Source of the DNA: Oscillatoriales cyanobacterium
GTDB taxonomy: Bacteria; Cyanobacteriota; Cyanobacteriia; Cyanobacteriales; Microcoleaceae
Reading direction: 5' to 3'
Length of the DNA: 64,000 nucleotides
Assembly: GCA_004292955.1 (NCBI GenBank)
Contig: RDXX01000027.1
Coordinates: 1 to 64,000, forward strand
The translations under genes were made by a program, and so were the position numbers. Positions 1-64,000 of the stretch are shown one piece after another. Position 1 is the stretch's first letter, and every line of letters starts with the position of its first letter. Under the pieces are notes generated by a model. The model did no database searches, had not been told where the DNA came from, and saw only the letters and a list, made by a program, of their open reading frames with translations.

Positions 1-832
1 TTTCCCTCTCACGGAGCGGGCGGATCTGTGGTTGCGTTAAACTTACTATTCTGTCGGGAATACTATGTTCTTTCTTTTCGTACATTAACAACTGTTGGCG
101 GTAGACTTCTGTAACTACTAACAGCATTCTATAATGAGATTTGGTTAATAACTGTAGCTGACGCATTCGCTCTATACTAGCCAAATTTCTCTGGATGTAT
201 TGCAGTTGTTTTTTAATGGCTTTTCTTCTTGATTTTCGTCGTGGCTTTTTTTGTTTTGCTATGGTTAGGTATTCTTTTCTGGCTCTGTTTCGATATGTCA
301 AGAGGCTTTTTTTACGGGTGATTTAGTTTGATTGTGTAGACTATCTATGATTTTTTCAGTATGTTCTCGGGCTTGATTTAATAGTCCTAAGTCGGTCGGA
401 TATTTAATGTCGGCTGGCGCACAGGTTGCATCTATAGCGGTTCTCAGAAAGATTCGCGGACGTTGTTGGGCTTGGGCCCTCTTGGTTTCAGTGGTTATAT
501 AACCTGTCAGTCATACCTCACCTTTTTGAGTCTTTGCCGAAAATAAACGAACATGGATGAGTCGAATGGTCTAGCATTACTATAGCCACTTAGACCTAGG
601 AAGTATTGTAGGTATGGGTTTTCTCTTATTTGTTCTACTGTTTCACGCTGAGCTAGTTCCTAATCTCTCTTTGATTATTAATGCCCCCAATGCTATACGA
701 AACGATTTCGCGGGGGCTCCCGTTGAACAGGTGAATTTTTGGGCATATTCATCAACAAAAATTCTGACCATGGAATTATTTTTGCCATGATTACCCAACG
801 ATTATTCTCTGATAATTGTCTTTTCGGTACAT
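1..832 (-). pseudogene. Decayed IS5-like transposase, interrupted by a MITE
   Basis: Read on the minus strand, conceptual translation gives broken pieces of an IS5-type cyanobacterial transposase. The N-terminal piece (about 832 to 531) contains IIPWSEF, GAPAKSFRIALGALIIKERL and PFDSSMFVYFRQR. The middle piece (about 430 to 330) contains DATCAPADIKYPTDLGLLNQ, and the last piece (about 290 to 1) is rich in Lys/Arg (KKPRRKSRRKAIKKQLQYI). In-frame stops and frameshifts separate the pieces, and a MITE lies at 433-530 between the first two, so no functional enzyme can be made. The remnant runs off the left edge of the window. The family assignment rests on remembered motifs; the IS subgroup (IS5 versus IS1182-like) is uncertain. 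Confidence 0.75.
433..530 (+). mobile_element. MITE family A, copy 1 (right end truncated)
   Basis: It begins with TATAGCGGTTCTCAGAAAG and carries the family core (TTGGTTTCAGTGGTTATATA, then ACCTCACCTTTTTGAG), but lacks the last ~10 bp of the right terminal repeat found in the copy at 15689-15795. It sits inside the IS5-like remnant, with the transposase reading resuming at 531. No coding capacity. Confidence 0.75.
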
Positions 833-1030
833 GAACGAAAGTGATGCTGTGCATGGCTTTTGACTAATTTTAGCTCATAGTCTAACACATTACCAGCGCC
901 GATCGCGAGTCAAAGTTTTTTCAGGTAAGGGTTTTAGGCTTATTCAGCAAGCCCTAGCTAGCACTTTCGCCTGTTACAGAACCTTTTTTACAAAACTTTC
1001 CTTGTTTCTTTAGATTCGTTTTGCTTGTCG

Positions 1031-1090
1031 GTACGATCGCCCACTTATCGGCTCGATCGCCCACTTATCGGTACGATCGCCCACTTATCG
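1031..1090. repeat. Three tandem copies of a 20-bp unit
   Basis: The unit GTACGATCGCCCACTTATCG occurs at 1031-1050 and 1071-1090; the middle copy (1051-1070) differs at two positions (GCTCGATCG...). A fourth partial GTATGAT follows. Noncoding space between the IS remnant and the RTX gene. Confidence 0.85.
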
Positions 1091-1143
1091 GTATGATGGA
1101 ATCAATGACGTGGCGATCGACTGACTCACTCTTTTAAGATACA

Positions 1144-1202
1144 AGGGGCGGGTTCACCAACAATAATTGCCACTCAACCAATAATCTCAAAAACCCGCCC
1201 CC
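1144..1202 (-). terminator. GGGGCGGGTT...AACCCGCCCC repeat hairpin downstream of the RTX gene
   Basis: Terminal inverted repeat GGGGCGGGTT / AACCCGCCCC surrounds ~38 nt. It lies about 20 nt after the stop of the minus-strand gene, so it may terminate its transcript. A related element in the opposite orientation lies at 7041-7101, just upstream of the same gene. Confidence 0.55.
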
Positions 1203-1223
1203 ACCCAACGGTAAATCACTTCC

Positions 1224-4200
1224 CTAAATCAACCGGAAATTAGCAGAAGTAATCGCATTAGCACTCACTCCAATCATCACACCCAACTCCTGTCCCGTCA
1301 AGACATTTTTGATGAGAGTTCCCTGAGTATTTTGAGTTATTGCTAACTGATTAAAACTTAAACCACCGCTTAATCCAATTAAATTTTGACCGACGGTAAA
1401 ATCAGAGATTATGTCAAATCCGCGATCGGCTTCTAAGACAAAAATATCATTCCCAATACCACCAGTCAAACTATCATTACCCAAGTCTCCATAAAGAATG
1501 TCGTCGCCCTGACAACCAGTTAGAGTATCGTTATCTTCCCCTCCATAAATAGTATCATTTCCTTCACACCCTCCCAGAATATCTGCTTGTTCGTTACCGC
1601 TGATAAAATCATCGCCAGCCCCGCCGCAAATGGTATCATCACCTTGACTTCCAAACAGCGAATCCTCACCTTCACTACCAAAGATTATGTCATTCCCTTT
1701 GCCTCCAAATAAGGTGTCATTACCCTTGCCACCATCAATGAAATCATCATTTCTGTTACCATAAACGATGTCATCACCTTCGCGACCATTGATGGAGTCA
1801 TTGCCTTTACCTCCGAAGATTAAATCGTTGCCAGCATCGCCCAGGATGATGTCATTATTTTCATCTCCAAATAAGATGTCGTCACCTTTGCCACCGCTGA
1901 TAAAGTCATTGCCTTTATTGCCGTTGAATATGTCACGACTCTCGCCACCATATAAGTTGTCATTCCCAGATTTAGCATCGAATATATTGCCGTTGTTGCT
2001 GCCAAGACATTCATCGTTTTGGGCAGTGCCTATTTGAATGCCGGATATACCGAGTATGGTGTTTTCAACTGTATTTGGTTGGTTTAAGTTGGGATAGTCA
2101 ATTTCATCGCAGATGCAGTCATCGTTGGGGATGTTGTTAGTTATTGGTGTTGGCGTTAATTCGGGTGTTGGTGTTACCTCGGGCGTCGCTGCGGGTGTTG
2201 GCGTTACCGCAGGTGTTGGTGTCGGTGTCGGTGTCGGAGTTAGCGATGGTGTCGGCGTTGGTGCGGGTGTCAGTGTTTCCGCTGGCGTTGGTGTTGGCGT
2301 TACCGCAGGTGTTGGCGTTACCGCAGGTGTTGGCGTTACCGCAGGTGTTGGTGTCGGTATTGGTGCAGGTGTTTCGGTTACCGCAGGTGTTTCGGTTACC
2401 GCAGGTGTTGGCGTTACCGCAGGTGTTGGTGTCGGTGTCGGAGTTAGCGATGGTGTCGGCGTCGGTGTCGCTGTCGGAGTTTCCGATGGCGGGGGCGTCG
2501 GTGTTGGAGTTGGAGTTGGCGAGAAAGGCGTCGGAGTTGGACTTACCTCGGGCGTCGGAGTCGGCGAGAAAGGCGTTGGTGTGGTGACAGGAGTTGGTGT
2601 GGTGATAGGAGTTGGTGTGGTGATAGGAGTTGGGGTTGTTACTGGAGTTGGTGCGGTGATAGGAGTTGGGGTTGTTACTGGAGTTGGTGCGGTAATATTC
2701 ACACTAAAATTACCTAAACCGCTAGCAGCAGACAAATTGCCAACAACATCCTTCACCTGCGATGCTTGCAAATTAACTGTGTAAGTAGCATTATCAGTAT
2801 TATCCCAACTTCCGCCTGGGGGAGTAAACGAATATGTCGCTGTGCGGGGTGTACCATTGCTATTAGTATTAACACTAATAAATCTAGCAGGAATAGCACC
2901 GCCTGACCAATTTACAACAACATCAGAATTTTCTAAACTGCTAACATCAACTCCACTGATATCACTGAAAGTAACTGTCAATGTCTGACTTGTACCACCT
3001 GCTGTAGTAATGTTAGAAATTGGTGCCAAGTTAGCCGTAGGTGGGATGACATCAATAATCGGGATCGTGATATTAGCAGTGCGAGTGAGTTGAGTGGCTG
3101 CGGTGTTATTGTTACCCGCAGCATCTGTGGCTTTAGCTGTGGGAATATCAACTGTGACATTACCACTAGCAGTAGGTGTGACATCAAAAGTGTAAGTTTT
3201 GGCATCAACTGTGACAAAGTTTCCGACAGCAGCATTGGCTACGGTGATATCAGTAGTATCAAAGCCGATGACATTTTCACTGAAGGTAGCAGTGACGGTA
3301 AATAAACCAGTTACTGTGGTTGGTGATGTTGATGTTAAGGAAACTGTAGGTGCGGTGATATCAGCAGTGCGGGTAAGTTGAGTGGCTGCGGTATTGTTGT
3401 TACCAGCGGTATCAATCGCTCTAGCAGCAGGGACATCAACGGTGACATTACCAGTAGCATTCGGTGTGACTGTAAAAGTATAAGTTGTGCCGCTACCTGT
3501 GAAGTTGCTAATTGTACTGTTAGTTAGATTCACGCCAGCGGCGGTAAATCCTGTGACGGTTTCGCTGAAGGTTGCTGTGACTAGGAATGGTGCGTTTGTA
3601 GTGGTTGGTGATGCGGATGTTAGGGCTACTGTTGGTGCAAGAGTATCGGCAGTGCGAGTTAATTGAGCCGCAGCGGTATTGTTATTACCCGCGGTATCAA
3701 TCGCTCTAGCTGCCGGGACATCAACTGTGACAGCGCCGTTAGCATTCGGTGTAACGGTGAAAGTATAGGTTGTGCCACTACCTGTGAAATTGCTAATCGT
3801 ACTGTTAGTCAGATTCACGTCACTGGCGATAAATCCTGTGACGCTTTCGCTGAATGTTGCTGTGACTAAAAATGGTGCGTTTGTGGTGGTTGGTGAAGTT
3901 GATGTTAAGGTGACATTTGGTACAAGTGTGTCTACAATTATGGCTTTGCTATCAGCTAAAGACTGCCCCGCAGGAATAGTTAATGTTGCATTATTGCTCG
4001 CAGAATCTCTTAAGGTTGCACCAGTTGCTAAAGTTATGCCAGTTGAGTTGAGATCCGTGCTGTTTTGTCCGGTGGCTGGAGTATAAGTGCCGACAGCAGA
4101 TGTGCCGGTAAAAGGTGCAATTGTGACAGTGCCGCCTGTATCTAGGTTGACTGTCATGTTACCGCCTGCTAAAGTAACTGCTTCGCTGAAATTGACGGTG

Positions 4201-5648
4201 ACGTTGATGTTGCTAGTTGTGTTGTAACTGCCGTTGGCGGTGGTAGAGGTGACGCTGGTAACAGTTGGCACAATTCCATCTATTACTATTGCTTTATTCG
4301 CACCCAAAGAGTTAGCAGCAGCGGGTGCTGGTAATGTTAAGCTGGCATCAAAAGTGGCAGCATTCTTAATAGTACCGCCGCTTAAAGATAAAGCAGTTGT
4401 GGAAAGATAGTCTAAGTCGGCGCTGCGATCGCCTGCTGCTACTGTGTACCGGAATGTCAAGGTGTTAGTACCGGTGCCTGAGAGGTAACTGGCGACGGGT
4501 GTTGCACCTGCTAAGCTAAGTTGCGGCGTACCCGTGACGTTGACGATTTCAGAGAAGTTAACAGTGATGCCGATGTTTGTGCCGATGCCGTAAGTCCCGT
4601 CTGGGGTGGCTGCACTGACGCTGGTAATCGTGGGGAAGGAGTTAACTGTGATGTTGGCGGTTTCGGTAGCTGTGCTAAAAACGCTGGATGTTGTGTTATT
4701 GGTTCGATCGGTGGTGTAGTTAGCGGTAGTGCCATTTGTGCCGGTAATTCGATCCCAGGCGGCAAAGGTAATGGCGTTGGTGACAGTGCCGCTGTAACCT
4801 GCATTGGGCACAAACCGGATTTTGGTGTTGGCATCACTAGCTAATAGTAAGGCGTTGGTGGCAGAAACGGCTGGGGTGTTTGTCCAGGTTGTGCCATTGG
4901 TGGTGTATTGCCAAGTGCCGTTAGCGGTGTCTAATGCAGTGATGGCGATGCCTTGGGAGGCGCTGGCGTTGGGATCGGTGATTTTTGTGCCGCCGAGGTT
5001 GGCGATGATGGTGGAGATTAATGTGCCTGTACTGGCGCTGTCGTTTTGGTTTTGGGCGTTGAGGGTGGGTGTGCCGCTGTTGTCGAGTGCGGGCGAGTCG
5101 TTGACGAGGACGGTGACGGTGGTGGGGGTGGAGATGATGCCGTCGGTGGCGGTGTATTGAAAGGTTTCTACGCCGTTGAAGTTGGCGTTGGGGGTGTAGA
5201 GGATGTTGCTTTTGGGGTCGATCGCGATCGCAAAGACATAATCATTTGCATTGGGGTTGAAGGTAGCATCAGCGACACCTGTGGTGGGATCTAATTTGGC
5301 GATATAGTTGCGGGTTTGTCCGCCGATGTTGGTGAAATAACCGCCCACATAGGGGTTGCCACTGCTGTCAAAGGCGATCTCTCTAACACCATTATCTGCA
5401 TTGGGGTTGAAGGTGGCATCGGCGACACCAGTTGTGGGGTTTAATTTGGCGATGCTGTTGCGGGTTTGTAGGCCGATGTTGGCAAAACTGCCACCCACAT
5501 AGGGGTTGCCGCTGCTGTCAACGGCGATCGCATGGACACTACCACTCGCATTGGGATTGAAGGTAGCATCGGCGGCACCAGTTGTGGGGTTTAATTTGGC
5601 GATATTGTTGCGGGATTGTCCGCCAATGTTGGTGAAAGAGCCGCCCAC
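1224..5648 (-). CDS. Delta-60 / Ig-like / RTX C-terminal part of a giant surface protein (frameshifted from the N-terminal part)
   Basis: 1474 residues from the first ATG, but the same frame is open further upstream to about 5737, where it meets the DUF4347 ORF; both are almost certainly one ancestral gene. Order: delta-60 repeats ([18 protein letters not shown], roughly residues 1-150), a cadherin-like linker, long Ig-like repeats (about 300-1000; pattern [27 protein letters not shown]), a Pro/Thr-rich linker (about 1000-1180) and hemolysin-type calcium-binding nonapeptides (GGKGNDSI..., about 1210-1400), ending [12 protein letters not shown] repeats near the C-terminus are the hallmark of type I secretion; the protein is probably exported to the cell surface or sheath in a Ca-dependent fold. 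The delta-60 repeats probably form a beta-propeller. No ABC/HlyD type I secretion genes adjoin it. The substrate or partner is unknown. Confidence 0.85.
1440..2010 (-). repeat. RTX nonapeptide repeat block
   Basis: Encodes about 15 consecutive GGxGxD-type units (for example GGKGND, GDAGND, GSEGED). Each is expected to bind Ca2+ in a parallel beta-roll. The DNA is a degenerate 27-bp repeat. Confidence 0.85.
2140..2700 (-). repeat. Low-complexity Pro/Thr linker minisatellite
   Basis: Codes for [17 protein letters not shown]-like sequence. The DNA is built from short GGTGTTGGCGTTACCGCA-like units and is prone to slippage. The plus strand shows an open GVGVGVG frame only because of the repeat. 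Confidence 0.85.
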
Positions 5649-5668
5649 ATAGGGGTTGCCACTGCTGT

Positions 5669-6817
5669 CTATGGCGATCGTATAGACAAAACTATTCGCA
5701 TTCGGGTTAAAGGTAGCATCGGCGGCACCAGTTGTGGGTTTAATTTGGCGATATTGTTGCGGGATTGTCCGCCGATGTTGGTGAAAGCGCCGACCACATA
5801 GGGGTTGCCACTGCTGTCTAAGGCGATCGCATAGACACTACCATTAACATTCGGGTTGAAGGTGGCATCGGCGACACCAGTTGTGGGGTCTAATTTGGCG
5901 ATACGTCCGCGGGGTTGTCCGCCGATGTTGTTGAAAAAGCCGCCCACTATGAGGTTGCCACTGCTGTCTATGGCGATCGCTAAGACACTATCATCCGCAT
6001 TTGGGTTGAAGGTGCTATCTAATGTCCCATCGCTATTCAACCGAGCGATATTGTTGCGTGCGAGTCCACCGATGGTGGTAAAACGGCCCCCGACATAAAT
6101 CCAGTCATTAATAATCGCTGTACCGTTGGTGGGGGCAGTAGTGATGCTTTGAACTTTCGGTCTTCCGCTACCTGTGTCGTTGGCGAGTACGTCAATGCTA
6201 ACTGCCGACGAGTTGACGGGAATGGCTTTGTTGTCGGGGTTGACGGTGGCTAGTATGTGGCTGTAAGCACTGAGGGTGTTGAGGTTAAATGCTACTGCTG
6301 TTTCTATCGGGCCTGTTTGTACTTCTAATTCCCAGTCTCCGCCTAATTCAGCACTGCCAGTAGGATTAGCTGAAGCGGCGATATTGGCCTCAATGATTTC
6401 ACTCAATCGCTTGACGAAATTTTTGCCAGCTTCTCCTTTGCCTATTTCACACCCATATAATAAGATGTCTGCGTTAGCTATCAGGGCGTTTCGCCACTGT
6501 TGCAACTGTTGGCTGTAGTTTTCGATGTTGTTGCTGTTGAGTTCTGTCGTGCCTAAGTAAATCTTGCCGGAACCGCCGTGGGTGATGATGTGTAGGGCTT
6601 TGATACCTGTGTGCTGAGCTAGGAATGTGGTGATTTGCTCGATCGCATCGGTCTTATTTTTGAGGATGTAGGTAGCTGTATCTGGTTTGATGCCCTGGAT
6701 TAGGTAGTGGCTGTCGGGTATTGTGGGGTCAAGGATGACGATTTCCCTTGGTTGGTTGCGAAAGGAACCAATCAAAGAGTTTTTTTTATTGGGGTTAATT
6801 TGAACTAGAGTTTTCAT
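5669..6817 (-). CDS. DUF4347 N-terminal part of the giant surface protein
   Basis: 382 residues. Residues ~26-170 match the DUF4347 pattern of large cyanobacterial extracellular proteins: [19 protein letters not shown], then HIITHGGSG (His80) and [15 protein letters not shown] (Cys123). The His-Gly and Gly-Cys pair resembles a caspase-like/CHAT dyad, so peptidase activity is conceivable but unproven. From ~230 the delta-60 repeats start ([20 protein letters not shown]). The last ~20 residues (after NIAKLNP) are out of frame: at 5736-5738 this copy reads TGTGGGTTTAAT where sister repeats read TGTGGGGTTTAAT, so one G is missing. Restoring it joins this ORF to the frame ending at 1224, giving a protein of roughly 1860 residues. 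Start ATG at 6817; the ribosome-binding site is weak. Confidence 0.85.
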
Positions 6818-7040
6818 CTGCTTTTCGTTCTAGTAGAATAAGTTGTTGTTAACTTGGTCTAGCTCGATCGCCAAATTTAATTTTTTATCTGCGGCAATTC
6901 TACCTGCTAGCAGACGAAACGCTAGATTTTTAACTACTAGGAATTTAGCAAGGTTCTCTTCGAGAATCAATGGCTTAGCTTCTCATTTACCAAATCTTTA
7001 TTTTATAAGTAATTTTACATAAATCATAAAAATTTAAGAA

Positions 7041-7101
7041 GTGGGGCGGGTTTATGAGATTGTGGGTTTTAGCCAATTATTGGAGCGTAAAACCCGCCCT
7101 T
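7041..7101 (+). repeat. Inverted copy of the GGGGCGGGTT element
   Basis: GGGGCGGGTT at the left and AAAACCCGCCC at the right enclose a core whose reverse complement resembles the element at 1144-1202 (shared CAATAATTG and ACAATCTCA/ATAATCTCA blocks). Its position upstream of the DUF4347 gene means that gene is bracketed by inverted copies. Confidence 0.6.
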
Positions 7102-7124
7102 ACATTTGGGATATATAAAAAAGA

Positions 7125-7235
7125 TATAGCCTTTCTCAAAAAGATGAGGTATGAATGACAGCTTACATAACCTCCCAGACAAAGAGGGCTCGCATCCCAA
7201 CAACGTCCGCGAATATGAGAGCTAGATCCGCTATA
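7125..7235 (-). mobile_element. MITE family A, copy 2 (reverse orientation, complete)
   Basis: Starts TATAGCCTTTCTCAAAAAGA and ends GATCCGCTATA, the reverse-complement ends of the family-A element, 111 bp. The terminal A of the element is also the A of an ATG at 7235, so the insertion abuts or creates the first start codon of the next ORF. Confidence 0.8.
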
Positions 7236-7249
7236 TGCCTCTAAATTCT

Positions 7250-8314
7250 ATGAATAACGAACGAGCCACTTTCAATACAGTCCACGAACACGATATTTTT
7301 GGCGATCGCGATTTGCCATCTTGGTTAACCGAACAACAAATTAGCCTCGCTTGTACTACCTATCAAACGAGCAGGTTAATGTTAATCGGTGCTGTACCAG
7401 AAACCAACAGAATCTCGGCTTTTTGGCGAATATTCGATCGCGCAATGGGACTTTTCTGCACGCCGGAACGCCTCTACCTCAGCTCAAAATATCAACTCTG
7501 GCAATTAGACAATGTGCTAGCTGCGGGTGGACAACATCAAGGTTACGATCGCCTTTACATACCGCGCATCGCCCACACCACAGGAGATATCGACATTCAC
7601 GATATCGCTGTCGATAAAAATAACCAAATCCTGTTTATTAGCACGTTGTTTAATTGTATCGCTACTTTGAGCGATCGCCACAGTTGCAAACCTTTATGGA
7701 AACCACCGTTTATCTCACAATACATCAACGAAGATCGCTGCCATCTCAACGGTTTGGCGATGGTGGATGGCGAGGCGAAATATGTCACGGCTTCGAGTCA
7801 GTTGGATGTGGTGGATGGCTGGCGCGATCGCAGAAAAAATGGCGGCATAGTGATTGATGTCGCATCTAATGATATCATCGCTACGGGATTGTCGATGCCG
7901 CATTCACCTCGCTGGTATCGAGATAAGTTGTGGTTGCTGAATTCGGGGAGAGGAGAATTTGGTTATGTCGATTTAGAGACAGGGAAATTTCAGGCGATCG
8001 CATTTTGTCCGGCATATGTCCGAGGATTGGCTTTTTGGCAAAATTGGGCGATTGTTGGATTGTCGAAACCGAGGGGTGGTGACAATACTTTTAGCGGTTT
8101 AGAGTTGGATGAGTTGTTGGTAGCCAAAGATGCTGAGGCTCGCTGCGGTATGATGGTGATAGATTTGACTACTGGTGCGATCGTACATTGGTTGCGGTTT
8201 GAAGGAGTTGTCACAGAACTTTATGATGTGCAGGTGATTCCGGGAGTGCAAAAGCCGATGGCTTTGGGTTTTCAAACGGAAGAAATTGCTCAGTTAATTA
8301 CTTTGGAACTTTAA
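7250..8314 (+). CDS. TIGR03032 family protein (beta-propeller-like, unknown function)
   Basis: About 354 residues. It has the conserved features I associate with TIGR03032: SWLTEQQISLACTTYQ near the N-terminus, FDRAMGLF, a central DIHDIAVD...LFISTLFNCIATL, HLNGLAM, a GGIVIDVASN strand, MPHSPRWY, WLLNSGRGEFGYVDLETG and a C-terminal VTELYDVQVIPG. The regular strand-turn pattern suggests a six-bladed propeller. No signal peptide. Function is not known; relatives occur with glycosylation or prolyl-hydroxylation genes in other bacteria, but no such neighbour is present here. I take the ATG at 7250 because the in-frame ATG at 7235 lies on the MITE junction; neither has a good ribosome-binding site. 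Confidence 0.8.
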   Translation: MNNERATFNTVHEHDIFGDRDLPSWLTEQQISLACTTYQTSRLMLIGAVPETNRISAFWRIFDRAMGLFCTPERLYLSSKYQLWQLDNVLAAGGQHQGYDRLYIPRIAHTTGDIDIHDIAVDKNNQILFISTLFNCIATLSDRHSCKPLWKPPFISQYINEDRCHLNGLAMVDGEAKYVTASSQLDVVDGWRDRRKNGGIVIDVASNDIIATGLSMPHSPRWYRDKLWLLNSGRGEFGYVDLETGKFQAIAFCPAYVRGLAFWQNWAIVGLSKPRGGDNTFSGLELDELLVAKDAEARCGMMVIDLTTGAIVHWLRFEGVVTELYDVQVIPGVQKPMALGFQTEEIAQLITLEL

Positions 8315-8348
8315 CCGCTGATGGTGGCGGATGGACGCACGGGTAGCT

Positions 8349-8412
8349 AGAAACCGGGTTTTTGCGAGAATACTTCGTTACTGTCGGTAAAAATCGTAAA
8401 AACCCGGTTTCT
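8349..8412. terminator. Bidirectional terminator-like hairpin between convergent genes
   Basis: A 15-bp perfect stem, AGAAACCGGGTTTTT pairing with AAAAACCCGGTTTCT, with a ~34-nt loop. It lies between the 3' ends of the TIGR03032 gene (plus) and the ABC ATPase gene (minus), with T-runs on both strands. Confidence 0.6.
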
Positions 8413-8438
8413 TGGATTGTGCGCGAGGGTCAGAAATG

Positions 8439-9338
8439 TTAAGATAGAGTTTGTTTTGTAACCTCTACATAAATATGTTCTAACCGCACCGGATAGCGAG
8501 CTATTGAATCAATAGAAATCCCATCAAAACGCAAAATAATATCCTTTAATTCCAAACGTTCCGGCAGCCAAAAAGCCAAATCGCTACCGTAGCGGCGGGG
8601 AATAAAACTGTATTCTGCTGCGCGGGCGATGACTTCAGCTTCTGCGTCGGTTTTAACCACAATAATTTCCTGAGCCGGAATTAGTTTTTGCAACTCCTCC
8701 AAACTGCCCTCAGCCACAATACTACCATTCTTTAAAATCCCAATTCTCTGACACAAACGCTCAGCTTCATCCAACAAATGAGTTGTTAGCAAAATCGTAA
8801 TTCCTTCCGATTGCAAACGCTGAATCAACTCCCAAATTTCATAACGAGCCTCAATATCTAAACCAGTTGTTGGTTCATCTAAAATTACTAATTTAGGCTG
8901 GTGAACCAAAGCCACCGCAATATTCAAACGGCGCTGCATTCCTCCGCTCAAAGTTTCCACCGGACTTTGAGCTCTATCTATCAAATTTACTGCTTTTAAG
9001 CATTGTTCTACTTGATATCGGCGCTGTTGGCGCTCTAAACCATAAATTTGAGCAAAAAAATTGAGGTTTTCTGCACAGCTAAGGCTTTTGTAAAGCAAAT
9101 TTTCTTGAGGCGCTACACCGATTAACAGTTTAGTAGCTTCCGAAACAGGTTCGCCATTGATGAAAACCTTACCGCTGTCAGCATTTAGCAAATTGCATAA
9201 AATATTGATAGTTGTAGTTTTGCCCGCCCCATTTGGCCCCAGCAAACCGTAAATTTCGCCAGCTTGAATGTGCAGTGTTAAATTGTTAAGCACTGAACGT
9301 TCGCCGTAAGCCTTATTTAGCTTTTCTATTTGCAGCAC
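8439..9338 (-). CDS. ABC exporter ATP-binding protein (ABC-2 type)
   Basis: 299 residues. All ATPase motifs are present: Walker A GPNGAGKTT (about residue 35), Q-loop GVAPQENLLY, signature ETLSGGMQRRL (about 138), Walker B LVILDEPTTGLD and the switch His in LLTTHLLDEAERLC. The C-terminal ~80 residues form the extra domain typical of CcmA/DrrA-like exporters. It lies 54 nt downstream of the permease gene on the same strand, so the two form an operon and presumably one ABC-2 transporter (homodimeric ATPase plus permease dimer) in the cytoplasmic membrane. The substrate cannot be told; drugs, lipids or polysaccharide are all possible. Confidence 0.9.
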   Translation of the reverse strand: MLQIEKLNKAYGERSVLNNLTLHIQAGEIYGLLGPNGAGKTTTINILCNLLNADSGKVFINGEPVSEATKLLIGVAPQENLLYKSLSCAENLNFFAQIYGLERQQRRYQVEQCLKAVNLIDRAQSPVETLSGGMQRRLNIAVALVHQPKLVILDEPTTGLDIEARYEIWELIQRLQSEGITILLTTHLLDEAERLCQRIGILKNGSIVAEGSLEELQKLIPAQEIIVVKTDAEAEVIARAAEYSFIPRRYGSDLAFWLPERLELKDIILRFDGISIDSIARYPVRLEHIYVEVTKQTLS

Positions 9339-9392
9339 TGGTTAAAATCTCCTAGTTTTTTCTCTAAATTATCTTTGAATTCCCTGATTTAT

Positions 9393-10208
9393 TTAAAGTC
9401 TTCTTTCTACTCTTAACATCCGCCGATATGACAGCCATCCGCCTGCGATCATCGAAATAGCAAATATGAATAAAAACCAGAAGTGCGATTCAATATCCGC
9501 AAAATCTTTGCCGTTAGCCCACACGCCTATCAGCGCTTCGTTCATATGATAAATCGGATTGTACTGGGCGAGATCCAGCAGGGTTTTGGGGAACAGCGCA
9601 GTTGGCAAAAATGCACCTCCTAAAATCAACAAAGGAACGCCGAAAGCGGCTACTAGCGAGTTGACATCTTCCGTGCGCCTCGCAAACTGCGTCCCCAGAA
9701 TAAAGCCAACTCCTACGTAGGATACAATGCTGAGTAGAATAATCGCGCATCCTAACAGAATAGATCCTTGAAATTGTGCTCCCAAACACGCTGCGATCGT
9801 GTATACTAAAAGTACCTGACCGATGCCGATCGCACTGTGAGCCAGAAAAATTCCTAAAAAGTAGGAAGTGCCACTCAGGGGGGAAACAAATAAGCGCTTG
9901 AGAGTATGCTGTTCTCGCTCTGAGACTACCGTGGCTACACTGCCGCCGAGACAGCTAAAAAATAAAGCGGCTCCTACTAAACTTGCAGGTGCAGCACTTT
10001 CAAAGGCTTTGGCTGTGGTGAGATTGGCGCGTTCTTTTAAAATTAAACCATTGATTAGCAAGATAGAAATTGGAAAAATACTCCACAAGACTAAGCTGCG
10101 CCGCCGCCTTCCCAATTCAATTAAAATTCGCTGCGCTACTGCGAGGGTTTCATACCAGTATTTCATAGGGATTGTGTTAGCATTGTAAGAATTGGAAATT
10201 GACATCAA
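9393..10208 (-). CDS. ABC-2 type transporter permease
   Basis: 271 residues. Six predicted membrane segments: SLVLWSIFPISILLINGLIL, SLVGAALFFSCLGGSVATVV, GIFLAHSAIGIGQVLLVYTI, ILLGCAIILLSIVSYVGVGF, LVAAFGVPLLILGGAFLPTA and FWFLFIFAISMIAGGWLSY. The VSEREQHTLKRLFVSPLSG loop is typical of ABC2_membrane permeases. First gene of the operon with the ATPase at 8439-9338. An internal Met before KYWYETLAVAQRILIEL may be the true start, since the first 14 residues look unconserved. Confidence 0.88.
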   Translation of the reverse strand: MMSISNSYNANTIPMKYWYETLAVAQRILIELGRRRRSLVLWSIFPISILLINGLILKERANLTTAKAFESAAPASLVGAALFFSCLGGSVATVVSEREQHTLKRLFVSPLSGTSYFLGIFLAHSAIGIGQVLLVYTIAACLGAQFQGSILLGCAIILLSIVSYVGVGFILGTQFARRTEDVNSLVAAFGVPLLILGGAFLPTALFPKTLLDLAQYNPIYHMNEALIGVWANGKDFADIESHFWFLFIFAISMIAGGWLSYRRMLRVERRL

Positions 10209-10228
10209 GTCCGAAAAGAATCAACACA

Positions 10229-10352
10229 ATCAAATTGGTTCGTAGTGAGGAATTTAGTCCGCATCAATCCGAGGACTCGCATTCCGAACGATCAAATTGG
10301 TTCGTAGTGAGGAATTTAGTCCGCATCAATCCGAGGACTCGCATTCCGAACG
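10229..10352. repeat. Two perfect tandem copies of a 62-bp unit
   Basis: Units 10229-10290 and 10291-10352, each starting ATCAAATTGGTTCGTAGTGA and containing GAGGAATTTAGTCC and CCGAGGACTCGCATTCCGAA. Identical by eye, hence a recent duplication. It lies upstream of the ABC operon and shares the GGTTCGTAGT start with the repeats at 20621-20733. Confidence 0.85.
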
Positions 10353-10458
10353 ATCAAACCTTCTTGATGGCATTGAATTTACCGGAAATTATATGATTAT
10401 TGATAATAACGCCACGGCATATTATACCATAGAAATACTAAGAATGTTAAATTTCAAT

Positions 10459-10484
10459 AAAAAACCCGCCCGCGCGGGTTTTGT
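10459..10484. terminator. Rho-independent-like terminator
   Basis: AAAACCCGC / GCGGGTTTT stem with a short CCGC-rich loop, flanked by A-run and T-run, so it can act on either strand. It lies downstream of the minus-strand gene ending at 10531. Confidence 0.6.
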
Positions 10485-10530
10485 GATTTGACCAGACTAG
10501 GTTTTAAATTTTCGGTGTCTGTCGCTGCGC

Positions 10531-11583
10531 TCATTTAATACTAAAGTTCGTACCTCTGTAACATCCTTGAAAAGAAGTTAAACTTGTACGGTTTGTCTGT
10601 TCGAGTTTAGTCACGAGGGAGGGAGTATTACTTTCAGGATTTGTACCCCACTTGTAAATAAAGTCGCCGATGTAGTTTCCGGTTGCTTCGTAGCTGTGCA
10701 CTTGTATCGGAATTCCCGAAACTCCTGAAACTGTTTGGTTGTTGTATCCGTTAACAATGATTTTCTCGATAACTGCTCCGGGTTCTACAGTCACGTTCCA
10801 GTTGACTGGTTCGTAGGCCGAAAGTGCAAGTATTATTGGCTTGTTGCGGCGTTCTACTTTGACTTGGATAGCACTTTTCGACAAATTTGCCTTCCCGTGT
10901 TCGGCATTAGCTTCGTAAACACCAATCAAATGAAGTTCTTTGTCTCCGGTTGACGAACCAACATAGGCTGAAAAATCGTCGGAACCGCCAATCCCGCAGT
11001 TGGCGGCCGAACTAATGGGGGAAGTAAAAGTTGTTTTTTCGGCGAGTTTCTGCTGCACCGTCGGGACTACCCACCAACCGGTTCCGACTCCTAAAGCACC
11101 TATTAAAGCAGCGGCAATTCCGAAAGGAATGACGTTTGTGAGGTGGCGAAAGGCGGTTGTTGCAGTTACTTGGGCTCGGGTTTGCTGCCAAGTTTCAGCA
11201 GTTTTTCCGGCATTGCCGCCATCTAGACAAGCTAACAAAGCTAAACTTTCCGGCTGTTCGAGCAGACTTTGAACTGCTTTCCCTTCCCCAACGTAGAGAT
11301 TTCGAGTTTCGGTGTCTAACAGCAGCCAGTAGCGATCGCCCTCGCCGAAGTTGTACTCTTGTAGCGCAGGCTGAACTAAATCGTGCTGCAAAAATACCAG
11401 CCAAGCCATGTTATTGCCAGTTCCGACTATTTTGCCGTCGCTGAAAATAAGTTGGTCGATGTCGGGTTCCCACCGCCAAGCTACCCAGCGACTGTCTCCT
11501 CGATAGCCGAGGGATTTTTCGAGTTGCGGATGAGCGGTTATTTCTAAGCGTTGAACTAAGTTTGACACAGTTGGTCTCCTCAA
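10531..11583 (-). CDS. Conserved-type cyanobacterial membrane-anchored protein of unknown function
   Basis: 350 residues. The N-terminal ~135 residues look like a cytoplasmic domain (WVAWRWEPDIDQLIFSDG, LLLDTETRNLYVGEG). One membrane segment follows (about 150-172: VIPFGIAAALIGALGVGTGW), and then a ~170-residue outer part with beta-strand character (LHLIGVYEANAEH, PIILALSAYEPVNWNVTVEPG, IIVNGYNNQTVSGVSG, PIQVHSYEA). Two or more cysteines in the outer part (NCGIGG and QGCYRG) could form a disulfide. I do not recognise a named family. It is transcribed in the same direction as the secreted repeat protein upstream (gap ~80 nt), so the two may be co-expressed at the envelope. A terminator-like hairpin lies at 10459-10484. 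Confidence 0.75.
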   Translation of the reverse strand: MRRPTVSNLVQRLEITAHPQLEKSLGYRGDSRWVAWRWEPDIDQLIFSDGKIVGTGNNMAWLVFLQHDLVQPALQEYNFGEGDRYWLLLDTETRNLYVGEGKAVQSLLEQPESLALLACLDGGNAGKTAETWQQTRAQVTATTAFRHLTNVIPFGIAAALIGALGVGTGWWVVPTVQQKLAEKTTFTSPISSAANCGIGGSDDFSAYVGSSTGDKELHLIGVYEANAEHGKANLSKSAIQVKVERRNKPIILALSAYEPVNWNVTVEPGAVIEKIIVNGYNNQTVSGVSGIPIQVHSYEATGNYIGDFIYKWGTNPESNTPSLVTKLEQTNRTSLTSFQGCYRGTNFSIK

Positions 11584-11662
11584 CTACGCGCGATCGAAGC
11601 TATCCCAAAGGGTAGGGAATCGCTACTTCCAGTCTTAGCTTAACTTATCCGGCGATCGTCCT

Positions 11663-12373
11663 TCAAAAACTACCCGTGCCGTTGCCCGTGGTACTGTTGG
11701 GAGACACATTGTTGCTGGGATTGGTATTCGGCGAAGTTCCCGGATTGAAATTATTCTGTTGATTAGTATTCGGCGAAGTTCCCGGATTGAAATTATTCTG
11801 CTGATTGGTATTCGGCGAAGTTCCCGGATTGGCATTATTGTTGGGAATTGTATTCGGCGAACTTCCTGGATTCAGATTATTCTGCTGATTAGTATTCGGT
11901 GAAGTTCCCGGATTGGCATTGTTGTTGGGATTAGTATTCGGCGAAGTTCCCGGATTGGCGTTGTTGTTGGGATTAGTATTCGGTGCAGTTCCCGGATTTG
12001 CGGGATTTGCGGGATTTGCGGGATTTGCGGTACCAGCAGGAGTAGTTATCGGGGCGCCGGCAGCATCTCTGGTAACGCTGTTGGGGTTCGGGGGGGCTGC
12101 TGGATTAGCTGCATTGGGGTTATTTCCAGGAGCATTGGCTGGGTTGGCGGCTGCGGGAGCAGTGTTTTGGGGAGCAGCGTTGGTGCCGCACAAGCTGACT
12201 AAATCAAAAGTTGTACCGCTTGGGGTTTCGATGAAGCAAACCGGCACATCTACTCGCGGGTTTGAGGCCCTGGGAAACTGGCCCGTTCCGGGCATGGGAC
12301 GGCTAAAGGCGACTTGTGCCATCAATGGAGTCAAGGCAGCCGATAGAGCGGCTGCGAGGCGCAATAATCTCAT
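11663..12373 (-). CDS. Secreted Pro/Asn-rich tandem-repeat protein
   Basis: About 236 residues. Start chosen at 12373 because GAGGAAG lies 7 nt upstream and the protein then begins with a clear signal peptide (MRLLRLAAALSAALTPLMAQ, cleavage probably after VAFS). Residues ~30-65 (VDVPVCFIETPSGTTFDLVSLCG) form a short domain with two Cys seen in small secreted cyanobacterial proteins. The rest is low complexity: NPANPANPG, then six to seven copies of a 14-15-residue unit of the type NPGTSPNTNQQNNL. The DNA carries the matching 42-45-bp tandem repeat. Probably a cell-wall or sheath-associated disordered protein; its function is unknown. The repeat number is likely to vary between strains. Confidence 0.8.
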   Translation of the reverse strand: MRLLRLAAALSAALTPLMAQVAFSRPMPGTGQFPRASNPRVDVPVCFIETPSGTTFDLVSLCGTNAAPQNTAPAAANPANAPGNNPNAANPAAPPNPNSVTRDAAGAPITTPAGTANPANPANPANPGTAPNTNPNNNANPGTSPNTNPNNNANPGTSPNTNQQNNLNPGSSPNTIPNNNANPGTSPNTNQQNNFNPGTSPNTNQQNNFNPGTSPNTNPSNNVSPNSTTGNGTGSF

Positions 12374-12460
12374 CAGCACTTCCTCAAATGTTATATTTAT
12401 TGGATCCACTATGCCTTATAAACTGCCAAGTGTCCTCATTCTGAAAGCCGATCTTTTTTA

Positions 12461-12560
12461 CCAGAAAGAATTGGTTGAAAGCCCGCCCGCCTTCGAGGGA
12501 GACATTAAAATCAGAGTATTCATTACTCCAATACTCAGACTTCTGGGTAGAGGTAGCTCT
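12461..12560. repeat. Dispersed ~100-bp repeat (family R100), copy A
   Basis: Starts CAGAAAGAATTGGTTGAAAG, has ATTAAAATC then AGTATTCATTACTCCAATAC, and ends GGGTAGAGGTAGCTCT. It is followed at once by the TCAACTG array. Related copies are at 19380-19480 and 20915-20996. Confidence 0.8.
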
Positions 12561-12664
12561 CCAACTGTCAACTGTCAACTGTCAACTGTCAACTGTCAAC
12601 TGTCAACTGTCAACTGTCAACTGTCAACTGTCAACTGTCAACTGTCAACTGTCAACTGTCAACA
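12561..12664. repeat. TCAACTG heptamer array (~14 units)
   Basis: Perfect head-to-tail 7-bp repeat (short tandemly repeated repetitive sequence, as known in filamentous cyanobacteria). It overlaps the 3' end of the Uma2-like gene, encoding its last residues LTVDS and stop. Confidence 0.95.
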
Positions 12665-13094
12665 TCTCGCGCACGCAGAAAGTACACTTAGAAAAAGCTG
12701 AGAGCGCCACAGTCGAATCCTCTGACAAAATCATTTGACTCCGGTACCCGTCGTCTGAGGGTTCTCGAAATACATGAAGCTGGCGTTCGTGGATATCTAG
12801 CACCCAAAAATCGTCAATCTGCGATGCAGCATAGATATCTCCTTGAGTCTCGCAGTCATTTTGAAGCGTACCATCGACTATTTCGATCAGCAGATATATC
12901 TCCGAGGCGATGGGATGGCGGTCAGTATAGCGCAGGGCGTCTGGCATCACAACTGCGATCGACGGTTTTGCTTGGGCATCGCCTAACTGAATTGGTAGCT
13001 CCACCCGCACTAAAACCTCATCTCCTAACAGCTTTTCCAGCAACTTCTGAATAAGTACAATCGCTGTAGCATAATCGGTTCCCTGTATTTTCAT
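12645..13094 (-). CDS. Uma2 family protein, short form
   Basis: 149 residues, versus ~190 for the other Uma2 proteins here. It has the C-terminal Uma2 (PD-(D/E)XK-like) half: IYLLIEIVDGTLQND, YAASQIDDFWVLDIHERQLHVFREPSDDGY. The usual N-terminal RYELIDGEI segment is missing, and the usual Lys in the D.T..D...K..YA motif is not evident (NDCETQGDIYAA), so it may be catalytically dead. Its last codons lie in the TCAACTG array, which suggests array insertion or expansion altered its C-terminus. Function of Uma2 proteins is poorly known (predicted nuclease fold). Confidence 0.6.
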   Translation of the reverse strand: MKIQGTDYATAIVLIQKLLEKLLGDEVLVRVELPIQLGDAQAKPSIAVVMPDALRYTDRHPIASEIYLLIEIVDGTLQNDCETQGDIYAASQIDDFWVLDIHERQLHVFREPSDDGYRSQMILSEDSTVALSAFSKCTFCVREMLTVDS

Positions 13095-13259
13095 TTTTTT
13101 GACAATCAGTCCTGCAACTAATTTTACTTATTGTGAGTTTAATATTTTAGTCGATCGTACCTAATAATCTTCCACGCATATCAAAGGAGCAGATAGCCGG
13201 GGAGTGGGAGATTGGGAGAGGGGGAGAGGGCGAAAATCTTCATTCTTTATTCTTTTTTT

Positions 13260-13301
13260 TGTCAACTGTCAACTGTCAACTGTCAACTGTCAACTGTCAA
13301 C
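13260..13301. repeat. TCAACTG heptamer array (~6 units)
   Basis: GTCAACTGTCAACTG repeated, just after the 3' end of the OppB-like gene (stop near 13313, minus strand). It is preceded by an AT-rich TTCTTTATTCTTTTTTTT stretch. Confidence 0.95.
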
Positions 13302-13312
13302 TCTTCCTTCAT

Positions 13313-14338
13313 TTAGTATCTAATTCGCGGGTCAATGTAAGCATTTAAAATATCAATTACAATACTAGCAATTACTACAATTCCCGCAAAAAACACCACA
13401 ATACCTTGAACAGTTGGATAATCTCGCAAGCTAATCGCTTCATAAAGACGATTTGCCAGCCCCGGCCAAGAAAAAGTAACCTCAGTTAAAATAGCACCAC
13501 CCAACAGTGCAGCAAAAGTCAGTCCCAAGACAGTAATTACCGGAATCAGCGCATTTTTGAGAGCGTGAGCCCATAAAATTTGCAATTCAGGAATTCCGCG
13601 AGCTCTAGCTGCTTCAACATAATCTGCTTGCAAAGTTTGCTTCAGATTCACCCTGACAATTCGCTCAAAAATGCCACTCAAAAGAATGCCCAGCGTCAAA
13701 CTCGGGAGTGCCAAATAATGCAAACTTGTGAAAAACTGACCGGGGTTAGCGCTCAAGAGACTGTCTACAGTGTACAGTCCCGTGTAGCCTTGGGGAGCTG
13801 GGAATGTTACCGGAAACCGAGTTCCCAACGGAAACCAGCCCAACTGTACGGCGAAAATCAACTGCAAAACCATGCCAGCCCAAAAAGCCGGCAGCGAGTA
13901 AGTAATAATCCCAAACAAACGGCCTGCTGCATCGAAAATAGTGTTGGGGCGGGATGCCGCCAGGGAACCGATACTGATGCCGACAATTAAAGCTATGGCC
14001 ATGCTACAAACTGCTAATTCGACTGTCGCGGGGAAATAGTCTCCGATAATTTGCCAGACGGTTTGGCCGCGAGTGGTGATGGAGGTTCCCAAGTCGAAGC
14101 CCAGCAAGTCTTTCATGTATTTTAGATATTGCTCCCACAGGGGTGCGTCGAGGCCTAGTTGGGTTCGCATTGCTGCTTTGGCGGCGGCGGGTGCTCGCGA
14201 GCCGAGAATGGCATCTATGGGGTCGCCCGGAGTGGCCCGGAGTAACAAAAATACTGCTGTGGTGATTGTCCACAACATTAGGGGTGCGAGTAGCAAGCGG
14301 ACAAAAATATAAGATTGCAGGGCTTTTGAACGAGACAT
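13313..14338 (-). CDS. Peptide/nickel-type ABC transporter permease (DppB/OppB family)
   Basis: 341 residues. N-terminal segment [28 protein letters not shown] is diagnostic of OppB/DppB permeases, followed by the ~40-residue loop with [26 protein letters not shown] and five more membrane segments. The EAA loop is [23 protein letters not shown] (about 235-257), and IDPRIRY is the usual C-terminus. It works with an OppC-like permease, two ATPases and a solute-binding protein in the uptake of peptides or other solutes. The OppC-like partner is at 19527-20594 on the same strand, but 5 kb away beyond a plus-strand kinase; no binding protein or ATPase is in the window. The leader directly before the ATG consists of TTCCCAA heptamers, with no Shine-Dalgarno sequence. 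Confidence 0.92.
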
Positions 14339-14339
14339 A

Positions 14340-14391
14340 GGAATTGGGAATTGGGAATTGGGAATTGGGAATTGGGAATTGGGAATTGGGA
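14340..14391. repeat. TTGGGAA heptamer array (~7 units)
   Basis: GGAATTGGGAATTGGGAATT... runs directly up to the start codon (14338) of the OppB-like gene and so forms its 5' leader. Confidence 0.95.
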
Positions 14392-14445
14392 TTTGATTTT
14401 AGTGATTGTCGATCGACTTTTTGCCAATTCCAGATTTTCCGATTG

Positions 14446-14570
14446 CGAGCATCTGCATGGTGCTTTTATATTATTGCTGTCCCCGCTCGCGTATTGTATA
14501 AGAGAGCAGGGACGATCGCACTCAAACAAAAAAAGGCTTTTTACGAAAATGAGATGCTTCCTTCCTATTC
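14446..14570. mobile_element. MITE family C, probable degenerate copy
   Basis: Left CGAGCATCT and right AAAATGAGATGCTTCC resemble the ends of the element at 15432-15548. The interior has GTCCCCGCTCGCGTATTGTATA and GAGCAGGGACGATCGCAC, a hairpin also seen at 20773-20827. The right end reaches the stop region of the next gene. Confidence 0.45.
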
Positions 14571-14909
14571 GCCCAGTAGCGATTCAAATGCAGCTTGCAA
14601 AGACTTGATATCGCCTACTCTGGCTACTAACAAGTTTTCGCTGCCGGCATCCTGCAATCTATCCTTCCAATACTGGATGCTATCCGAGTTGTTCATCCAG
14701 AAACTAATCACGGTATTTACAACTCGATCGACATCCCAGCCGCGATAGGGAGAAATTATCTCTACCGATGCTACAAAAGAATCGAGAGTACACTTTCGGT
14801 TTCCCAAGTATTCTACACCTGACGGCTGCTGTTGTTGCAGTAATTCCTGCTGCTGGTTAAAAAACGTTAAAGTTGGAGATACGCCCAGGATTTCAAATGT
14901 ATAGCTCAT
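14565..14909 (-). CDS. Small conserved-looking cyanobacterial protein, unknown function
   Basis: 114 residues starting [20 protein letters not shown]. The start at 14909 is preferred because GGGAGGATAAC lies directly upstream; the longer reading frame to 15047 adds residues encoded by unconserved noncoding-looking DNA. The sequence is soluble, with [20 protein letters not shown], then [19 protein letters not shown] and a C-terminal amphipathic helix ([11 protein letters not shown]). I recall proteins of this type in Oscillatoriales but know no function. It stands alone upstream of the OppB-like gene. Confidence 0.7.
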
Positions 14910-15087
14910 GTTATCCTCCCGAAGTATTATTTTGCTCAAAGGTCGATCGCGTAGCGGGGCGTAAGCCATTGTCCACAAAAGCCAAAAACACTTGACATTA
15001 CGCAAAAATAGGTACACATGGCCGAGGCTCATGGAGGTCGCACCCAAAATTTTAGACTCCTGTTCAACCTCCTCGATCGAGGCGAGT

Positions 15088-15120
15088 AAATCTAAAATCT
15101 AAAATCTAAAATCTAAAATC
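15088..15120. repeat. AAATCTA heptamer array (~4 units)
   Basis: TAAATCTAAAATCTAAAATC... in the intergenic space upstream of the small protein gene. Confidence 0.85.
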
Positions 15121-15431
15121 GAGTGACGTTGCTGCCCTCGATGCACCACAAGATCCTTTAATTACAGTCTTGGCGTGCGATCGCGCTTTTGCCCGCTTAT
15201 TCTATGAATAGCAAATTTTTTAACAGTCTGGTGTCAAATAACTTACATTTTTGACATCCCCCAGCCATTGAAAATTCTAATCTGATTTTGATTGAGCAGG
15301 GGTAACGCGGGCCACCTGCACCTGGAGAAAGCGATCCGATTTTAGATTAAAGATTTTAGAATTGGGAATGACTGATGAATTAAGGAGTTGTATGCTTTTT
15401 TGACCTGGTGTGAGTTTTGGGGCTGGAGTTC

Positions 15432-15548
15432 GGGAGCATCTCATTTTTGTAAAAAGAATTTTTTTATAGTGCGAACTCGTATAGCTCGCGTATTATACGA
15501 TACGCGAGCTCCCGACAGCACTATTAAATGCAAAACAGAGATGCTCCC
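15432..15548. mobile_element. MITE family C, complete copy
   Basis: 117 bp with terminal inverted repeats GGGAGCATCTCATTTTTG and (reverse complement) GGGAGCATCTCTGTTTTGC. The inner palindrome ATAGTGCGAACTCGTATAGC / ACGCGAGCTCCCGACAGCACT is typical of a folded noncoding element. It has no ORF. The stretch 15121-15640 otherwise shows nothing I can name. Confidence 0.7.
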
Positions 15549-15688
15549 TTGGAGTTCTCGATCGCGATCGCCAGATTCAGGAAAGTAGTACCATGATTAA
15601 TATTACAATTTTTTTACAGTAGTGCTTGAAACCTCAGCGAAGTTTTGACCGGGCGGCTACCCCAATTCAATATTGCTGTGGGACTTTG

Positions 15689-15795
15689 TATAGCGGTTCT
15701 CACAAAGATGAGGTACGTTGTTGGGCTTCAGCCCTCTTGGTTTCAGTGGTTATATAACCTGTCAGTCATACCTCACCTTTTTGAGAAAGGCTATA
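15689..15795 (+). mobile_element. MITE family A, copy 3 (complete, 107 bp)
   Basis: Ends TATAGCGGTTCTCACAAAGA and (reverse complement) TATAGCCTTTCTCAAAAAGG, an imperfect ~27-bp terminal inverted repeat. The core TTGGTTTCAGTGGTTATATA is shared with copy 1. It reads through in frame with the kinase downstream and so creates a false N-terminal extension. Confidence 0.85.
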
Positions 15796-15866
15796 ACTTA
15801 TACTATCTAGGGCATCTTGGAAACGACAAACGATACGCAAACCTCGTAGGTGTCAGAATAATATTG

Positions 15867-18800
15867 ATGTTATTGAAAACTCTGAGCCGTCGTCTGATGA
15901 AAAGCTCGCCCAAGATGTCACTGAGCCTCGTCTTGCTGATGCCGCTGGTGGTGCAAATCTCCGTAGCAGTCGGCGTCACTGGATGGCTGTCTTTTCGCAA
16001 CGGCCAGAAAGCCGTCAATGACCTTGCTACCAGGTTGAGCTTGGAAGTCGCAGCGAGGACTAAAGAAAATTTCCGCAGTTTTGGAGAGGTGTCTCACCTG
16101 TTCCTGCAAATGAATAATGCTGCGATCGCCTCTGGAAACCTAGACCCTGATGACTTCCCCAACTTAGAGCGCTTTTTTTGGAATCAGACCAAGCTGAGCG
16201 ATCGCACTACAACCATCTACTACGGCGACGAACAGGGCAAATTCCTCTTGCTCAAACGCGAAGCAGATGAATTAGTATACATCAGAGACGAATCAACTGC
16301 TCCCAACCGCCAAATTTATCGCCTCGACAGCAAAGGAAACCGCACTGAGCTAATCAAAACCGCCCCCTACGACCCCCGTACTAGACCGTGGTATCAAGCT
16401 GCCAAACAGGCAGAAAAAGCCACCTGGTCTCCGATCTACGTCTTCACTGCCTCGCCAGTTCTCGGCATTACGCCGGTGATGCCTATTTACACTGAAACAG
16501 GAAAACTGCGGGGGGTATTGGCAATTGACCTGACTCTTTCTCAAATCAGCGATTTTCTCAAAAGTATCAAAATTAGCCCGTCAGGAGAAGTTTTTGCGAT
16601 CGAGCGCAGCGGGGAAATAGTCGCCAGTTCCACAGATGAATTGCCGTTTATCACTGACAACAAAGGACAAAAACGGCTGTTGGCAACACAGAGCAAAAAT
16701 TTGCTAATTCGATCGGCTTCCACATACTTGCAAACACGATTTGGCAGTTTTGAAGAAATTGACAGCCAAGGACAGTTTAGCTTCGATATAAAAGGCAAAC
16801 GTCAATTCATTACGGTCGCTCCCCTGCGAGACGGCCGCGGTCTCGATTGGCTGATTGTCGTAGCAATCCCGGAAGCAGACTTTATGGAGCAAATTAACGC
16901 CAACACTCGCACAACTATTTTATTGTGCTTTTTTGCCTTCATACTGGCGATCGTCCTGGGAATTTTCACATCTCGCTGGGTTGTCACACCAATTACCCGA
17001 TTGCTGGAAGCTTCCAAAGCTTTAACAAAAATGTCCGAAGCTGCCGACTTCACCTCCGCCGAATTAGACGGCGAAGTCGAAGTCAAAGGCGTCAATGAAC
17101 TCGGCGTCCTGGCTCAGTCTTTCAACCAGATGGCCAGACAATTGCGATCGTCTTTTGTAGCCCTAGAACGAACCAACTCCAGTTTAGAACAGCGAGTAGC
17201 AGAGCGGACTGCCGAACTCGAAGCCACCGAAGCAGAATTGCGGGCTTTGTTTGCAGCCATGAACGAATTAATTGTAGTTGTGGATGCCACCGGTCGCTAT
17301 TTGAAAATCGCGCCCACAAATATGTCGCTGCTCTACAAACCAGCAGCAGAATTAGTTGGTAAAACTATCGGAGAGCTGTTCCCGCAAGCTACAGCAGACA
17401 ATTTTCTCAACCACATTCGAGCAGCCTTAGATAGTCAGCAAACAGTTAGCATCGAGTACGATTTAACCATTAACGACCGCGAAATTTGTTTTGCCGCCAG
17501 CATTTCGCCGCTTTCAGAAGAATCCGTAATTTGGGTGGCTCGCGACATTACCGAACAGAAGCGAGCCGAATCAGTGCGGCGGATGAGGCAAAAACAATTG
17601 CTCAAACAAAATACGGTTTTGCTAGAATTGGCAAGAAATAAAGCGCTATATCGAGGCGATTTGCAAGTAGCTTTAAGAGAAATCACCGAAGCGGCGGCTC
17701 ATACCCTAGACGCAGAAGCAGCCGGAGCGTGGTTGTACGATGAAAGCCGATCTAAATTGCAATGTCTAGACCAATTTCACCGCAGCAACGGCGAGCATTC
17801 CCAAGGTGCCGAACTCGCAGCACCAGACTATCCAGCTTATTTTAAAGCTTTGGAAGAAGACCGGACGATCGCAGCCGACGACGCTCTCTCAGATATCAGA
17901 ACCAGAGAATTGGTATCATCTTACTTTGCAGAAGGCGGCACCACATCCACATTGGATGCGCCGGTGCGATTGGGAGGACATACAGTTGGAGTCCTCTGTA
18001 TCGAACAGGTGGGAAGTGCTCGCCACTGGACAGTAGAAGAACAAAATTTTGCTGCTTCCCTCGCAGATTTGGTATCATTGGCGATCGAAGCCAGCGATCG
18101 CGATCGGACACAAAACGCCCTGCGTCAAGCAGAACAAAAATACCGCAGCATCTTTGAAAACGCAGTCGAAGGCATTTTTCAAACCACCCCCGAAGGTCGC
18201 TTCTTGAGCGTAAATCCATCCTTAGCCCGCATCTACGGCTACGCCACTCCCGAAGAATTGACATCAAATCTCACCAACATCAGACAGCAAACTTACGTCA
18301 ATCCTCAACAACGCGAGAAGTTTATGCGAGTGATGAAAGAATCTGGACAAATTTCGGGGTTTGAGTCAGAAGTTTACCGCGTTGACGGCAGCATAATTTG
18401 GATTTCCGAAAGCGCCCGTGCAGTGTGCGACACGCGCGGTGAGGTAATCTACTATGAAGGTAGTGTCGAGGATATTAGCGATCGTAAAGTCTTTGAATCC
18501 GCCTTGCAACTCGCCCTAGAAGCAGCCGAAGCAGCCTCCACCGCAAAAAGCGCATTTTTAGCAAACATGAGCCACGAACTGCGGACGCCCCTCAATGCCA
18601 TCATCGGCTACAGCGAAATGCTCCAAGAAGAAACCGAAGAATCCGGCTACAATGAACTCACCCCAGACTTAGACAAAATCCGCACATCCGGCCGACACTT
18701 GCTATCGCTAATAAACGACATTCTCGACATTTCTAAAATCGAAGCCGGTCGCATGGATCTCTACTTAGAAACCTTCGACATCGCCACCTTAATTGAAGAA

Positions 18801-19304
18801 GTCGCCGACACCGCCGCGCCACTAATTGAGAAAAATCATAACACTTTAAACTTACAGCAAATAGGCAATATCGGCACTATGCACGGTGACATTACCAAAC
18901 TGAGGCAGATTTTATTGAATTTGCTAAGCAATGCCGCCAAATTCACTCACAATGGTACAATTACCCTCAGCGCCAGCCGAGAACAAATCGCCGGCTACAG
19001 CAGCGAAGCGACACCACAAAACAGTTCGGAACCTGCGGTAAATTCTCCATCCTCAAATCCCAGTAAAGAATTTTTAGTAGTTAATTGTACAGATACAGGA
19101 ATTGGCATGAATCCCGAGGAATTGCAGAACATTTTCCAACCCTTTATCCAAGCAGACGCTTCTACCACGCGCAAATACGGCGGCACTGGTTTGGGACTAG
19201 CAATCAGCCAGCGTTTTTGCCTCATGATGGGTGGCAATATTTCAGTAAACAGTCAAGTCGGTGTTGGTTCTACTTTTACCATCCGCTTACCTATTAATAC
19301 TTAA
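15867..19304 (+). CDS. Membrane Cache-HAMP-PAS-GAF-PAS sensor histidine kinase
   Basis: About 1145 residues. Order: TM1 (about 15-40, LSLVLLMPLVVQISVAVGVTG), a large outer dCache-like sensor (about 45-345; TRPWYQAAKQAEKATWSPIY, GVLAIDLTLSQISDFL), TM2 (TILLCFFAFILAIVLGIFTS), HAMP, PAS, GAF (LARNKALYRGDLQVALREI..., ending LASLADLVSLAIEA), a second PAS, then HisKA with FLANMSHELRTPLNAIIGYS (His ~903) and HATPase_c with N-box LLNLLSNAAKFT, DTGIGM and [10 protein letters not shown]. All kinase motifs are intact; no receiver domain. The outer sensor probably binds small amino-acid or carboxylate ligands. The frame is open upstream to 15645 but crosses a MITE; Met at 15867 (or 15897) is the likely start. 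It lies between genes for OppC- and OppB-like permeases, on the opposite strand. Confidence 0.9.
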   Translation: MLLKTLSRRLMKSSPKMSLSLVLLMPLVVQISVAVGVTGWLSFRNGQKAVNDLATRLSLEVAARTKENFRSFGEVSHLFLQMNNAAIASGNLDPDDFPNLERFFWNQTKLSDRTTTIYYGDEQGKFLLLKREADELVYIRDESTAPNRQIYRLDSKGNRTELIKTAPYDPRTRPWYQAAKQAEKATWSPIYVFTASPVLGITPVMPIYTETGKLRGVLAIDLTLSQISDFLKSIKISPSGEVFAIERSGEIVASSTDELPFITDNKGQKRLLATQSKNLLIRSASTYLQTRFGSFEEIDSQGQFSFDIKGKRQFITVAPLRDGRGLDWLIVVAIPEADFMEQINANTRTTILLCFFAFILAIVLGIFTSRWVVTPITRLLEASKALTKMSEAADFTSAELDGEVEVKGVNELGVLAQSFNQMARQLRSSFVALERTNSSLEQRVAERTAELEATEAELRALFAAMNELIVVVDATGRYLKIAPTNMSLLYKPAAELVGKTIGELFPQATADNFLNHIRAALDSQQTVSIEYDLTINDREICFAASISPLSEESVIWVARDITEQKRAESVRRMRQKQLLKQNTVLLELARNKALYRGDLQVALREITEAAAHTLDAEAAGAWLYDESRSKLQCLDQFHRSNGEHSQGAELAAPDYPAYFKALEEDRTIAADDALSDIRTRELVSSYFAEGGTTSTLDAPVRLGGHTVGVLCIEQVGSARHWTVEEQNFAASLADLVSLAIEASDRDRTQNALRQAEQKYRSIFENAVEGIFQTTPEGRFLSVNPSLARIYGYATPEELTSNLTNIRQQTYVNPQQREKFMRVMKESGQISGFESEVYRVDGSIIWISESARAVCDTRGEVIYYEGSVEDISDRKVFESALQLALEAAEAASTAKSAFLANMSHELRTPLNAIIGYSEMLQEETEESGYNELTPDLDKIRTSGRHLLSLINDILDISKIEAGRMDLYLETFDIATLIEEVADTAAPLIEKNHNTLNLQQIGNIGTMHGDITKLRQILLNLLSNAAKFTHNGTITLSASREQIAGYSSEATPQNSSEPAVNSPSSNPSKEFLVVNCTDTGIGMNPEELQNIFQPFIQADASTTRKYGGTGLGLAISQRFCLMMGGNISVNSQVGVGSTFTIRLPINT

Positions 19305-19379
19305 ACAAGTAATTGGTCATTGGTCATTGGTCATTTTTTGCTTCGTCATTACCAATTCCCCATTACCAATTCCCCATTA

Positions 19380-19480
19380 CCAGAAAGAATTGGTTGAAAG
19401 CAAGAAAGCGAGTGAGGGAGAAATTAAAATCCGACTATTCATTACTCCAATCCTCTTCCTTCTAGGTAGAGGTCGCTCTT
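19380..19480. repeat. Dispersed repeat R100, copy B
   Basis: CAGAAAGAATTGGTTGAAAG at the left, GACTATTCATTACTCCAATC in the middle, TAGGTAGAGGTCGCTCTTAA at the right, then a TCAACTG array. It is preceded by CATTACCAATTCCC tandem units (about 19345-19380) and ATTGGTC units (19313-19333). Confidence 0.8.
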
Positions 19481-19482
19481 AA

Positions 19483-19520
19483 ACTGTCAACTGTCAACTG
19501 TCAACTGTCAACTGTCAACT
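19483..19520. repeat. TCAACTG heptamer array (~5 units)
   Basis: AACTGTCAACTGTCAACTG..., ending at the stop region of the OppC-like gene (19527, minus). Confidence 0.93.
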
Positions 19521-19526
19521 GAACAA

Positions 19527-20594
19527 TTACCTTTGAATGCTTCTCGGATCGAGAGCATCCCGCAATCCATCCCCCAATAAATTGAACGCCAAAACAGTCA
19601 AAATAATCAGCGTCGCCGGAGGCCAAACCAACCAGGGCTGCAACACTATAATTGAAGCATTCGTAGACAAAGATAGCAAATTTCCCCACGAAGGATCGGG
19701 CTGTTGAATTCCCAAACCAATCAAACTCAAAACCGACTCCGCCACAATAAAACCCGGAACCGACAAAGTAGCAGAAATAATTACATAAGTTGCAGTTTGT
19801 GGCAACACGTGGCGGACAATAATATAAATTGGGTTGGCGCCCATAGCCCGCGCCGCTTGCACGAATTCTAGCTGTTTAATTGACAGTACCTGACCGCGAA
19901 TTACCCGCGCCAAACTCGCCCAACTGATAAATGAAGTAATCAGCACAATCAAAATAAATCGCTGAGCACTTGTCAATCCGGGCGGAAGGACTGCCGCTAG
20001 AGCTACTAATAAATAAAGACCGGGAATCGTCATCAATACTTCAGCAAAGCGCATTAAAATACTGTCAATCCAACTGCCGAAATAACCAGATATTCCTCCG
20101 ATTAACAATCCTAAAGGAAAGGAAATTGCTATACCAACTAAACCAATACTGAGGCTAATGCGGCTGCCCTGTACTAAGCGGCTGAATTGATCGCGAGCTT
20201 GTTCATCAGTGCCTAAAAGGTTAATTTTGCCTTCTCCTGTAGTGCCAAACAGGTGGATATCCCAAGGCAAAATTCCTAAAAACTTATAGGGAGAACCTTT
20301 GACAAACAAACTAACAGCAGAGGGTTTTTGCCAGTCTACAATTACCTCGCGAGCACCAGTATTTGCATCTACTGGGCCCTGAGTAGTCGGGTAAACGTGG
20401 GGCCCCATAAATCGCCCATCTTTGGTGCTTAAATAAATCTGAGTTGGTGGCAGCAAGGAACTGTTTAATTGAGAGTCGTAGGGGTCGTAGGGAGCCACAA
20501 ATTCGGCAAAAAGTGCGACTGTATAAAAAATTAACAGCACTACGGCTCCCAACCGAGCTAGAGGATTATTTTTAAGATTTTGCCACCATTTCAT
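19527..20594 (-). CDS. Peptide/nickel-type ABC transporter permease (DppC/OppC family)
   Basis: 355 residues. N-terminal segment LGAVVLLIFYTVALFAEFVAPYDPYD is typical of OppC_N. A long outer loop (about 45-135) follows, with GILPWDIHLFGTTGEGKINLLGTDEQARDQFSRL, then BPD_transp_1 membrane segments with the EAA loop FVQAARAMGANPIYIIVRHVLPQ (about 245-268). It ends LGDGLRDALDPR as family members do. Its partner should be the OppB-like permease at 13313-14338, which is on the same strand but 5.2 kb downstream. Heptamer arrays and a copy of R100 flank it. Substrate unknown. Confidence 0.92.
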   Translation of the reverse strand: MKWWQNLKNNPLARLGAVVLLIFYTVALFAEFVAPYDPYDSQLNSSLLPPTQIYLSTKDGRFMGPHVYPTTQGPVDANTGAREVIVDWQKPSAVSLFVKGSPYKFLGILPWDIHLFGTTGEGKINLLGTDEQARDQFSRLVQGSRISLSIGLVGIAISFPLGLLIGGISGYFGSWIDSILMRFAEVLMTIPGLYLLVALAAVLPPGLTSAQRFILIVLITSFISWASLARVIRGQVLSIKQLEFVQAARAMGANPIYIIVRHVLPQTATYVIISATLSVPGFIVAESVLSLIGLGIQQPDPSWGNLLSLSTNASIIVLQPWLVWPPATLIILTVLAFNLLGDGLRDALDPRSIQR

Positions 20595-20620
20595 AAGTTT
20601 TAGGTTTGAGATTTTAAGTT

Positions 20621-20733
20621 GGTTCGTAGTAAGGACTTTAGTCCTCCCAGGTTCGTAGTAAGGACTTTAGTCCTCCCAGGTTCGTAGTAAGGACTTTAGT
20701 CCTTCCAGGTTCGTAGTGAGGACTTTAGTCCTT
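20621..20733. repeat. Four tandem 29-bp hairpin repeats
   Basis: Units start at 20621, 20650, 20679 and 20708: GGTTCGTAGTAAGGACTTTAG followed by TCCTCCCA. Each unit contains the self-complementary AAGGACTTTAGTCCTT-like core. An inverted unit (AAGGACTGAAGTCCTTACTACGAACC) lies at 21038-21064. Located upstream of the OppC-like gene. Confidence 0.85.
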
Positions 20734-20772
20734 TGCGAGCGTTTTTTTCGGAGAGTAAGAAGCGGTTTGAGG

Positions 20773-20857
20773 AGTGCGAGCGTCCCCGCTCGCTACATAT
20801 AAGGAAGCGAGCGGGGACGCTCGCACTCACATAATAGCAAAACTGAGATGCCCCTAA
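20773..20857. repeat. Long hairpin with family-C MITE right end
   Basis: A 22-bp perfect stem (AGTGCGAGCGTCCCCGCTCG...) spans 20773-20794 and 20806-20827 around an 11-nt loop. It is followed by GCAAAACTGAGATGCCCCT, the family-C terminal sequence. The left end of the element is not clear. Confidence 0.6.
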
Positions 20858-20914
20858 TCCTTTCTTCACGGAATCAGTAGCAAGGGCTGAATTCGTTACT
20901 AATACAATTTTTAG

Positions 20915-20996
20915 CAGAAAGGATTGGTTGAAAGCCGGAACCCTTGTAGGGAAAAATTAAAATCAGACTATTCATTACTCCAATCCTCTTCCTTCC
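20915..20996. repeat. Dispersed repeat R100, copy C
   Basis: CAGAAAGGATTGGTTGAAAGC at the left and AATCAGACTATTCATTACTC, CAATCCTCTTCCTTCC at the right; shorter than copies A and B at its 3' end. A TCAACTG array follows at once. Confidence 0.8.
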
Positions 20997-20998
20997 TT

Positions 20999-21033
20999 TG
21001 TCAACTGTCAACTGTCAACTGTCAACTGTCAAT
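20999..21033. repeat. TCAACTG heptamer array (~5 units)
   Basis: TGTCAACTGTCAACTG... just after R100 copy C, downstream of the AI-2E transporter gene. Confidence 0.93.
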
Positions 21034-21070
21034 TGAATGAAGGACTGAAGTCCTTACTACGAACCTTAAA

Positions 21071-22204
21071 CTATTTTTTTTCATCTGCAACCAAAATTAT
21101 TCTATTTTCATTTTCGGCAATTTTCCCCAATTCCTCGCCGTTAAAAGGATTGTAGAAAAACGAACCTGTTTGCGGAGGTAATTTGGGATTGAGTACAATT
21201 TCCACGATACTTTTGACCACCCCAGTCAGGGGAATTGCCAGGATAACTCCTAATAATCCTCCTACTCTACCTCCTAACAGCAAAGCTGTAAAAATAATTA
21301 CCGGACTCAACCCGGTTAGATTGCCCATAATTCGGGGTGCTACTAAATTATCCTTGATTTGCTGGAGACCGATCGCAACTGCCAACACTTGGAGCGCCAG
21401 CCACCAATCGATAAACGCTACAATTATACTAACAGTGCCGATGCCCAGCGTCGCTCCGATAAACGGAATTATTTCTGTCAATCCGATAAACACGGCAAAC
21501 AACAGAAAAAACGGCACTTGCAGCCACCAAAAAGCCAGAGTTAGCGAGGTCGCCATAAAGAGTCCCAGCAATAACTGTCCCGAGACAAATCGCTGGAGGT
21601 TTCGCTGCAAAGTATCTGTGAGAACATAGCGAATATCCGGCGAAAAAATGCTGGTCAAACCCTGCCAAACTCTTTGACCGTCTAGCAGCATATAAAATGA
21701 AATTACCAGGATAAAAATTAAGTCGAGAAACCAGTTAACTGTACCGACAACTAAGCCTAAACTTGTACCTGCGATTGCTTGTACTTGTTCCTGGACTTTG
21801 GCTGATAACTGCTGTTCCAATATTTGCACGTCAAATGGTAAATTGCGATCGGCACTCCACGCTTGAAATTCGCCTAACTGCTGCCGCGCTGACTCCAGCA
21901 AGTCCGGGAACCTCACCCCCAACTGTCTCGCTTGACTGAATACGGGCGGTACAATAGTTAAACCGATGACTGCGACTACCACACCCGCCATCAAATAAAC
22001 CAGCCCCGCAGCTATTCCCCGCGGCAAAAATACTTGCAGTCTGATTACTGCATAATTTAATAAGAATGCAATCAGTCCCGCTGTTACTAAAATGCTGACC
22101 AGTTCCCCAACATAATTGATAGCAGTCAGGGTAAACCATCCAGTCACTAGCACTAGCAACCAAGTAATTAGAAACTGTTGGACGGGAGTAAATACACTAT
22201 TCAT
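21071..22204 (-). CDS. AI-2E family transporter (PerM/TqsA-like)
   Basis: 377 residues. Family pattern: two closely spaced hydrophobic helices at the N-terminus (LLVLVTGWFTLTAI, LVSILVTAGLIAFLLNYAV), a third (GLVYLMAGVVVAVIGLTIV), a soluble ~70-residue stretch (LESARQQLGEFQAW...QVQAIAG), then a C-terminal membrane bundle with EIIPFIGATLGIGTVSIIVAF and LSPVIIFTALLLGGRVGGLLGVILAIPLTG, the conserved signature. It is a membrane permease; some relatives export autoinducer-2, others are Na+/H+ antiporters, so the substrate is open. The first 25 residues fit an inner-membrane start, and the ATG at 22204 has no strong ribosome-binding site. Monocistronic, with repeats on both sides. Confidence 0.9.
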   Translation of the reverse strand: MNSVFTPVQQFLITWLLVLVTGWFTLTAINYVGELVSILVTAGLIAFLLNYAVIRLQVFLPRGIAAGLVYLMAGVVVAVIGLTIVPPVFSQARQLGVRFPDLLESARQQLGEFQAWSADRNLPFDVQILEQQLSAKVQEQVQAIAGTSLGLVVGTVNWFLDLIFILVISFYMLLDGQRVWQGLTSIFSPDIRYVLTDTLQRNLQRFVSGQLLLGLFMATSLTLAFWWLQVPFFLLFAVFIGLTEIIPFIGATLGIGTVSIIVAFIDWWLALQVLAVAIGLQQIKDNLVAPRIMGNLTGLSPVIIFTALLLGGRVGGLLGVILAIPLTGVVKSIVEIVLNPKLPPQTGSFFYNPFNGEELGKIAENENRIILVADEKK

Positions 22205-22267
22205 TGTGATTTTATCAATTAAACTGGCACAAGTTTTTTAGCTTCTGTGCCGTATTATACAACAAAG

Positions 22268-22372
22268 ATATAGCAATCCTAAATGAATCGTATTTTTTTT
22301 ACCCCACCCCAACCCTCCCCTTAGTAAGGGGAGGGAGTAAGAAGAAGTTCACAAATGATTTAGGATCGCTAT
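22268..22372. mobile_element. MITE family B (TATAGCAATCCTAAAT...)
   Basis: 105 bp with terminal inverted repeats TATAGCAATCCTAAATGAATC and (reverse complement) TATAGCGATCCTAAATCATTT. The interior has CCCTCCCCTTAGTAAGGGGAGGG, a short hairpin. It lies between divergent genes (AI-2E transporter, minus, and HlyD-like adaptor, plus). The rest of 22373-22690 has no recognisable feature apart from HIP1-like GCGATCGC sites. Confidence 0.75.
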
Positions 22373-22722
22373 ATTAAACTATAGATTAGCAATAATCAGT
22401 TCAATATTAGATTAAATTCTTTTGGCAGTGATGAATTGGTGATGGTAAAAACGCTCTGGGACAGAAAATCTGAGTCCGATCGCCCTGCAAGCGATCGCAA
22501 ATCGCGCTAAGATTACTCTGCCTCAAAATCCCGATCGAGTCAAAGGTCGATCGCACAACCTCGGATCGAAATCGCGATTATCAGGTGAAATGGCGCCACA
22601 CTCACCCACAAGGAGGAGGCGCGACCGATCGCACGCTCAGCTAAAATAAATTAGATATTAAAACCGCAATCTTTCTTTACAATATCAAAAACCCCAGGCT
22701 CAAACCGGCGGGAGGAACTACC

Positions 22723-24510
22723 GTGACGAATCAAGTTTTTTCAGAAGCAGAAGAACAGCAACCGCTTGTCCCCGTGCAGAGCGGGCGCGACAGCAAATCA
22801 GCAGTGGATGCGCCTGAAACTGGCATCTCAGATACCTCTCGCTGGCACTTCTCCTCTGAAGAAGATGAACGAGAAATAGCCTTAGAAGTTCCAGACGAAC
22901 AATCAGAAGTTTCCGAAGCTGAAGAACCAGAAGTTCCTCCCAGTAAAGGACTCAGGTGGCCGACGCTGTTGGCGGGCGCAGGGATTGGCGTAGCTGCAAC
23001 GCTGCTAGCAGTACACTTGACTGCGGGCCAGAAGAGCGCGCGTCCCCCAGTTGCAGCCCCAGCGGCGGCTCAGCAGGGGACGCATCAGACGGTGACAGTG
23101 GCTGCTGTGGAATCGGCCGAGGTGGCTCAAACTCTGGAAGCGACGGGGACTGTGGCGCCCTACGATTTGCTGCCGGTGCTGCCGCAAGCCAACGGTTTGC
23201 AAATCAAGCAGGTTTTGGTAAAAGAAGGGGATGCGGTAGAAAAAGGTCAGGTAATGGCGGTTTTGGATGATTCGGTGCTGCGATCGCAAATTGCCGAAGC
23301 CACTGCTAAGGTAGAATCGGCAGATTCTACGGTAGAACAAGCGCAAGCTCAGGTGCAACAAGCCCAGTCAGCCCAACAAGAAGCCCAAGCCGGCGTTGCT
23401 CAAGCCCAAGCCGGCGTTGAAAAAGCCGTCGCTGACGCAGCGCAAGCCAAAACGGGCGTGGGCCAAGCTCAAGCAGGTGTCGAGCAAGCCAAGGCTAGTG
23501 TCGAGCAAGCTAAGGCGGGGATTGCTTCTGCTGAGGCTAAGTTAGCTCAAGCTCAAAGAGAAGTAAATCGCACCCAAAATTTGGCTTCCCAGGGAGTAAT
23601 CAGCCAGCAAGATTTGGAAAAGCGCAAAACCGAGCGAGATACTGCTGTTCAAGATGTGAACAAAGCTAAGGCTGATTTGAATAAAGCTTTGGAAGAACAG
23701 AACAAAGCGGCGGAAGAAGTGCGATCGGCTCAAGCTAAAGTAGCTACAGCAGAAGCTAATATCAGTACGGCGAGAGCGGCCCTCAGCAGCGCCCGCGCTA
23801 AGGTGAATACGGCCGGCTCTGCTGTCAGCAGCGCGCGCGCAAATGTCGGGAACAATGCAGCAGGTGTTCGCAGTAATGATGCGCGAGTGAAACAGTTGCA
23901 AACTCAACTCGAACAAACAATTGTCCGAGCGCCGGACAGCGGTATTGTATCTGAAAGAATTGGTCGAGTTGGTGATGTTTCTTCGGGAAGTCAAAAACTA
24001 TTTTCGATTATTCGAGGAAACAAGCTGGAACTGCAATTAAAAGTACCGGAAACTCAGGTTTCTCAAGTGCAGCCGGGAACGGCGGTGCAGATTACTTCGG
24101 ATTCTGATAAGCGGATTAAGTTGTCGGGAACTGTGCGAGAAATTTCGCCGTTAGTTGACCCGCAAAATCGGCAGGCTACGGTGAAGATTGATTTGCCGAC
24201 AAGTGAGTTTTTGCGATCGGGAATGTTTTTGCGCGCCTCGATTTCGACGGCGACGGCTCAAGGTTTGAAAGTCCCTGCTAAGGCTATTTTACCACAGTCT
24301 GACGGCAGTTCTATTGTTTACAAACTTGTAGGCGAGGACAAGGTGCAGGCTCAACCTGTGGAAGTTGGAGAGATTACTGGGGGCGCGGTTGGTGATTTGA
24401 CGACTGCTCAGGTTCAGATTAAAAAGGGGTTGAAGGCGGGCGATAAAGTGGTGGTTGCTGGGGCTGGTTATCTTAAGGATGGCGATCGGATTAAAGTTAG
24501 TAGTCAGTAG
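22723..24510 (+). CDS. RND efflux periplasmic adaptor (HlyD/AcrA family)
   Basis: 595 residues, GTG start with GGAGGAACTACC directly upstream. A soluble acidic N-terminal tail (about 1-75) precedes one membrane anchor (WPTLLAGAGIGVAATLLAVHL, about 77-97). Next come the first half of the biotinyl-lipoyl domain (VLPQANGLQIKQVLVKEGDAVEKGQVMAVLDDSVL), a very long alpha-hairpin (about 200-400) made of QAQAGVEQAKA-type heptads, the second lipoyl half (TIVRAPDSGIVSERIGRVGDV), a beta-barrel and a membrane-proximal domain ending GAGYLKDGDRIKV. The hairpin is about twice as long as in AcrA, as if made by internal duplication. It pairs with the pump gene downstream (25065); together they should expel drugs, metals or lipids, presumably through a TolC-like channel not in the window. 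Confidence 0.93.
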   Translation: MTNQVFSEAEEQQPLVPVQSGRDSKSAVDAPETGISDTSRWHFSSEEDEREIALEVPDEQSEVSEAEEPEVPPSKGLRWPTLLAGAGIGVAATLLAVHLTAGQKSARPPVAAPAAAQQGTHQTVTVAAVESAEVAQTLEATGTVAPYDLLPVLPQANGLQIKQVLVKEGDAVEKGQVMAVLDDSVLRSQIAEATAKVESADSTVEQAQAQVQQAQSAQQEAQAGVAQAQAGVEKAVADAAQAKTGVGQAQAGVEQAKASVEQAKAGIASAEAKLAQAQREVNRTQNLASQGVISQQDLEKRKTERDTAVQDVNKAKADLNKALEEQNKAAEEVRSAQAKVATAEANISTARAALSSARAKVNTAGSAVSSARANVGNNAAGVRSNDARVKQLQTQLEQTIVRAPDSGIVSERIGRVGDVSSGSQKLFSIIRGNKLELQLKVPETQVSQVQPGTAVQITSDSDKRIKLSGTVREISPLVDPQNRQATVKIDLPTSEFLRSGMFLRASISTATAQGLKVPAKAILPQSDGSSIVYKLVGEDKVQAQPVEVGEITGGAVGDLTTAQVQIKKGLKAGDKVVVAGAGYLKDGDRIKVSSQ

Positions 24511-24615
24511 ACAGTTGGTAGTTGGTAGTTGGCAGTTGGCAGTTGGCAGTTGGCAGTTGGCAGTTGACAGTTGACAGTTGGCAGTTGACAGTTGGTAGTT
24601 GACAGTTGGTAGTCA
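24511..24615. repeat. TTGGCAG / TTGACAG / TTGGTAG heptamer array (~15 units)
   Basis: GTTGGTAGTTGGCAGTTGGCAG... begins at the stop codon of the adaptor gene and extends ~105 bp; three variants of the 7-mer alternate. It is nearly the complement of the CAACTGT family elsewhere. Confidence 0.92.
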
Positions 24616-24708
24616 TTATTTATTGTAGGGTGCGTCAGGTGAGAATTTGGCGACGACAGACTAATAATTTTCCACGCTAAGCACCTTACGATTAGTTGCT
24701 TACTACTA

Positions 24709-24960
24709 CATATTTGGAGCGGGCTCTCCGGCCTACTCCACAAGAATTTTAAGGAGAAGATTAGTTAGTTAGTTAGTAGATATTTGGAGCGGGCTCTCCG
24801 GCCCACCCCACAAGAATTTAAAGAAGAAGATTAGTTAGTTAGTAGATATTTGGAGCGGCTATCCGGCCCACTACACAAGAATTTAAAGAAGAAGATTAGT
24901 TAGTTAGTAGATATTTGGAGCGGCTCTCCGGCCCACTCCACAAGAATTTAAATAATAAGA
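24709..24960. repeat. Four tandem ~66-bp repeats between efflux adaptor and pump
   Basis: Units start at 24711, 24781, 24847 and 24912. Each contains TATTTGGAGCGG, CTCTCCGGCCCACTCCAC, AAGAATTTAAAG and GAAGATTAGTTAGTTAGTAG. The AGTT tetramer number differs between units. CGGGCTCTCCGGCCC could form a small hairpin in each unit. Confidence 0.88.
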
Positions 24961-24965
24961 ACTAT

Positions 24966-25055
24966 ATTACCAATTACCAATTACCAATTACCAATTACCA
25001 ATTACCAATTACCAATTACCAATTACCAATTACCAATTACCAATTACCAATTACC
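24966..25055. repeat. TTACCAA heptamer array (~13 units) abutting the pump start codon
   Basis: TTACCAATTACCAATTACC... runs to within 10 nt of the ATG at 25065, occupying the place where a ribosome-binding site should be. It is open in the pump frame and so gives a false N-terminal extension of ITNYQLP repeats. Confidence 0.95.
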
Positions 25056-25064
25056 ATTCCAATT

Positions 25065-28000
25065 ATGTCTTTTAATATTTCGGCTTGGTCGATTAAACAG
25101 CCTGTCCCGACGATTGTTTTATTCTTGATTCTGACAATCGGGGGATTAGTATCCTTTCCGGTTTTAGGTATTGATGATTCACCGAACATCGATGTGCCTT
25201 CAGTTTCGATATCTGTCAGCCAACCGGGGGCAGATCCAGCCGAACTTGAATCTCAAGTTACGAAAAAAGTAGAAGATGCTGTGGCGGGTTTGGGCAATAT
25301 TGACCACATTATTTCTACTGTTAATGACGGTTCTTCTAATACTACAGTTAACTTTTTGTTGGGCACAAATAGCGATCGCGCTACGAATGATGTCCGAAAT
25401 GCGATCGCCCAAATTCGCCAAAGCCTGCCCCAAGACATCAACGATCCAGTCGTCAAACGGGTGGAATTTGCCGGTAGTTCCATTATGTCCTACGCCGTCG
25501 TTTCCGATCGCCAAACGGTAGAACAGCTAAGCGAATTAATCGACCAAAACATCAGCCGTGTCCTGTTGTCGGTCAAAGGTGTCGCTCAAGTGCAGCGAAT
25601 CGGAGGCAGGGACAGGGATATTCGAGTTGATTTAAACCCCGAACAACTGCAAAGTCTGGGGATTACAGCTACCCAAGTTAACGACCAAATTCGCAATTTC
25701 AACATCAATCTTCCCGGCGGACGCACGGAAATCGGCAATTCCGAACAAACAGTCCGCACTATCGGCAGTGCCAAAACTATCGAACAGTTGAAAGCTTATC
25801 AAATTACTTTACCTAAAGGCGGTTTTGTGCCGCTTTCGGGCTTGGGAAAAGTTGAGGAAGGCTATGCAGAAGCGCGTCAGGGCGCGCGGCTCAATAACAA
25901 GCCTGTTGTAGCTTTTGCTATCCTCCGCAGCACTGGCAGCACTCTCGTTACTGTAGAAGAAGCGGTGCGGGCAACTGTTAAGAAAATGGAAAAAACTTTG
26001 CCGCCTGATGTGAAGCTTGAACTTATTTATACTTTAGCAGATCACATCCGAGATTCCTATGAAGCTTCTGTGGATGCTTTAATTTTGGGGTCGGTTTTAG
26101 CGATTATCACGATTTTTATATTTCTGCGGGATTGGCGGGCTACTTTGATTGCTGCTGTGGCTTTGCCGCTGTCGGCAATTCCTACTTTTGCTGTACTGAG
26201 GATGGTGGGATATACGCTTAACGGTATGACTTTGTTGGCGCTATCGCTGGTGGTGGGTATATTAGTCGATGATGCGATCGTCGAAATTGAAAATATTGAA
26301 CGGCACGTCGGGATGGGGAAAACGGCTTATCAAGCTGCTTTGGATGCTTCTGCTGAAATTGGTTTAGCTGTCGTTGCTACCACGATGACGATTGTTTCGG
26401 TGTTTGCGCCGGTGGCTTTTATGCCGGGAATTCCTGGTCAGTTTTTTCGACCTTTTGGCGTGACGGTTTCGGCGTCGGTGTTATTTTCGCTGTTAGTAGC
26501 CCGCACTGTGACTCCGATGATGGCGGCTTATTTATTTAAGGAGAAAGGACATCATGAGGAACTTAAAAAAGACCAACTTTCTTATCAGTACCGCCGACTT
26601 TTGACTTGGGCTCTGAAGCATCGGGCGATCGTCCTAATTTTAGCTGTTGCTTTATTTTTCGGCAGCGTTCAGTTAATTCCTTTCATTCCGACTGGGTTTA
26701 TCGATCGCGATGATACCGGACTTTCGACTGTTTCCATTGAATTGCCGCCCGGTTCTACCTTGTCGCAGACAGATTTAGCAGTGCAGCAAGCAACTAAATT
26801 ATTGCTCGCCCATCGGGCCGTAAAAAGCGTTTTGGAGACCGAAGGCGCTCCGACAGTATCCGGGGGGCCAGGTGGTGGCGGAGGGGGCGCTAGTGGCGTA
26901 AATACAGCCAGTCTGTACGTGAAATTGAAACCCGCCAATCAGCGGATCGGACAACAGAAGTTTGAGGAGGAAATGCGGCCGAAACTTGCCGATGTTCCCG
27001 GTGTGCGGCTGAGTTTTGCTCAAGGGCGTGTGGGCGGTAGGAAGCAAATGTCGATCGTCCTCAAGAGCGAAAATGCGGAGGCTTTAACCAAAACTGCGGA
27101 AACTCTGACGCAACAAATGAGGCAACTTCCGGGACTGATTGAGGTACAATCTAGCGCGAGTTTAGTCAAGCCGGAAATTTTGGTAAAACCCGATCCAAAT
27201 CGGGCGGCGGATCAGGGAGTTTCGGTGCAACAAATTGCTCGCACTGCTTCTTTGGCAACGATTGGAGATATTGACTCAAATCTTGCTAAGTTTGATTTGC
27301 CCGATCGACAAATTCCGATTCATGTGATGTTGGCGCCGCAGTTTCGCAGCGATATCGAAACAATTAAGAATCTGCAAATACCGGGTAAAAATAATACTTT
27401 AGTACCGTTGAGGGCAGTGGCGGATATTGCTTTGGGTAGCGGGCCTTCTCAGATCGATCGCTATGACAGAGCTCGTCAAGTATCTGTAGAGGGCAATTTG
27501 TTGCAAGGTACGACTTTAGGAGAAGCTGTTGCTGCGGTGAAAAAACTGCCTGCAATGAATCCTTTACCCCCTGGCGTGGAACAAGAATCTTCGGGCGATG
27601 CAAAAGTTATGCAGGATATTTTCAGCGGTTTTGCGGGGGCCTTGGGAACGGCGGTACTGTTTATTTATGGTGTGTTGGTGCTGTTGTTTGCCAATTTCTT
27701 GCATCCGGTGACGATTATGGCGGCATTACCTTTATCTTTGGGTGGCGCGCTGTTGGGACTTTTGGTAGGACAAAAATCTCTCGGTTTGTACGCTTTGATT
27801 GGTGTAGTGTTGCTGATGGGAATTGTGACGAAGAATTCGATTTTGCTGGTTGATTACGCGATTATGAATCAGAAGGAAGGCGAACCGATGTATGAGGCGA
27901 CGCTGGATTCTGGTGTAGCGCGGTTGCGGCCGATTTTGATGACAACGATCGCCATGATAGCTGGGATGGTGCCGATCGCGCTGGGAATTGGCGCGGGATC

Positions 28001-28175
28001 TGGGGTGCGGAGTCCGATGGCGATGGCGGTAATTGGCGGTTTGATGACTTCTACGCTATTAACTTTGGTGGTAATTCCGGTGGTTTATACCTACATGGAT
28101 GGCTTGCAAGTCTGGATTTTCGATCGGGTGCGGGGGAAGAAAAGAGGCCAAGGGCGATCGAATATCTCCGGGTAG
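25065..28175 (+). CDS. RND family multidrug efflux permease (AcrB/MdtB-like)
   Basis: 1036 residues from MSFNISAWSIKQPVPTIVLF. Standard RND layout: TM1 (VPTIVLFLILTIGGLVSF), porter loop with SVSQPGADPAELESQVTKKVEDAVAGLGNI, TM2-6 (ALILGSVLAIITIFIFL, then DDAIVEIENIERH, the TM4 relay motif), a second porter loop, TM8-12 with MGIVTKNSILLVDYA and MIAGMVPIALGIGAG. A Gly-rich insertion (GGPGGGGGGASG, about 603-614) lies in the second loop. It exchanges protons for export of hydrophobic compounds, fed by the adaptor at 22723-24510; the two are co-oriented but separated by 550 bp of repeats. The leader is a TTACCAA array, so translation signals are unusual. Confidence 0.93.
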   Translation: MSFNISAWSIKQPVPTIVLFLILTIGGLVSFPVLGIDDSPNIDVPSVSISVSQPGADPAELESQVTKKVEDAVAGLGNIDHIISTVNDGSSNTTVNFLLGTNSDRATNDVRNAIAQIRQSLPQDINDPVVKRVEFAGSSIMSYAVVSDRQTVEQLSELIDQNISRVLLSVKGVAQVQRIGGRDRDIRVDLNPEQLQSLGITATQVNDQIRNFNINLPGGRTEIGNSEQTVRTIGSAKTIEQLKAYQITLPKGGFVPLSGLGKVEEGYAEARQGARLNNKPVVAFAILRSTGSTLVTVEEAVRATVKKMEKTLPPDVKLELIYTLADHIRDSYEASVDALILGSVLAIITIFIFLRDWRATLIAAVALPLSAIPTFAVLRMVGYTLNGMTLLALSLVVGILVDDAIVEIENIERHVGMGKTAYQAALDASAEIGLAVVATTMTIVSVFAPVAFMPGIPGQFFRPFGVTVSASVLFSLLVARTVTPMMAAYLFKEKGHHEELKKDQLSYQYRRLLTWALKHRAIVLILAVALFFGSVQLIPFIPTGFIDRDDTGLSTVSIELPPGSTLSQTDLAVQQATKLLLAHRAVKSVLETEGAPTVSGGPGGGGGGASGVNTASLYVKLKPANQRIGQQKFEEEMRPKLADVPGVRLSFAQGRVGGRKQMSIVLKSENAEALTKTAETLTQQMRQLPGLIEVQSSASLVKPEILVKPDPNRAADQGVSVQQIARTASLATIGDIDSNLAKFDLPDRQIPIHVMLAPQFRSDIETIKNLQIPGKNNTLVPLRAVADIALGSGPSQIDRYDRARQVSVEGNLLQGTTLGEAVAAVKKLPAMNPLPPGVEQESSGDAKVMQDIFSGFAGALGTAVLFIYGVLVLLFANFLHPVTIMAALPLSLGGALLGLLVGQKSLGLYALIGVVLLMGIVTKNSILLVDYAIMNQKEGEPMYEATLDSGVARLRPILMTTIAMIAGMVPIALGIGAGSGVRSPMAMAVIGGLMTSTLLTLVVIPVVYTYMDGLQVWIFDRVRGKKRGQGRSNISG

Positions 28176-28229
28176 GGAAACGGGCACTGCCGTCTCTTCC
28201 TGCGTCAGGAGAAGGCTTTTGGAGTGTAC

Positions 28230-28285
28230 GGTGCGTCAGATCTCAGGTTTGTCCGAAAAATTCCGGCGATCGAGACTGACGCACC
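28230..28285. terminator. Hairpin downstream of the RND gene
   Basis: GGTGCGTCAG pairs with CTGACGCACC around ~36 nt. The same GGGTGCGTCAG word occurs at 24627-24637. It may end the efflux transcript, though no T-run follows closely. Confidence 0.4.
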
Positions 28286-28435
28286 CTATTAATTTTGCCG
28301 CCATGGGCGATCGGCAACCCCAAAAAATAATTCTCAAAATCATTGACTCAAAATCCCAAAATCGTCGTATAATGTGTGTCTAGTCATTATTTACCGCAAT
28401 CCCTAAAAAGTAAAAGCCAGTAAAACAGACTAAGC

Positions 28436-28507
28436 GCGGACGTAATTCAGTGGTAGAATGTCAGCTTCCCATGCTGAACGTCGTGGGTTCGAGTCCCACC
28501 GTCCGCT
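28436..28507 (+). tRNA. tRNA-Gly (CCC anticodon)
   Basis: Acceptor stem GCGGACG / CGTCCGC with discriminator T, D-arm GTAATTCAGTGGTAGAAT, anticodon arm TCAGC-TTCCCAT-GCTGA with anticodon CCC, and T-arm GTGGGTTCGAGTCCCAC. No CCA is encoded and no intron is present. It decodes GGG. Confidence 0.96.
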
Positions 28508-28561
28508 TTAACTGAATTTTCATACAACTATGAAAATTAATTAGTGCTATCAATTCGATCT

Positions 28562-29509
28562 ATGGCTAATTTCTTAACCGCTGCATTATATAAGTTCGTT
28601 GAACTATCCGATTTTGCCGATTTGAAAGCACCGCTAATCGATTGTTGCAACAAAAACAACGTCAAAGGCACCATCTTGTTAGCAGCCGAAGGCATCAATG
28701 GTACGATCGCCGGTTCATCCGAGGGCGTGCGCGCAGTGCTGGCATTCTTGCGTAGTGACGCGCGTTTTGCTGATTTGGTTCACAAAGAATCTTTCTCAGA
28801 AAAAGCACCGTTTTACCGCCTAAAAATCCGCTTAAAACGCGAAATCGTCACGATGGGAATACCCGATATTAATCCATCTCTCATGGCTGGCAAATATGTC
28901 AAGCCCGATGAGTGGAATCAATTGCTTGACGATCCTGATGTTGTCGTAGTTGATGTGCGTAACGACTACGAAGTATCTATGGGTACTTTTGCAGGCGCTA
29001 TCAATCCCAAAACCAAAAGCTTTTCCGAGTTACCTGAATGGGTGCAGCAAGAAACTGCTTTGCGCGATAAACCCAAGGTGGCAATGTTTTGCACGGGTGG
29101 CATTCGCTGCGAAAAATCTACTGCTTTTTTGCGATCGCAAGGTTTTCAAGAAGTCTATCATCTCGAAGGCGGGATTTTAAAATATTTGGAAACGGTTCCG
29201 GAAGCAGAAAGTCGTTGGGAAGGTGAATGTTTTGTCTTTGATGAACGGGTTTCTGTTGTTCACGATTTAAAACCTGGTAACTATGAACTTTGTCGCGGTT
29301 GTCGTCACCCGATTAGTGAGGAAGATAAGGCTTCTGAATTTTTTGTCCTGGGCGTGAGTTGTCCTCATTGTCATGACTCGAAAACCGAAGCTAAAAAACA
29401 AGCTTTATTAGAGCGGCAGCATCAGATTGAGCTTGCTAAGGGTCGCAACGAAGTACATATGGGCGCGTGCTATGATGCTAAGGAAAAATCCGATGGTGCG
29501 ATCGACTAA
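28562..29509 (+). CDS. trhO: tRNA uridine(34) hydroxylase, rhodanese type
   Basis: About 315 residues from MANFLTAALYKFVEL. The N-terminal UPF0176/YceA domain carries CNKNNVKGTILLAAEGINGT and LKIRLKREIVTMGIPDI, then a rhodanese domain (about 120-225) with VVVVDVRNDYEVSMGTF and active-site loop FCTGGIRCEKSTAF. A C-terminal Cys-rich tail (CRGCRHPISEED, CPHCHDSK) is likely a metal-binding part. TrhO uses O2 to make 5-hydroxyuridine at the wobble position of tRNAs. The ATG at 28562 is preferred over the GTG at 28544 because it matches the family N-terminus. It is 54 nt downstream of the tRNA-Gly gene and followed by a GST-like gene. Confidence 0.93.
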   Translation: MANFLTAALYKFVELSDFADLKAPLIDCCNKNNVKGTILLAAEGINGTIAGSSEGVRAVLAFLRSDARFADLVHKESFSEKAPFYRLKIRLKREIVTMGIPDINPSLMAGKYVKPDEWNQLLDDPDVVVVDVRNDYEVSMGTFAGAINPKTKSFSELPEWVQQETALRDKPKVAMFCTGGIRCEKSTAFLRSQGFQEVYHLEGGILKYLETVPEAESRWEGECFVFDERVSVVHDLKPGNYELCRGCRHPISEEDKASEFFVLGVSCPHCHDSKTEAKKQALLERQHQIELAKGRNEVHMGACYDAKEKSDGAID

Positions 29510-29510
29510 A

Positions 29511-29741
29511 AGGTATGTTGTTGGGCTTGGGCCCCAAGAGCGCTGAAGCGCAACTACGTACCAAGAAAGGTATGTTGTTGGGCTTGAGCCCCAAGAGCGC
29601 TGAAGCGCAACTACGTACCAAGAAAGGTAGTATGTTGTTGGGCTTGGGCCCCAAGAGCGCTGAAGCGCAACTACGTACCAAGAAAGGTATGTTGTTGGGC
29701 TTGGGCCCCAAGAGCGCTGAAGCGCAACTACGTACCAAGAA
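29511..29741. repeat. Four tandem ~57-bp repeats between trhO and the GST-like gene
   Basis: Units start at 29511, 29568, 29625 and 29685: AGGTATGTTGTTGGGCTTGG, then CCCCAAGAGCGCTGAAGCGC and AACTACGTACCAAGAA. The third unit has a 3-bp insertion. GGTA(T/C)GTTGTTG and CAACTACGTACC at its two ends are nearly complementary, so each unit can fold. Open in the downstream frame by chance. Confidence 0.92.
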
Positions 29742-29763
29742 ATGCCCAATGCCCAATGACTAT

Positions 29764-30420
29764 ATGTCACCAATATATCCAATTTTATATTCATTCCGCC
29801 GCTGTCCCTATGCTATGCGCGCACGTTTAGCGCTGATGATTAGCAATCGCGCGTGTGAGTTGCGGGAAGTTGTTTTGCGAGACAAACCACAAGAAATGTT
29901 AGATGTATCTCCGAAAGGTACAGTACCGATATTGATTGATGTTGGCGGGCGCGTACTCGATCAAAGTATTGATATCATGTTGTGGGCGTTGGAACAACAC
30001 GATCCTGAAAAATGGTTGAGGCCAAAGGAAGGTTCTGTTGCAGAAATGCTGGAACTTATCTCTCAATTTGATTATGGGTTTAAATATCATCTTGACCGTT
30101 ATAAATACCCTGAGCGTTATGCTGGTGTTGATGCTCAAGCACATCGCGATGAATGTGCTTTATATCTGGGGAAACTCAATGCTAAATTAATCAAGAATAA
30201 ATATTTGTTTGGTAATAATGTAGCATTGGCTGATATGGCGATCGCACCTTTTGTCCGTCAATTCGCCCATACCGATAAAATTTGGTTCAACGAACAGCCT
30301 TGGATTCCCCTACAAGCTTGGTTGACAGCCTTCACTGACTCGGAAATTTACGCCAGTGTGATGCAGAAATACCCCAAATGGGAATCGGGGAATCCCACCG
30401 TTATTTTTGGGCGATCGTAA
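29764..30420 (+). CDS. Glutathione S-transferase-like protein
   Basis: 218 residues from MSPIYPILYSFRRCPYAMRA. The N-terminal thioredoxin-fold half has the active-site motif CPYAMRARLAL (Cys ~14), VSPKGTVPILID (cis-Pro) and VLDQSIDIMLWAL (glutathione-binding Glu/Asp-Ser pair, here QS). The C-terminal all-helical half has ALADMAIAPFVRQF, the N-capping box region. Probably glutathione-dependent transferase or reductase in the cytoplasm. The frame is open upstream through the tandem repeats, which I exclude. It follows trhO by ~250 bp of repeats, a pairing I think is frequent in bacteria, but co-transcription through the repeats is unproven. Confidence 0.88.
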   Translation: MSPIYPILYSFRRCPYAMRARLALMISNRACELREVVLRDKPQEMLDVSPKGTVPILIDVGGRVLDQSIDIMLWALEQHDPEKWLRPKEGSVAEMLELISQFDYGFKYHLDRYKYPERYAGVDAQAHRDECALYLGKLNAKLIKNKYLFGNNVALADMAIAPFVRQFAHTDKIWFNEQPWIPLQAWLTAFTDSEIYASVMQKYPKWESGNPTVIFGRS

Positions 30421-30615
30421 TTATATTCAATCAACAGATAAGATTGCTTTCATTTGTTATCAATTCTTAAAATTATCTGCGTTTATCTGTGTTAATCTGC
30501 CGGATATCTGCGGTTTACCTATCCATCAAAAATTTATGCAATAAATCTCATATCTAATGTTATTCTATTCCCTCAGGCGTTAGTGTATTCTAACAGATAT
30601 TGTCAGGCTAAAATT

Positions 30616-33600
30616 ATGATTGATGTTGGTTCATTAGTTCGATCGCCCAAAAACGATATGGGAATCGGAAAAGTTGTCGAGGTATCCCACCCCGATGCCA
30701 TAGTTGAATATTTTTGCTCAGTAAAAAACCGCATCCGCAAAACTGTACCCCTCAGTTTGCTACAAGAAGCCCGACTTCAGCGTCAAACCCGCTGCTACCT
30801 CTGGAGTACAAGTCAGGAAAGGTGGATAATTGGCCGAGTTTATGACTGGGATGAAGATAAACTAGAGTACGAAATTGACCTCCCCGACAGCCAAAGTTTG
30901 CAAGCTGTCGAAACCGAACTTTACGTTCGCTGCAATATCCCGATCGCCGATCCGATCGACATTTTAGCAGTTAAAGGCCAAGAAACTCCCTATTTTCACG
31001 ATCGCCGTTTGGCTTTTGTCCAATCTGCGATCGAACAGCGCGCCGTCAGTCGCGGCATGACGGGCTTAATTTCTGCTAACATAGACCTGTACCCGCACCA
31101 AGTTGAAGTCGTGCGGCGCGTGCTAGAAGACCCAATCGTGCGCTATTTATTGGCAGATGAAGCAGGACTGGGGAAAACAGTAGAAGCTGGGACAATTCTC
31201 CGCCAATTCTTGCTAGACGATGCTAACGGGCGCGCTGTGGTAATCGTTCCCAAATACCTGCTCGAACAGTGGCGGCAAGAGTTAGAAAATAAATTCTATT
31301 TGTCTCATTTTGCCGATCGAGTGCAGCTTGTTTCTTTGAGCGAAATCAATCAAATTAGCCGCAATGCTAACCTAGATTTTCTGATTGTTGATGAAGCGCA
31401 AGAACTCGCAGCCATGGCTAATTCGAGCGATCGCAATCAACAACAATCCTTTGAACTCTGCCAGAAACTAGCTCATAAAAGCAAAAATTTATTGTTATTA
31501 TCTGCAACGCCAGTCATCGGCCGCGAGCAAGATTTTCTCACGATGCTGCACTTGCTAGACCCCACAACCTACCGTGTTGAAGATTTACAAAGTTTCAAAG
31601 CACAGGTGCAGAACCGTCAAGAAATTGGTCGAACTTTACTCGATTTCCGAGAGACAACACAGCCTGCTGTTTTGCAAACAAAACTTGCTCAACTTCGCAC
31701 TCTTTTTGCTAAAGATGATTATTTAATCGCATTGGCAAAGGAATTAGAAAAAAGCCTAAAAACCAAAGAAACCGAAGAAAAATCTCGCCTGATCCGAACT
31801 ATTCGCACCCACGTTAGAGATACCTACCGCCTGCACCGCCGCATTCTCCGCAACCGCCGGGATGCGGTGGAAGATGTGATTTTCGATCGCGATACAGTAC
31901 CTAAAGCCGAGTACGATCTCAATGACGAACAGTGGTCTGAAATTCAAACTGTACTCGATAAATGGCGCGCTGCTGCTCCCAAATCTAGCGAATATCAGAG
32001 AATTTTTCTGCTGTTTTTCCGCGCTTCCGGTACTTGGTTGAATGTTTTGGAACGGGTTATCAAAGCTCGCTTGCAGAAAAAATCTAGTCCAGAGCTCGAT
32101 CGCGAATTTGGACAAAGCGACACCGCAATTTTGACCAGAACTGCGCTGTTTTCCGAAGAAAGGGAACTGCTGGAAACCTTGCTCAACACTGTGTCAAAGG
32201 TCGAGGAAGGGTTCGATCGACTGGGTTTGTTACGAATCGCTATTTTGCGATTTCTCGCAGTTGCATTGAAGGTTCCGCGCGAATATCACAGCAATCCTCG
32301 CGATTTGCTCTCCAGAATTCAACAGCAAATTAAACGGCCGATTCCGGGCGAACGTTTCCCGAAAATTGTGATTTTCACCAGTTTTACGACGACTTGTCAA
32401 GAGATTGCGGAAAATTTAGCTAAAATCTTTGGTAAAAAGGCGATCGCCAGTCATGACATGACCAAATCAGCGGATGATGTGGAGGCGAATCTCCATCGGT
32501 TTAAGACTGAACCGCATTGTTTTGTCTTGGTGTGCGATCGATCGGCAGAAACAGGCGTCAACCTACAATTTATAGATTGGTTAGTCCACTTCGATTTACC
32601 GTGGTTTCCCAACCAGCTAGAACAAAGACTCAGCAGAGTCGATCGCATTGGTAGCAAAATGGGAGTGCAATTTTGTTTGTTTGCAGGCCCGGATATGCCC
32701 GATAGCCCCCACGAAGCTTGGTTTCAAGTCTTAAAAAACGGGTTTGATATCTTCAACAAATCGATCGCCAGCCTTCAGTTTTATGCCGAAACCAAACTGA
32801 TTACACTTGAAGAAAAGTTGTTTACTGAAGGAGCAAAAGGCCTATCAAGCGAACTTGAATCGATTAAAACTGAAATCGAACAAGAGAAAATCAAAATCGA
32901 TGAACAATACGCCCTCGATGAAATTGATATTCTTGATGACAGCGCATCTCAGTATTTTGAATCCCTCGACAACTGCGACGCACGCCATAAAGAAATGCAG
33001 CGGGCGGCGGAAGGTTGGTTGTGTCAAGCCCTCCATTTCAAACAAGTCGAACATCCCAGTATCTCTGGTTTGGTGCGCTATCAACCTACTCAAAAAACCT
33101 TAATTCCCTCCAAGGATTTGACAACTCAATTAGTTCCCTATTGTCAGCAATACGGTAGTTACAATCGGCGTATTGCTCATCAAAATACCGATGTCGTTCT
33201 TTATCGAACTGGCGAGGGATTAATTGATGCACTGGGCGCCTATGTTCGCTGGGACGATCGGGGTCAAGCTTTTGCGATGTGGCGTCACGATGAAAGTTGG
33301 GATGCTGCGGAGGGGAAGGAATGGTTCGGCTTTCAGTTTAATTATTCAATTCAAACTGATGTGCAGCCTGCTGCTCAAGTTTTGCAAGCACAAAACATCG
33401 AAAATTACAATTTAAAAGCTTTGCAACGGCGCGCTGATGCTCTGTTTTTGCCAATTTTTGAAACTGTGTATGTAGATGCTCGCAGCGAACAAATGTCTCT
33501 GGTAGAAGATGCGGAAGTTTTGGCAATTTTGCAGCGGGGTTATAAAGGGAAAGGCGGCCCGAATCGGGATTACAATTTGTCTAAAAATCGCACGTCGCTG

Positions 33601-33951
33601 ATTGACAATTTTGTAGATTCCCTGGATTGGGATGATTTTTGTCAGAAGGGGCGGGTGGTATCGGAGGAATTGCTGCGCGGGCGCGAGGCTTTTGTCGAAA
33701 TGTGCAATAATTCTGCTACCAGTGCTGCAATTCAACTCAAAAATCGGGTGAATCAATTGCAATTACGTTTGAATCGACTTTCTAAATCGGAACAGCTTTT
33801 AGAATCAGTTTTGGCTGATGAAATTAGTACCGAAAGTTTGTTGAGTCAAGCGGTTTTAGCGGGAATTCGCCACCCGCACCTAACTCTTGAGTCGGTAGGA
33901 TTTATTGTGATTTCTGGGCGTGCTCCTGTGAAATCGGAGGATGAGGGATAA
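30616..33951 (+). CDS. DpdE-like SNF2/RapA-type helicase
   Basis: 1111 residues from MIDVGSLVRSPKNDMGIGKV; the upstream GTG at 30583 gives only 11 unconserved residues. The N-terminal ~130 residues contain two small beta-barrels (GIGKVVEVSHPDAIVEYF; WIIGRVYDWDEDKLEYEIDLP), as in RapA-like proteins. Helicase motifs: I LADEAGLGKTVEAG (~190), II FLIVDEAQELA, III LLLLSATPV, then IV-VI with VIFTSFTTTC, VCDRSAETGVNLQF and QLEQRLSRVDRIG. The C-terminal ~400 residues (with a coiled coil, LESIKTEIEQEKIKI) are specific to this family. It matches proteins named DpdE, part of the 7-deazaguanine DNA-modification (dpd) cluster, but no other dpd gene is in the window, so its job here could differ (defence or RNA polymerase recycling are options). 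Confidence 0.82.
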   Translation: MIDVGSLVRSPKNDMGIGKVVEVSHPDAIVEYFCSVKNRIRKTVPLSLLQEARLQRQTRCYLWSTSQERWIIGRVYDWDEDKLEYEIDLPDSQSLQAVETELYVRCNIPIADPIDILAVKGQETPYFHDRRLAFVQSAIEQRAVSRGMTGLISANIDLYPHQVEVVRRVLEDPIVRYLLADEAGLGKTVEAGTILRQFLLDDANGRAVVIVPKYLLEQWRQELENKFYLSHFADRVQLVSLSEINQISRNANLDFLIVDEAQELAAMANSSDRNQQQSFELCQKLAHKSKNLLLLSATPVIGREQDFLTMLHLLDPTTYRVEDLQSFKAQVQNRQEIGRTLLDFRETTQPAVLQTKLAQLRTLFAKDDYLIALAKELEKSLKTKETEEKSRLIRTIRTHVRDTYRLHRRILRNRRDAVEDVIFDRDTVPKAEYDLNDEQWSEIQTVLDKWRAAAPKSSEYQRIFLLFFRASGTWLNVLERVIKARLQKKSSPELDREFGQSDTAILTRTALFSEERELLETLLNTVSKVEEGFDRLGLLRIAILRFLAVALKVPREYHSNPRDLLSRIQQQIKRPIPGERFPKIVIFTSFTTTCQEIAENLAKIFGKKAIASHDMTKSADDVEANLHRFKTEPHCFVLVCDRSAETGVNLQFIDWLVHFDLPWFPNQLEQRLSRVDRIGSKMGVQFCLFAGPDMPDSPHEAWFQVLKNGFDIFNKSIASLQFYAETKLITLEEKLFTEGAKGLSSELESIKTEIEQEKIKIDEQYALDEIDILDDSASQYFESLDNCDARHKEMQRAAEGWLCQALHFKQVEHPSISGLVRYQPTQKTLIPSKDLTTQLVPYCQQYGSYNRRIAHQNTDVVLYRTGEGLIDALGAYVRWDDRGQAFAMWRHDESWDAAEGKEWFGFQFNYSIQTDVQPAAQVLQAQNIENYNLKALQRRADALFLPIFETVYVDARSEQMSLVEDAEVLAILQRGYKGKGGPNRDYNLSKNRTSLIDNFVDSLDWDDFCQKGRVVSEELLRGREAFVEMCNNSATSAAIQLKNRVNQLQLRLNRLSKSEQLLESVLADEISTESLLSQAVLAGIRHPHLTLESVGFIVISGRAPVKSEDEG

Positions 33952-34061
33952 TTTGTTTTGGTGAAGTGCGTAGGCCGGGGCCCGGGCGTAGCCATCGCTC
34001 TTTTTGAGGGCGATTCCCTACCCTTCACCGAACCCTTGCGGGAAGATAGCTTCGCTTCACG

Positions 34062-34140
34062 CTCTTTTTTGAACCGATTCGGGAACACGGGCTTTTGGGT
34101 TCGTGCCACGATGGACGCTGATGGATGAAAGGGATTTCGG
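34062..34140 (+). repeat. Direct repeat, left copy, flanking a two-gene cassette
   Basis: CTCTTTTTTGAACCGATTC, GGGCTTTTGGGTTCGTGCCA, CGATGGACGCTGATGGATGA, AAGGGAT. The right copy at 34803-34882 has the same order and orientation with ~85% visible identity. 33967-34000 just before it holds GTAGGCCGGGGCCCGGGCGT, a relative of the repeats at 36893-36925 and 37772-37802. Confidence 0.7.
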
Positions 34141-34228
34141 TATGATTGTGAACTGCTTCGGATGTTGATCGATTACACTATGGTATGTTAAATTTTTATG
34201 GCAATAACTTAATTTTAGGGGTGTAAAT

Positions 34229-34573
34229 ATGGCTAATTTACCATCAAGAACTACTGAAATTATAAATCAATTAAAACAGCAGGCTTTAGATATTGTTAAT
34301 GAAGCTTCTGCCTTGGAATTAACCATTTTTGAACTATTTGGAGAGACCGAGGCAACGATTGCGGCACTAGATGAAATGAAAAGTGCAGCCGATGATGCTG
34401 AATCTTCCTACTCTCAACTATCTACTATCCAGCTTCAAATTGCCCAAGCTCAACCTGTTGCCTCTGGTGATATGCTACAATTACTAGAACGAGCTATAGC
34501 ACGAACCCAAGCAAGGATTCCGGCACTGGAGCGTAGTATTGAAGAAGTTAAGATGGAATACAACTTGCCATGA
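34229..34573 (+). CDS. Small coiled-coil protein, unknown function
   Basis: 114 residues starting MANLPSRTTEIINQLKQQAL, with AGGGGTG about 8 nt upstream of the ATG. It is almost all helical: heptads run from ~10 to ~70 (LDIVNEASALELTIFELFGE) and ~75-110 (LLERAIARTQARIPALERSI). No Cys, no membrane segment. Its stop overlaps the next gene's start (ATGA), so the two are translationally coupled and likely form a complex. I recognise no family. The pair lies between direct repeats, downstream of the DpdE-like helicase. Confidence 0.72.
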   Translation: MANLPSRTTEIINQLKQQALDIVNEASALELTIFELFGETEATIAALDEMKSAADDAESSYSQLSTIQLQIAQAQPVASGDMLQLLERAIARTQARIPALERSIEEVKMEYNLP

Positions 34574-34764
34574 ATAAACAACCGCGCATCCCCGATCCAG
34601 AAACATCTAAACGTTTGCTAGCTAACCTCCGCCGAACTCGTATGGAGGTTCAAGAAGTCAATTTAGAATTAGGAGAAATTAATACGCTACTGGCAGAACA
34701 GCTTCGCCTGCAAAGATTGAATCGAGTCAGGCGATCGCTCAATAGCTCTACAGCAGAATTGTAA
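34570..34764 (+). CDS. Very small basic helical protein coupled to the upstream gene
   Basis: 64 residues, MNKQPRIPDPETSKRLLANL, mostly helix (EVQEVNLELGEINTLLAEQL) with a basic tail (RLQRLNRVRRSL). The 4-nt overlap with the preceding gene argues that both are real. Predicted partner of the 114-residue coiled-coil protein. Family unknown. Confidence 0.65.
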   Translation: MNKQPRIPDPETSKRLLANLRRTRMEVQEVNLELGEINTLLAEQLRLQRLNRVRRSLNSSTAEL

Positions 34765-34802
34765 ATTTATTAGCCAAAGCCACAAAAAGTTTAAGAAACG
34801 CG

Positions 34803-34882
34803 AGCGATATTTTTTGAACCGATCTATCGCACAGGCTTTTGGGCCCGTGCCACGATGGATGCGGATGGATGAACGGGATCTG
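34803..34882 (+). repeat. Direct repeat, right copy
   Basis: TTTTTTGAACCGATCTATCG, CAGGCTTTTGGGCCCGTGCC, ACGATGGATGCGGATGGATG, AACGGGAT. It pairs with 34062-34140. Confidence 0.7.
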
Positions 34883-34893
34883 GCATTTACGGG

Positions 34894-36084
34894 CTAAACA
34901 TCCTCAAAAATTGCTCCCCGCTGCTGTAAATTTAGCTTGACATCTTCCGCAAGTCCCGAGTTATTCCCAAACCTCGCTGACTTGACATTCGCACCGCTGA
35001 AATTAGCATTTGTTAGGTTAACTTCGAGCAGATTTGCGCGACTAAAATCGGCACCGCTGAGGTTTGCTAAAGCCAGACTGGCGCGGTACAAATCTGCACC
35101 GCTCAAATCTGCATTTCCGAGGAAAGCGCCACTCAAATCTGCACCGCCGAATTTAGCGTTTTGCAGGTTGGCGTCGCTGAAATCGGCATCGTTTAAGTTT
35201 GCACCCCGGAAATTTGCCGCCGGGAGATTTGCACTACTAAAATCCACTGCACTTAAACTCGTCCCGCGCAAGCTACCGCCCGCGAAATCCAGTGCGGGAT
35301 TGAGATTGGCGATTGTTGCCAGTTCTACAAAATCATCGGTTTCAGCAGCTATAATGCGATCGACCATTTCCTGCAACTCGGCTTCGGCTGGCGCGATAAT
35401 TTCCACCTCAGGCTGTTCCACCGCAGGCAAATTGTAAGACAATAGCGCCCAACTGAGAGCCGGTTGGAGCTTATTTGCTAAATATACAGTCAGGATTCTT
35501 TCTAAAACCGAATGTTGATTTGGCGTAATATCGTGCGGCCACAAACCCTCCGCATCTGTGAGATAAATATCTTCTTTCGCAACTTCAAAAGCCGCTGCAA
35601 TCCGCAATGGTTTGGCGGGAAATTCTCCCAGTTTAACACTTTTTAGCAAACCTTTTAATATTTGTTTTCCCCGTTTTAATGAAAAAATCCAAGCGGGTTT
35701 TGTATCGTCGCCGATTGTGGAAACATGACAAAACGTGCAGTCAGTTTCCTGGATTTTTTCCGCCTTCTCGTTGTCTCGAACTTCCCGCTGACTTTCGGTT
35801 GACAAAATCTCTGTACTGCTGTCGATGGGCGACAGCTCAAAATCACCGACTAACTGACGCGATGCTACCGGAATTTCGCAGTTTTCCAGATTTAGTTTGA
35901 GCGTTCCGCCTTGCAGACCAAATTTAACGCGGCCGCCCAGCAGCGGTTCCCAATGCTCGTTAAAATTGAGGCTCAAGTGAATGTCAAGCTGCTGGGTTTG
36001 GGCTGCAACTGATGGCACTGGAATTGCTTCTAGTTGCATCCACAAGCAATCTGGGTATTTGTTGTGAGACTCTAGCGATCGCAT
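34894..36084 (-). CDS. Pentapeptide-repeat protein with unique N-terminal domain
   Basis: 396 residues. The N-terminal ~240 residues are a soluble domain of no family I know (HLSLNFNEHWEPLLGGRVKF, TDCTFCHVSTIGDDTKPAWI, FEVAKEDIYLTDAEGLWPHD). A short hinge DDFVELATIANLNPALDFAG (about 250) starts the pentapeptide part: ~25 A(D/N)LxX units (ANLNDADFSDANLQNAKFGG) forming a right-handed quadrilateral beta-helix, capped by GLAEDVKLNLQQRGAIFEDV. The same hinge and cap occur in the TPR-pentapeptide protein at 38437-39603, so the two share a C-terminal module with different N-termini. The DEDIYLTD/WPHDITPNQHSVLERILTVYL stretch might bind a ligand. Role unknown. Confidence 0.82.
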   Translation of the reverse strand: MRSLESHNKYPDCLWMQLEAIPVPSVAAQTQQLDIHLSLNFNEHWEPLLGGRVKFGLQGGTLKLNLENCEIPVASRQLVGDFELSPIDSSTEILSTESQREVRDNEKAEKIQETDCTFCHVSTIGDDTKPAWIFSLKRGKQILKGLLKSVKLGEFPAKPLRIAAAFEVAKEDIYLTDAEGLWPHDITPNQHSVLERILTVYLANKLQPALSWALLSYNLPAVEQPEVEIIAPAEAELQEMVDRIIAAETDDFVELATIANLNPALDFAGGSLRGTSLSAVDFSSANLPAANFRGANLNDADFSDANLQNAKFGGADLSGAFLGNADLSGADLYRASLALANLSGADFSRANLLEVNLTNANFSGANVKSARFGNNSGLAEDVKLNLQQRGAIFEDV

Positions 36085-36232
36085 ATCGGTAGAAGTGCTG
36101 GCTCTGCCAGACTGTGATGGAGATTTTGACGAGTGCTTTATTTTATTTTATCACTATTGAGCCAAACTATTGATCGAATTTTTATCTGTGATAATTTATC
36201 GTTGGTTTGCGACACCTATAATGCACCTTAGC

Positions 36233-36871
36233 TTAATTGGTTGGTAGTATTTGGTTTTTTACCCAATTCCGAAATGCTTGAACTAATTCTAAATAATCCA
36301 TTGTTTCCGCCTGTTGCAAAAACCCGACAATTTCTAAAATATGTACAGTGGGAAATGCTAAACTGCGATCGCACGAAACGTATGCTCTATTTTCTAATCT
36401 ATTGATAATCAGGCGTTCGCCGTTATAAATCCAAACTTCCGGCACGCCGACATCAGCATAAACTTGCAAGCTATTTTCCGAGTAACTCGTGAGATCGAGT
36501 TCCACTACTAAATCAGGTGGCGGACTTTCCTTCGTGTCAATTCTTTTTATTCCTTTAATTGCAGATAAATTCTGGATGTAAAAACATTCATTTGGTTCTG
36601 CACTGCTGAGTTCTGGACGCTTAAAAGTTGTGGAACCGACGGCTGCAATGTTCAGTCCGAATTCTTCAGCCAGGGTTTCCACAAATCTGCCGATTATTGT
36701 TTTGTAAAATTGGTGTTCTGGTGAAGGTTCCAGAATCTCTAGATTGCCACCATTGTATTTCAGCCGCAGCGGCCGGTCAATGTATTCGGCGAGCAAGGTT
36801 TCGTAGGTTTGCCAACTGATACCCGATAACTGGATATTTTGGCCTGGCGAGGTGAGATTTTCAGCGGGCAT
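36233..36871 (-). CDS. Uma2 family protein
   Basis: 212 residues from MPAENLTSPGQNIQLSGISW; 18 upstream codons in frame overlap a dispersed GTAGGCGCAAGCCGGGGCGT repeat and are excluded. Uma2 (DUF820) features: LRLKYNGGNLEILEPSPEHQ near the N-terminus, ESPPPDLVVELDLTSYSE (the PD...ExD core) and VYADVGVPEVWIY. Expected PD-(D/E)XK nuclease-like fold, biochemical role unknown. The TFKRPELSSAEPNECFYIQN loop is typical of the larger subgroup. It is not closely related to the two tandem copies downstream. Confidence 0.85.
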   Translation of the reverse strand: MPAENLTSPGQNIQLSGISWQTYETLLAEYIDRPLRLKYNGGNLEILEPSPEHQFYKTIIGRFVETLAEEFGLNIAAVGSTTFKRPELSSAEPNECFYIQNLSAIKGIKRIDTKESPPPDLVVELDLTSYSENSLQVYADVGVPEVWIYNGERLIINRLENRAYVSCDRSLAFPTVHILEIVGFLQQAETMDYLELVQAFRNWVKNQILPTN

Positions 36872-36996
36872 AGTGGTATTTTGCTGAGTAGTTCGTAGGC
36901 GCAAGCCGGGGCGTAGCCATCGCACTTTTGGATTATACCATCAATTCGGGCGATCGCAGTAGCATCTTTACTAGACCTGAATTACAAAAATAATTC

Positions 36997-37057
36997 GGAC
37001 GGGCTAGAAGCCCATCCCACAAGAAAAAAAATTGTGGGATGGGCTTCTAGCCCGTCC
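36997..37057. repeat. GGACGGGCTAGAAGCCCATCCC hairpin repeat, copy 1
   Basis: 26-bp perfect stem (GGACGGGCTAGAAGCCCATC... and its complement) around a short A-rich loop. A sister copy is at 42376-42439, with matching flanks TTACAAAAATA on the left and AAATTTG(A/G)TTAA on the right. It lies 35 nt after the stop of the Uma2 gene at 37092 and could act as a terminator. Confidence 0.8.
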
Positions 37058-37091
37058 TGAAATTTGATTAACAGGACTTTTACAATCTTTT

Positions 37092-37679
37092 CTACTCACC
37101 CATCTGCGCCGGAAATACCGCAGATAAATCGAGAGACAAATCTGGGAAACCTGGAATTACCACAAACTCATTTGGCAAAACCACTCGTTTGACTCGATAA
37201 TCGAAACCACCTCTTTGTTTCTGATAAGGTTCGCTGTGCATTTCCAGTTGAATATCTACCAAATTAAATATCCAATAATCAGCAATCCCAGATTCAGCGT
37301 AGAGAGATAACTTGGTTCTTCCATCGTAATCCAAAGTAGAATCAGAAACTTCAATCACCAACAAAATATCAGCAATTAGAGGGTGAGATGATACATAATC
37401 ATCAAAGCGATTGCGTGCAATCACTACATCAGGTTCTGGTTCACTATCAGGAGGCAAAATTATCGGTTCCTGACCGCGCACGCAGGCACTTCTTGCCATA
37501 ATCAGGCACAACTCTCCCAGCAATAGAGAGTTACAAGCCGAGTGAAACGTAGTTTTTTTAGCTTTTTTGATAATTTCTCCGCGAATCAATTCAAATCGGT
37601 TATCGAATTCAAAAAATCCCAGTTCTGCCAAACGGTGATATTCGGCGATCGAGAATCGTTTTGCTGTAGCGAAAGTCAT
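37092..37679 (-). CDS. Uma2 family protein (tandem paralog 1)
   Basis: 195 residues from MTFATAKRFSIAEYHRLAEL; the frame continues upstream to 37715 but the shared N-terminus with the next gene fixes this start. Core: NRFELIRGEIIKKAKKTTFH, EPIILPPDSEPEPDVVIARN, LLVIEVSDSTLDYDGRTKLS LYAESG in order, ending AVFPAQMGE. The putative PD-(D/E)XK residues (D in PEPDV, E in VIEV, K in TKLS) are present. The 3' half is almost identical to the neighbour at 37814, indicating a recent duplication or gene conversion. Confidence 0.88.
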   Translation of the reverse strand: MTFATAKRFSIAEYHRLAELGFFEFDNRFELIRGEIIKKAKKTTFHSACNSLLLGELCLIMARSACVRGQEPIILPPDSEPEPDVVIARNRFDDYVSSHPLIADILLVIEVSDSTLDYDGRTKLSLYAESGIADYWIFNLVDIQLEMHSEPYQKQRGGFDYRVKRVVLPNEFVVIPGFPDLSLDLSAVFPAQMGE

Positions 37680-37813
37680 AGCTTTTGTTATTCTATAATA
37701 TGATTTTCGATTCAAGAATTGGCAATGAATAGAGTGCGGTAGCTCATAACAGTAATTGTCCGAAGAGTTTGTCGATGGCTGCGCCCCGGCTTGCGCCTAC
37801 GCACTCCTCAGCT

Positions 37814-38398
37814 TCACTCACCCATCTGCGCCGGAAATACCGCAGATAAATCGAGAGACAACTCTGGGAAACCTGGAATTACCACAACCTCATTTGGCAA
37901 AACCACTCGTTTGACTCGATAATCGAAACCACCTCTTTGTTTCTGATAAGGTTCGCTGTGCATTTCCAGTTGAGGCTCTACCAAATTAAATATCCAATAA
38001 TCTGCAATCCCAGATTCAGCGTAGAGAGATAACTTGGTTATCCGATCGTATTTCAAAGTAGAATCAGAAACTTCAATCACCAACAAAATATCAGCAGCTA
38101 GAGGGTGAGGAGATAAATAATTGTCAGAACGGCGGGCAATAACTAGATCGGGTTCTGGTTCGGTATCATCTGACAAAATAATCGGTTCCTGTACGCGCAC
38201 GCGAGCGCGTCTTGCCAGTAAAATGATTAACTCCTCAACTAAAAGAGTATTACAAATCGAATGAAGCCTACCTTTGGCAGCCATTTTGATAATTTCTCCG
38301 CGAATCAATTCAAATCGGTTATCGGATTCAAAAAATCCCAGTTCTGCCAAACGGTCATATTCGGCGATCGAGAATCGTTTTGCAGTTACGGCAGTCAT
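37814..38398 (-). CDS. Uma2 family protein (tandem paralog 2)
   Basis: 194 residues, MTAVTAKRFSIAEYDRLAEL. Same layout as its neighbour (DNRFELIRGEIIKMAAKGRL, DDTEPEPDLVIARRSD, DILLVIEVSDSTLKYDRITK). Both have the same C-terminal ~40 residues. Between the two genes (37716-37813) lies a copy of the GGCTGCGCCCCGGCTTGCGC repeat. Catalytic positions are intact. Function unknown. Confidence 0.88.
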   Translation of the reverse strand: MTAVTAKRFSIAEYDRLAELGFFESDNRFELIRGEIIKMAAKGRLHSICNTLLVEELIILLARRARVRVQEPIILSDDTEPEPDLVIARRSDNYLSPHPLAADILLVIEVSDSTLKYDRITKLSLYAESGIADYWIFNLVEPQLEMHSEPYQKQRGGFDYRVKRVVLPNEVVVIPGFPELSLDLSAVFPAQMGE

Positions 38399-38436
38399 AG
38401 CTTTTATTCCCCTCTACAATTACCAACATTCCTATT

Positions 38437-39603
38437 TTACTCGAAAATCCCGCCCCGCGCGCTCAACTCAACTTTGACCCCTTCCGAAATCCCCAAACAA
38501 CCAACAAACCTCGCATTCTCCACTACCACATTTTTTAAATCAGCGCGGCTTAAATCTGCACCGTTTAAATTTGCACCGCTCAAATCAACACCGCTCAAGT
38601 CAGCATTTTTGAAATCAGTGTTTGTCAAATTCGCATTAACTAAAATTGCATTCGGTAAATAAGCACTGCTCAAATTAGCTCCGGTTAAATTTGCACCGGT
38701 TAAATTTGCCCTCGGCAGCTTGGTTCGCAAATCTGCACCGCTCAAATTGGCGCTGCTGAGTTCAGCATCCCGCAAATTAGCATTGCACAAAGTAGCATCA
38801 ATTAAAATAGCAGAACTCAGCAAAGCACCGCTGAGATCTGCCAAGGTCAAATCTGCACCTTGGAGGTTGGTTTCGCGTAAATCTGCACCGTTCAAATCAG
38901 CGTAGTTCAAGTCAAAATTCCTTAAATCAGCTCCGGCAAAATCTTCGACGGGATTCAAACCAACTGTTTCTGCAAGTTGGACAAAATCATGATGTTTGTC
39001 GGTTAAAAACAGTTCCCGCACGATCGCCAATTGCTGCTGTCGGTACTCGTCGGCTTTCTCGTAATCGGCTAAATATTTGTAAGCCAGCTTCAAACTCTTG
39101 AGAGCACTGCGCTCAACGCGATCGTCCTGGTGGGCGCGCGCCATCGACAATTGCTGCTGATAACACTCGATCGCATCGGGCAAATTTCCATTAGCATCGC
39201 AAGCCAGGGCCAAATTGCCCAAAGCTTCCAACTCTCCGCGAAAGTCGCCAGTCTCTCGCGCGATCGCCAAACGCTGCTGCTGGTAATCAATAGCACCAGA
39301 AAAATCTTCAAGGGCACAGCAAGCATTGCCCAGATTTCCCAAAGCATTTGCCTCGCCCCGGCGATCGCCAATTTCCCGCGCTAACACCAAATGCTGCTGA
39401 TAACAGTCGATCGCGCGATCGTAATTCAAGAGCGCCTCGTAAGCCACGCCCATATTACCCAACGCTGCACCCGATCGGCGCTTATCGTCCATTGAGCGAT
39501 ACAGCGTCAGGGCTTCCTGCCAAGAATCCAGCGCCGCCTCAAATTGGTGCGCCTGATATTGCAAAATCCCTTGCTTGATTAGCTCGCTAGCTTGTTCGCT
39601 CAT
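38437..39603 (-). CDS. TPR plus pentapeptide-repeat protein
   Basis: 388 residues. About five tetratricopeptide repeats (residues 5-200): QFEAALDSWQEALTLYRSMD, YDRAIDCYQQHLVLAREIGD, FSGAIDYQQQRLAIARETGD, LPDAIECYQQQLSMARAHQD and YEKADEYRQQQLAIVRELF. Then comes the hinge HDFVQLAETVGLNPVEDFAG (about 206) and ~28 pentapeptide units (ADLNGADLRETNLQGADLTL). It ends GISEGVKVELSARGGIFE. The TPRs should bind another protein and the beta-helix may be a scaffold. Shares hinge and cap with the protein at 34894-36084. The sRNA array lies just upstream on the same strand, but each sRNA has its own terminator. Confidence 0.88.
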   Translation of the reverse strand: MSEQASELIKQGILQYQAHQFEAALDSWQEALTLYRSMDDKRRSGAALGNMGVAYEALLNYDRAIDCYQQHLVLAREIGDRRGEANALGNLGNACCALEDFSGAIDYQQQRLAIARETGDFRGELEALGNLALACDANGNLPDAIECYQQQLSMARAHQDDRVERSALKSLKLAYKYLADYEKADEYRQQQLAIVRELFLTDKHHDFVQLAETVGLNPVEDFAGADLRNFDLNYADLNGADLRETNLQGADLTLADLSGALLSSAILIDATLCNANLRDAELSSANLSGADLRTKLPRANLTGANLTGANLSSAYLPNAILVNANLTNTDFKNADLSGVDLSGANLNGADLSRADLKNVVVENARFVGCLGISEGVKVELSARGGIFE

Positions 39604-39651
39604 GCTGTCAAAATCACTTAATAACTCAAGTTGATATTAATCGACTTCCAG

Positions 39652-39714
39652 CGGTAATTGCTAATGGGTAATTGCTAATGGGTAATTGCTAATGGGTAAT
39701 TGCTAATGGGTAAT
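39652..39714. repeat. Four 14-bp tandem repeats (GGTAATTGCTAATG)
   Basis: GCGGTAATTGCTAATGGGTA... four units upstream of the TPR-pentapeptide gene, in its leader region. Confidence 0.9.
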
Positions 39715-39773
39715 CGGCAATCAGTATGGCCAACTCTCGCCATTGTCCCCTCTCCCATTCTCCCCATTCAGAC

Positions 39774-39827
39774 AAAAAAAGGAGAGTCACCTCAGTAACT
39801 CTCCCGACCATCAGGGTGCATCTCTGT
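39774..39827 (-). ncRNA. Tandem small RNA, copy 4 (most diverged)
   Basis: Minus strand: TATATC (-10) ... 5' region AGATGCACCCTGATGG, terminator stem GGAGAGTTAC-TGAG-GTGACTCTCC and T7. Relative to the other copies the stem has exchanged a U-G for a U-A pair and a U-A for a U-G pair and makes the outermost pair G-C, so pairing is kept while the sequence changes. Confidence 0.8.
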
Positions 39828-40051
39828 AACATGATATAACATATTGAGAATGAGGGGCGAAGCCCAGTTTGTCAGGCTTTGATGAAAAAGTATAGCTGGC
39901 GCAACGATTTAAACCTTGCGGGCTGAAGATTGGCAGTTGCTTCAGGTATCTTCCTTCGTGACAAGCGTCCTCGCGGTTCCACAATTCGGGATTCTTCCAA
40001 GCAGAAACCGCTCATCAGTATTTTCACGTCCGTGCCCCACAAAAAAAGACA

Positions 40052-40107
40052 AAAAAAAAGAGAGAGCTACGGAAGTAACTCTCCCTGCCATCAGGGTGCA
40101 TCTACAT
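40052..40107 (-). ncRNA. Tandem small RNA, copy 3
   Basis: Minus strand: TATAGT (-10), transcript probably starting ATGTAGATGCACCCTGATGG, stem GGAGAGTTAC-TTCC-GTAGCTCTCT and T9. The region between copies 3 and 4 (39841-40045) has no ORF worth naming; GTATAGCT...GGTTTAAA blocks are shared upstream of both. Confidence 0.82.
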
Positions 40108-40334
40108 AACAGACTATAACACATTAGGGATGAGGGGTGACACCATCTTATATAAAATTTTCATGAAGAAGTATAGCTAGCCCAAACGCCTCAAACCTTT
40201 ACATATCAAGATTGCCAGCTTCTTATTGTCTATTTCTGACTGTCTTTAGCATTTTCCTGCTGCGATTATTCGGCATTTGTCCAGCCAGAATCTTGCGATC
40301 CGTATTTTTACGACCGTAGTCACAAAAAAAAGAC

Positions 40335-40389
40335 AAAAAAAGAGAGAGCTACGAAAGTAACTCTCTTTGCCATCAGGGTGCATCTACAT
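40335..40389 (-). ncRNA. Tandem small RNA, copy 2
   Basis: Minus strand: TATATT (-10), ATGTAGATGCACCCTGATGG, stem AGAGAGTTAC-TTTC-GTAGCTCTCT and T7. Outermost pair A-U here versus G-U in copies 1 and 3 and G-C in copy 4. Copies 1 and 2 plus ~200 bp of upstream DNA form a recent 273-bp duplication. Confidence 0.85.
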
Positions 40390-40608
40390 AACAGAATATA
40401 ACACGACAGGACTGAGGGGTGATACCCCCAAATGTGAAGATATTGTCAAGAAATGTATACTTAATTGTAAAGTTACCATGAAGCGGGAAGGACGGGCTCA
40501 GGAAAAACCGATCGCCCGCTACTCTATCCGCTACACGATACCACGATTGAAACCTTCCAGAAACCGCTCATCCGTATTTTCACGTCCGTGTCCCACAAAA
40601 AAAAGACA

Positions 40609-40663
40609 AAAAAAAGAGAGAGCTACGGAAGTAACTCTCCTTGCCATCAGGGTGCATCTACAT
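40609..40663 (-). ncRNA. Tandem small RNA, copy 1 (nearest gatB)
   Basis: Minus strand: TATATT (-10; 40669-40674), predicted transcript of ~55 nt beginning ATGTAGATGCACCCTGATGG, terminator stem GGAGAGTTAC-TTCC-GTAGCTCTCT and T8. The 16-nt AGATGCACCCTGATGG is identical in all four copies and lies outside the stem, so it is the likely target-pairing part. Upstream the GGGGTATCACCCC palindrome and TTGACAATATCTTCAC are shared with copy 2. No protein-coding logic: small ORFs here are not conserved between copies 1-2 and 3-4. Confidence 0.85.
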
Positions 40664-40828
40664 AACAGAATATAACACAACAGGCATGAGGGGTGATACC
40701 CCTAAATGTGAAGATATTGTCAAGAAATGTATACTTAATTGTAAAGTTACCATGAAGCGGGAAGGACGGGCTCAGGAAAAACCGATCGCCCGCCACTCTA
40801 TCCGCTACACGACTCCTTTAACGACTGC

Positions 40829-42319
40829 TTAGGCTGGGCTGTTAAGCTTGGCTGCCAGCAACTCATTGGTCAATTTGGGATCTGCCCGGCCGCCTGTTTC
40901 TTTCATCACCTTGCCGACGAAAAAGCCCAGCAGCTTAGTTTTGCCAGCCCGGTACTGTTCGAGCTCCTTGGGATTGGCGGCCAACACTGCATCGATCGCG
41001 CGATCGATCGCCCCTGTATCAGAAATTTGAATCAAACCCTTGCTTTCAACCAACTTCTGAGGCGAACCGCCGTTTGCTAGTAACTCCGGCAAAATATCCT
41101 TAGCGATTTTGCCGCTGATCGTGCCAGCATCAATTAGCCCCAGCAGTTCGGCCAAATCCTGCGGTTGGAAAGGAATTTGTGCGATCGCCAGTTTCTCATT
41201 TTTCAGATAAGCAGTGATATCGCCCATCACCCAATTCGCAGCGCCTTTAGCCACAGCACCGGCGGCGATCGACTTTTCAAAATACTCAGCCACCGCTTTG
41301 TCGTCAGTCAAAACCCGCGCGTCGTAGGGAGAAAGACCTAGTTGAGTTTCGTAGCGGTATCGTTTTTCTGCTGGCAATTCCGGCAGTTGAGCTTTCCAAT
41401 CGTGCAGTTGATCTGCCGAAACTTCGATCGGAGGCAAATCCGGTTCCGGGAAATAGCGGTAATCGCTCGCACCTTCCTTAATCCGCATACTGAAAGTACA
41501 CTGCTTGTTTTCATCCCAAAGCCGCGTTTCTTGGATGATGGTTTCGCCATTTTCGATCGCTTGAATTTGCCGCTCGATCTCGTAATCGATCGCCCGTTCG
41601 ATCGCATTAAAAGAGTTCATATTTTTAATTTCCACCTTCGTGCCGAACTCTTTTCTGCCAACGGGGCGCACCGAAATATTCACGTCGCAGCGCAGGGAAC
41701 CTTCCTGCATATTCCCGTCGCCGACACCGATATAACGCACGATCCGGCGCAATTCTTGACCGTACTCGGCAGCTTCCGCGCCCGTTCGCAAATCCGGTTC
41801 CGAAACAATTTCGATTAAAGGCACGCCGGCGCGGTTGTAATCTACCATTGAATAAGTAGAACCGCTGAGGCGATCGCTACCGCCGTGAACCAATTTCCCT
41901 GCATCTTCCTCCATGTGCAAGCGAGTGATTCCGATTTTTTTTCTAGTAGAATTGCCTGTCTCGTCCACCAGTTCAATTTCTATTGAACCGTTAGTAGCGA
42001 TCGGCAAATCGAACTGAGAAATTTGATAATTTTTTGGCAAATCGGGATAGAAATATTGCTTGCGGTCAAACTTACTATAAGGTGCAATTTGACAGTTGAG
42101 AGCTAGCCCTGCCTTCACTGCATACTCCAGCACTTTTTGATTTAATACTGGCAACACTCCAGGCATCCCCATACAAATTGGGTCAATGTTAGTATTTGGA
42201 GCATTACCAAATTCTGTAGAAGAGCTGGAGAAAATTTTAGTATTCGTACTCAATTGACAGTGAGTTTCGAGACCGATAACAGCTTCGTACTGAGTTTTAA
42301 CTGATGTAGCAGCAGTCAT
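40829..42319 (-). CDS. gatB: Aspartyl/glutamyl-tRNA(Asn/Gln) amidotransferase subunit B
   Basis: 496 residues, normal for GatB. N-terminal catalytic-kinase cradle domain: [90 protein letters not shown] and [14 protein letters not shown]. The C-terminal helical and YqeY-like tail domains bind tRNA ([34 protein letters not shown]). With GatA and GatC (not in the window) it converts Glu-tRNA(Gln) to Gln-tRNA(Gln), essential because most cyanobacteria lack GlnRS. ATG at 42319. A hairpin repeat sits in its upstream region (42376-42439). Confidence 0.98.
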
Positions 42320-42375
42320 AAGAGACCTATAAAGACTGAATAACTTTAAGATTAGACCTCTTACAAAAATAGTTA

Positions 42376-42439
42376 GGACGGGCTAGAAGCCCATCCCACA
42401 AAAATCTTTTTTCTTGTGGGATGGGCTTCTAGCCCGTCC
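42376..42439. repeat. GGACGGGCTAGAAGCCCATCCC hairpin repeat, copy 2
   Basis: Same 26-bp stem as 36997-37057 with a T-rich loop (AAATCTTTTTTC). It lies 57 nt upstream of the gatB start codon, hence in its leader or promoter. Confidence 0.8.
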
Positions 42440-42951
42440 CAAAATTTGGTTAAAAGGATTTTCGACTTGGGAGTATTTGTCGGCTAGGGACGGTTTTCAC
42501 TTCACACCGGCAGAGTTCGCAAACAAGATCGATCGACCATTTGGGCCACTGGTGGCTAATAATTGACTTCCCTGGGTTAGTTTTCCCCCGCCGCGCTCTT
42601 CTTGCTGGCGATCGGCACACCCAATGCTCTACTACGGATGCGCGATCGGCTCGCGCACAGATCTGCCTCAGTATTATTTCGACGCCACGGGAACACAATC
42701 CTGTGCAAAAATATACAGAGCAGAGTGCGCCCGTACTTGGGTGAGGAGAGTTTTGGGGCGATCGATCGCAAGTGCCGATCTGCACGCTAAACCTATACCT
42801 GCCGTCTTTAATAGCACCGCCGCCACTCAAAATCGGCGCCACGCACAAATTAAAAAGTAAAAATGTATAATTTAACAATAAACTACACATTTTTAATTGT
42901 TAAAGTTTAATTTAAAAGTCTCAACCTAACACTTGCTTAACTGTCAAAAAT
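42440..42951. other. Divergent intergenic region, no gene recognised
   Basis: Between gatB (minus) and the six-PAS kinase (plus). Overlapping frames on both strands are of unlike composition and match nothing I know. The last ~100 bp are AT-rich and hold a TATAAT at 42866-42871, a possible -10 box for the kinase gene. Confidence 0.5.
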
Positions 42952-45900
42952 ATGCCTGAAATTCCAGTGGAAAGTGCCGCACTGTTTCAGAACAGCATCA
43001 CTGAGCTAGAGGAGGTGGAATCAGCCCTCGAACTCGCTTGGAACGAACTCGAAAAACAAACAGCAGAAACCATTGCTCAGATAGCCAAAGCCGGCGCCGC
43101 AAACGCACAGGAAATCAGCGAGCGCTTTGTCGCAGCCAAGGAACTCCGCCAGCAACTTCAAACCAAAATAAAACAAGCCAACTCGCAGCGGGAATTTCAC
43201 CTAGAAAACTCGCCAATGGCAGTTCTAGAGTGGGATAGCGAACTGCGGGTAGTGCGGTGGTCGCCAATGGCCGAACAAATATTTGGCTGGAGTGCAGCAG
43301 AAATAATCGGCCAATACTGGCACGAATGCTCAATAATTTATCCAGAAGACTTCGAGCAAGTCAGCGCTGCGGCAAATCAAATGTTTTACAGCAGAGAACC
43401 CCGCAACGTTTGCCGCAACCGCAACTCTACCAAAGATGGCTCAGTAATTTACTGCGAGTGGTACAATTCTGCACTAATCGATGCAGAAGGAAAATTAGTT
43501 TCAATTCTGTCTTTTGCCACAGACATCACCGAACAGCACCGCACTCAAGAACAACTTCGCCAGCGCCAACAGGCCTTCAGCGCCCTCGCGGAAAATGCTA
43601 CCGATATCATAGCGCGGTTCGATCGAGAACTGCGCCACCTTTACGTCAACAAAGAAGTCGAACGAGCCACCGGAAAACCCCCCTCAGAATTTATCGGCAA
43701 AAGCAACAAAGAATTAGGAATGTCCCCCCACATTTGCAACCTGTGGGACGAAGCGTGTGTCAAAGTTTGTCGCACCGGCAAACAAGAAACCATCGAATTT
43801 GACTTTCCCACTCCCGATGGGACAAAATACTATCAAAGTCGAGTAATTCCCGAATTTGCTGAGGACAATTCAGTAGAAACAGTTTTAAGCATCACCCGGG
43901 ACATCACAGAAATCAAACAAGTCGAAGCTCAGTTGCGTCAAAGCGAAGCTAGGTTTAGGCGCGTAGTTAACTCTAATATTATCGGCATCTTTTTTTGGGA
44001 AATTAATGGTCAGATTACCGACGCAAATCAAGCTTTTTTAAACCTAGTAAAATACACAAGACACGATTTGCTTGAAAAAAAAATTAGCTGGCTAAAAATG
44101 ACACCGCCAAAGTACCGCAGCCTAGACGAACAAAAACTTGCAGAAATGACAGTTACCACCACAGCTATTCCCTATGAAAAAGAATACATCTGCTCGGACG
44201 GCAGCCGCGTTCCGGTGCTGCTAGGCGCTGCATTTTTAGAAGGAAGCCAGGAAGTTGGGGTGAGTTTTGTGCTGGATTTGACACAGCGCAAACAAGCTGA
44301 ATTAGAGCTGCAAAAACAGCAACAACTTTTAGAAAGCATTGTTACAACCCTCCCGAACTTTCTGTACATTTACGACACAGAAGCACAGCAAAATATCTAT
44401 GCCAATGCAGCCGTCACAGCCATCCTGGGCTACACTCCCCAAGAAATGCAAGAGTTGGGTACAGAAGCTATTTCTAGCTTAGTTCACCCCGAGGATCTGC
44501 ACAAGTTAAGTGCAAGTATGCAGTTGCTGGAAAACAGCACCAACCCTCACGCTACAAATGACACTGACTACAGAATCAAACACAAAAACGGCGAATGGCG
44601 GTGGGTGCACGATCGATCGACAATTTTCAAAAGAACCCCAGGGGGACAAATTCAGCAAATTATCGGTTCGATACTCGACATCAGCGATGCCGTGGCGGCA
44701 GCTACGCAACGCAAACAAGCCGAAGAATCCTTAAAAGAGCAAAACGAAGTGCTGCAAACAATCTTCGACAACGTGCCAGTCATGCTATCATTCTTGGGAC
44801 ATAGCGGTGAAATAGAGTGGGTAAACCGCTACTGGGAAAAAGTGCTGGGCTGGAGTTTTGCAGAACTCAAAAACTACGATATCTTTGCCGAATGCTACCC
44901 GCAGGCAGAATACCGCCAATACGTTTTGGATGAAATCCAAGCAGCAACTGAGAACTGGAAAGACTTCAAAACAACAGTTAGAGACGGGCGAATAATTGAC
45001 ACTACTTGGGCAAATATTCGTCTCTCCGACGGCCGACACATCGGCATCGGTCAAGATATCAGCGATCGCAAACGAGCCGAAGAAGAACTCAAACAGCTCT
45101 ACGAAACTTTAGAAGTTCAAGTTGCCCAGCGTACCGCCGAACTTGAAACTTTTTTTGATGCTTTACCCGATCACATTTTTGTTGTAGAACGCGAAGATAT
45201 GCGTCAGGTTTTTGTCAATCAACCTTTGGCAAAAATGGCAGGGTTCAACAGCCGAAAAGAAATGCAAGGAAAAACCGTGTCTGAGTGTTTTTCCCCTGAA
45301 GTTGTCACAAAATTTGTGCGTGAAAACTTGCTGGTATTTGAATCAGGTGAAACTCTACACTTGCAAGAAAAATTTGTATTGTCCGGCGATACTGTTTACT
45401 TCGACACTTTTAAAATTCCTCTCAGGAATCTCGATGGCGAGGTTTATGCTTTAATTGGCACTTCTCGCGATATCACTGAGTTGGTTGAGACAAAACAAGC
45501 TTTGTCGAAACGCACTGAGCAATTAGAGGCTGCTAATCAAGAATTAGAATCTTTTTGCTATTCTGTTTCCCACGATCTCCGCGCTCCTTTACGCCATATT
45601 TCAGGTTTTGTTAATGCTTTGAAACAACGCTTAGAATCAACTGAAATCTTGAACGATCCTAAAATCGTTCACTACATGGAAGTGATTGATGATAGCAGCC
45701 AAAAAATGAGTTTGTTGATTGACGGTTTACTCGCTCTTTCGCGGGTGGGCCGCACCGAGTTAGTGCAAATTCCGATCGATCTCACCCGCCTGGTGCAAAC
45801 TGCGATTAAATTGACTAAACCCCGAACAGCCGGAGATCTGGGCCCAACTCCCGACAGCGTTGAATTTGCCGTCGGAGATTTGCCGACGGTGATGGGAGAT

Positions 45901-46239
45901 CCCACCTTGCTGCAACAGGTGTTCAGCAACTTGATTAGCAACGCCGTCAAGTTCAGCCGCGGACGCACTCCGGCTACAATAGTTATTGATTCCTTACCTG
46001 ATGGAACGATTTTTGTCAAGGATAACGGCGTGGGTTTTCCGATGGAATATGCCGATCGACTTTTTGGAGCCTTTGTGAGGCTGCATTCCCAGAGAGAATT
46101 TGAAGGTACGGGGATCGGTTTGGCGATCGTCGGGCGGATTATTCACCGCCACGGCGGCACGATTTGGGCAGAAAGCATACCTAGTCAAGGAGCCACGTTC
46201 TACTTTAAACTAGGCAAACAATCTCAAACAGCAATGTAG
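42952..46239 (+). CDS. Cytoplasmic six-PAS sensor histidine kinase
   Basis: 1095 residues, no membrane segment. An N-terminal coiled coil (about 15-80) is followed by six PAS domains (about 80-200, 205-325, 335-440, 450-575, 590-705 and 725-845), for example ILGYTPQEMQELGTEAISSL and GFNSRKEMQGKTVSECFSPE. The kinase core is of the phytochrome type: FCYSVSHDLRAPLRHISGF (His ~874), VFSNLISNAVKFSRG, VKDNGVGF and GTGIGLAIVGRIIHRHGG. No receiver domain. The next gene on the same strand (46584) begins with a receiver domain and a diguanylate cyclase/phosphodiesterase, making it the likely phosphorylation target. 340 bp with a MITE fragment separate them. PAS ligands (heme, flavin, none) cannot be told from sequence alone. 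Confidence 0.92.
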   Translation: MPEIPVESAALFQNSITELEEVESALELAWNELEKQTAETIAQIAKAGAANAQEISERFVAAKELRQQLQTKIKQANSQREFHLENSPMAVLEWDSELRVVRWSPMAEQIFGWSAAEIIGQYWHECSIIYPEDFEQVSAAANQMFYSREPRNVCRNRNSTKDGSVIYCEWYNSALIDAEGKLVSILSFATDITEQHRTQEQLRQRQQAFSALAENATDIIARFDRELRHLYVNKEVERATGKPPSEFIGKSNKELGMSPHICNLWDEACVKVCRTGKQETIEFDFPTPDGTKYYQSRVIPEFAEDNSVETVLSITRDITEIKQVEAQLRQSEARFRRVVNSNIIGIFFWEINGQITDANQAFLNLVKYTRHDLLEKKISWLKMTPPKYRSLDEQKLAEMTVTTTAIPYEKEYICSDGSRVPVLLGAAFLEGSQEVGVSFVLDLTQRKQAELELQKQQQLLESIVTTLPNFLYIYDTEAQQNIYANAAVTAILGYTPQEMQELGTEAISSLVHPEDLHKLSASMQLLENSTNPHATNDTDYRIKHKNGEWRWVHDRSTIFKRTPGGQIQQIIGSILDISDAVAAATQRKQAEESLKEQNEVLQTIFDNVPVMLSFLGHSGEIEWVNRYWEKVLGWSFAELKNYDIFAECYPQAEYRQYVLDEIQAATENWKDFKTTVRDGRIIDTTWANIRLSDGRHIGIGQDISDRKRAEEELKQLYETLEVQVAQRTAELETFFDALPDHIFVVEREDMRQVFVNQPLAKMAGFNSRKEMQGKTVSECFSPEVVTKFVRENLLVFESGETLHLQEKFVLSGDTVYFDTFKIPLRNLDGEVYALIGTSRDITELVETKQALSKRTEQLEAANQELESFCYSVSHDLRAPLRHISGFVNALKQRLESTEILNDPKIVHYMEVIDDSSQKMSLLIDGLLALSRVGRTELVQIPIDLTRLVQTAIKLTKPRTAGDLGPTPDSVEFAVGDLPTVMGDPTLLQQVFSNLISNAVKFSRGRTPATIVIDSLPDGTIFVKDNGVGFPMEYADRLFGAFVRLHSQREFEGTGIGLAIVGRIIHRHGGTIWAESIPSQGATFYFKLGKQSQTAM

Positions 46240-46257
46240 ATTCGCAAGTGACCAGTA

Positions 46258-46286
46258 TATAGCAGTTCTCAGAAAGATCGGGTACG
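46258..46286 (+). mobile_element. MITE family A, left-end fragment (copy 4)
   Basis: TATAGCAGTTCTCAGAAAGA then TCGGGTACG; only the left terminal repeat is present. GGTAATCGGG-type short repeats follow, and the rest of 46290-46583 shows no gene. Confidence 0.55.
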
Positions 46287-46583
46287 CTTGGGTAATCGGG
46301 AAAAAGGTAATCGGCAATCACCGAAAAGCTTGCTGTTCAAAAGCTTTCTGGCACATTATTCATTACCTATTACCAGACATACGTCACTCTTCGCCTTCGA
46401 TGCTATAGTAGTTCTTAATTTATAATTGAAAACTATTATACAGTTCAATAAGTAACAGTCGGTTCTGCCAGCCCTCCGTTGCACGTGCTAAATCAATGTC
46501 ATCAAAACATCATTAATATTGCTAAAGCATTAAAAATCTAACTAAAAACAGTGATACAAACTTAACTATACTCAATTTAATAA

Positions 46584-49500
46584 ATGAAATCTAGCCCAAA
46601 AACGAACAACAAATTTAATACTCCACAATACCGTATGTTAGATAGAACTCAGACAAACTATTTACTAAAAACAGTATCAGAATCAACGTTAAAATTGTTG
46701 ATTGTCGAAGACATGGCGGAAGATCTGGAATTAATAGTGCTCGCGTTAGAAGCGGGGGGAGTAAATTTTAACTACGATACTGCCGAAACAGCAACAGAAT
46801 GCAGACAACTGATCCACAATTGCAAGTACGACGCAGTGCTGTCAGATTACCGCCTCCCTGGGTTTAACGGTTTAGAAGTGTTGAAATTAATGCAGGAATT
46901 AGGGCAAGAAATACCATTTATTTTAGTAACGGGAAGTTTGGGAGAAGAAGCGGCAGTTGAGTGCATCAAAGCCGGCATGAACGATTTTGTATTAAAAGGG
47001 CGGCTGTTTAGGCTGCCAACAGTATTAGAACGATCGCTCCAAGAATACAAAATGCGCCGCCAGCAACAATTCGCGATCGCCCAAATTCAGCGGCAAGCGA
47101 CTCGTGAGGCGATCGTCAACCGCATCATCCAAGCCATGCGCGAAACCCTGGTACTCGACGAAGTGCTGCAAACTACCGCAGATCAACTGCACGAATCTCT
47201 CGAAATCAGCGGCTGCGCGATCTTGCAGCCAGATGCTGAAGGCAGGATTGTAGTCCGCCATATCAGCAAAGCCGCAGAGAAACAAGGACTCATCGGGCTA
47301 AATTGCACATTTGCCCAACACTACCAAACCGAACTCGCGGCAGGAGAAGCCGTCGTCATCGAAGAGTTATCGGGCCTGTGCCCGTCCCTGCAAGCATCAG
47401 CAGAGTTTGTAGGGTTTCGCACCGTCACGATCGCACCGCTGCTTTACCGTCAGTCATTTTTGGGAGGAATTAGTATCTATCAGTGCGATCGCGATCGCTA
47501 TTGGAGCGCCGAAGAACTGTCGCTACTCAAAGCGATCGCAGATCAATGTGCGATCGCAATCCACCAAGCCGAACTCTACCAACAAGCCCAAACCGAACTC
47601 GCAGAACGCAAACGCGCTGAAGCCGAAGTCCGCGGCATCCAGCAACAGCTAGCCACAATGGCAGCCAACATTCCCGGTTCAGTCTACCGCGCCGTGCTGC
47701 ATCCAGACGGCACAACCTCCATGCCCTACATTAGTCCGGGGGTGCGCGAACTTACTGGGATCGGGCCAGAAGAAGCAATGGCGTACCCCGAACAGTTGAC
47801 CAAAATCATCCATCCCGATGACAAAAGTTCCTATGACAGCAGCGTCGCAGCATCGAGTGCCAGTCTGTTGCCCTGCGATCGCCAGTACCGTATCCTGTTG
47901 AATTCAGGCGAAGTCAAGTGGGTGCAAGACAGCGCCAGATTTTCCAAAAACAAAAACGGGGACATCATTATAGACGGAGTAGCCCTGAATATCAGCGGAC
48001 GCAAACAGGCAGAATCAGCCCTCAGACAAAGCGAACAGCGATTTCGATCGCTGATTGAAAACGCCACAGACATCACGATCATTCTCGACGCCGAGGGCAT
48101 ATTCCGCTACATCAGCCCTTCCGTCAAGCGAATTTTAGGCTACGCGCCCCACCAGGCGATCGGGCGCAGCGCCCTAGGGACTGTTCATCCCGACGACTGC
48201 GCCGCGATCGCCCAAACCCTCCACAAAGCCATTGAAAACCCCAAAACAAGCCAGTGCCCCCTGGAGTATAGAGTGCTCCACCGCAACGGTTCCTGGTGTT
48301 ATGTAGAAGCTGTAGCCACCAATTTACTGCACGATCCGGCAGTCAAGGGCATCGTGATCAACTGCCACGACATCACTCAGCGCAAACTCGCCGAAGCACA
48401 ATTGCTGCACGACGCTTTTCACGATGCCCTTACCGGATTGCCCAACCGATCGCTATTTAGCGATCGGCTGGAACACGCTCTGAGGCTAGCAAAACGGCGC
48501 AAAGACTACTTATTTGCCGTGCTGTTTCTCGATTTAGATCGATTTAAAGTAGTCAACGATTCCCTCGGCCATGCGATCGGCGATCAACTGCTAGTTGCGA
48601 TCGCGCAGCGTCTAACAGCTTGTCTCAGAGTCGGAGATACAGTGGCCCGCCTCGGAGGAGACGAATTTGTGCTGTTACTCGAAGACATCGACGGCGTAAA
48701 TGAAGCTACCAACATAGTCAACCGCTTGCAAAAGACAATCACCTCCCCCATCCTGCTAGACGGACACGAAGTCTTTATCACCGCCAGCATCGGCATTGCA
48801 TTGAGCTCCGGCGAATACGAGGAACCGACAAGCCTGCTACGCGACGCCGATACAGCCATGTACCGCGCCAAAGAACTCGGCAGAGCCCGACACGAAGTTT
48901 TCAATAGTTCCATGCACGCCCACGCTTTGAAGCTGTTGCAGTTAGAAAATGACCTGCGACGGGCGATCGAATCAATTAGAGACCCCGCTAGAGAAGAAGA
49001 CTCTCCGCAATCAGCCCGATCGGGCTTACCTCCCTTATCCCCAACACCCCAGTTTATCATTCACTACCAGCCGATTATGTCGATCGCCCATAACACAATT
49101 ATCGGTTTTGAGGCCCTGGTGCGGTGGCAGCATCCTGAACGAGGCTTAGTTTCGCCCAACGAATTTATTCCCATAGCCGAAGAAACCGGATTGATCGTAC
49201 CGCTGGGCCGCTGGGTACTCCGCACAGCTTGCCAGCAAATCCGCCAGTGGCAGCAGCTATTTCAAAATAACCCGCCCTTAAGCGTCAGCGTCAACCTGTC
49301 AGTCAAACAGTTTTCTCAGCCAGATTTAATCGAATATATCGATCGAGTTCTCGAAGAAAGTCACCTCGACGGCAACAGTTTAAAGCTAGAAATTACCGAA
49401 AGCGTACTCATAGAAAATTCCGAATCAGTCACAGCCATGCTGGTGCAGCTTAGAGCCCGAAACATACACCTGTGCATCGACGACTTCGGCACCGGCTATT

Positions 49501-49805
49501 CATCACTCTCCTACCTGCACCGCTTCCCCACCAATACCTTAAAAATAGACCGATCCTTTGTCAGCAGGATGGGAGGCGACTTCGACCTCGGCAAAGGAGG
49601 CATCGACCCCACAGAAATTGTGCGATCGATCGTGACTTTATCCCACAATTTAGGAATGGATGTAGTAGCAGAAGGAGTCGAAGAAGCCTCGCAACTATCG
49701 ATACTCAAAGGATTAAAATGCGAGTTCGCCCAGGGATTCTTTTTCTCAAAGCCAGTAGACTCTCAAACAGCAGCAGTCTTAATCCAGCAGCAAGCACAAA
49801 ATTAG
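46584..49805 (+). CDS. REC-GAF-PAS-PAS-GGDEF-EAL c-di-GMP enzyme
   Basis: 1073 residues. Receiver domain (about 37-150; LLIVEDMAEDLELI, phospho-acceptor Asp ~87 in AVLSDYRLPGFNGLE, ILVTGSLGEE and FVLKG), GAF (about 165-330), PAS (about 350-475; GSVYRAVLHPDGTTSMPYIS), PAS (about 485-605), GGDEF (about 610-770) with intact RLGGDEF and an RVGD inhibitory I-site five residues before it, and EAL (about 825-1070) with GFEALVRWQHP, DDFGTGYSSLSYL, LKIDRSFV and AEGVEE. Both enzyme halves look active, so it can make and break c-di-GMP, with the receiver domain as input. Co-oriented with the six-PAS kinase upstream. Start at 46584; a later Met (before LDRTQTNYLL) is possible. Confidence 0.93.
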   Translation: MKSSPKTNNKFNTPQYRMLDRTQTNYLLKTVSESTLKLLIVEDMAEDLELIVLALEAGGVNFNYDTAETATECRQLIHNCKYDAVLSDYRLPGFNGLEVLKLMQELGQEIPFILVTGSLGEEAAVECIKAGMNDFVLKGRLFRLPTVLERSLQEYKMRRQQQFAIAQIQRQATREAIVNRIIQAMRETLVLDEVLQTTADQLHESLEISGCAILQPDAEGRIVVRHISKAAEKQGLIGLNCTFAQHYQTELAAGEAVVIEELSGLCPSLQASAEFVGFRTVTIAPLLYRQSFLGGISIYQCDRDRYWSAEELSLLKAIADQCAIAIHQAELYQQAQTELAERKRAEAEVRGIQQQLATMAANIPGSVYRAVLHPDGTTSMPYISPGVRELTGIGPEEAMAYPEQLTKIIHPDDKSSYDSSVAASSASLLPCDRQYRILLNSGEVKWVQDSARFSKNKNGDIIIDGVALNISGRKQAESALRQSEQRFRSLIENATDITIILDAEGIFRYISPSVKRILGYAPHQAIGRSALGTVHPDDCAAIAQTLHKAIENPKTSQCPLEYRVLHRNGSWCYVEAVATNLLHDPAVKGIVINCHDITQRKLAEAQLLHDAFHDALTGLPNRSLFSDRLEHALRLAKRRKDYLFAVLFLDLDRFKVVNDSLGHAIGDQLLVAIAQRLTACLRVGDTVARLGGDEFVLLLEDIDGVNEATNIVNRLQKTITSPILLDGHEVFITASIGIALSSGEYEEPTSLLRDADTAMYRAKELGRARHEVFNSSMHAHALKLLQLENDLRRAIESIRDPAREEDSPQSARSGLPPLSPTPQFIIHYQPIMSIAHNTIIGFEALVRWQHPERGLVSPNEFIPIAEETGLIVPLGRWVLRTACQQIRQWQQLFQNNPPLSVSVNLSVKQFSQPDLIEYIDRVLEESHLDGNSLKLEITESVLIENSESVTAMLVQLRARNIHLCIDDFGTGYSSLSYLHRFPTNTLKIDRSFVSRMGGDFDLGKGGIDPTEIVRSIVTLSHNLGMDVVAEGVEEASQLSILKGLKCEFAQGFFFSKPVDSQTAAVLIQQQAQN

Positions 49806-49931
49806 AATTTGCGAAGATTTAGTCTGTCACACAAAGGTCATTAAAAAAACACTGAACTTTGTGGATCCCATTTCGGCATAAAATCTTAAAATATTTTAAA
49901 GCTGTCCCTAACTGGCGTCATCCAAATCATT

Positions 49932-51521
49932 ATGGCTATTGGCTACCTCGCCCTCGTTCTCCACGCCCACCTGCCCTTTGTCCGCCACCCCGAAAGCGAC
50001 TACGTTTTAGAAGAAGAATGGCTGTTTGAGGCGATCGCCGAAACCTACATTCCCCTGCTGCAAGTCTTTGAAGGGCTAAAGCGCGACGGCATCGACTTTA
50101 AAATTACCATGAGCATGACACCGCCCTTGGTAGCCATGCTGCGCGACCCCTTGCTGCAAGACCGTTTCGACGACCACTTAGCAAAACTCGAAGAACTAGC
50201 CGAACTCGAAATTGAACACAACAGCGACAACGGTCACGTTAGGTACTTAGCCGAACATTACACCGCCCACTTCTCCCAAGTTCGGAATTATTGGGAAAAG
50301 TTCGATCGAGATTTAGTCAAAGCCTTCAAACAATTTCAAGACAGCAACAACCTTGAAATCATGACCTGCGGGGCCACCCACGGCTACCTACCGCTGATGA
50401 AAATGTACCCCGAAGCAGTTTGGGCGCAAATACAAGTAGCCTGCGAAAGCTACGAACAAAACTTCGGCCGCCGCCCAAAAGGCATTTGGCTGCCCGAATG
50501 CGCCTACTACGAAGGCTTAGAGAGGATGTTAGCCGACGCCGGCCTCCGCTACTTCCTCACAGACGGTCACGGCATCCTCTACGCCCGCCCGCGTCCCCGC
50601 TACGGTAGCTACGCCCCAATTTTCACCGAATGCGGAGTAGCAGCATTCGGTCGGGATCACGAATCATCCCAGCAAGTTTGGTCATCCGAAGTCGGCTATC
50701 CGGGCGCCGCCGAATACCGCGAATTTTACAAAGATTTAGGTTGGGAAGCCGAATACGACTACATCAAACCCTACATCATGCCCAACGGCCAGCGCAAAAA
50801 CACCGGGATTAAATATCACAAAATCACCGGTCGCGGATTGGGTTTAGGCGACAAACAGTTATACGATCCGTATTGGGCGCGGGAAAAAGCAGCCGAACAC
50901 GCCAGCAACTTTGCCTTTAATCGCGAACGCCAAGTCGAGCACCTCAACGGCATCATGCAGCGTCCTCCGATTATCGTTTCACCTTACGACGCCGAACTTT
51001 TCGGTCACTGGTGGTACGAAGGGCCTTGGTTCTTAGACTACCTGTTCCGCAAGAGTTGGTACGACCAAAATACCTACGAAATGACGCACTTAGCCGATTA
51101 TTTGCGCGGAAATCCGACTCAGCAAGTATGCCGTCCGTCCCAGTCTAGCTGGGGTTTCCGGGGTTTCCACGAATATTGGCTAAACGATACCAATGCTTGG
51201 ATTTACCCGCACTTGCACAAAGCCGCGGAACGGATGATTGAATTGGGAAACATGGAAGCAGAGGATGAGTTGCAGTTGCGGGCTTTGAATCAGGCTGCGC
51301 GGGAAGTGTTGTTAGCTCAATCGTCTGACTGGGCGTTTATCATGCGTACAGGGACGATGGTGCCCTATGCAGTGCGGCGGACGCGATCGCACTTAATGCG
51401 CTTCCACAAGCTGTACGATGAAGTCAAAGAAGGCAAAGTCGATTCCGGCTGGTTGGAGAAGGTTCAGGAGATAGACAACATCTTCCCCGAGATCAATTAT
51501 CGCGTTTATCGATCGCTTTAA
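49932..51521 (+). CDS. Glycoside hydrolase family 57 protein (1,4-alpha-glucan branching type)
   Basis: 529 residues, the usual length. Family-57 regions: HAHLPFVRHPES (motif 1, near residue 11), MTCGATHGYLPL, GIWLPECAYYEGLERML (nucleophile Glu ~189), FGRDHESSQQVWSSEVGYPG and SPYDAELFGHWWYEGPWFLD (acid/base Asp ~353), followed by a helical DUF1957-type C-terminal part with SSWGFRGFHEYWLNDTNAWI. It probably transfers alpha-1,4-glucan segments to make alpha-1,6 branches in glycogen, in the cytoplasm. 4-alpha-glucanotransferase activity cannot be excluded from sequence. Starts 120 nt after the GGDEF-EAL gene; ends at a clean terminator. Confidence 0.92.
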   Translation: MAIGYLALVLHAHLPFVRHPESDYVLEEEWLFEAIAETYIPLLQVFEGLKRDGIDFKITMSMTPPLVAMLRDPLLQDRFDDHLAKLEELAELEIEHNSDNGHVRYLAEHYTAHFSQVRNYWEKFDRDLVKAFKQFQDSNNLEIMTCGATHGYLPLMKMYPEAVWAQIQVACESYEQNFGRRPKGIWLPECAYYEGLERMLADAGLRYFLTDGHGILYARPRPRYGSYAPIFTECGVAAFGRDHESSQQVWSSEVGYPGAAEYREFYKDLGWEAEYDYIKPYIMPNGQRKNTGIKYHKITGRGLGLGDKQLYDPYWAREKAAEHASNFAFNRERQVEHLNGIMQRPPIIVSPYDAELFGHWWYEGPWFLDYLFRKSWYDQNTYEMTHLADYLRGNPTQQVCRPSQSSWGFRGFHEYWLNDTNAWIYPHLHKAAERMIELGNMEAEDELQLRALNQAAREVLLAQSSDWAFIMRTGTMVPYAVRRTRSHLMRFHKLYDEVKEGKVDSGWLEKVQEIDNIFPEINYRVYRSL

Positions 51522-51546
51522 GCAAACTTCGAGCTAATTTCCCGCA

Positions 51547-51577
51547 TAAAAAAACCCGCCAGTGCGGGTTTTTTTAT
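51547..51577 (+). terminator. Rho-independent terminator of the GH57 gene
   Basis: AAAAAAACCCGCCAGTGCGG then GTTTTTTTATT: a 6-bp GC stem extended by A/T pairs and followed by seven T, 26 nt after the stop codon. Confidence 0.85.
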
Positions 51578-51993
51578 TAAGTCTTAATTTACCCGCTCGT
51601 AGTAAGTCTTAGGGTGCGCCGCCATCAACAATATGTCGAGCAAATCGAACCATATAGTAGCAACGCACCATGCCAGGGGTGGCTTAACTAATATCATTTC
51701 TCTCAATTAGGACTTACGCACTGGTGGTCTGAAACCGGATTTTTTTACAAAAATTATTCTCTAGAGGCACAACTTTTGGGGAAAAACCTGTTTACTCGAT
51801 CTAAAATGCGTAATTAGTGTCAATTTTTGATACTAAAAAATTAGTTTTAAGTGTGTTTACTCAACTATTTTTCAGGTCATCGCTGCTCAAAAAGTCGATT
51901 TTTATTGAAGATTTTTTATGTATCGGCACCCTAGGGCTTCAGACTACGTTTATCAACGTTAATCAGCCGTTTCCCTATCCATCAAAAAATTAT

Positions 51994-52122
51994 GGGCGTT
52001 GCTGAATTTAGGTATGATTCAGTCGCTTAGGCAATCTCGGAAATGAGCGAGTAGGGGCAATTCATGAATTGCCCCTACTCGCTCATTTCCGAGGCAAATC
52101 ATACTCCAAATCAGGAACGCCT
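51994..52122. mobile_element. MITE family D with a 58-bp perfect palindrome
   Basis: Terminal inverted repeats GGGCGTTGCTGAATTTAGGT / GGCGTTCCTGATTTGGAGTA (each then ATGATT) enclose a perfect palindrome (52036-52093) centred on TTCATGAA with arms CTCGGAAATGAGCGAGTAGG. It lies in the ~900-bp space between the GH57 gene and the giant kinase gene; the remainder of 51578-52476 shows no gene, only an ATTTTTTTACAAAAATT repeat remnant near 51740. Confidence 0.8.
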
Positions 52123-52476
52123 AATTTTGTTCTCTAATTATACCGCGAATTTAGGAATACCAATTTGCTTACTTGTTCAGACGAAAAGAACATCAGGTTT
52201 GAGCGAACCAACTATACAATAAACAATCCTAATTTTTTATTGGTATTTAGAGGGTGGCAAAACTTGCGATCGCTTTTGGTAGTAGCAATAAAATGAAAAT
52301 CATGTGGAAATTACGGATTCTAATCAGACCCCAAGTACGTTAAGATAATTTGTATCACAAACATAGTCAACCAAAAAACTCCCAAAAAGCTCTCAGATAT
52401 TGTGTAAAAAAGCACACTTTTAGATTGACTGTGGTATATTATAACATAATTCACTCACTAGATTTAATTTAACTAA

Positions 52477-55400
52477 ATGCTTATGAGTATTAAGATTAAC
52501 TACCAATTAATAGAAAAAATCAACCAAGGTTTGAATACAGTAGTTTATCGGGCTCAGAGGAAGCAAGATCGACAAGCTGTAATCATCAAAATTTTGAGAG
52601 CAGAATATCCTAATCTCGAAGAGATTATGCAATTGAGACATGAATACGAACTCTCTAGAAATCTCAATTTAGAAGGTATTGTCAAGCCCTACGGATTAGA
52701 AAATCATCGCAATGGTCTGGCATTGATATTAGAAGATTCAAAAGGAGAAGCACTCAAAAACTTTTTGAGCATTCACAAGCTTAAACTAAAAGATTTTTTA
52801 TCAATCGCTATTCAGTTAGCAGATACTCTGGGTAAACTGCATGACAACCAAATTATTCATAAAGATATTAAACCAACAAATATCATCATCCATCCTGCCA
52901 CCCTCCAAGTAAAAATTACTGACTTTAGTATTGCTACGCGATTGTCTAGATCGACCCAAACACTCAGCCATCCCAATTTACTAGAAGGCACAATTGCCTA
53001 TATGTCACCAGAGCAAACTGGGCGGATGAATCGCTCAATTGACTACCGCACAGACTTCTACTCTTTAGGTATCACATTCTATGAAATGATGTGCGGTGAA
53101 GTGCCATTTAAAGCTACAGATCCAATGGAATTAGTTCACTGCCATATCGCTAAACAGCCTGTATCGCCCTGGAAGATTATATGTGCAAAAGAGCAAAATA
53201 GGCAAGTAGAAATTAGCAGCAATCACTCCAAATCTCAAATTCAAAATGGCGAGATTCTCAAAGCAATTTCTGACATTGTGATGAAATTAATAGCCAAGAC
53301 TGCTGAAGATAGATATCAAAGTGGTTATGGCCTCAAGGCCGATCTAGAACAATGTCTAAATCAATTGCAGCAAAGTGGAAAAAATTGTAACTTTATTCCG
53401 GGCAAGTGTGATAAATCAGGTCATTTTCTGATCCCCCAAAAACTGTACGGACGAGAAACGCAAGTAGCCAATCTAATGGATGCTTTTGATAGAGTTAGTG
53501 CTGGAACAGCCGAGATGATGCTAGTTTCCGGTTACTCAGGAATAGGTAAATCATGCTTAGTTTATGAAATCCACAAACCCATTGTCAGAGCAAGGGGTTA
53601 TTTTATCGCTGGTAAGTTCGATCAATTTAAACGCAATATTCCCTATGGAGCCTTGATTCAAGCTTTTGAAGAACTAATTCGACAATTGTTAACAGAAAGT
53701 TCTGAAAAAATAAATTTTTGGAAACAGGAGATTTTAAATAATTTAGGTCAAAATACTAGAGTCATAATTGACGTTATTCCCGAATTACAATTAATTGTTG
53801 GCGAGCAACCCGAAGTTACTCAACTAGGGGCAAGCGAATCACAAAACCGTTTCAATCATGTTTTTCAACAATTCATTCATATTTTTACCCAAAAAGCACA
53901 TCCCCTAGTATTATTTTTAGATGATTTGCAGTGGGCAGATTCTGCTTCTTTGAAATTGATTCATGTGCTGCTAACTGACCGAGATAGCAAATATTTATTC
54001 GTGATTGGAGCATATCGAAATAACGAAGTCAGCCCAGCTCATCCGTTAATGCAGACCTTAGATAGTATTTATTCATCTGGATCGATCGTCAATAATATCA
54101 TCCTTCAACCGTTGACATTTAATACCGTCAGTCAATTAGTTGCTGATACTTTGGGTGAAAGCTTCTTATCAGCAGCATCTCCTCTGACTTGCTTGTTCGA
54201 TCAACAAGAACAACTTGAGGAAGAAAGTTTACTTGTAGGAAACGATGGATATGAAACACAAAGATGGCAATTACTAGCTGAGCTAGTTTTCAATAAAACT
54301 CAAGGAAATCCCTTTTTCTTAACTCAGCTACTCACTACCCTTTACGCAGAAAAGCTGTTGACATTCGACTTCAGCATTGGCAGATGGCAGTGGGACATGG
54401 GACAGATTCAAACTGTAGGAATCGCCGATTATAATGTCGTCGAACTCATCGCCAGAAACATTGAAAAACTACCTTCAGATACCCAGAAAGTTTTAAAGTT
54501 AGCAGCTTGTATTGGGAATCGATTTGATTTGGATGTTTTGGCAATAGTCAATGAAAAATCTATATCAGAAACGGCATCTGCTTTATGGGAGGGGCTTCAG
54601 ACTGGTCTAATTTTGCCTTTGGGAGAAAGTGCTTGCAAAATACCGTTACTGTGCCAGAGTAATGAGTCCTTGGTAGTAGCCAATACTCAAGGAACCCAAT
54701 TAGAAATTAATAATTACAAAGTTTCCTACAGATTTTTGCATGACCGAGTGCAGCAAGCAGCATATTCTCTGATTCCTACTGAGCAGCAAAAAGCTACGCA
54801 CCTGAAAATTGGTCAACTCTTGTTACAGAATATGAATCCAGACATCCTAGAAGACAATATCTTTGATATTGTTAACCAGCTAAATGTCGGAGTGGAATTC
54901 CTTACCGAGCAAGAAGAAAAATATAACCTGGCTCACTTAAATTTAATAGCTGGTCGGAAAGCCAAAGCAGCGTCAGCTTATGAAGCTGCTGTCACACAAC
55001 TAAGAGTAGGGTTAAAACTCTTAGCAGAAAACAGTTGGCAGACCAACTACAATCTGACACTATCACTCTATGTAGAAGCCGTAGAAGCGGAATATCTTAA
55101 TACCAATTACGAAAGGTCAGCAACCCTGGCTGAAGTTGTTTTGCAAAAAGCAAACACTCTGCTCGAAAGAGTGAAGGTATACGAGCTCCAAATCCAGTTT
55201 TATATGGCTCAAAATCAGATGTTAAAAGCCATTGATACGGGTCTGCAAGTATTGGATATGCTGGGTGTTTCCTTGTCAAATGAAGTGGGCGACGGGGGTT
55301 TTGTTTTTGAGTTACCAAAGCTCAGCGACTTAGAAAATATCCCAGAAATGACAGACCCCTACAAAATAGCAGCTTTAAGGATAATGACATCCCTTGTTTC

Positions 55401-58155
55401 TCCTGCTGTCGCTGCTAATCCCGAAATTTTGCCCCTGCTTATAGTGAGCTTGGTTAAAATCTGCCTGGAACACGGCAACTCCCCTCTTAGTGCTGTTGCG
55501 TATGTCTCTTATAGTGTAATACTGTGTTCGGCAATCGGGGATATAGATGCCGGATATCATGCAGGCAACTTGGCTTTAAAGTTGTTGGATAAATTTAATG
55601 CGAACTCGCTTATATGTAAAGTACATCAAATATTTTATGGTTTGGTTATACATTGGAAAGCGCATGGTAAAGAAGCGTTGTTACCCTTACTCTCTGGGCT
55701 ACAAAGTGGACTGGAAACTGGAGATATAGAATATGCTGGTTATTGTATTACTGTTTATTGCGCGAGCATATTTTTGACGGGGGAGCGATTAGACATTGTA
55801 GATCATAAGCAAAGACAATATCTTGATTTGGCAATCAAGCTAAAACAAGACTATTCAATCTACTACATCAAAATATTCCACCAAATGACGCTAAATCTTG
55901 AAGATAGAAGTGGAGAAAAATGTCAGTTGATTGGCGAAAGTTTTAATGAAACACAAATGCTGCCTGTTTTTATTGAAAGTAACAATCGAACTTTGCTATA
56001 TGTTTCCTATCTTGCCAAAACAATTCTTTCTTATCTATTTAAAGAACCTAAGAATGCTATTGCCAGCGCCAGTTTAGGCGCAGAACACGCAGGTAACGTC
56101 ATGGGTATGGTAGTTTCTGCTCCTCATAACTTCTATTATTCCCTTGCTCTACTCGCTGTTTATCCTCAAGTTTCTCAGGCCGAACAACAACAATATATGA
56201 GCTTGGTAGAAGCTAATCAACAACAAATGCAGAAATGGGCATTCCATGCCCCCTTTAACTTCCAGCATAAGTACGAACTTGTGGAGGCCGAAAAAGCAAG
56301 GATTCAAGGGCAAATTGTAGAATCAATGGACTATTATGACCGAGCTATAACGGGAGCTAAAGAACAAGGATACATTCAGGAAGAAGCACTAGCTTCAGAA
56401 CTAGCGGCAGAGTTTTATTTATCCCTGGGCAGAGACAAGTTTGCTCAAATTTATCTGACACAGGCTTACTATGGATATATTCGTTGGGGAGCCAATGCCA
56501 AAGTTAAAGATTTAGAGTCTAGATATCCTTTGGTATTTTCCGAGATTCTAAAGCGAGAATCCATAGGCCTAGAGATTAATAGGACAACAACATCGGTCGC
56601 AGGAGGAAATTCGGCGGTATTGGATTTGTCTACTGTCAACAAAGCATCTCTAGCCTTGGCTGAGGAAATAGTGCTGGATAAGTTGCTGAATAAGTTACTT
56701 AAAATTGTGATGGAAAATGCCGGAGCTACAAGTAGCTGCCTGATTCTAGAAAAAGATGGAAAGCTTTTGATAGAAGCTACAGGTGTTGTGGATAGTGATG
56801 CGGTTGTATTGTATTCAGACTCACCATTTGAAACAAGTGACAATCTTCCTATTTCTATGATTAATTATGTTCGCATTGCCAAAGAAAATATCGCATTAAA
56901 TGATGCAGCAGTTTCAGGAATATTTATCAACGATCCTTACATCATCAAAACCAAGCCGAAGTCAATCTTGTCTATGCCTCTTATTAATCAAGGCAAACTA
57001 ATTGGAATTATTTATTTAGAAAATAATCTGACAGTAGGTGCCTTTACAACGGAGAGGCTGGAATTGTTGAAGATACTTTCTTCACAGATAGCTATCTCCC
57101 TTAAAAATGCGATGCTCTATGGTAAATTGGAAGCCGCAACTCAAAAATTGAAAACAGCCAACGAGCAATTAGACGATTACAACCAAAGGCTGGAACAGAA
57201 AGTCGAAGCAAGGACGCTGGAGTTACAAGAAAAAAATAGACTTTTGAGAGAACAAGCAGTTGAGCTTGAACTTGCTTTACAGGAATTGCAAGCGACACAG
57301 ACTCAACTAATTCAGACTGAAAAAATGTCAAGTCTGGGGCAATTGGTTGGTGGTATAGCTCACGAAATTAATAACCCGATTAACTTTATCTATGGCAATC
57401 TTACCCACTCTAGTGACTATGTCGATCACTTGCTGGGGTTGCTGAATCTTTACCAGCAGCAATTGCCTAATGCAACTCCTGAGATTCAAAACTATGCAGA
57501 AGATATTGATATCGAATTCATAATTTCAGATTTTCCTAGATTGATTGATTCGATGCAGGTAGGGGCAGAGCGCATTCGCCAGATTGTCTTGTCGCTACGG
57601 AATTTCTCGCGCTTGGATGAGGCTCAAATGAAACCAGTAGATATCCATGAAGGGATCGATAGCACTCTGCTGCTGTTACAAAATCAGCTACAAGCCAGCA
57701 CCTCAAAATTAGGTATTGAAATTGTTAAAGAGTATGGAAAATTGCCTAGGGTAGAGTGTTACCCCGGCTTTTTGAACCAAGTATTTATGAATATACTCAA
57801 CAATGCGATTGATGCGATTGAAGAGTCATTTGCGGTTTGTCCCACAGTAGCTGCACAGAAAAAAGAATTTGTGACGCATAATAAAGGAAAAATTTGCATT
57901 CGCACCAGAGTCGTAAACCGTAATAAAGTGGAGATATCTATTGCGGACAATGGAGCGGGGATGACTGAGGAAGTATGTCGAAAAATTTTCGATCCTTTCT
58001 TTACTACGAAACCTGTGGGATCGGGTACTGGTTTGGGGTTAGCTATTAGCTATCAAATTGTGGTGGAAAAACATCAGGGGAGCTTAACTTGTATTTCAGC
58101 ACGAGGTAAGGGAGCGGATTTCGTGATTGAGATTCCTATTCAGCAGAAAATTTAA
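52477..58155 (+). CDS. Trifunctional Ser/Thr kinase - AAA ATPase - GAF - histidine kinase
   Basis: 1892 residues. Order: Hanks-type kinase (about 8-300; IIKIL Lys, catalytic loop [16 protein letters not shown] in place of [23 protein letters not shown]), AAA/STAND ATPase (about 320-700; Walker [13 protein letters not shown], Walker [13 protein letters not shown]), a long TPR-like helical region (about 780-1340), GAF (about 1390-1545), coiled coil, HisKA with [20 protein letters not shown] (His ~1629) and HATPase_c ([29 protein letters not shown]). Multi-domain kinases of this plan are common in filamentous cyanobacteria (some affect heterocyst or stress responses). The NRPS gene starts 450 bp downstream on the same strand. 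Start at 52477 or six nt later (MSIKINYQ). Confidence 0.93.
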
Positions 58156-58298
58156 TAAGGAGAAGGTAGCAGGTATAATTTTTCTGAAAATTTGATAGTT
58201 AAAAATTATTCTATATTTTCGTCTTTCGATTATTGGCAATACCCTTTTTCAAGGGTTTTGCTACATCAGTCATGGACGCAAGTTTCACATTAAAGAAA

Positions 58299-58362
58299 GG
58301 TACGTTGTTGCGCTTGAGCGCTCTCATGTATCAACTAGAGCGCTCAAGCGCAACAACGTACC
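58299..58362. repeat. 26-bp-stem hairpin upstream of the NRPS
   Basis: GGTACGTTGTTGCGCTTGAG... and its exact complement around a 12-nt loop (CATGTATCAACT). It shares GGTACGTTGTTG with the tandem repeats at 29511-29741 and with MITE family A. It lies between the giant kinase and the NRPS and may end the kinase transcript. The rest of 58363-58600 has no gene. Confidence 0.8.
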
Positions 58363-58608
58363 TAATTTTCGGACATTAGCGCTAAGTGAACCTTATAGAA
58401 ATATAATAGGTGAGTTTAGGAATAGCAACTAAAATATAACGATGCCAGTGACTAGGTTTATGGGCTTGTATAAAGGGGTTTAACCCCTTATGTATGACGG
58501 CATTTTTGTTAATAATTTAAGCCTTTTGGCTGGATCAGCTTAACTCAGCAATAGTTACGAAAACAAAGAAAAAAAAACTCTGTATACCTCGATATAAGGA
58601 AAAATAAA

Positions 58609-61600
58609 ATGTTAGATAATTTCCCGGATAGGTGCATTCACGAACTATTTGAGTTCCAAGTAGAGCGATCGCCTGATGCCATTGCCGTAATTTTTGAAGG
58701 GAAGCAGCTAACTTATCAGGACTTAAACTCTCAAGCTAACCAGTTGGCACATTATCTGAAGACTGTGGGTGTTGGGCCAGAGGTATTGGTGGCAGCCTGT
58801 GTGGAGCGATCGCTGGAGATGGTTGTAGGTCTATTAGGTATTCTGAAAGCAGGGGGAGCTTATGTACCGCTAGATCCGCATTATCCGGCAAATAGACTGG
58901 CATTTATGTTGGAACATTCTCAAACGCCAGTGTTGCTTACACAACAGCATTTAGTCGAGTCTCTTCCCTCGCATCAAGCGCGTGTCATCTGTTTGGATGG
59001 GAATTTAGAAACTGTCGATCGCTCCAGAGAGGAAAATCCAGACAGTGGGGTGACATCGGATAATTTAGCTTATGTGATTTACACATCCGGCTCAACTGGT
59101 CAACCGAAGGGAGTAGCGATCGAGCATCGGGGTGCTGTCAACACTCTACTCGATATCAACCAACGCTTTGAAGTGGGAGCGGGCGATCGGGTCTTAGCTC
59201 TATCTTCCCTGAGCTTTGACCTATCGGTATATGATATTTTCGGCTTGCTGGCAGCAGGAGGAACTGTTGTAATCCCTCAAGTATCAGCAACGCCAGATCC
59301 CGCTCACTGGGTCGATTTGATAGTGCAAGCACAAGTCACTATCTGGAACTCTGCACCGGCATTGATGCAGATGCTGGTAGATTATGCCGCTGTTCATAGC
59401 AAAGATTTATCTTCGTCTCTGCGATTAGTCCTTCTCAGCGGCGATTGGATACCTTTGACTTTGCCAGATCAAATCAAAAATTTAGTTTCTAGGTGGGTGT
59501 CGGAAAGTTTAGATTTAGATATTGAACCTCAGTTGAGTAGGGCGGGCGTCCAGCCCGGCCAGTGCCTTGATTCAAGCTCTCAGCTAGACGAATCTTTAAT
59601 CCCTGCTGTCATCGGCTTAGGAGGTGCAACGGAGGCTTCTATCTGGTCGATTTTATATCCCATCGAAACAATAGACCCCACCTGGAAAAGTATCCCTTAC
59701 GGTGGGTCAATGACCAACCAGCATTTTTATGTGCTCGACGAAGCGATGGAACCATGTCAAGAGGGAGTAGTCGGAGAGCTTTATATTGGGGGAATTGGTC
59801 TAGCCCGATGCTATTGGCGAGATGAGGAAAAGACTAGCAAACGCTTCATCACTCATCCCCATACAGGCGATCGGCTTTACTGTACGGGCGATTTGGGTAG
59901 CTATCTGCCGGATGGCAACATCGAGTTTATAGGCCGCATCGACCACCAAGTGAAAATTCGCGGTTTCCGCATTGAACTAGGCGAGATTGAAGCGGTGCTG
60001 GGACAACACCCCGACGTGCAGGTAGCAGTGGTAGCAGCACAAGAAGATGTCCCCGGACAGAAGCGCTCGATCGCCGCTTATGTTGTTTCCAAGGTCACCG
60101 CAGAACGAATACCCTTTAAAAGCGAGTGTTTAGCAGAATTTGATGGCGATCGCTCAGTTAAGTTAGAAACAGAAGACATATCGATCAGTGGGATTGGCGC
60201 GATCGGAGTGCCAGATAATTGGTCAAAAGGTAAACGCCTGCACTTGCGCCTCGTGCTACCGGGAGATACCGAAGAGCGATGTTTTGAGGGAACTGTCGCT
60301 TGGTGTCAAGGAAATCAGGCAGGAATTGAGTTATCTCTCACAGCGAGTGAAAAAGCTGTGATTCAGCAGAGTATGGACTACCTCCTAGAAACTCAAGGCT
60401 TCTTAAAATTTTTGCAACGCACGACAGCGGGCAAGTTGCGTAACTTCCTGAAAGATAAGTTGCCAGACTATATGGTGCCTTCCAGCTTTGTGTTCCTGAA
60501 AACCATGCCGCTCACGCCCAACGGCAAAATAGACCGTCAGAAGCTACTAGCGCCTGCCATTAAAATTCCCGAACTAGGACAAGATTATGTGGCACCTCAA
60601 ACTCCTGTGGAAGATGTGGTGGCAGGAATCTGGGCCGAAGTTCTGGGACTAGAGCGAGTGGGTATTCGCGACAATTTCTTAGAATTGGGAGGTCACTCTC
60701 TGGTAGTCACGCAGATTGCAACTCGAATCCGAGACACTTTCCAGGTAGAGTTACCTTTGCGTACCTTGTTTGAGTCTGCCACAGTCGCCGATCTGGCTCG
60801 CAATCTGGAAATCGCCAGTCAAAAATCTCCAACACCCCAGCCTTCCTCGATTCAACCGATTTCGCGGCATCGGGACTTACCTCTATCCTTCAGCCAGCAA
60901 CAACTGTGGTTTTTATGTCAACTGGCTCCCGATCTACCTTTTTATAACGAACCGATTACCATTCGCCTACCTGGTTCCGTCAACATTGCTGCTCTGGAGC
61001 GCAGCATCAACGAAATCATCAAGCGTCACGAAATTTTGCGAACGACCTTTGCTGTCGTGGATGGGCAGCCAGTGATGGTGATTCAAGATGCCTTTAATTT
61101 CATCCTGCCAGTGGTGAATATTGGGGAATTGCCAGAGGCAGAACGGGAGTCTGAAGCATTGCGGCTGGGAACTTTGGAAGCGCAGCAGCCTTTTGACCTT
61201 ACCCAAGGGCCACTGCTGCGGGGTACTCTCATGCGGTTGGGCGAGGCTGATTACAGGTTGTTCCTGACCATACACCACATCGCGATCGATGGTGTTTCTT
61301 TGTACAGCTTGTTTATGAAGGAACTGGCGACACTCTACAGCGCCTTTTCTTTGGGCGGGCGATCGCCCCTGCCAGAACTGCCGGTTCAGTTTGCGGACTT
61401 TGCCTATTGGCAACGGCAATGGCTACAGCCAGAGGTGCTGGAAAACCAACTGAGATACTGGAAACAGCAACTAGCGAATCTGTCAACGCTGCAACTGCCC
61501 ACAGATCGATCGCGATCGCCAATCCAAACTTTTCGGGGTGCAAGGCAATGTCTAGCGCTACCTCAAACTTTGAGCGAGGCGATCGCGAAATTGAGTCAGA

Positions 61601-64000
61601 AAGAAGGCGTTACCCTCTACATGACACTGCTGGCAGCGTTCAAAACCTTGCTCTATCGCTACACGGGGCAGACCGATATTGTTGTAGGCACTGTCACCGC
61701 AGGACGCAACCAGCCCGAGATTCAGCAGCTAATTGGGTGCTTCGTCAACACTTTGGTACTGCGTACCGATTTCAAGGACAACCCTACTTTCCGGCAGTTG
61801 CTCGAAAGGATGCGGGAAGTGACTTTGGAAGCATTTGCTTGCCAAGATGTGCCTTTTGAGAAGTTGGTAGAAGCACTGCAACCGGAGCGAAATTTGGGTC
61901 AAAACCCGCTGTTCCAAGTTGCTTTTGTTCTCCAACCCCCAATGTCAGGCGTTAATTCGATTCTGAATTGGAGCCAGTTAGATATTGATACCGAAACGGC
62001 AAAGTTTGATTTAACCCTGGAATTACAGGAGACATCCGAGGGCATAGTCGGTCGTTTTGAGTACAGCATAGATTTGTTTAATGCTGACACGATCGATCGG
62101 ATGGTTGGACATTTCCAAACCCTGCTGGAAGGAATCGTCTCTAATCCAGAGCAAAAAATCTCAGAATTACCCCTTTTAACTGAGTGGGAACGGCAGCAGT
62201 TAGTAGCGTGGAATAATACCGCAACCGATTACCCTCAAAATGCGTGCATACACCAGTTGTTTGAAGAGCAGGTAGAGCGATCGCCAGATGCTATTGCCCT
62301 AGTATTTGAAGACCAACAACTTACCTATAAAGAGCTGAACCAACGAGCAAACCAGTTAGCGCATTATCTGGGCAAATTAGGTGTCACCGCTGAAGTAATG
62401 GTGGGAATTTGTGTAGAGCGTTCCTTGGAGATGGTAGTGGGACTGCTGGGTATTCTCAAAGCTGGCGGGGCTTATGTACCACTAGATCCAGCTTATCCGC
62501 CAGAGCGTTTGGCCTTGATGTTAGAAGATGCCCAAGTACCAGTGCTGCTGACTCAGAGGCGGTTAGTTGAATCTCTTCCCAAACACCAAGCGCGAGTTGT
62601 CTGTCTGGACACAGATTGGGAAATTATTGAGCGACAGAGTGAGGAAAATCCTGAATGCAGCTTAACCTCTGAGAACCTGGCTTATGTGATTTACACTTCC
62701 GGGTCTACAGGGAAGCCAAAAGGCGTACTTGTCGGGCATCGAGGACTATGCAACCTGGCTATAGCACAGATTCAGATATTCGACGTACAACCGAACAGCA
62801 GAGTTCTCCAATTTGCTTCCTTGAGCTTTGATGTTGCAACTTCCGATTGGGTTATTGCCTTGTGTTCGGGAGCAACTCTCTGTATCGCAATCAATAATGC
62901 TCTTTTGGCAGGTTCTGATTTGATTGAGGTATTGCGCGATCGAGCTATTACCCACATTGAATTACCAGTAGCAGTCTTGGGAGTTGTTCCTTTTGAAGAG
63001 CTTTCTACATTGCAAACAATTATTGTTGGGGGAGAAACTGTTTCCGTCGATGTTGTGGCTAAGTGGGCACCGGGTCGTCGATTCTTTAACGCTTATGGGC
63101 CGACCGAATCCACCGTTTGTGCAACGATCGCCGAATGTACCGATAGTCAAGAGCCGCCGTCCATCGGTCGCCCGATCGCCAATACGCAAGTTTATCTGTT
63201 GGATGCCCATTTGCAGCTTGTGCCGATCGGCATTCCCGGAGAAATCTATATTGGCGGTGCTGGTTTAGCGCGGGGCTACCTCAACCGACCTGAACTAACT
63301 GCGGAACGCTTTATTCCCAACCCCTTTAGCAACGAACCGGGTTCTCGCCTCTATAAAACAGGCGACTTAGCTCGCTACTTACCCGATGGCAATATCGAAT
63401 TTCTAGGCCGCATCGATCACCAAGTAAAAATTCGGGGCTTCCGCATCGAATTAGGAGAAATTGAGGCGGTATTAAGCCAACACCCAGATGTGCAGGAGTC
63501 TCTAGTTATCAGCCGCTCCGATGTCTCCGGCAACCAGCGCTTAGTCGCTTATATTATTTCCAACCTCGGACTAGAACACACAGATTTCGGCAGTTGGCGA
63601 AACTTTTTGAAGCAAAAACTGCCCGACTATATGGTGCCTTCCAGCTTTGTATTTTTGCCTAATTTCCCACTTACACCCAATGGCAAAGTAGACCGTAAGG
63701 CACTGCCTGAACCTGAGGCTATTAACCCAGAGTTGTCAGCAACTTATGTGGCTCCTCAAACTGAGATAGAACAAAATATCGCTACTGTTTGGCAACAGCT
63801 ATTACACTTGGAAAAAGTAGGTGTAGATGATAATTTCTTCGATTTAGGGGGTCATTCATTATTGATGGCTCAGGCTCACAGCCAACTGCGCGAAGTGGTG
63901 GACAGAGATGTGTCAATCGTTGAAATGTTTAAATATCCAACCATCAGATCTTTGGCTAAATATTTAAGTGAGGAGCCTGAAGAACAATCCTCTGTTGGGT
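58609..64000 (+). CDS. Nonribosomal peptide synthetase, A(Cys)-PCP-C-A-PCP, continues past the window
   Basis: At least 1797 residues, open to the window end. ATG at 58609 with AAGGA 8 nt upstream. Module 1 has no condensation domain, so it loads the first residue: A domain with YTSGSTGQPKGVAIEH (~159), SFDLSVYDIFG, GGATEASIWS, YCTGDLG, a PilZ-like insertion (~498-598) and NGKIDR. Specificity residues read D-L-Y-N-L-S-L-I-W-K, the known cysteine code. PCP1 Ser ~697 (LELGGHSL). Condensation domain (about 760-1190) with intact HHIAIDG (~890), not a cyclisation motif. A domain 2 (about 1210-1690) reads roughly D-V-S-E-I-G-A-V-C-K, resembling ornithine-like codes but unassigned. PCP2 Ser ~1750 (DLGGHSLLM). 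The product is an unknown peptide starting with Cys. Follows the giant kinase gene. Confidence 0.93.
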   Translation, partial: MLDNFPDRCIHELFEFQVERSPDAIAVIFEGKQLTYQDLNSQANQLAHYLKTVGVGPEVLVAACVERSLEMVVGLLGILKAGGAYVPLDPHYPANRLAFMLEHSQTPVLLTQQHLVESLPSHQARVICLDGNLETVDRSREENPDSGVTSDNLAYVIYTSGSTGQPKGVAIEHRGAVNTLLDINQRFEVGAGDRVLALSSLSFDLSVYDIFGLLAAGGTVVIPQVSATPDPAHWVDLIVQAQVTIWNSAPALMQMLVDYAAVHSKDLSSSLRLVLLSGDWIPLTLPDQIKNLVSRWVSESLDLDIEPQLSRAGVQPGQCLDSSSQLDESLIPAVIGLGGATEASIWSILYPIETIDPTWKSIPYGGSMTNQHFYVLDEAMEPCQEGVVGELYIGGIGLARCYWRDEEKTSKRFITHPHTGDRLYCTGDLGSYLPDGNIEFIGRIDHQVKIRGFRIELGEIEAVLGQHPDVQVAVVAAQEDVPGQKRSIAAYVVSKVTAERIPFKSECLAEFDGDRSVKLETEDISISGIGAIGVPDNWSKGKRLHLRLVLPGDTEERCFEGTVAWCQGNQAGIELSLTASEKAVIQQSMDYLLETQGFLKFLQRTTAGKLRNFLKDKLPDYMVPSSFVFLKTMPLTPNGKIDRQKLLAPAIKIPELGQDYVAPQTPVEDVVAGIWAEVLGLERVGIRDNFLELGGHSLVVTQIATRIRDTFQVELPLRTLFESATVADLARNLEIASQKSPTPQPSSIQPISRHRDLPLSFSQQQLWFLCQLAPDLPFYNEPITIRLPGSVNIAALERSINEIIKRHEILRTTFAVVDGQPVMVIQDAFNFILPVVNIGELPEAERESEALRLGTLEAQQPFDLTQGPLLRGTLMRLGEADYRLFLTIHHIAIDGVSLYSLFMKELATLYSAFSLGGRSPLPELPVQFADFAYWQRQWLQPEVLENQLRYWKQQLANLSTLQLPTDRSRSPIQTFRGARQCLALPQTLSEAIAKLSQKEGVTLYMTLLAAFKTLLYRYTGQTDIVVGTVTAGRNQPEIQQLIGCFVNTLVLRTDFKDNPTFRQLLERMREVTLEAFACQDVPFEKLVEALQPERNLGQNPLFQVAFVLQPPMSGVNSILNWSQLDIDTETAKFDLTLELQETSEGIVGRFEYSIDLFNADTIDRMVGHFQTLLEGIVSNPEQKISELPLLTEWERQQLVAWNNTATDYPQNACIHQLFEEQVERSPDAIALVFEDQQLTYKELNQRANQLAHYLGKLGVTAEVMVGICVERSLEMVVGLLGILKAGGAYVPLDPAYPPERLALMLEDAQVPVLLTQRRLVESLPKHQARVVCLDTDWEIIERQSEENPECSLTSENLAYVIYTSGSTGKPKGVLVGHRGLCNLAIAQIQIFDVQPNSRVLQFASLSFDVATSDWVIALCSGATLCIAINNALLAGSDLIEVLRDRAITHIELPVAVLGVVPFEELSTLQTIIVGGETVSVDVVAKWAPGRRFFNAYGPTESTVCATIAECTDSQEPPSIGRPIANTQVYLLDAHLQLVPIGIPGEIYIGGAGLARGYLNRPELTAERFIPNPFSNEPGSRLYKTGDLARYLPDGNIEFLGRIDHQVKIRGFRIELGEIEAVLSQHPDVQESLVISRSDVSGNQRLVAYIISNLGLEHTDFGSWRNFLKQKLPDYMVPSSFVFLPNFPLTPNGKVDRKALPEPEAINPELSATYVAPQTEIEQNIATVWQQLLHLEKVGVDDNFFDLGGHSLLMAQAHSQLREVVDRDVSIVEMFKYPTIRSLAKYLSEEPEEQSSVG
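59485..59610 (+). other. Extra ~36-residue insertion in adenylation domain 1
   Basis: Between LPDQIKNLV and AVIGLGGATEAS, where relatives have only a few residues, this protein carries a stretch with DLDIEPQLSRAGVQPGQCLD. The DNA GGGCGGGCGTCCAGCCCGGC inside it looks like one of the dispersed palindromic repeats of cyanobacterial genomes. It is in frame and has not broken the gene. Confidence 0.6.
60100..60405 (+). other. PilZ-like domain inserted in adenylation domain 1
   Basis: Residues ~498-598, between the core motif after EAVLGQHPDVQVAVVAAQED and the final NGKIDR. Pattern: ERIPFKSECLAEF, the signature EDISISGIGAIG (D-x-S-x-x-G), GKRLHLRLVLPG, FEGTVAWCQGNQAGIEL. This is the PilZ beta-barrel pattern. 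The N-terminal RxxxR of c-di-GMP binders is not clear (only the second Arg, in AERIPF). Confidence 0.75.

Follow-up and report, generated by a model that had tools for sequence, protein, structure and literature searches.

What is encoded by four small tandem units on the minus strand between gatB and a TPR-pentapeptide-repeat gene, and under whose control do they stand? The locus lies in the window, the whole 64,000-nt stretch of DNA analysed here. The array proved to be real and conserved, and belongs to a widespread, apparently undescribed sister group of NsiR1; judged by its promoters, this group appears to be under the direct control of HetR, a regulator of cell differentiation. Our main reading, an old class of HetR-controlled base-pairing sRNAs that is sister to NsiR1 and consists of independent trans-acting genes of about 50 nt, is held with a probability of roughly 0.72.

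Anatomy of the array

Each unit presents in 5' to 3' order a dyad, a TATA-type -10 hexamer, the segment AGATGCACCCTGATGG (the seed), a GAGAG...CTCTC hairpin and a T-run of 8, 7, 9 and 7 nt in copies 1 to 4, respectively (Table 1). The units are spaced by 274-282 bp, and in all of them the dyad is centred about 37 nt and the -10 hexamer ends 9 nt upstream of the seed. The window has four exact occurrences of the invariant 16-mer, all on the minus strand; with up to three mismatches it was found at 5 places versus 0.35 expected from shuffles. Copies 1 and 2 are a duplication with a period of 274 bp, covering 215 nt at 95 % identity. The first-pass annotation had reported the four copies, their -10 boxes and T-runs of 7-9 nt as well as a recent 273-bp duplication, and these descriptions held apart from the one base pair in the period. 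Its assignment of the units as sRNA genes, each equipped with a promoter and a terminator, is likewise supported.

Table 1. Features of the sRNA array and its flanking genes, in window coordinates
Feature	Position	Strand	Remarks
sRNA copy 1	40608..40663	-	full-length RF02399 match; R1 match 40613-40659
Copy 1 seed AGATGCACCCTGATGG	40644..40659	-	invariant 16-mer
Copy 1 terminator hairpin	40617..40640	-	followed by one base, then 8 T
Copy 1 -10 box TATATT	40669..40674	-	
Copy 1 HetR-type dyad GGGTATCACCC	40691..40701	.	exact GGGN5CCC; core according to the accessible part of PMC4192349
sRNA copy 2	40335..40389	-	seed 40370-40385, hairpin 40343-40366
Copy 2 -10 box TATATT	40395..40400	-	
Copy 2 HetR-type dyad	40417..40427	.	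exact GGGN5CCC
sRNA copy 3	40052..40107	-	seed 40088-40103, hairpin 40061-40084
Copy 3 -10 box TATAGT	40113..40118	-	
Copy 3 HetR-type dyad TGGTGTCACCC	40135..40145	.	one mismatch to GGGN5CCC
sRNA copy 4	39772..39826	-	seed 39808-39823, hairpin 39781-39804; top R1 score among the four
Copy 4 -10 box TATATC	39833..39838	-	
Copy 4 HetR-type dyad GGGCTTCGCCC	39855..39865	.	exact GGGN5CCC
gatB	40829..42319	-	gene immediately upstream, same strand; recurrent neighbour of this sRNA class
TPR-pentapeptide-repeat gene	38437..39603	-	downstream neighbour

Just downstream of the array, ATTACCCATTAGCA units form a short tandem repeat (about 39660-39725). Two adjacent, similar ORFs at 37092-38398 (minus strand) resemble what we take to be Uma2-type endonuclease genes. 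The best NCBIfam match of the TPR-pentapeptide protein was HetL, at 95.9 bits far under the cut-off of 260 bits; HetL is a pentapeptide protein that interacts with HetR in Nostoc, according to the accessible part of PMC7476756.

The outermost stem pair is G-U, A-U, G-U and G-C in copies 1 to 4, and two inner pairs alternate between U-G and U-A, as had been noted before. Four copies by themselves are thin evidence for covariation. In an alignment of 100 sequences, both sides had changed in 6 of 10 stem pairs, a number reached by 3 of 500 shuffles (mean 3.0). Paired cells made up 93.1 % of the stem, versus 88.9 % after shuffling and 46-62 % after sliding by 1-3 columns, and the covariation score was 0.346 versus 0.262 for shuffled sequences. 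RNAalifold predicted the same helix, one pair shorter, and the folding energies of the four copies were 1.8-2.5 standard deviations below those of shuffles. The proposed selection on the RNA stem is supported. The covariance model R1 was built from these 100 sequences, with L148 omitted for want of a near T-run; the four window copies score 60.0-67.6 bits and match by construction, being part of the model. At E <= 0.001, R1 matched 180 of the 319 genomes of the class, so the 16-mer with its hairpin is present in related genomes, although some of the matches with E of about 1e-4 to 1e-3 may be noise. In G001, a genome of the same genus as the window's and very similar in size, R1 matches were weak (best E 1.9e-4); gatB-linked copies are perhaps absent there, or the assembly has a gap at that place.

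In every copy there is an ATG at seed position 3, and the conserved segment might be read as a leaderless micro-ORF (ATGCACCCTGAT, M-H-P-D...). This is extremely improbable, since CAC, CCT and GAT show no synonymous variation even in NsiR1 loci that passed the Rfam cut-off and were not selected by an exact seed, the remainder of the frame varies in length and phase, and the stem covaries. One NsiR1 copy of the window's genome has GGT in place of GAT. Single folds leave the seed unpaired or weakly paired; its earlier designation as the likely target-pairing part is supported.

Relation to NsiR1

A default Rfam scan of the window returned no NsiR1 match. The first-pass annotation had recognized a multi-copy arrangement like that of NsiR1, which is supported, and had seen no sequence link, which is wrong: in a scan by E-value threshold RF02399 aligned in full (1-60 of 60) to all four copies, with 30.1, 28.3, 27.6 and 17.1 bits. 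Its interpretation of the units is partly supported, the denied kinship being the part that failed. The HetR-type promoter, the co-occurrence with hetR and the gatB/argJ synteny had escaped it. The copies have the 5' segment of NsiR1, UAGAUGCACCCUGAU: all four contain AGATGCACCCTGAT, which is preceded by U in copies 1-3 but not in copy 4.

The window's genome also contains canonical NsiR1 copies, scoring up to 55.6 bits. They begin with TGGTAGATGCACCCTGAT or close variants. About 39 nt upstream of the seed they have TCCGGA (DIF1), which in some of them deviates by one mismatch. No DIF1 was found in the four window promoters, no window copy reached the RF02399 gathering score of 39 bits, and the array is not located upstream of hetF, its neighbours being gatB and the TPR-pentapeptide gene. 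For these three reasons the window copies were not filed as NsiR1 proper. A rival view takes them as plain NsiR1 copies with a drifted DIF1 promoter, in line with the 14-nt seed in common, the full-length alignment to RF02399 and the tandem multi-copy nature of NsiR1 (described in the accessible part of PMC9045159). We consider it quite unlikely that no separate class exists: besides the scores under the gathering threshold, both kinds occur in one genome with different terminators, promoters and neighbours, and the split between the kinds recurs across families. The best reading of the sequences is a gatB-linked sRNA that forms a sister class to NsiR1, has a HetR-type promoter and occurs in filamentous cyanobacteria with and without heterocysts.

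Other identities were discarded. NsiR8 and NsiR9 are too long (171 and 122 nt), and the further Rfam matches below gathering score (Afu_190, mir-955, sR12, STnc170) were taken as chance. In the openly licensed literature we found no report of a HetR-box sRNA or of a gatB/argJ-linked relative of NsiR1, so the term undescribed is provisional.

Canonical DIF1-type NsiR1 copies stand at two contig ends of the window's genome (end of C76, start of C111; loci L314/L315) and are probably one array split by the assembly. A complete genome of the same genus (G033) has a ten-copy NsiR1 array beside a subtilase/DUF5942 gene; neither of the two flanking genes scanned there was hetF-like.

Promoters

GGGnnnnnCCC is described as a requirement for HetR, with GAGGGGTCTAACCCCTC as the site at hetP, and HetR-bound promoters lacking GGGN5CCC are also reported (accessible part of PMC4192349). 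The upstream sequence of window copies 1, 2 and 4 matches this core exactly, that of copy 3 with one mismatch. Among 155 box copies with a GAGAG-type terminator, in which some species are counted under two names, the box started at -42 from the seed in 118, with 28 spacings allowed in the search, and ended 16 nt before the -10 element in 83. The box thus spans -42 to -32, and DIF1 starts mostly at -39, so that both motifs are centred near -37. The flanks were biased as well: in 135 distinct promoters, G precedes and C follows the box in 93 % each, then come T or C, C (87 %) and A (84 %).

A promoter census was based on 32 hand-picked genomes, all of which contained the seed (32/32; reversed control 0). 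Copies were classified in 28 genomes; G047 was represented by 3 of its 10 places, and copies with less than 70 nt upstream were dropped. Of 149 seed copies, 67 had an exact and 28 a one-mismatch DIF1, 35 an exact and 8 a one-mismatch GGGN5CCC, 3 had both motifs at one mismatch and 8 neither. Both exact motifs never occurred together. Copies with the NsiR1 seed fall by promoter into two classes, which would respond to two steps of one circuit, HetR itself and HetZ/DIF1, respectively.

Repressors commonly bind over the -35 position, which the box overlaps. The dyad might be bound by a regulator other than HetR, or HetR might act as repressor, the RNA then being made where HetR is inactive; HetR repression of several promoters is mentioned in the accessible part of PMC7761841. 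Either variant is unlikely in our view. Against them stands that the dyad matches the published HetR core (PMC4192349, accessible part), shares 9-15 of 17 letters with the hetP site across the 135 distinct promoters, tracks hetR and is missing from those hetR-less lineages that were read (see below). In addition, the activating DIF1 (accessible part of PMC7377430) occupies the same place in NsiR1 promoters. We infer that HetR itself binds the window dyads and probably activates.

Distribution and co-occurrence with hetR

Of the 388 genomes of the order, 196 had seed and box together; for the class the count was 145 of 319. A control with the reversed pattern gave 0 in every row. Named genomes contributed at least 115 stretches. 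Among the matches listed are Microcoleus, Planktothrix, Tychonema, Spirulina, Leptolyngbya, Limnothrix, Nodosilinea, Okeania, Moorena and Oscillatoria, and also Fischerella, Calothrix, Scytonema, Richelia and Anabaena/Dolichospermum. One of the stretches, from a member of the Desulfobacterales (L142), is without hairpin and was rejected as a chance match.

The presence of hetR, which the window's genome possesses, was scored by PF03574 in the same genome draws as the motif. In the order, 192 genomes had both hetR and motif, 4 the motif only, 44 hetR only and 148 neither; the corresponding numbers were 142, 3, 21 and 153 for the class and 126, 3, 11 and 140 for the orders of the class other than the window's. 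Outside the window's order, the motif was thus present in 126 of 137 genomes with and in 3 of 143 without hetR. Fisher p-values for the association were 1e-60 and below, values which ignore phylogeny.

Twelve genomes without hetR match (8 of family f17, 4 of f7; G045 of f17 had a partial match only and was left out of this count) retain the seed, the terminator and a -10-like sequence. At their seed loci GGGN5CCC was found in 0 of 12, the nearest sequences having 2-4 mismatches of 6. Three f17 loci with frames read are still flanked by gatB and argJ (argJ by sequence); at L328, the single f7 locus read, the neighbours are different.

The exact motif was absent from 44 of 236 hetR-bearing genomes of the order, 36 of them in family f33. 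In the five of these 36 for which a copy of this kind was classified (G077, G168, G278, G330, G382), the copy has an exact seed and a box that deviates by one mismatch; in G168 and G382 a second, weaker copy lies beside the first. Such imperfect boxes, in copies that are gatB/argJ-linked or match that class, may explain why the class went unnoticed in the Nostoc model. The motif without detected hetR was limited to 4 of 196 genomes in the order (G008, G144, G199, G258), whose family relatives do have hetR, and to 3 of 145 in the class (G393, G475, G659). Completeness was 82 % for G199, 89 % for G258 and 94-99 % for G008, G144, G393 and G659; poor assembly therefore cannot explain every motif-only genome. 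G031 (family f31) has no detected hetR; its NsiR1 copies comprise two of the DIF1 type, of which one has a single mismatch, and a further copy with neither motif.

Genomic neighbourhood and history

In 52 of 116 loci, the window included, one of the first two genes upstream is gatB in the same orientation; in 49 it is the nearest ORF. An argJ-like gene followed downstream in 27, both genes were present in 18 and neither in 55; the family assignments were confirmed on samples of these loci. Since this synteny spans distant genera, the locus looks old. The recurrent position downstream of gatB and upstream of argJ, all in one orientation, would also suit a cis element of the neighbours, a gatB terminator or an attenuating argJ leader. 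This is very improbable, considering the own -10 element and dyad of each unit, the tandem duplicates (4 in the window, 8 in L183), the sites without argJ or gatB (the window's downstream gene; contigs C37 and C145 of the window's genome) and the 14 of 18 argJ starts without notable seed pairing. Independent sRNA genes with a preferred location are the reading retained.

The closest named relatives among those compared, Tychonema LEGE 06208 (gatB identity to the window 93 %), Lyngbya CCAP 1446/10 (92 %), Microcoleus FACHB-DQ6 (92 %) and Microcoleus EPA2 (87 %), each have one full copy at this place. The four-copy array looks therefore like an expansion in the window's lineage, a correction to the first-pass annotation. 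Arrays in other lineages comprise, for example, 7 copies in Moorena (L119) and 5 in Dulcicalothrix (L158).

The window's genome has two further HetR-box copies, one beside serS and one before a protein-kinase gene. A third kind of sRNA, combining HetR box and seed with an NsiR1-like terminator, was observed beside serS on the opposite strand (G000:C145:118059-118116; L070, L080, L087, L134, L156, L166). At G000:C37:48230-48280 and in L058, L079, L089, L163 and L167 the box lies about 8-12 nt before the -10 element, a spacing unlike that of the gatB-linked class.

Candidate targets

In Nostoc, pairing of NsiR1 with alr3234 (HetP family) is proven and an action on the hetF start region reported (accessible part of PMC9045159). 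As a target in cis, argJ was rejected: for 14 of 18 start regions, a set with some genomes fetched twice, about half or more of 200 shuffles equalled or surpassed the pairing with the seed. Exceptions were L224/L298/L309, one genome present three times, and L312. Judged by these pairings, argJ is an unlikely target.

For HetP-family starts, 19 loci were fetched, of which 18 were usable, and 700 gene starts served as control. Four of the 18 lay beyond the 5 % point of the control (L360 and L362 of f33; L346 and L355 of other families), with a Mann-Whitney p = 0.03 against p = 0.69-1.0 for 20 shuffled seeds. An apparently stronger signal, obtained with a mononucleotide-shuffle control, was reduced when real gene starts were used for comparison; HetP-family starts appear at best weakly enriched for seed pairing. 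No HetP-family match was found in the window's genome.

Proposed mechanism and significance

In the proposed mechanism each unit would be an independent gene for a trans-acting sRNA of about 50 nt, sister to NsiR1 by the common unpaired C-rich 5' segment and distinct in terminator, promoter and genomic home. This home would be the 3' side of gatB, ancestrally probably between gatB and argJ. HetR dimers would bind the GGGN5CCC dyad standing in for a -35 element and most likely activate by recruiting the polymerase to the adjacent TATA-type -10 box in cells where HetR is active. The RNA would terminate at the hairpin, and its C-rich 5' segment may pair with target mRNAs around their translation starts, as demonstrated for NsiR1 in Nostoc. 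The increase to four copies by duplication may provide a higher dosage and room for divergence of the copies.

A wider scenario is tentative, and we would put it slightly below even odds: the gatB-linked HetR-box sRNA may be what HetR originally controlled directly in multicellular cyanobacteria, before heterocysts existed. The core job of HetR without heterocysts would then be the switching of a translation-repressing sRNA, and heterocyst formers would have moved the seed to HetZ/DIF1-dependent NsiR1 arrays while the old box decayed in Nostoc-like genomes. The array offers a direct, sequence-defined candidate target of HetR that is common to most hetR-bearing genomes examined, and makes the role of HetR in species without heterocysts testable with one probe.

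Comparison with known systems

The window dyads share the GGGN5CCC core, its spacing and the dyad symmetry with the HetR site of hetP and hetZ (GAGGGGTCTAACCCCTC); unlike that site, they are putative sites identified by motif and take the -35 position of an sRNA promoter. In DIF1 promoters (TCCGGA; hetR, patS, patX, nsiR1) the element has its centre at the same distance from the RNA, but the window motif is that of HetR itself, whereas DIF1 expression is HetZ-dependent according to the accessible part of PMC7377430. An NsiR1-like RNA of 57 nt, RNA162, is reported for Limnospira indica PCC 8005 in the accessible part of PMC8400943; compared by description only, it has in common with the window copies the resemblance to NsiR1 in a non-heterocystous species. 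The closest known system is the heterocyst-specific NsiR1 of Nostoc sp. PCC 7120, a HetR-dependent RNA of early (pro)heterocysts, with which the window copies share the segment AGATGCACCCTGAT, the size, an intrinsic terminator, the tandem multi-copy habit and a promoter logic linked to HetR. They differ from it in a score below the Rfam gathering threshold, a HetR-type dyad instead of DIF1 in the promoter, a GAGAG/CTCTC instead of a CCCC/GGGG terminator, and a location that is 3' of gatB and not, as in NsiR1, upstream of hetF.
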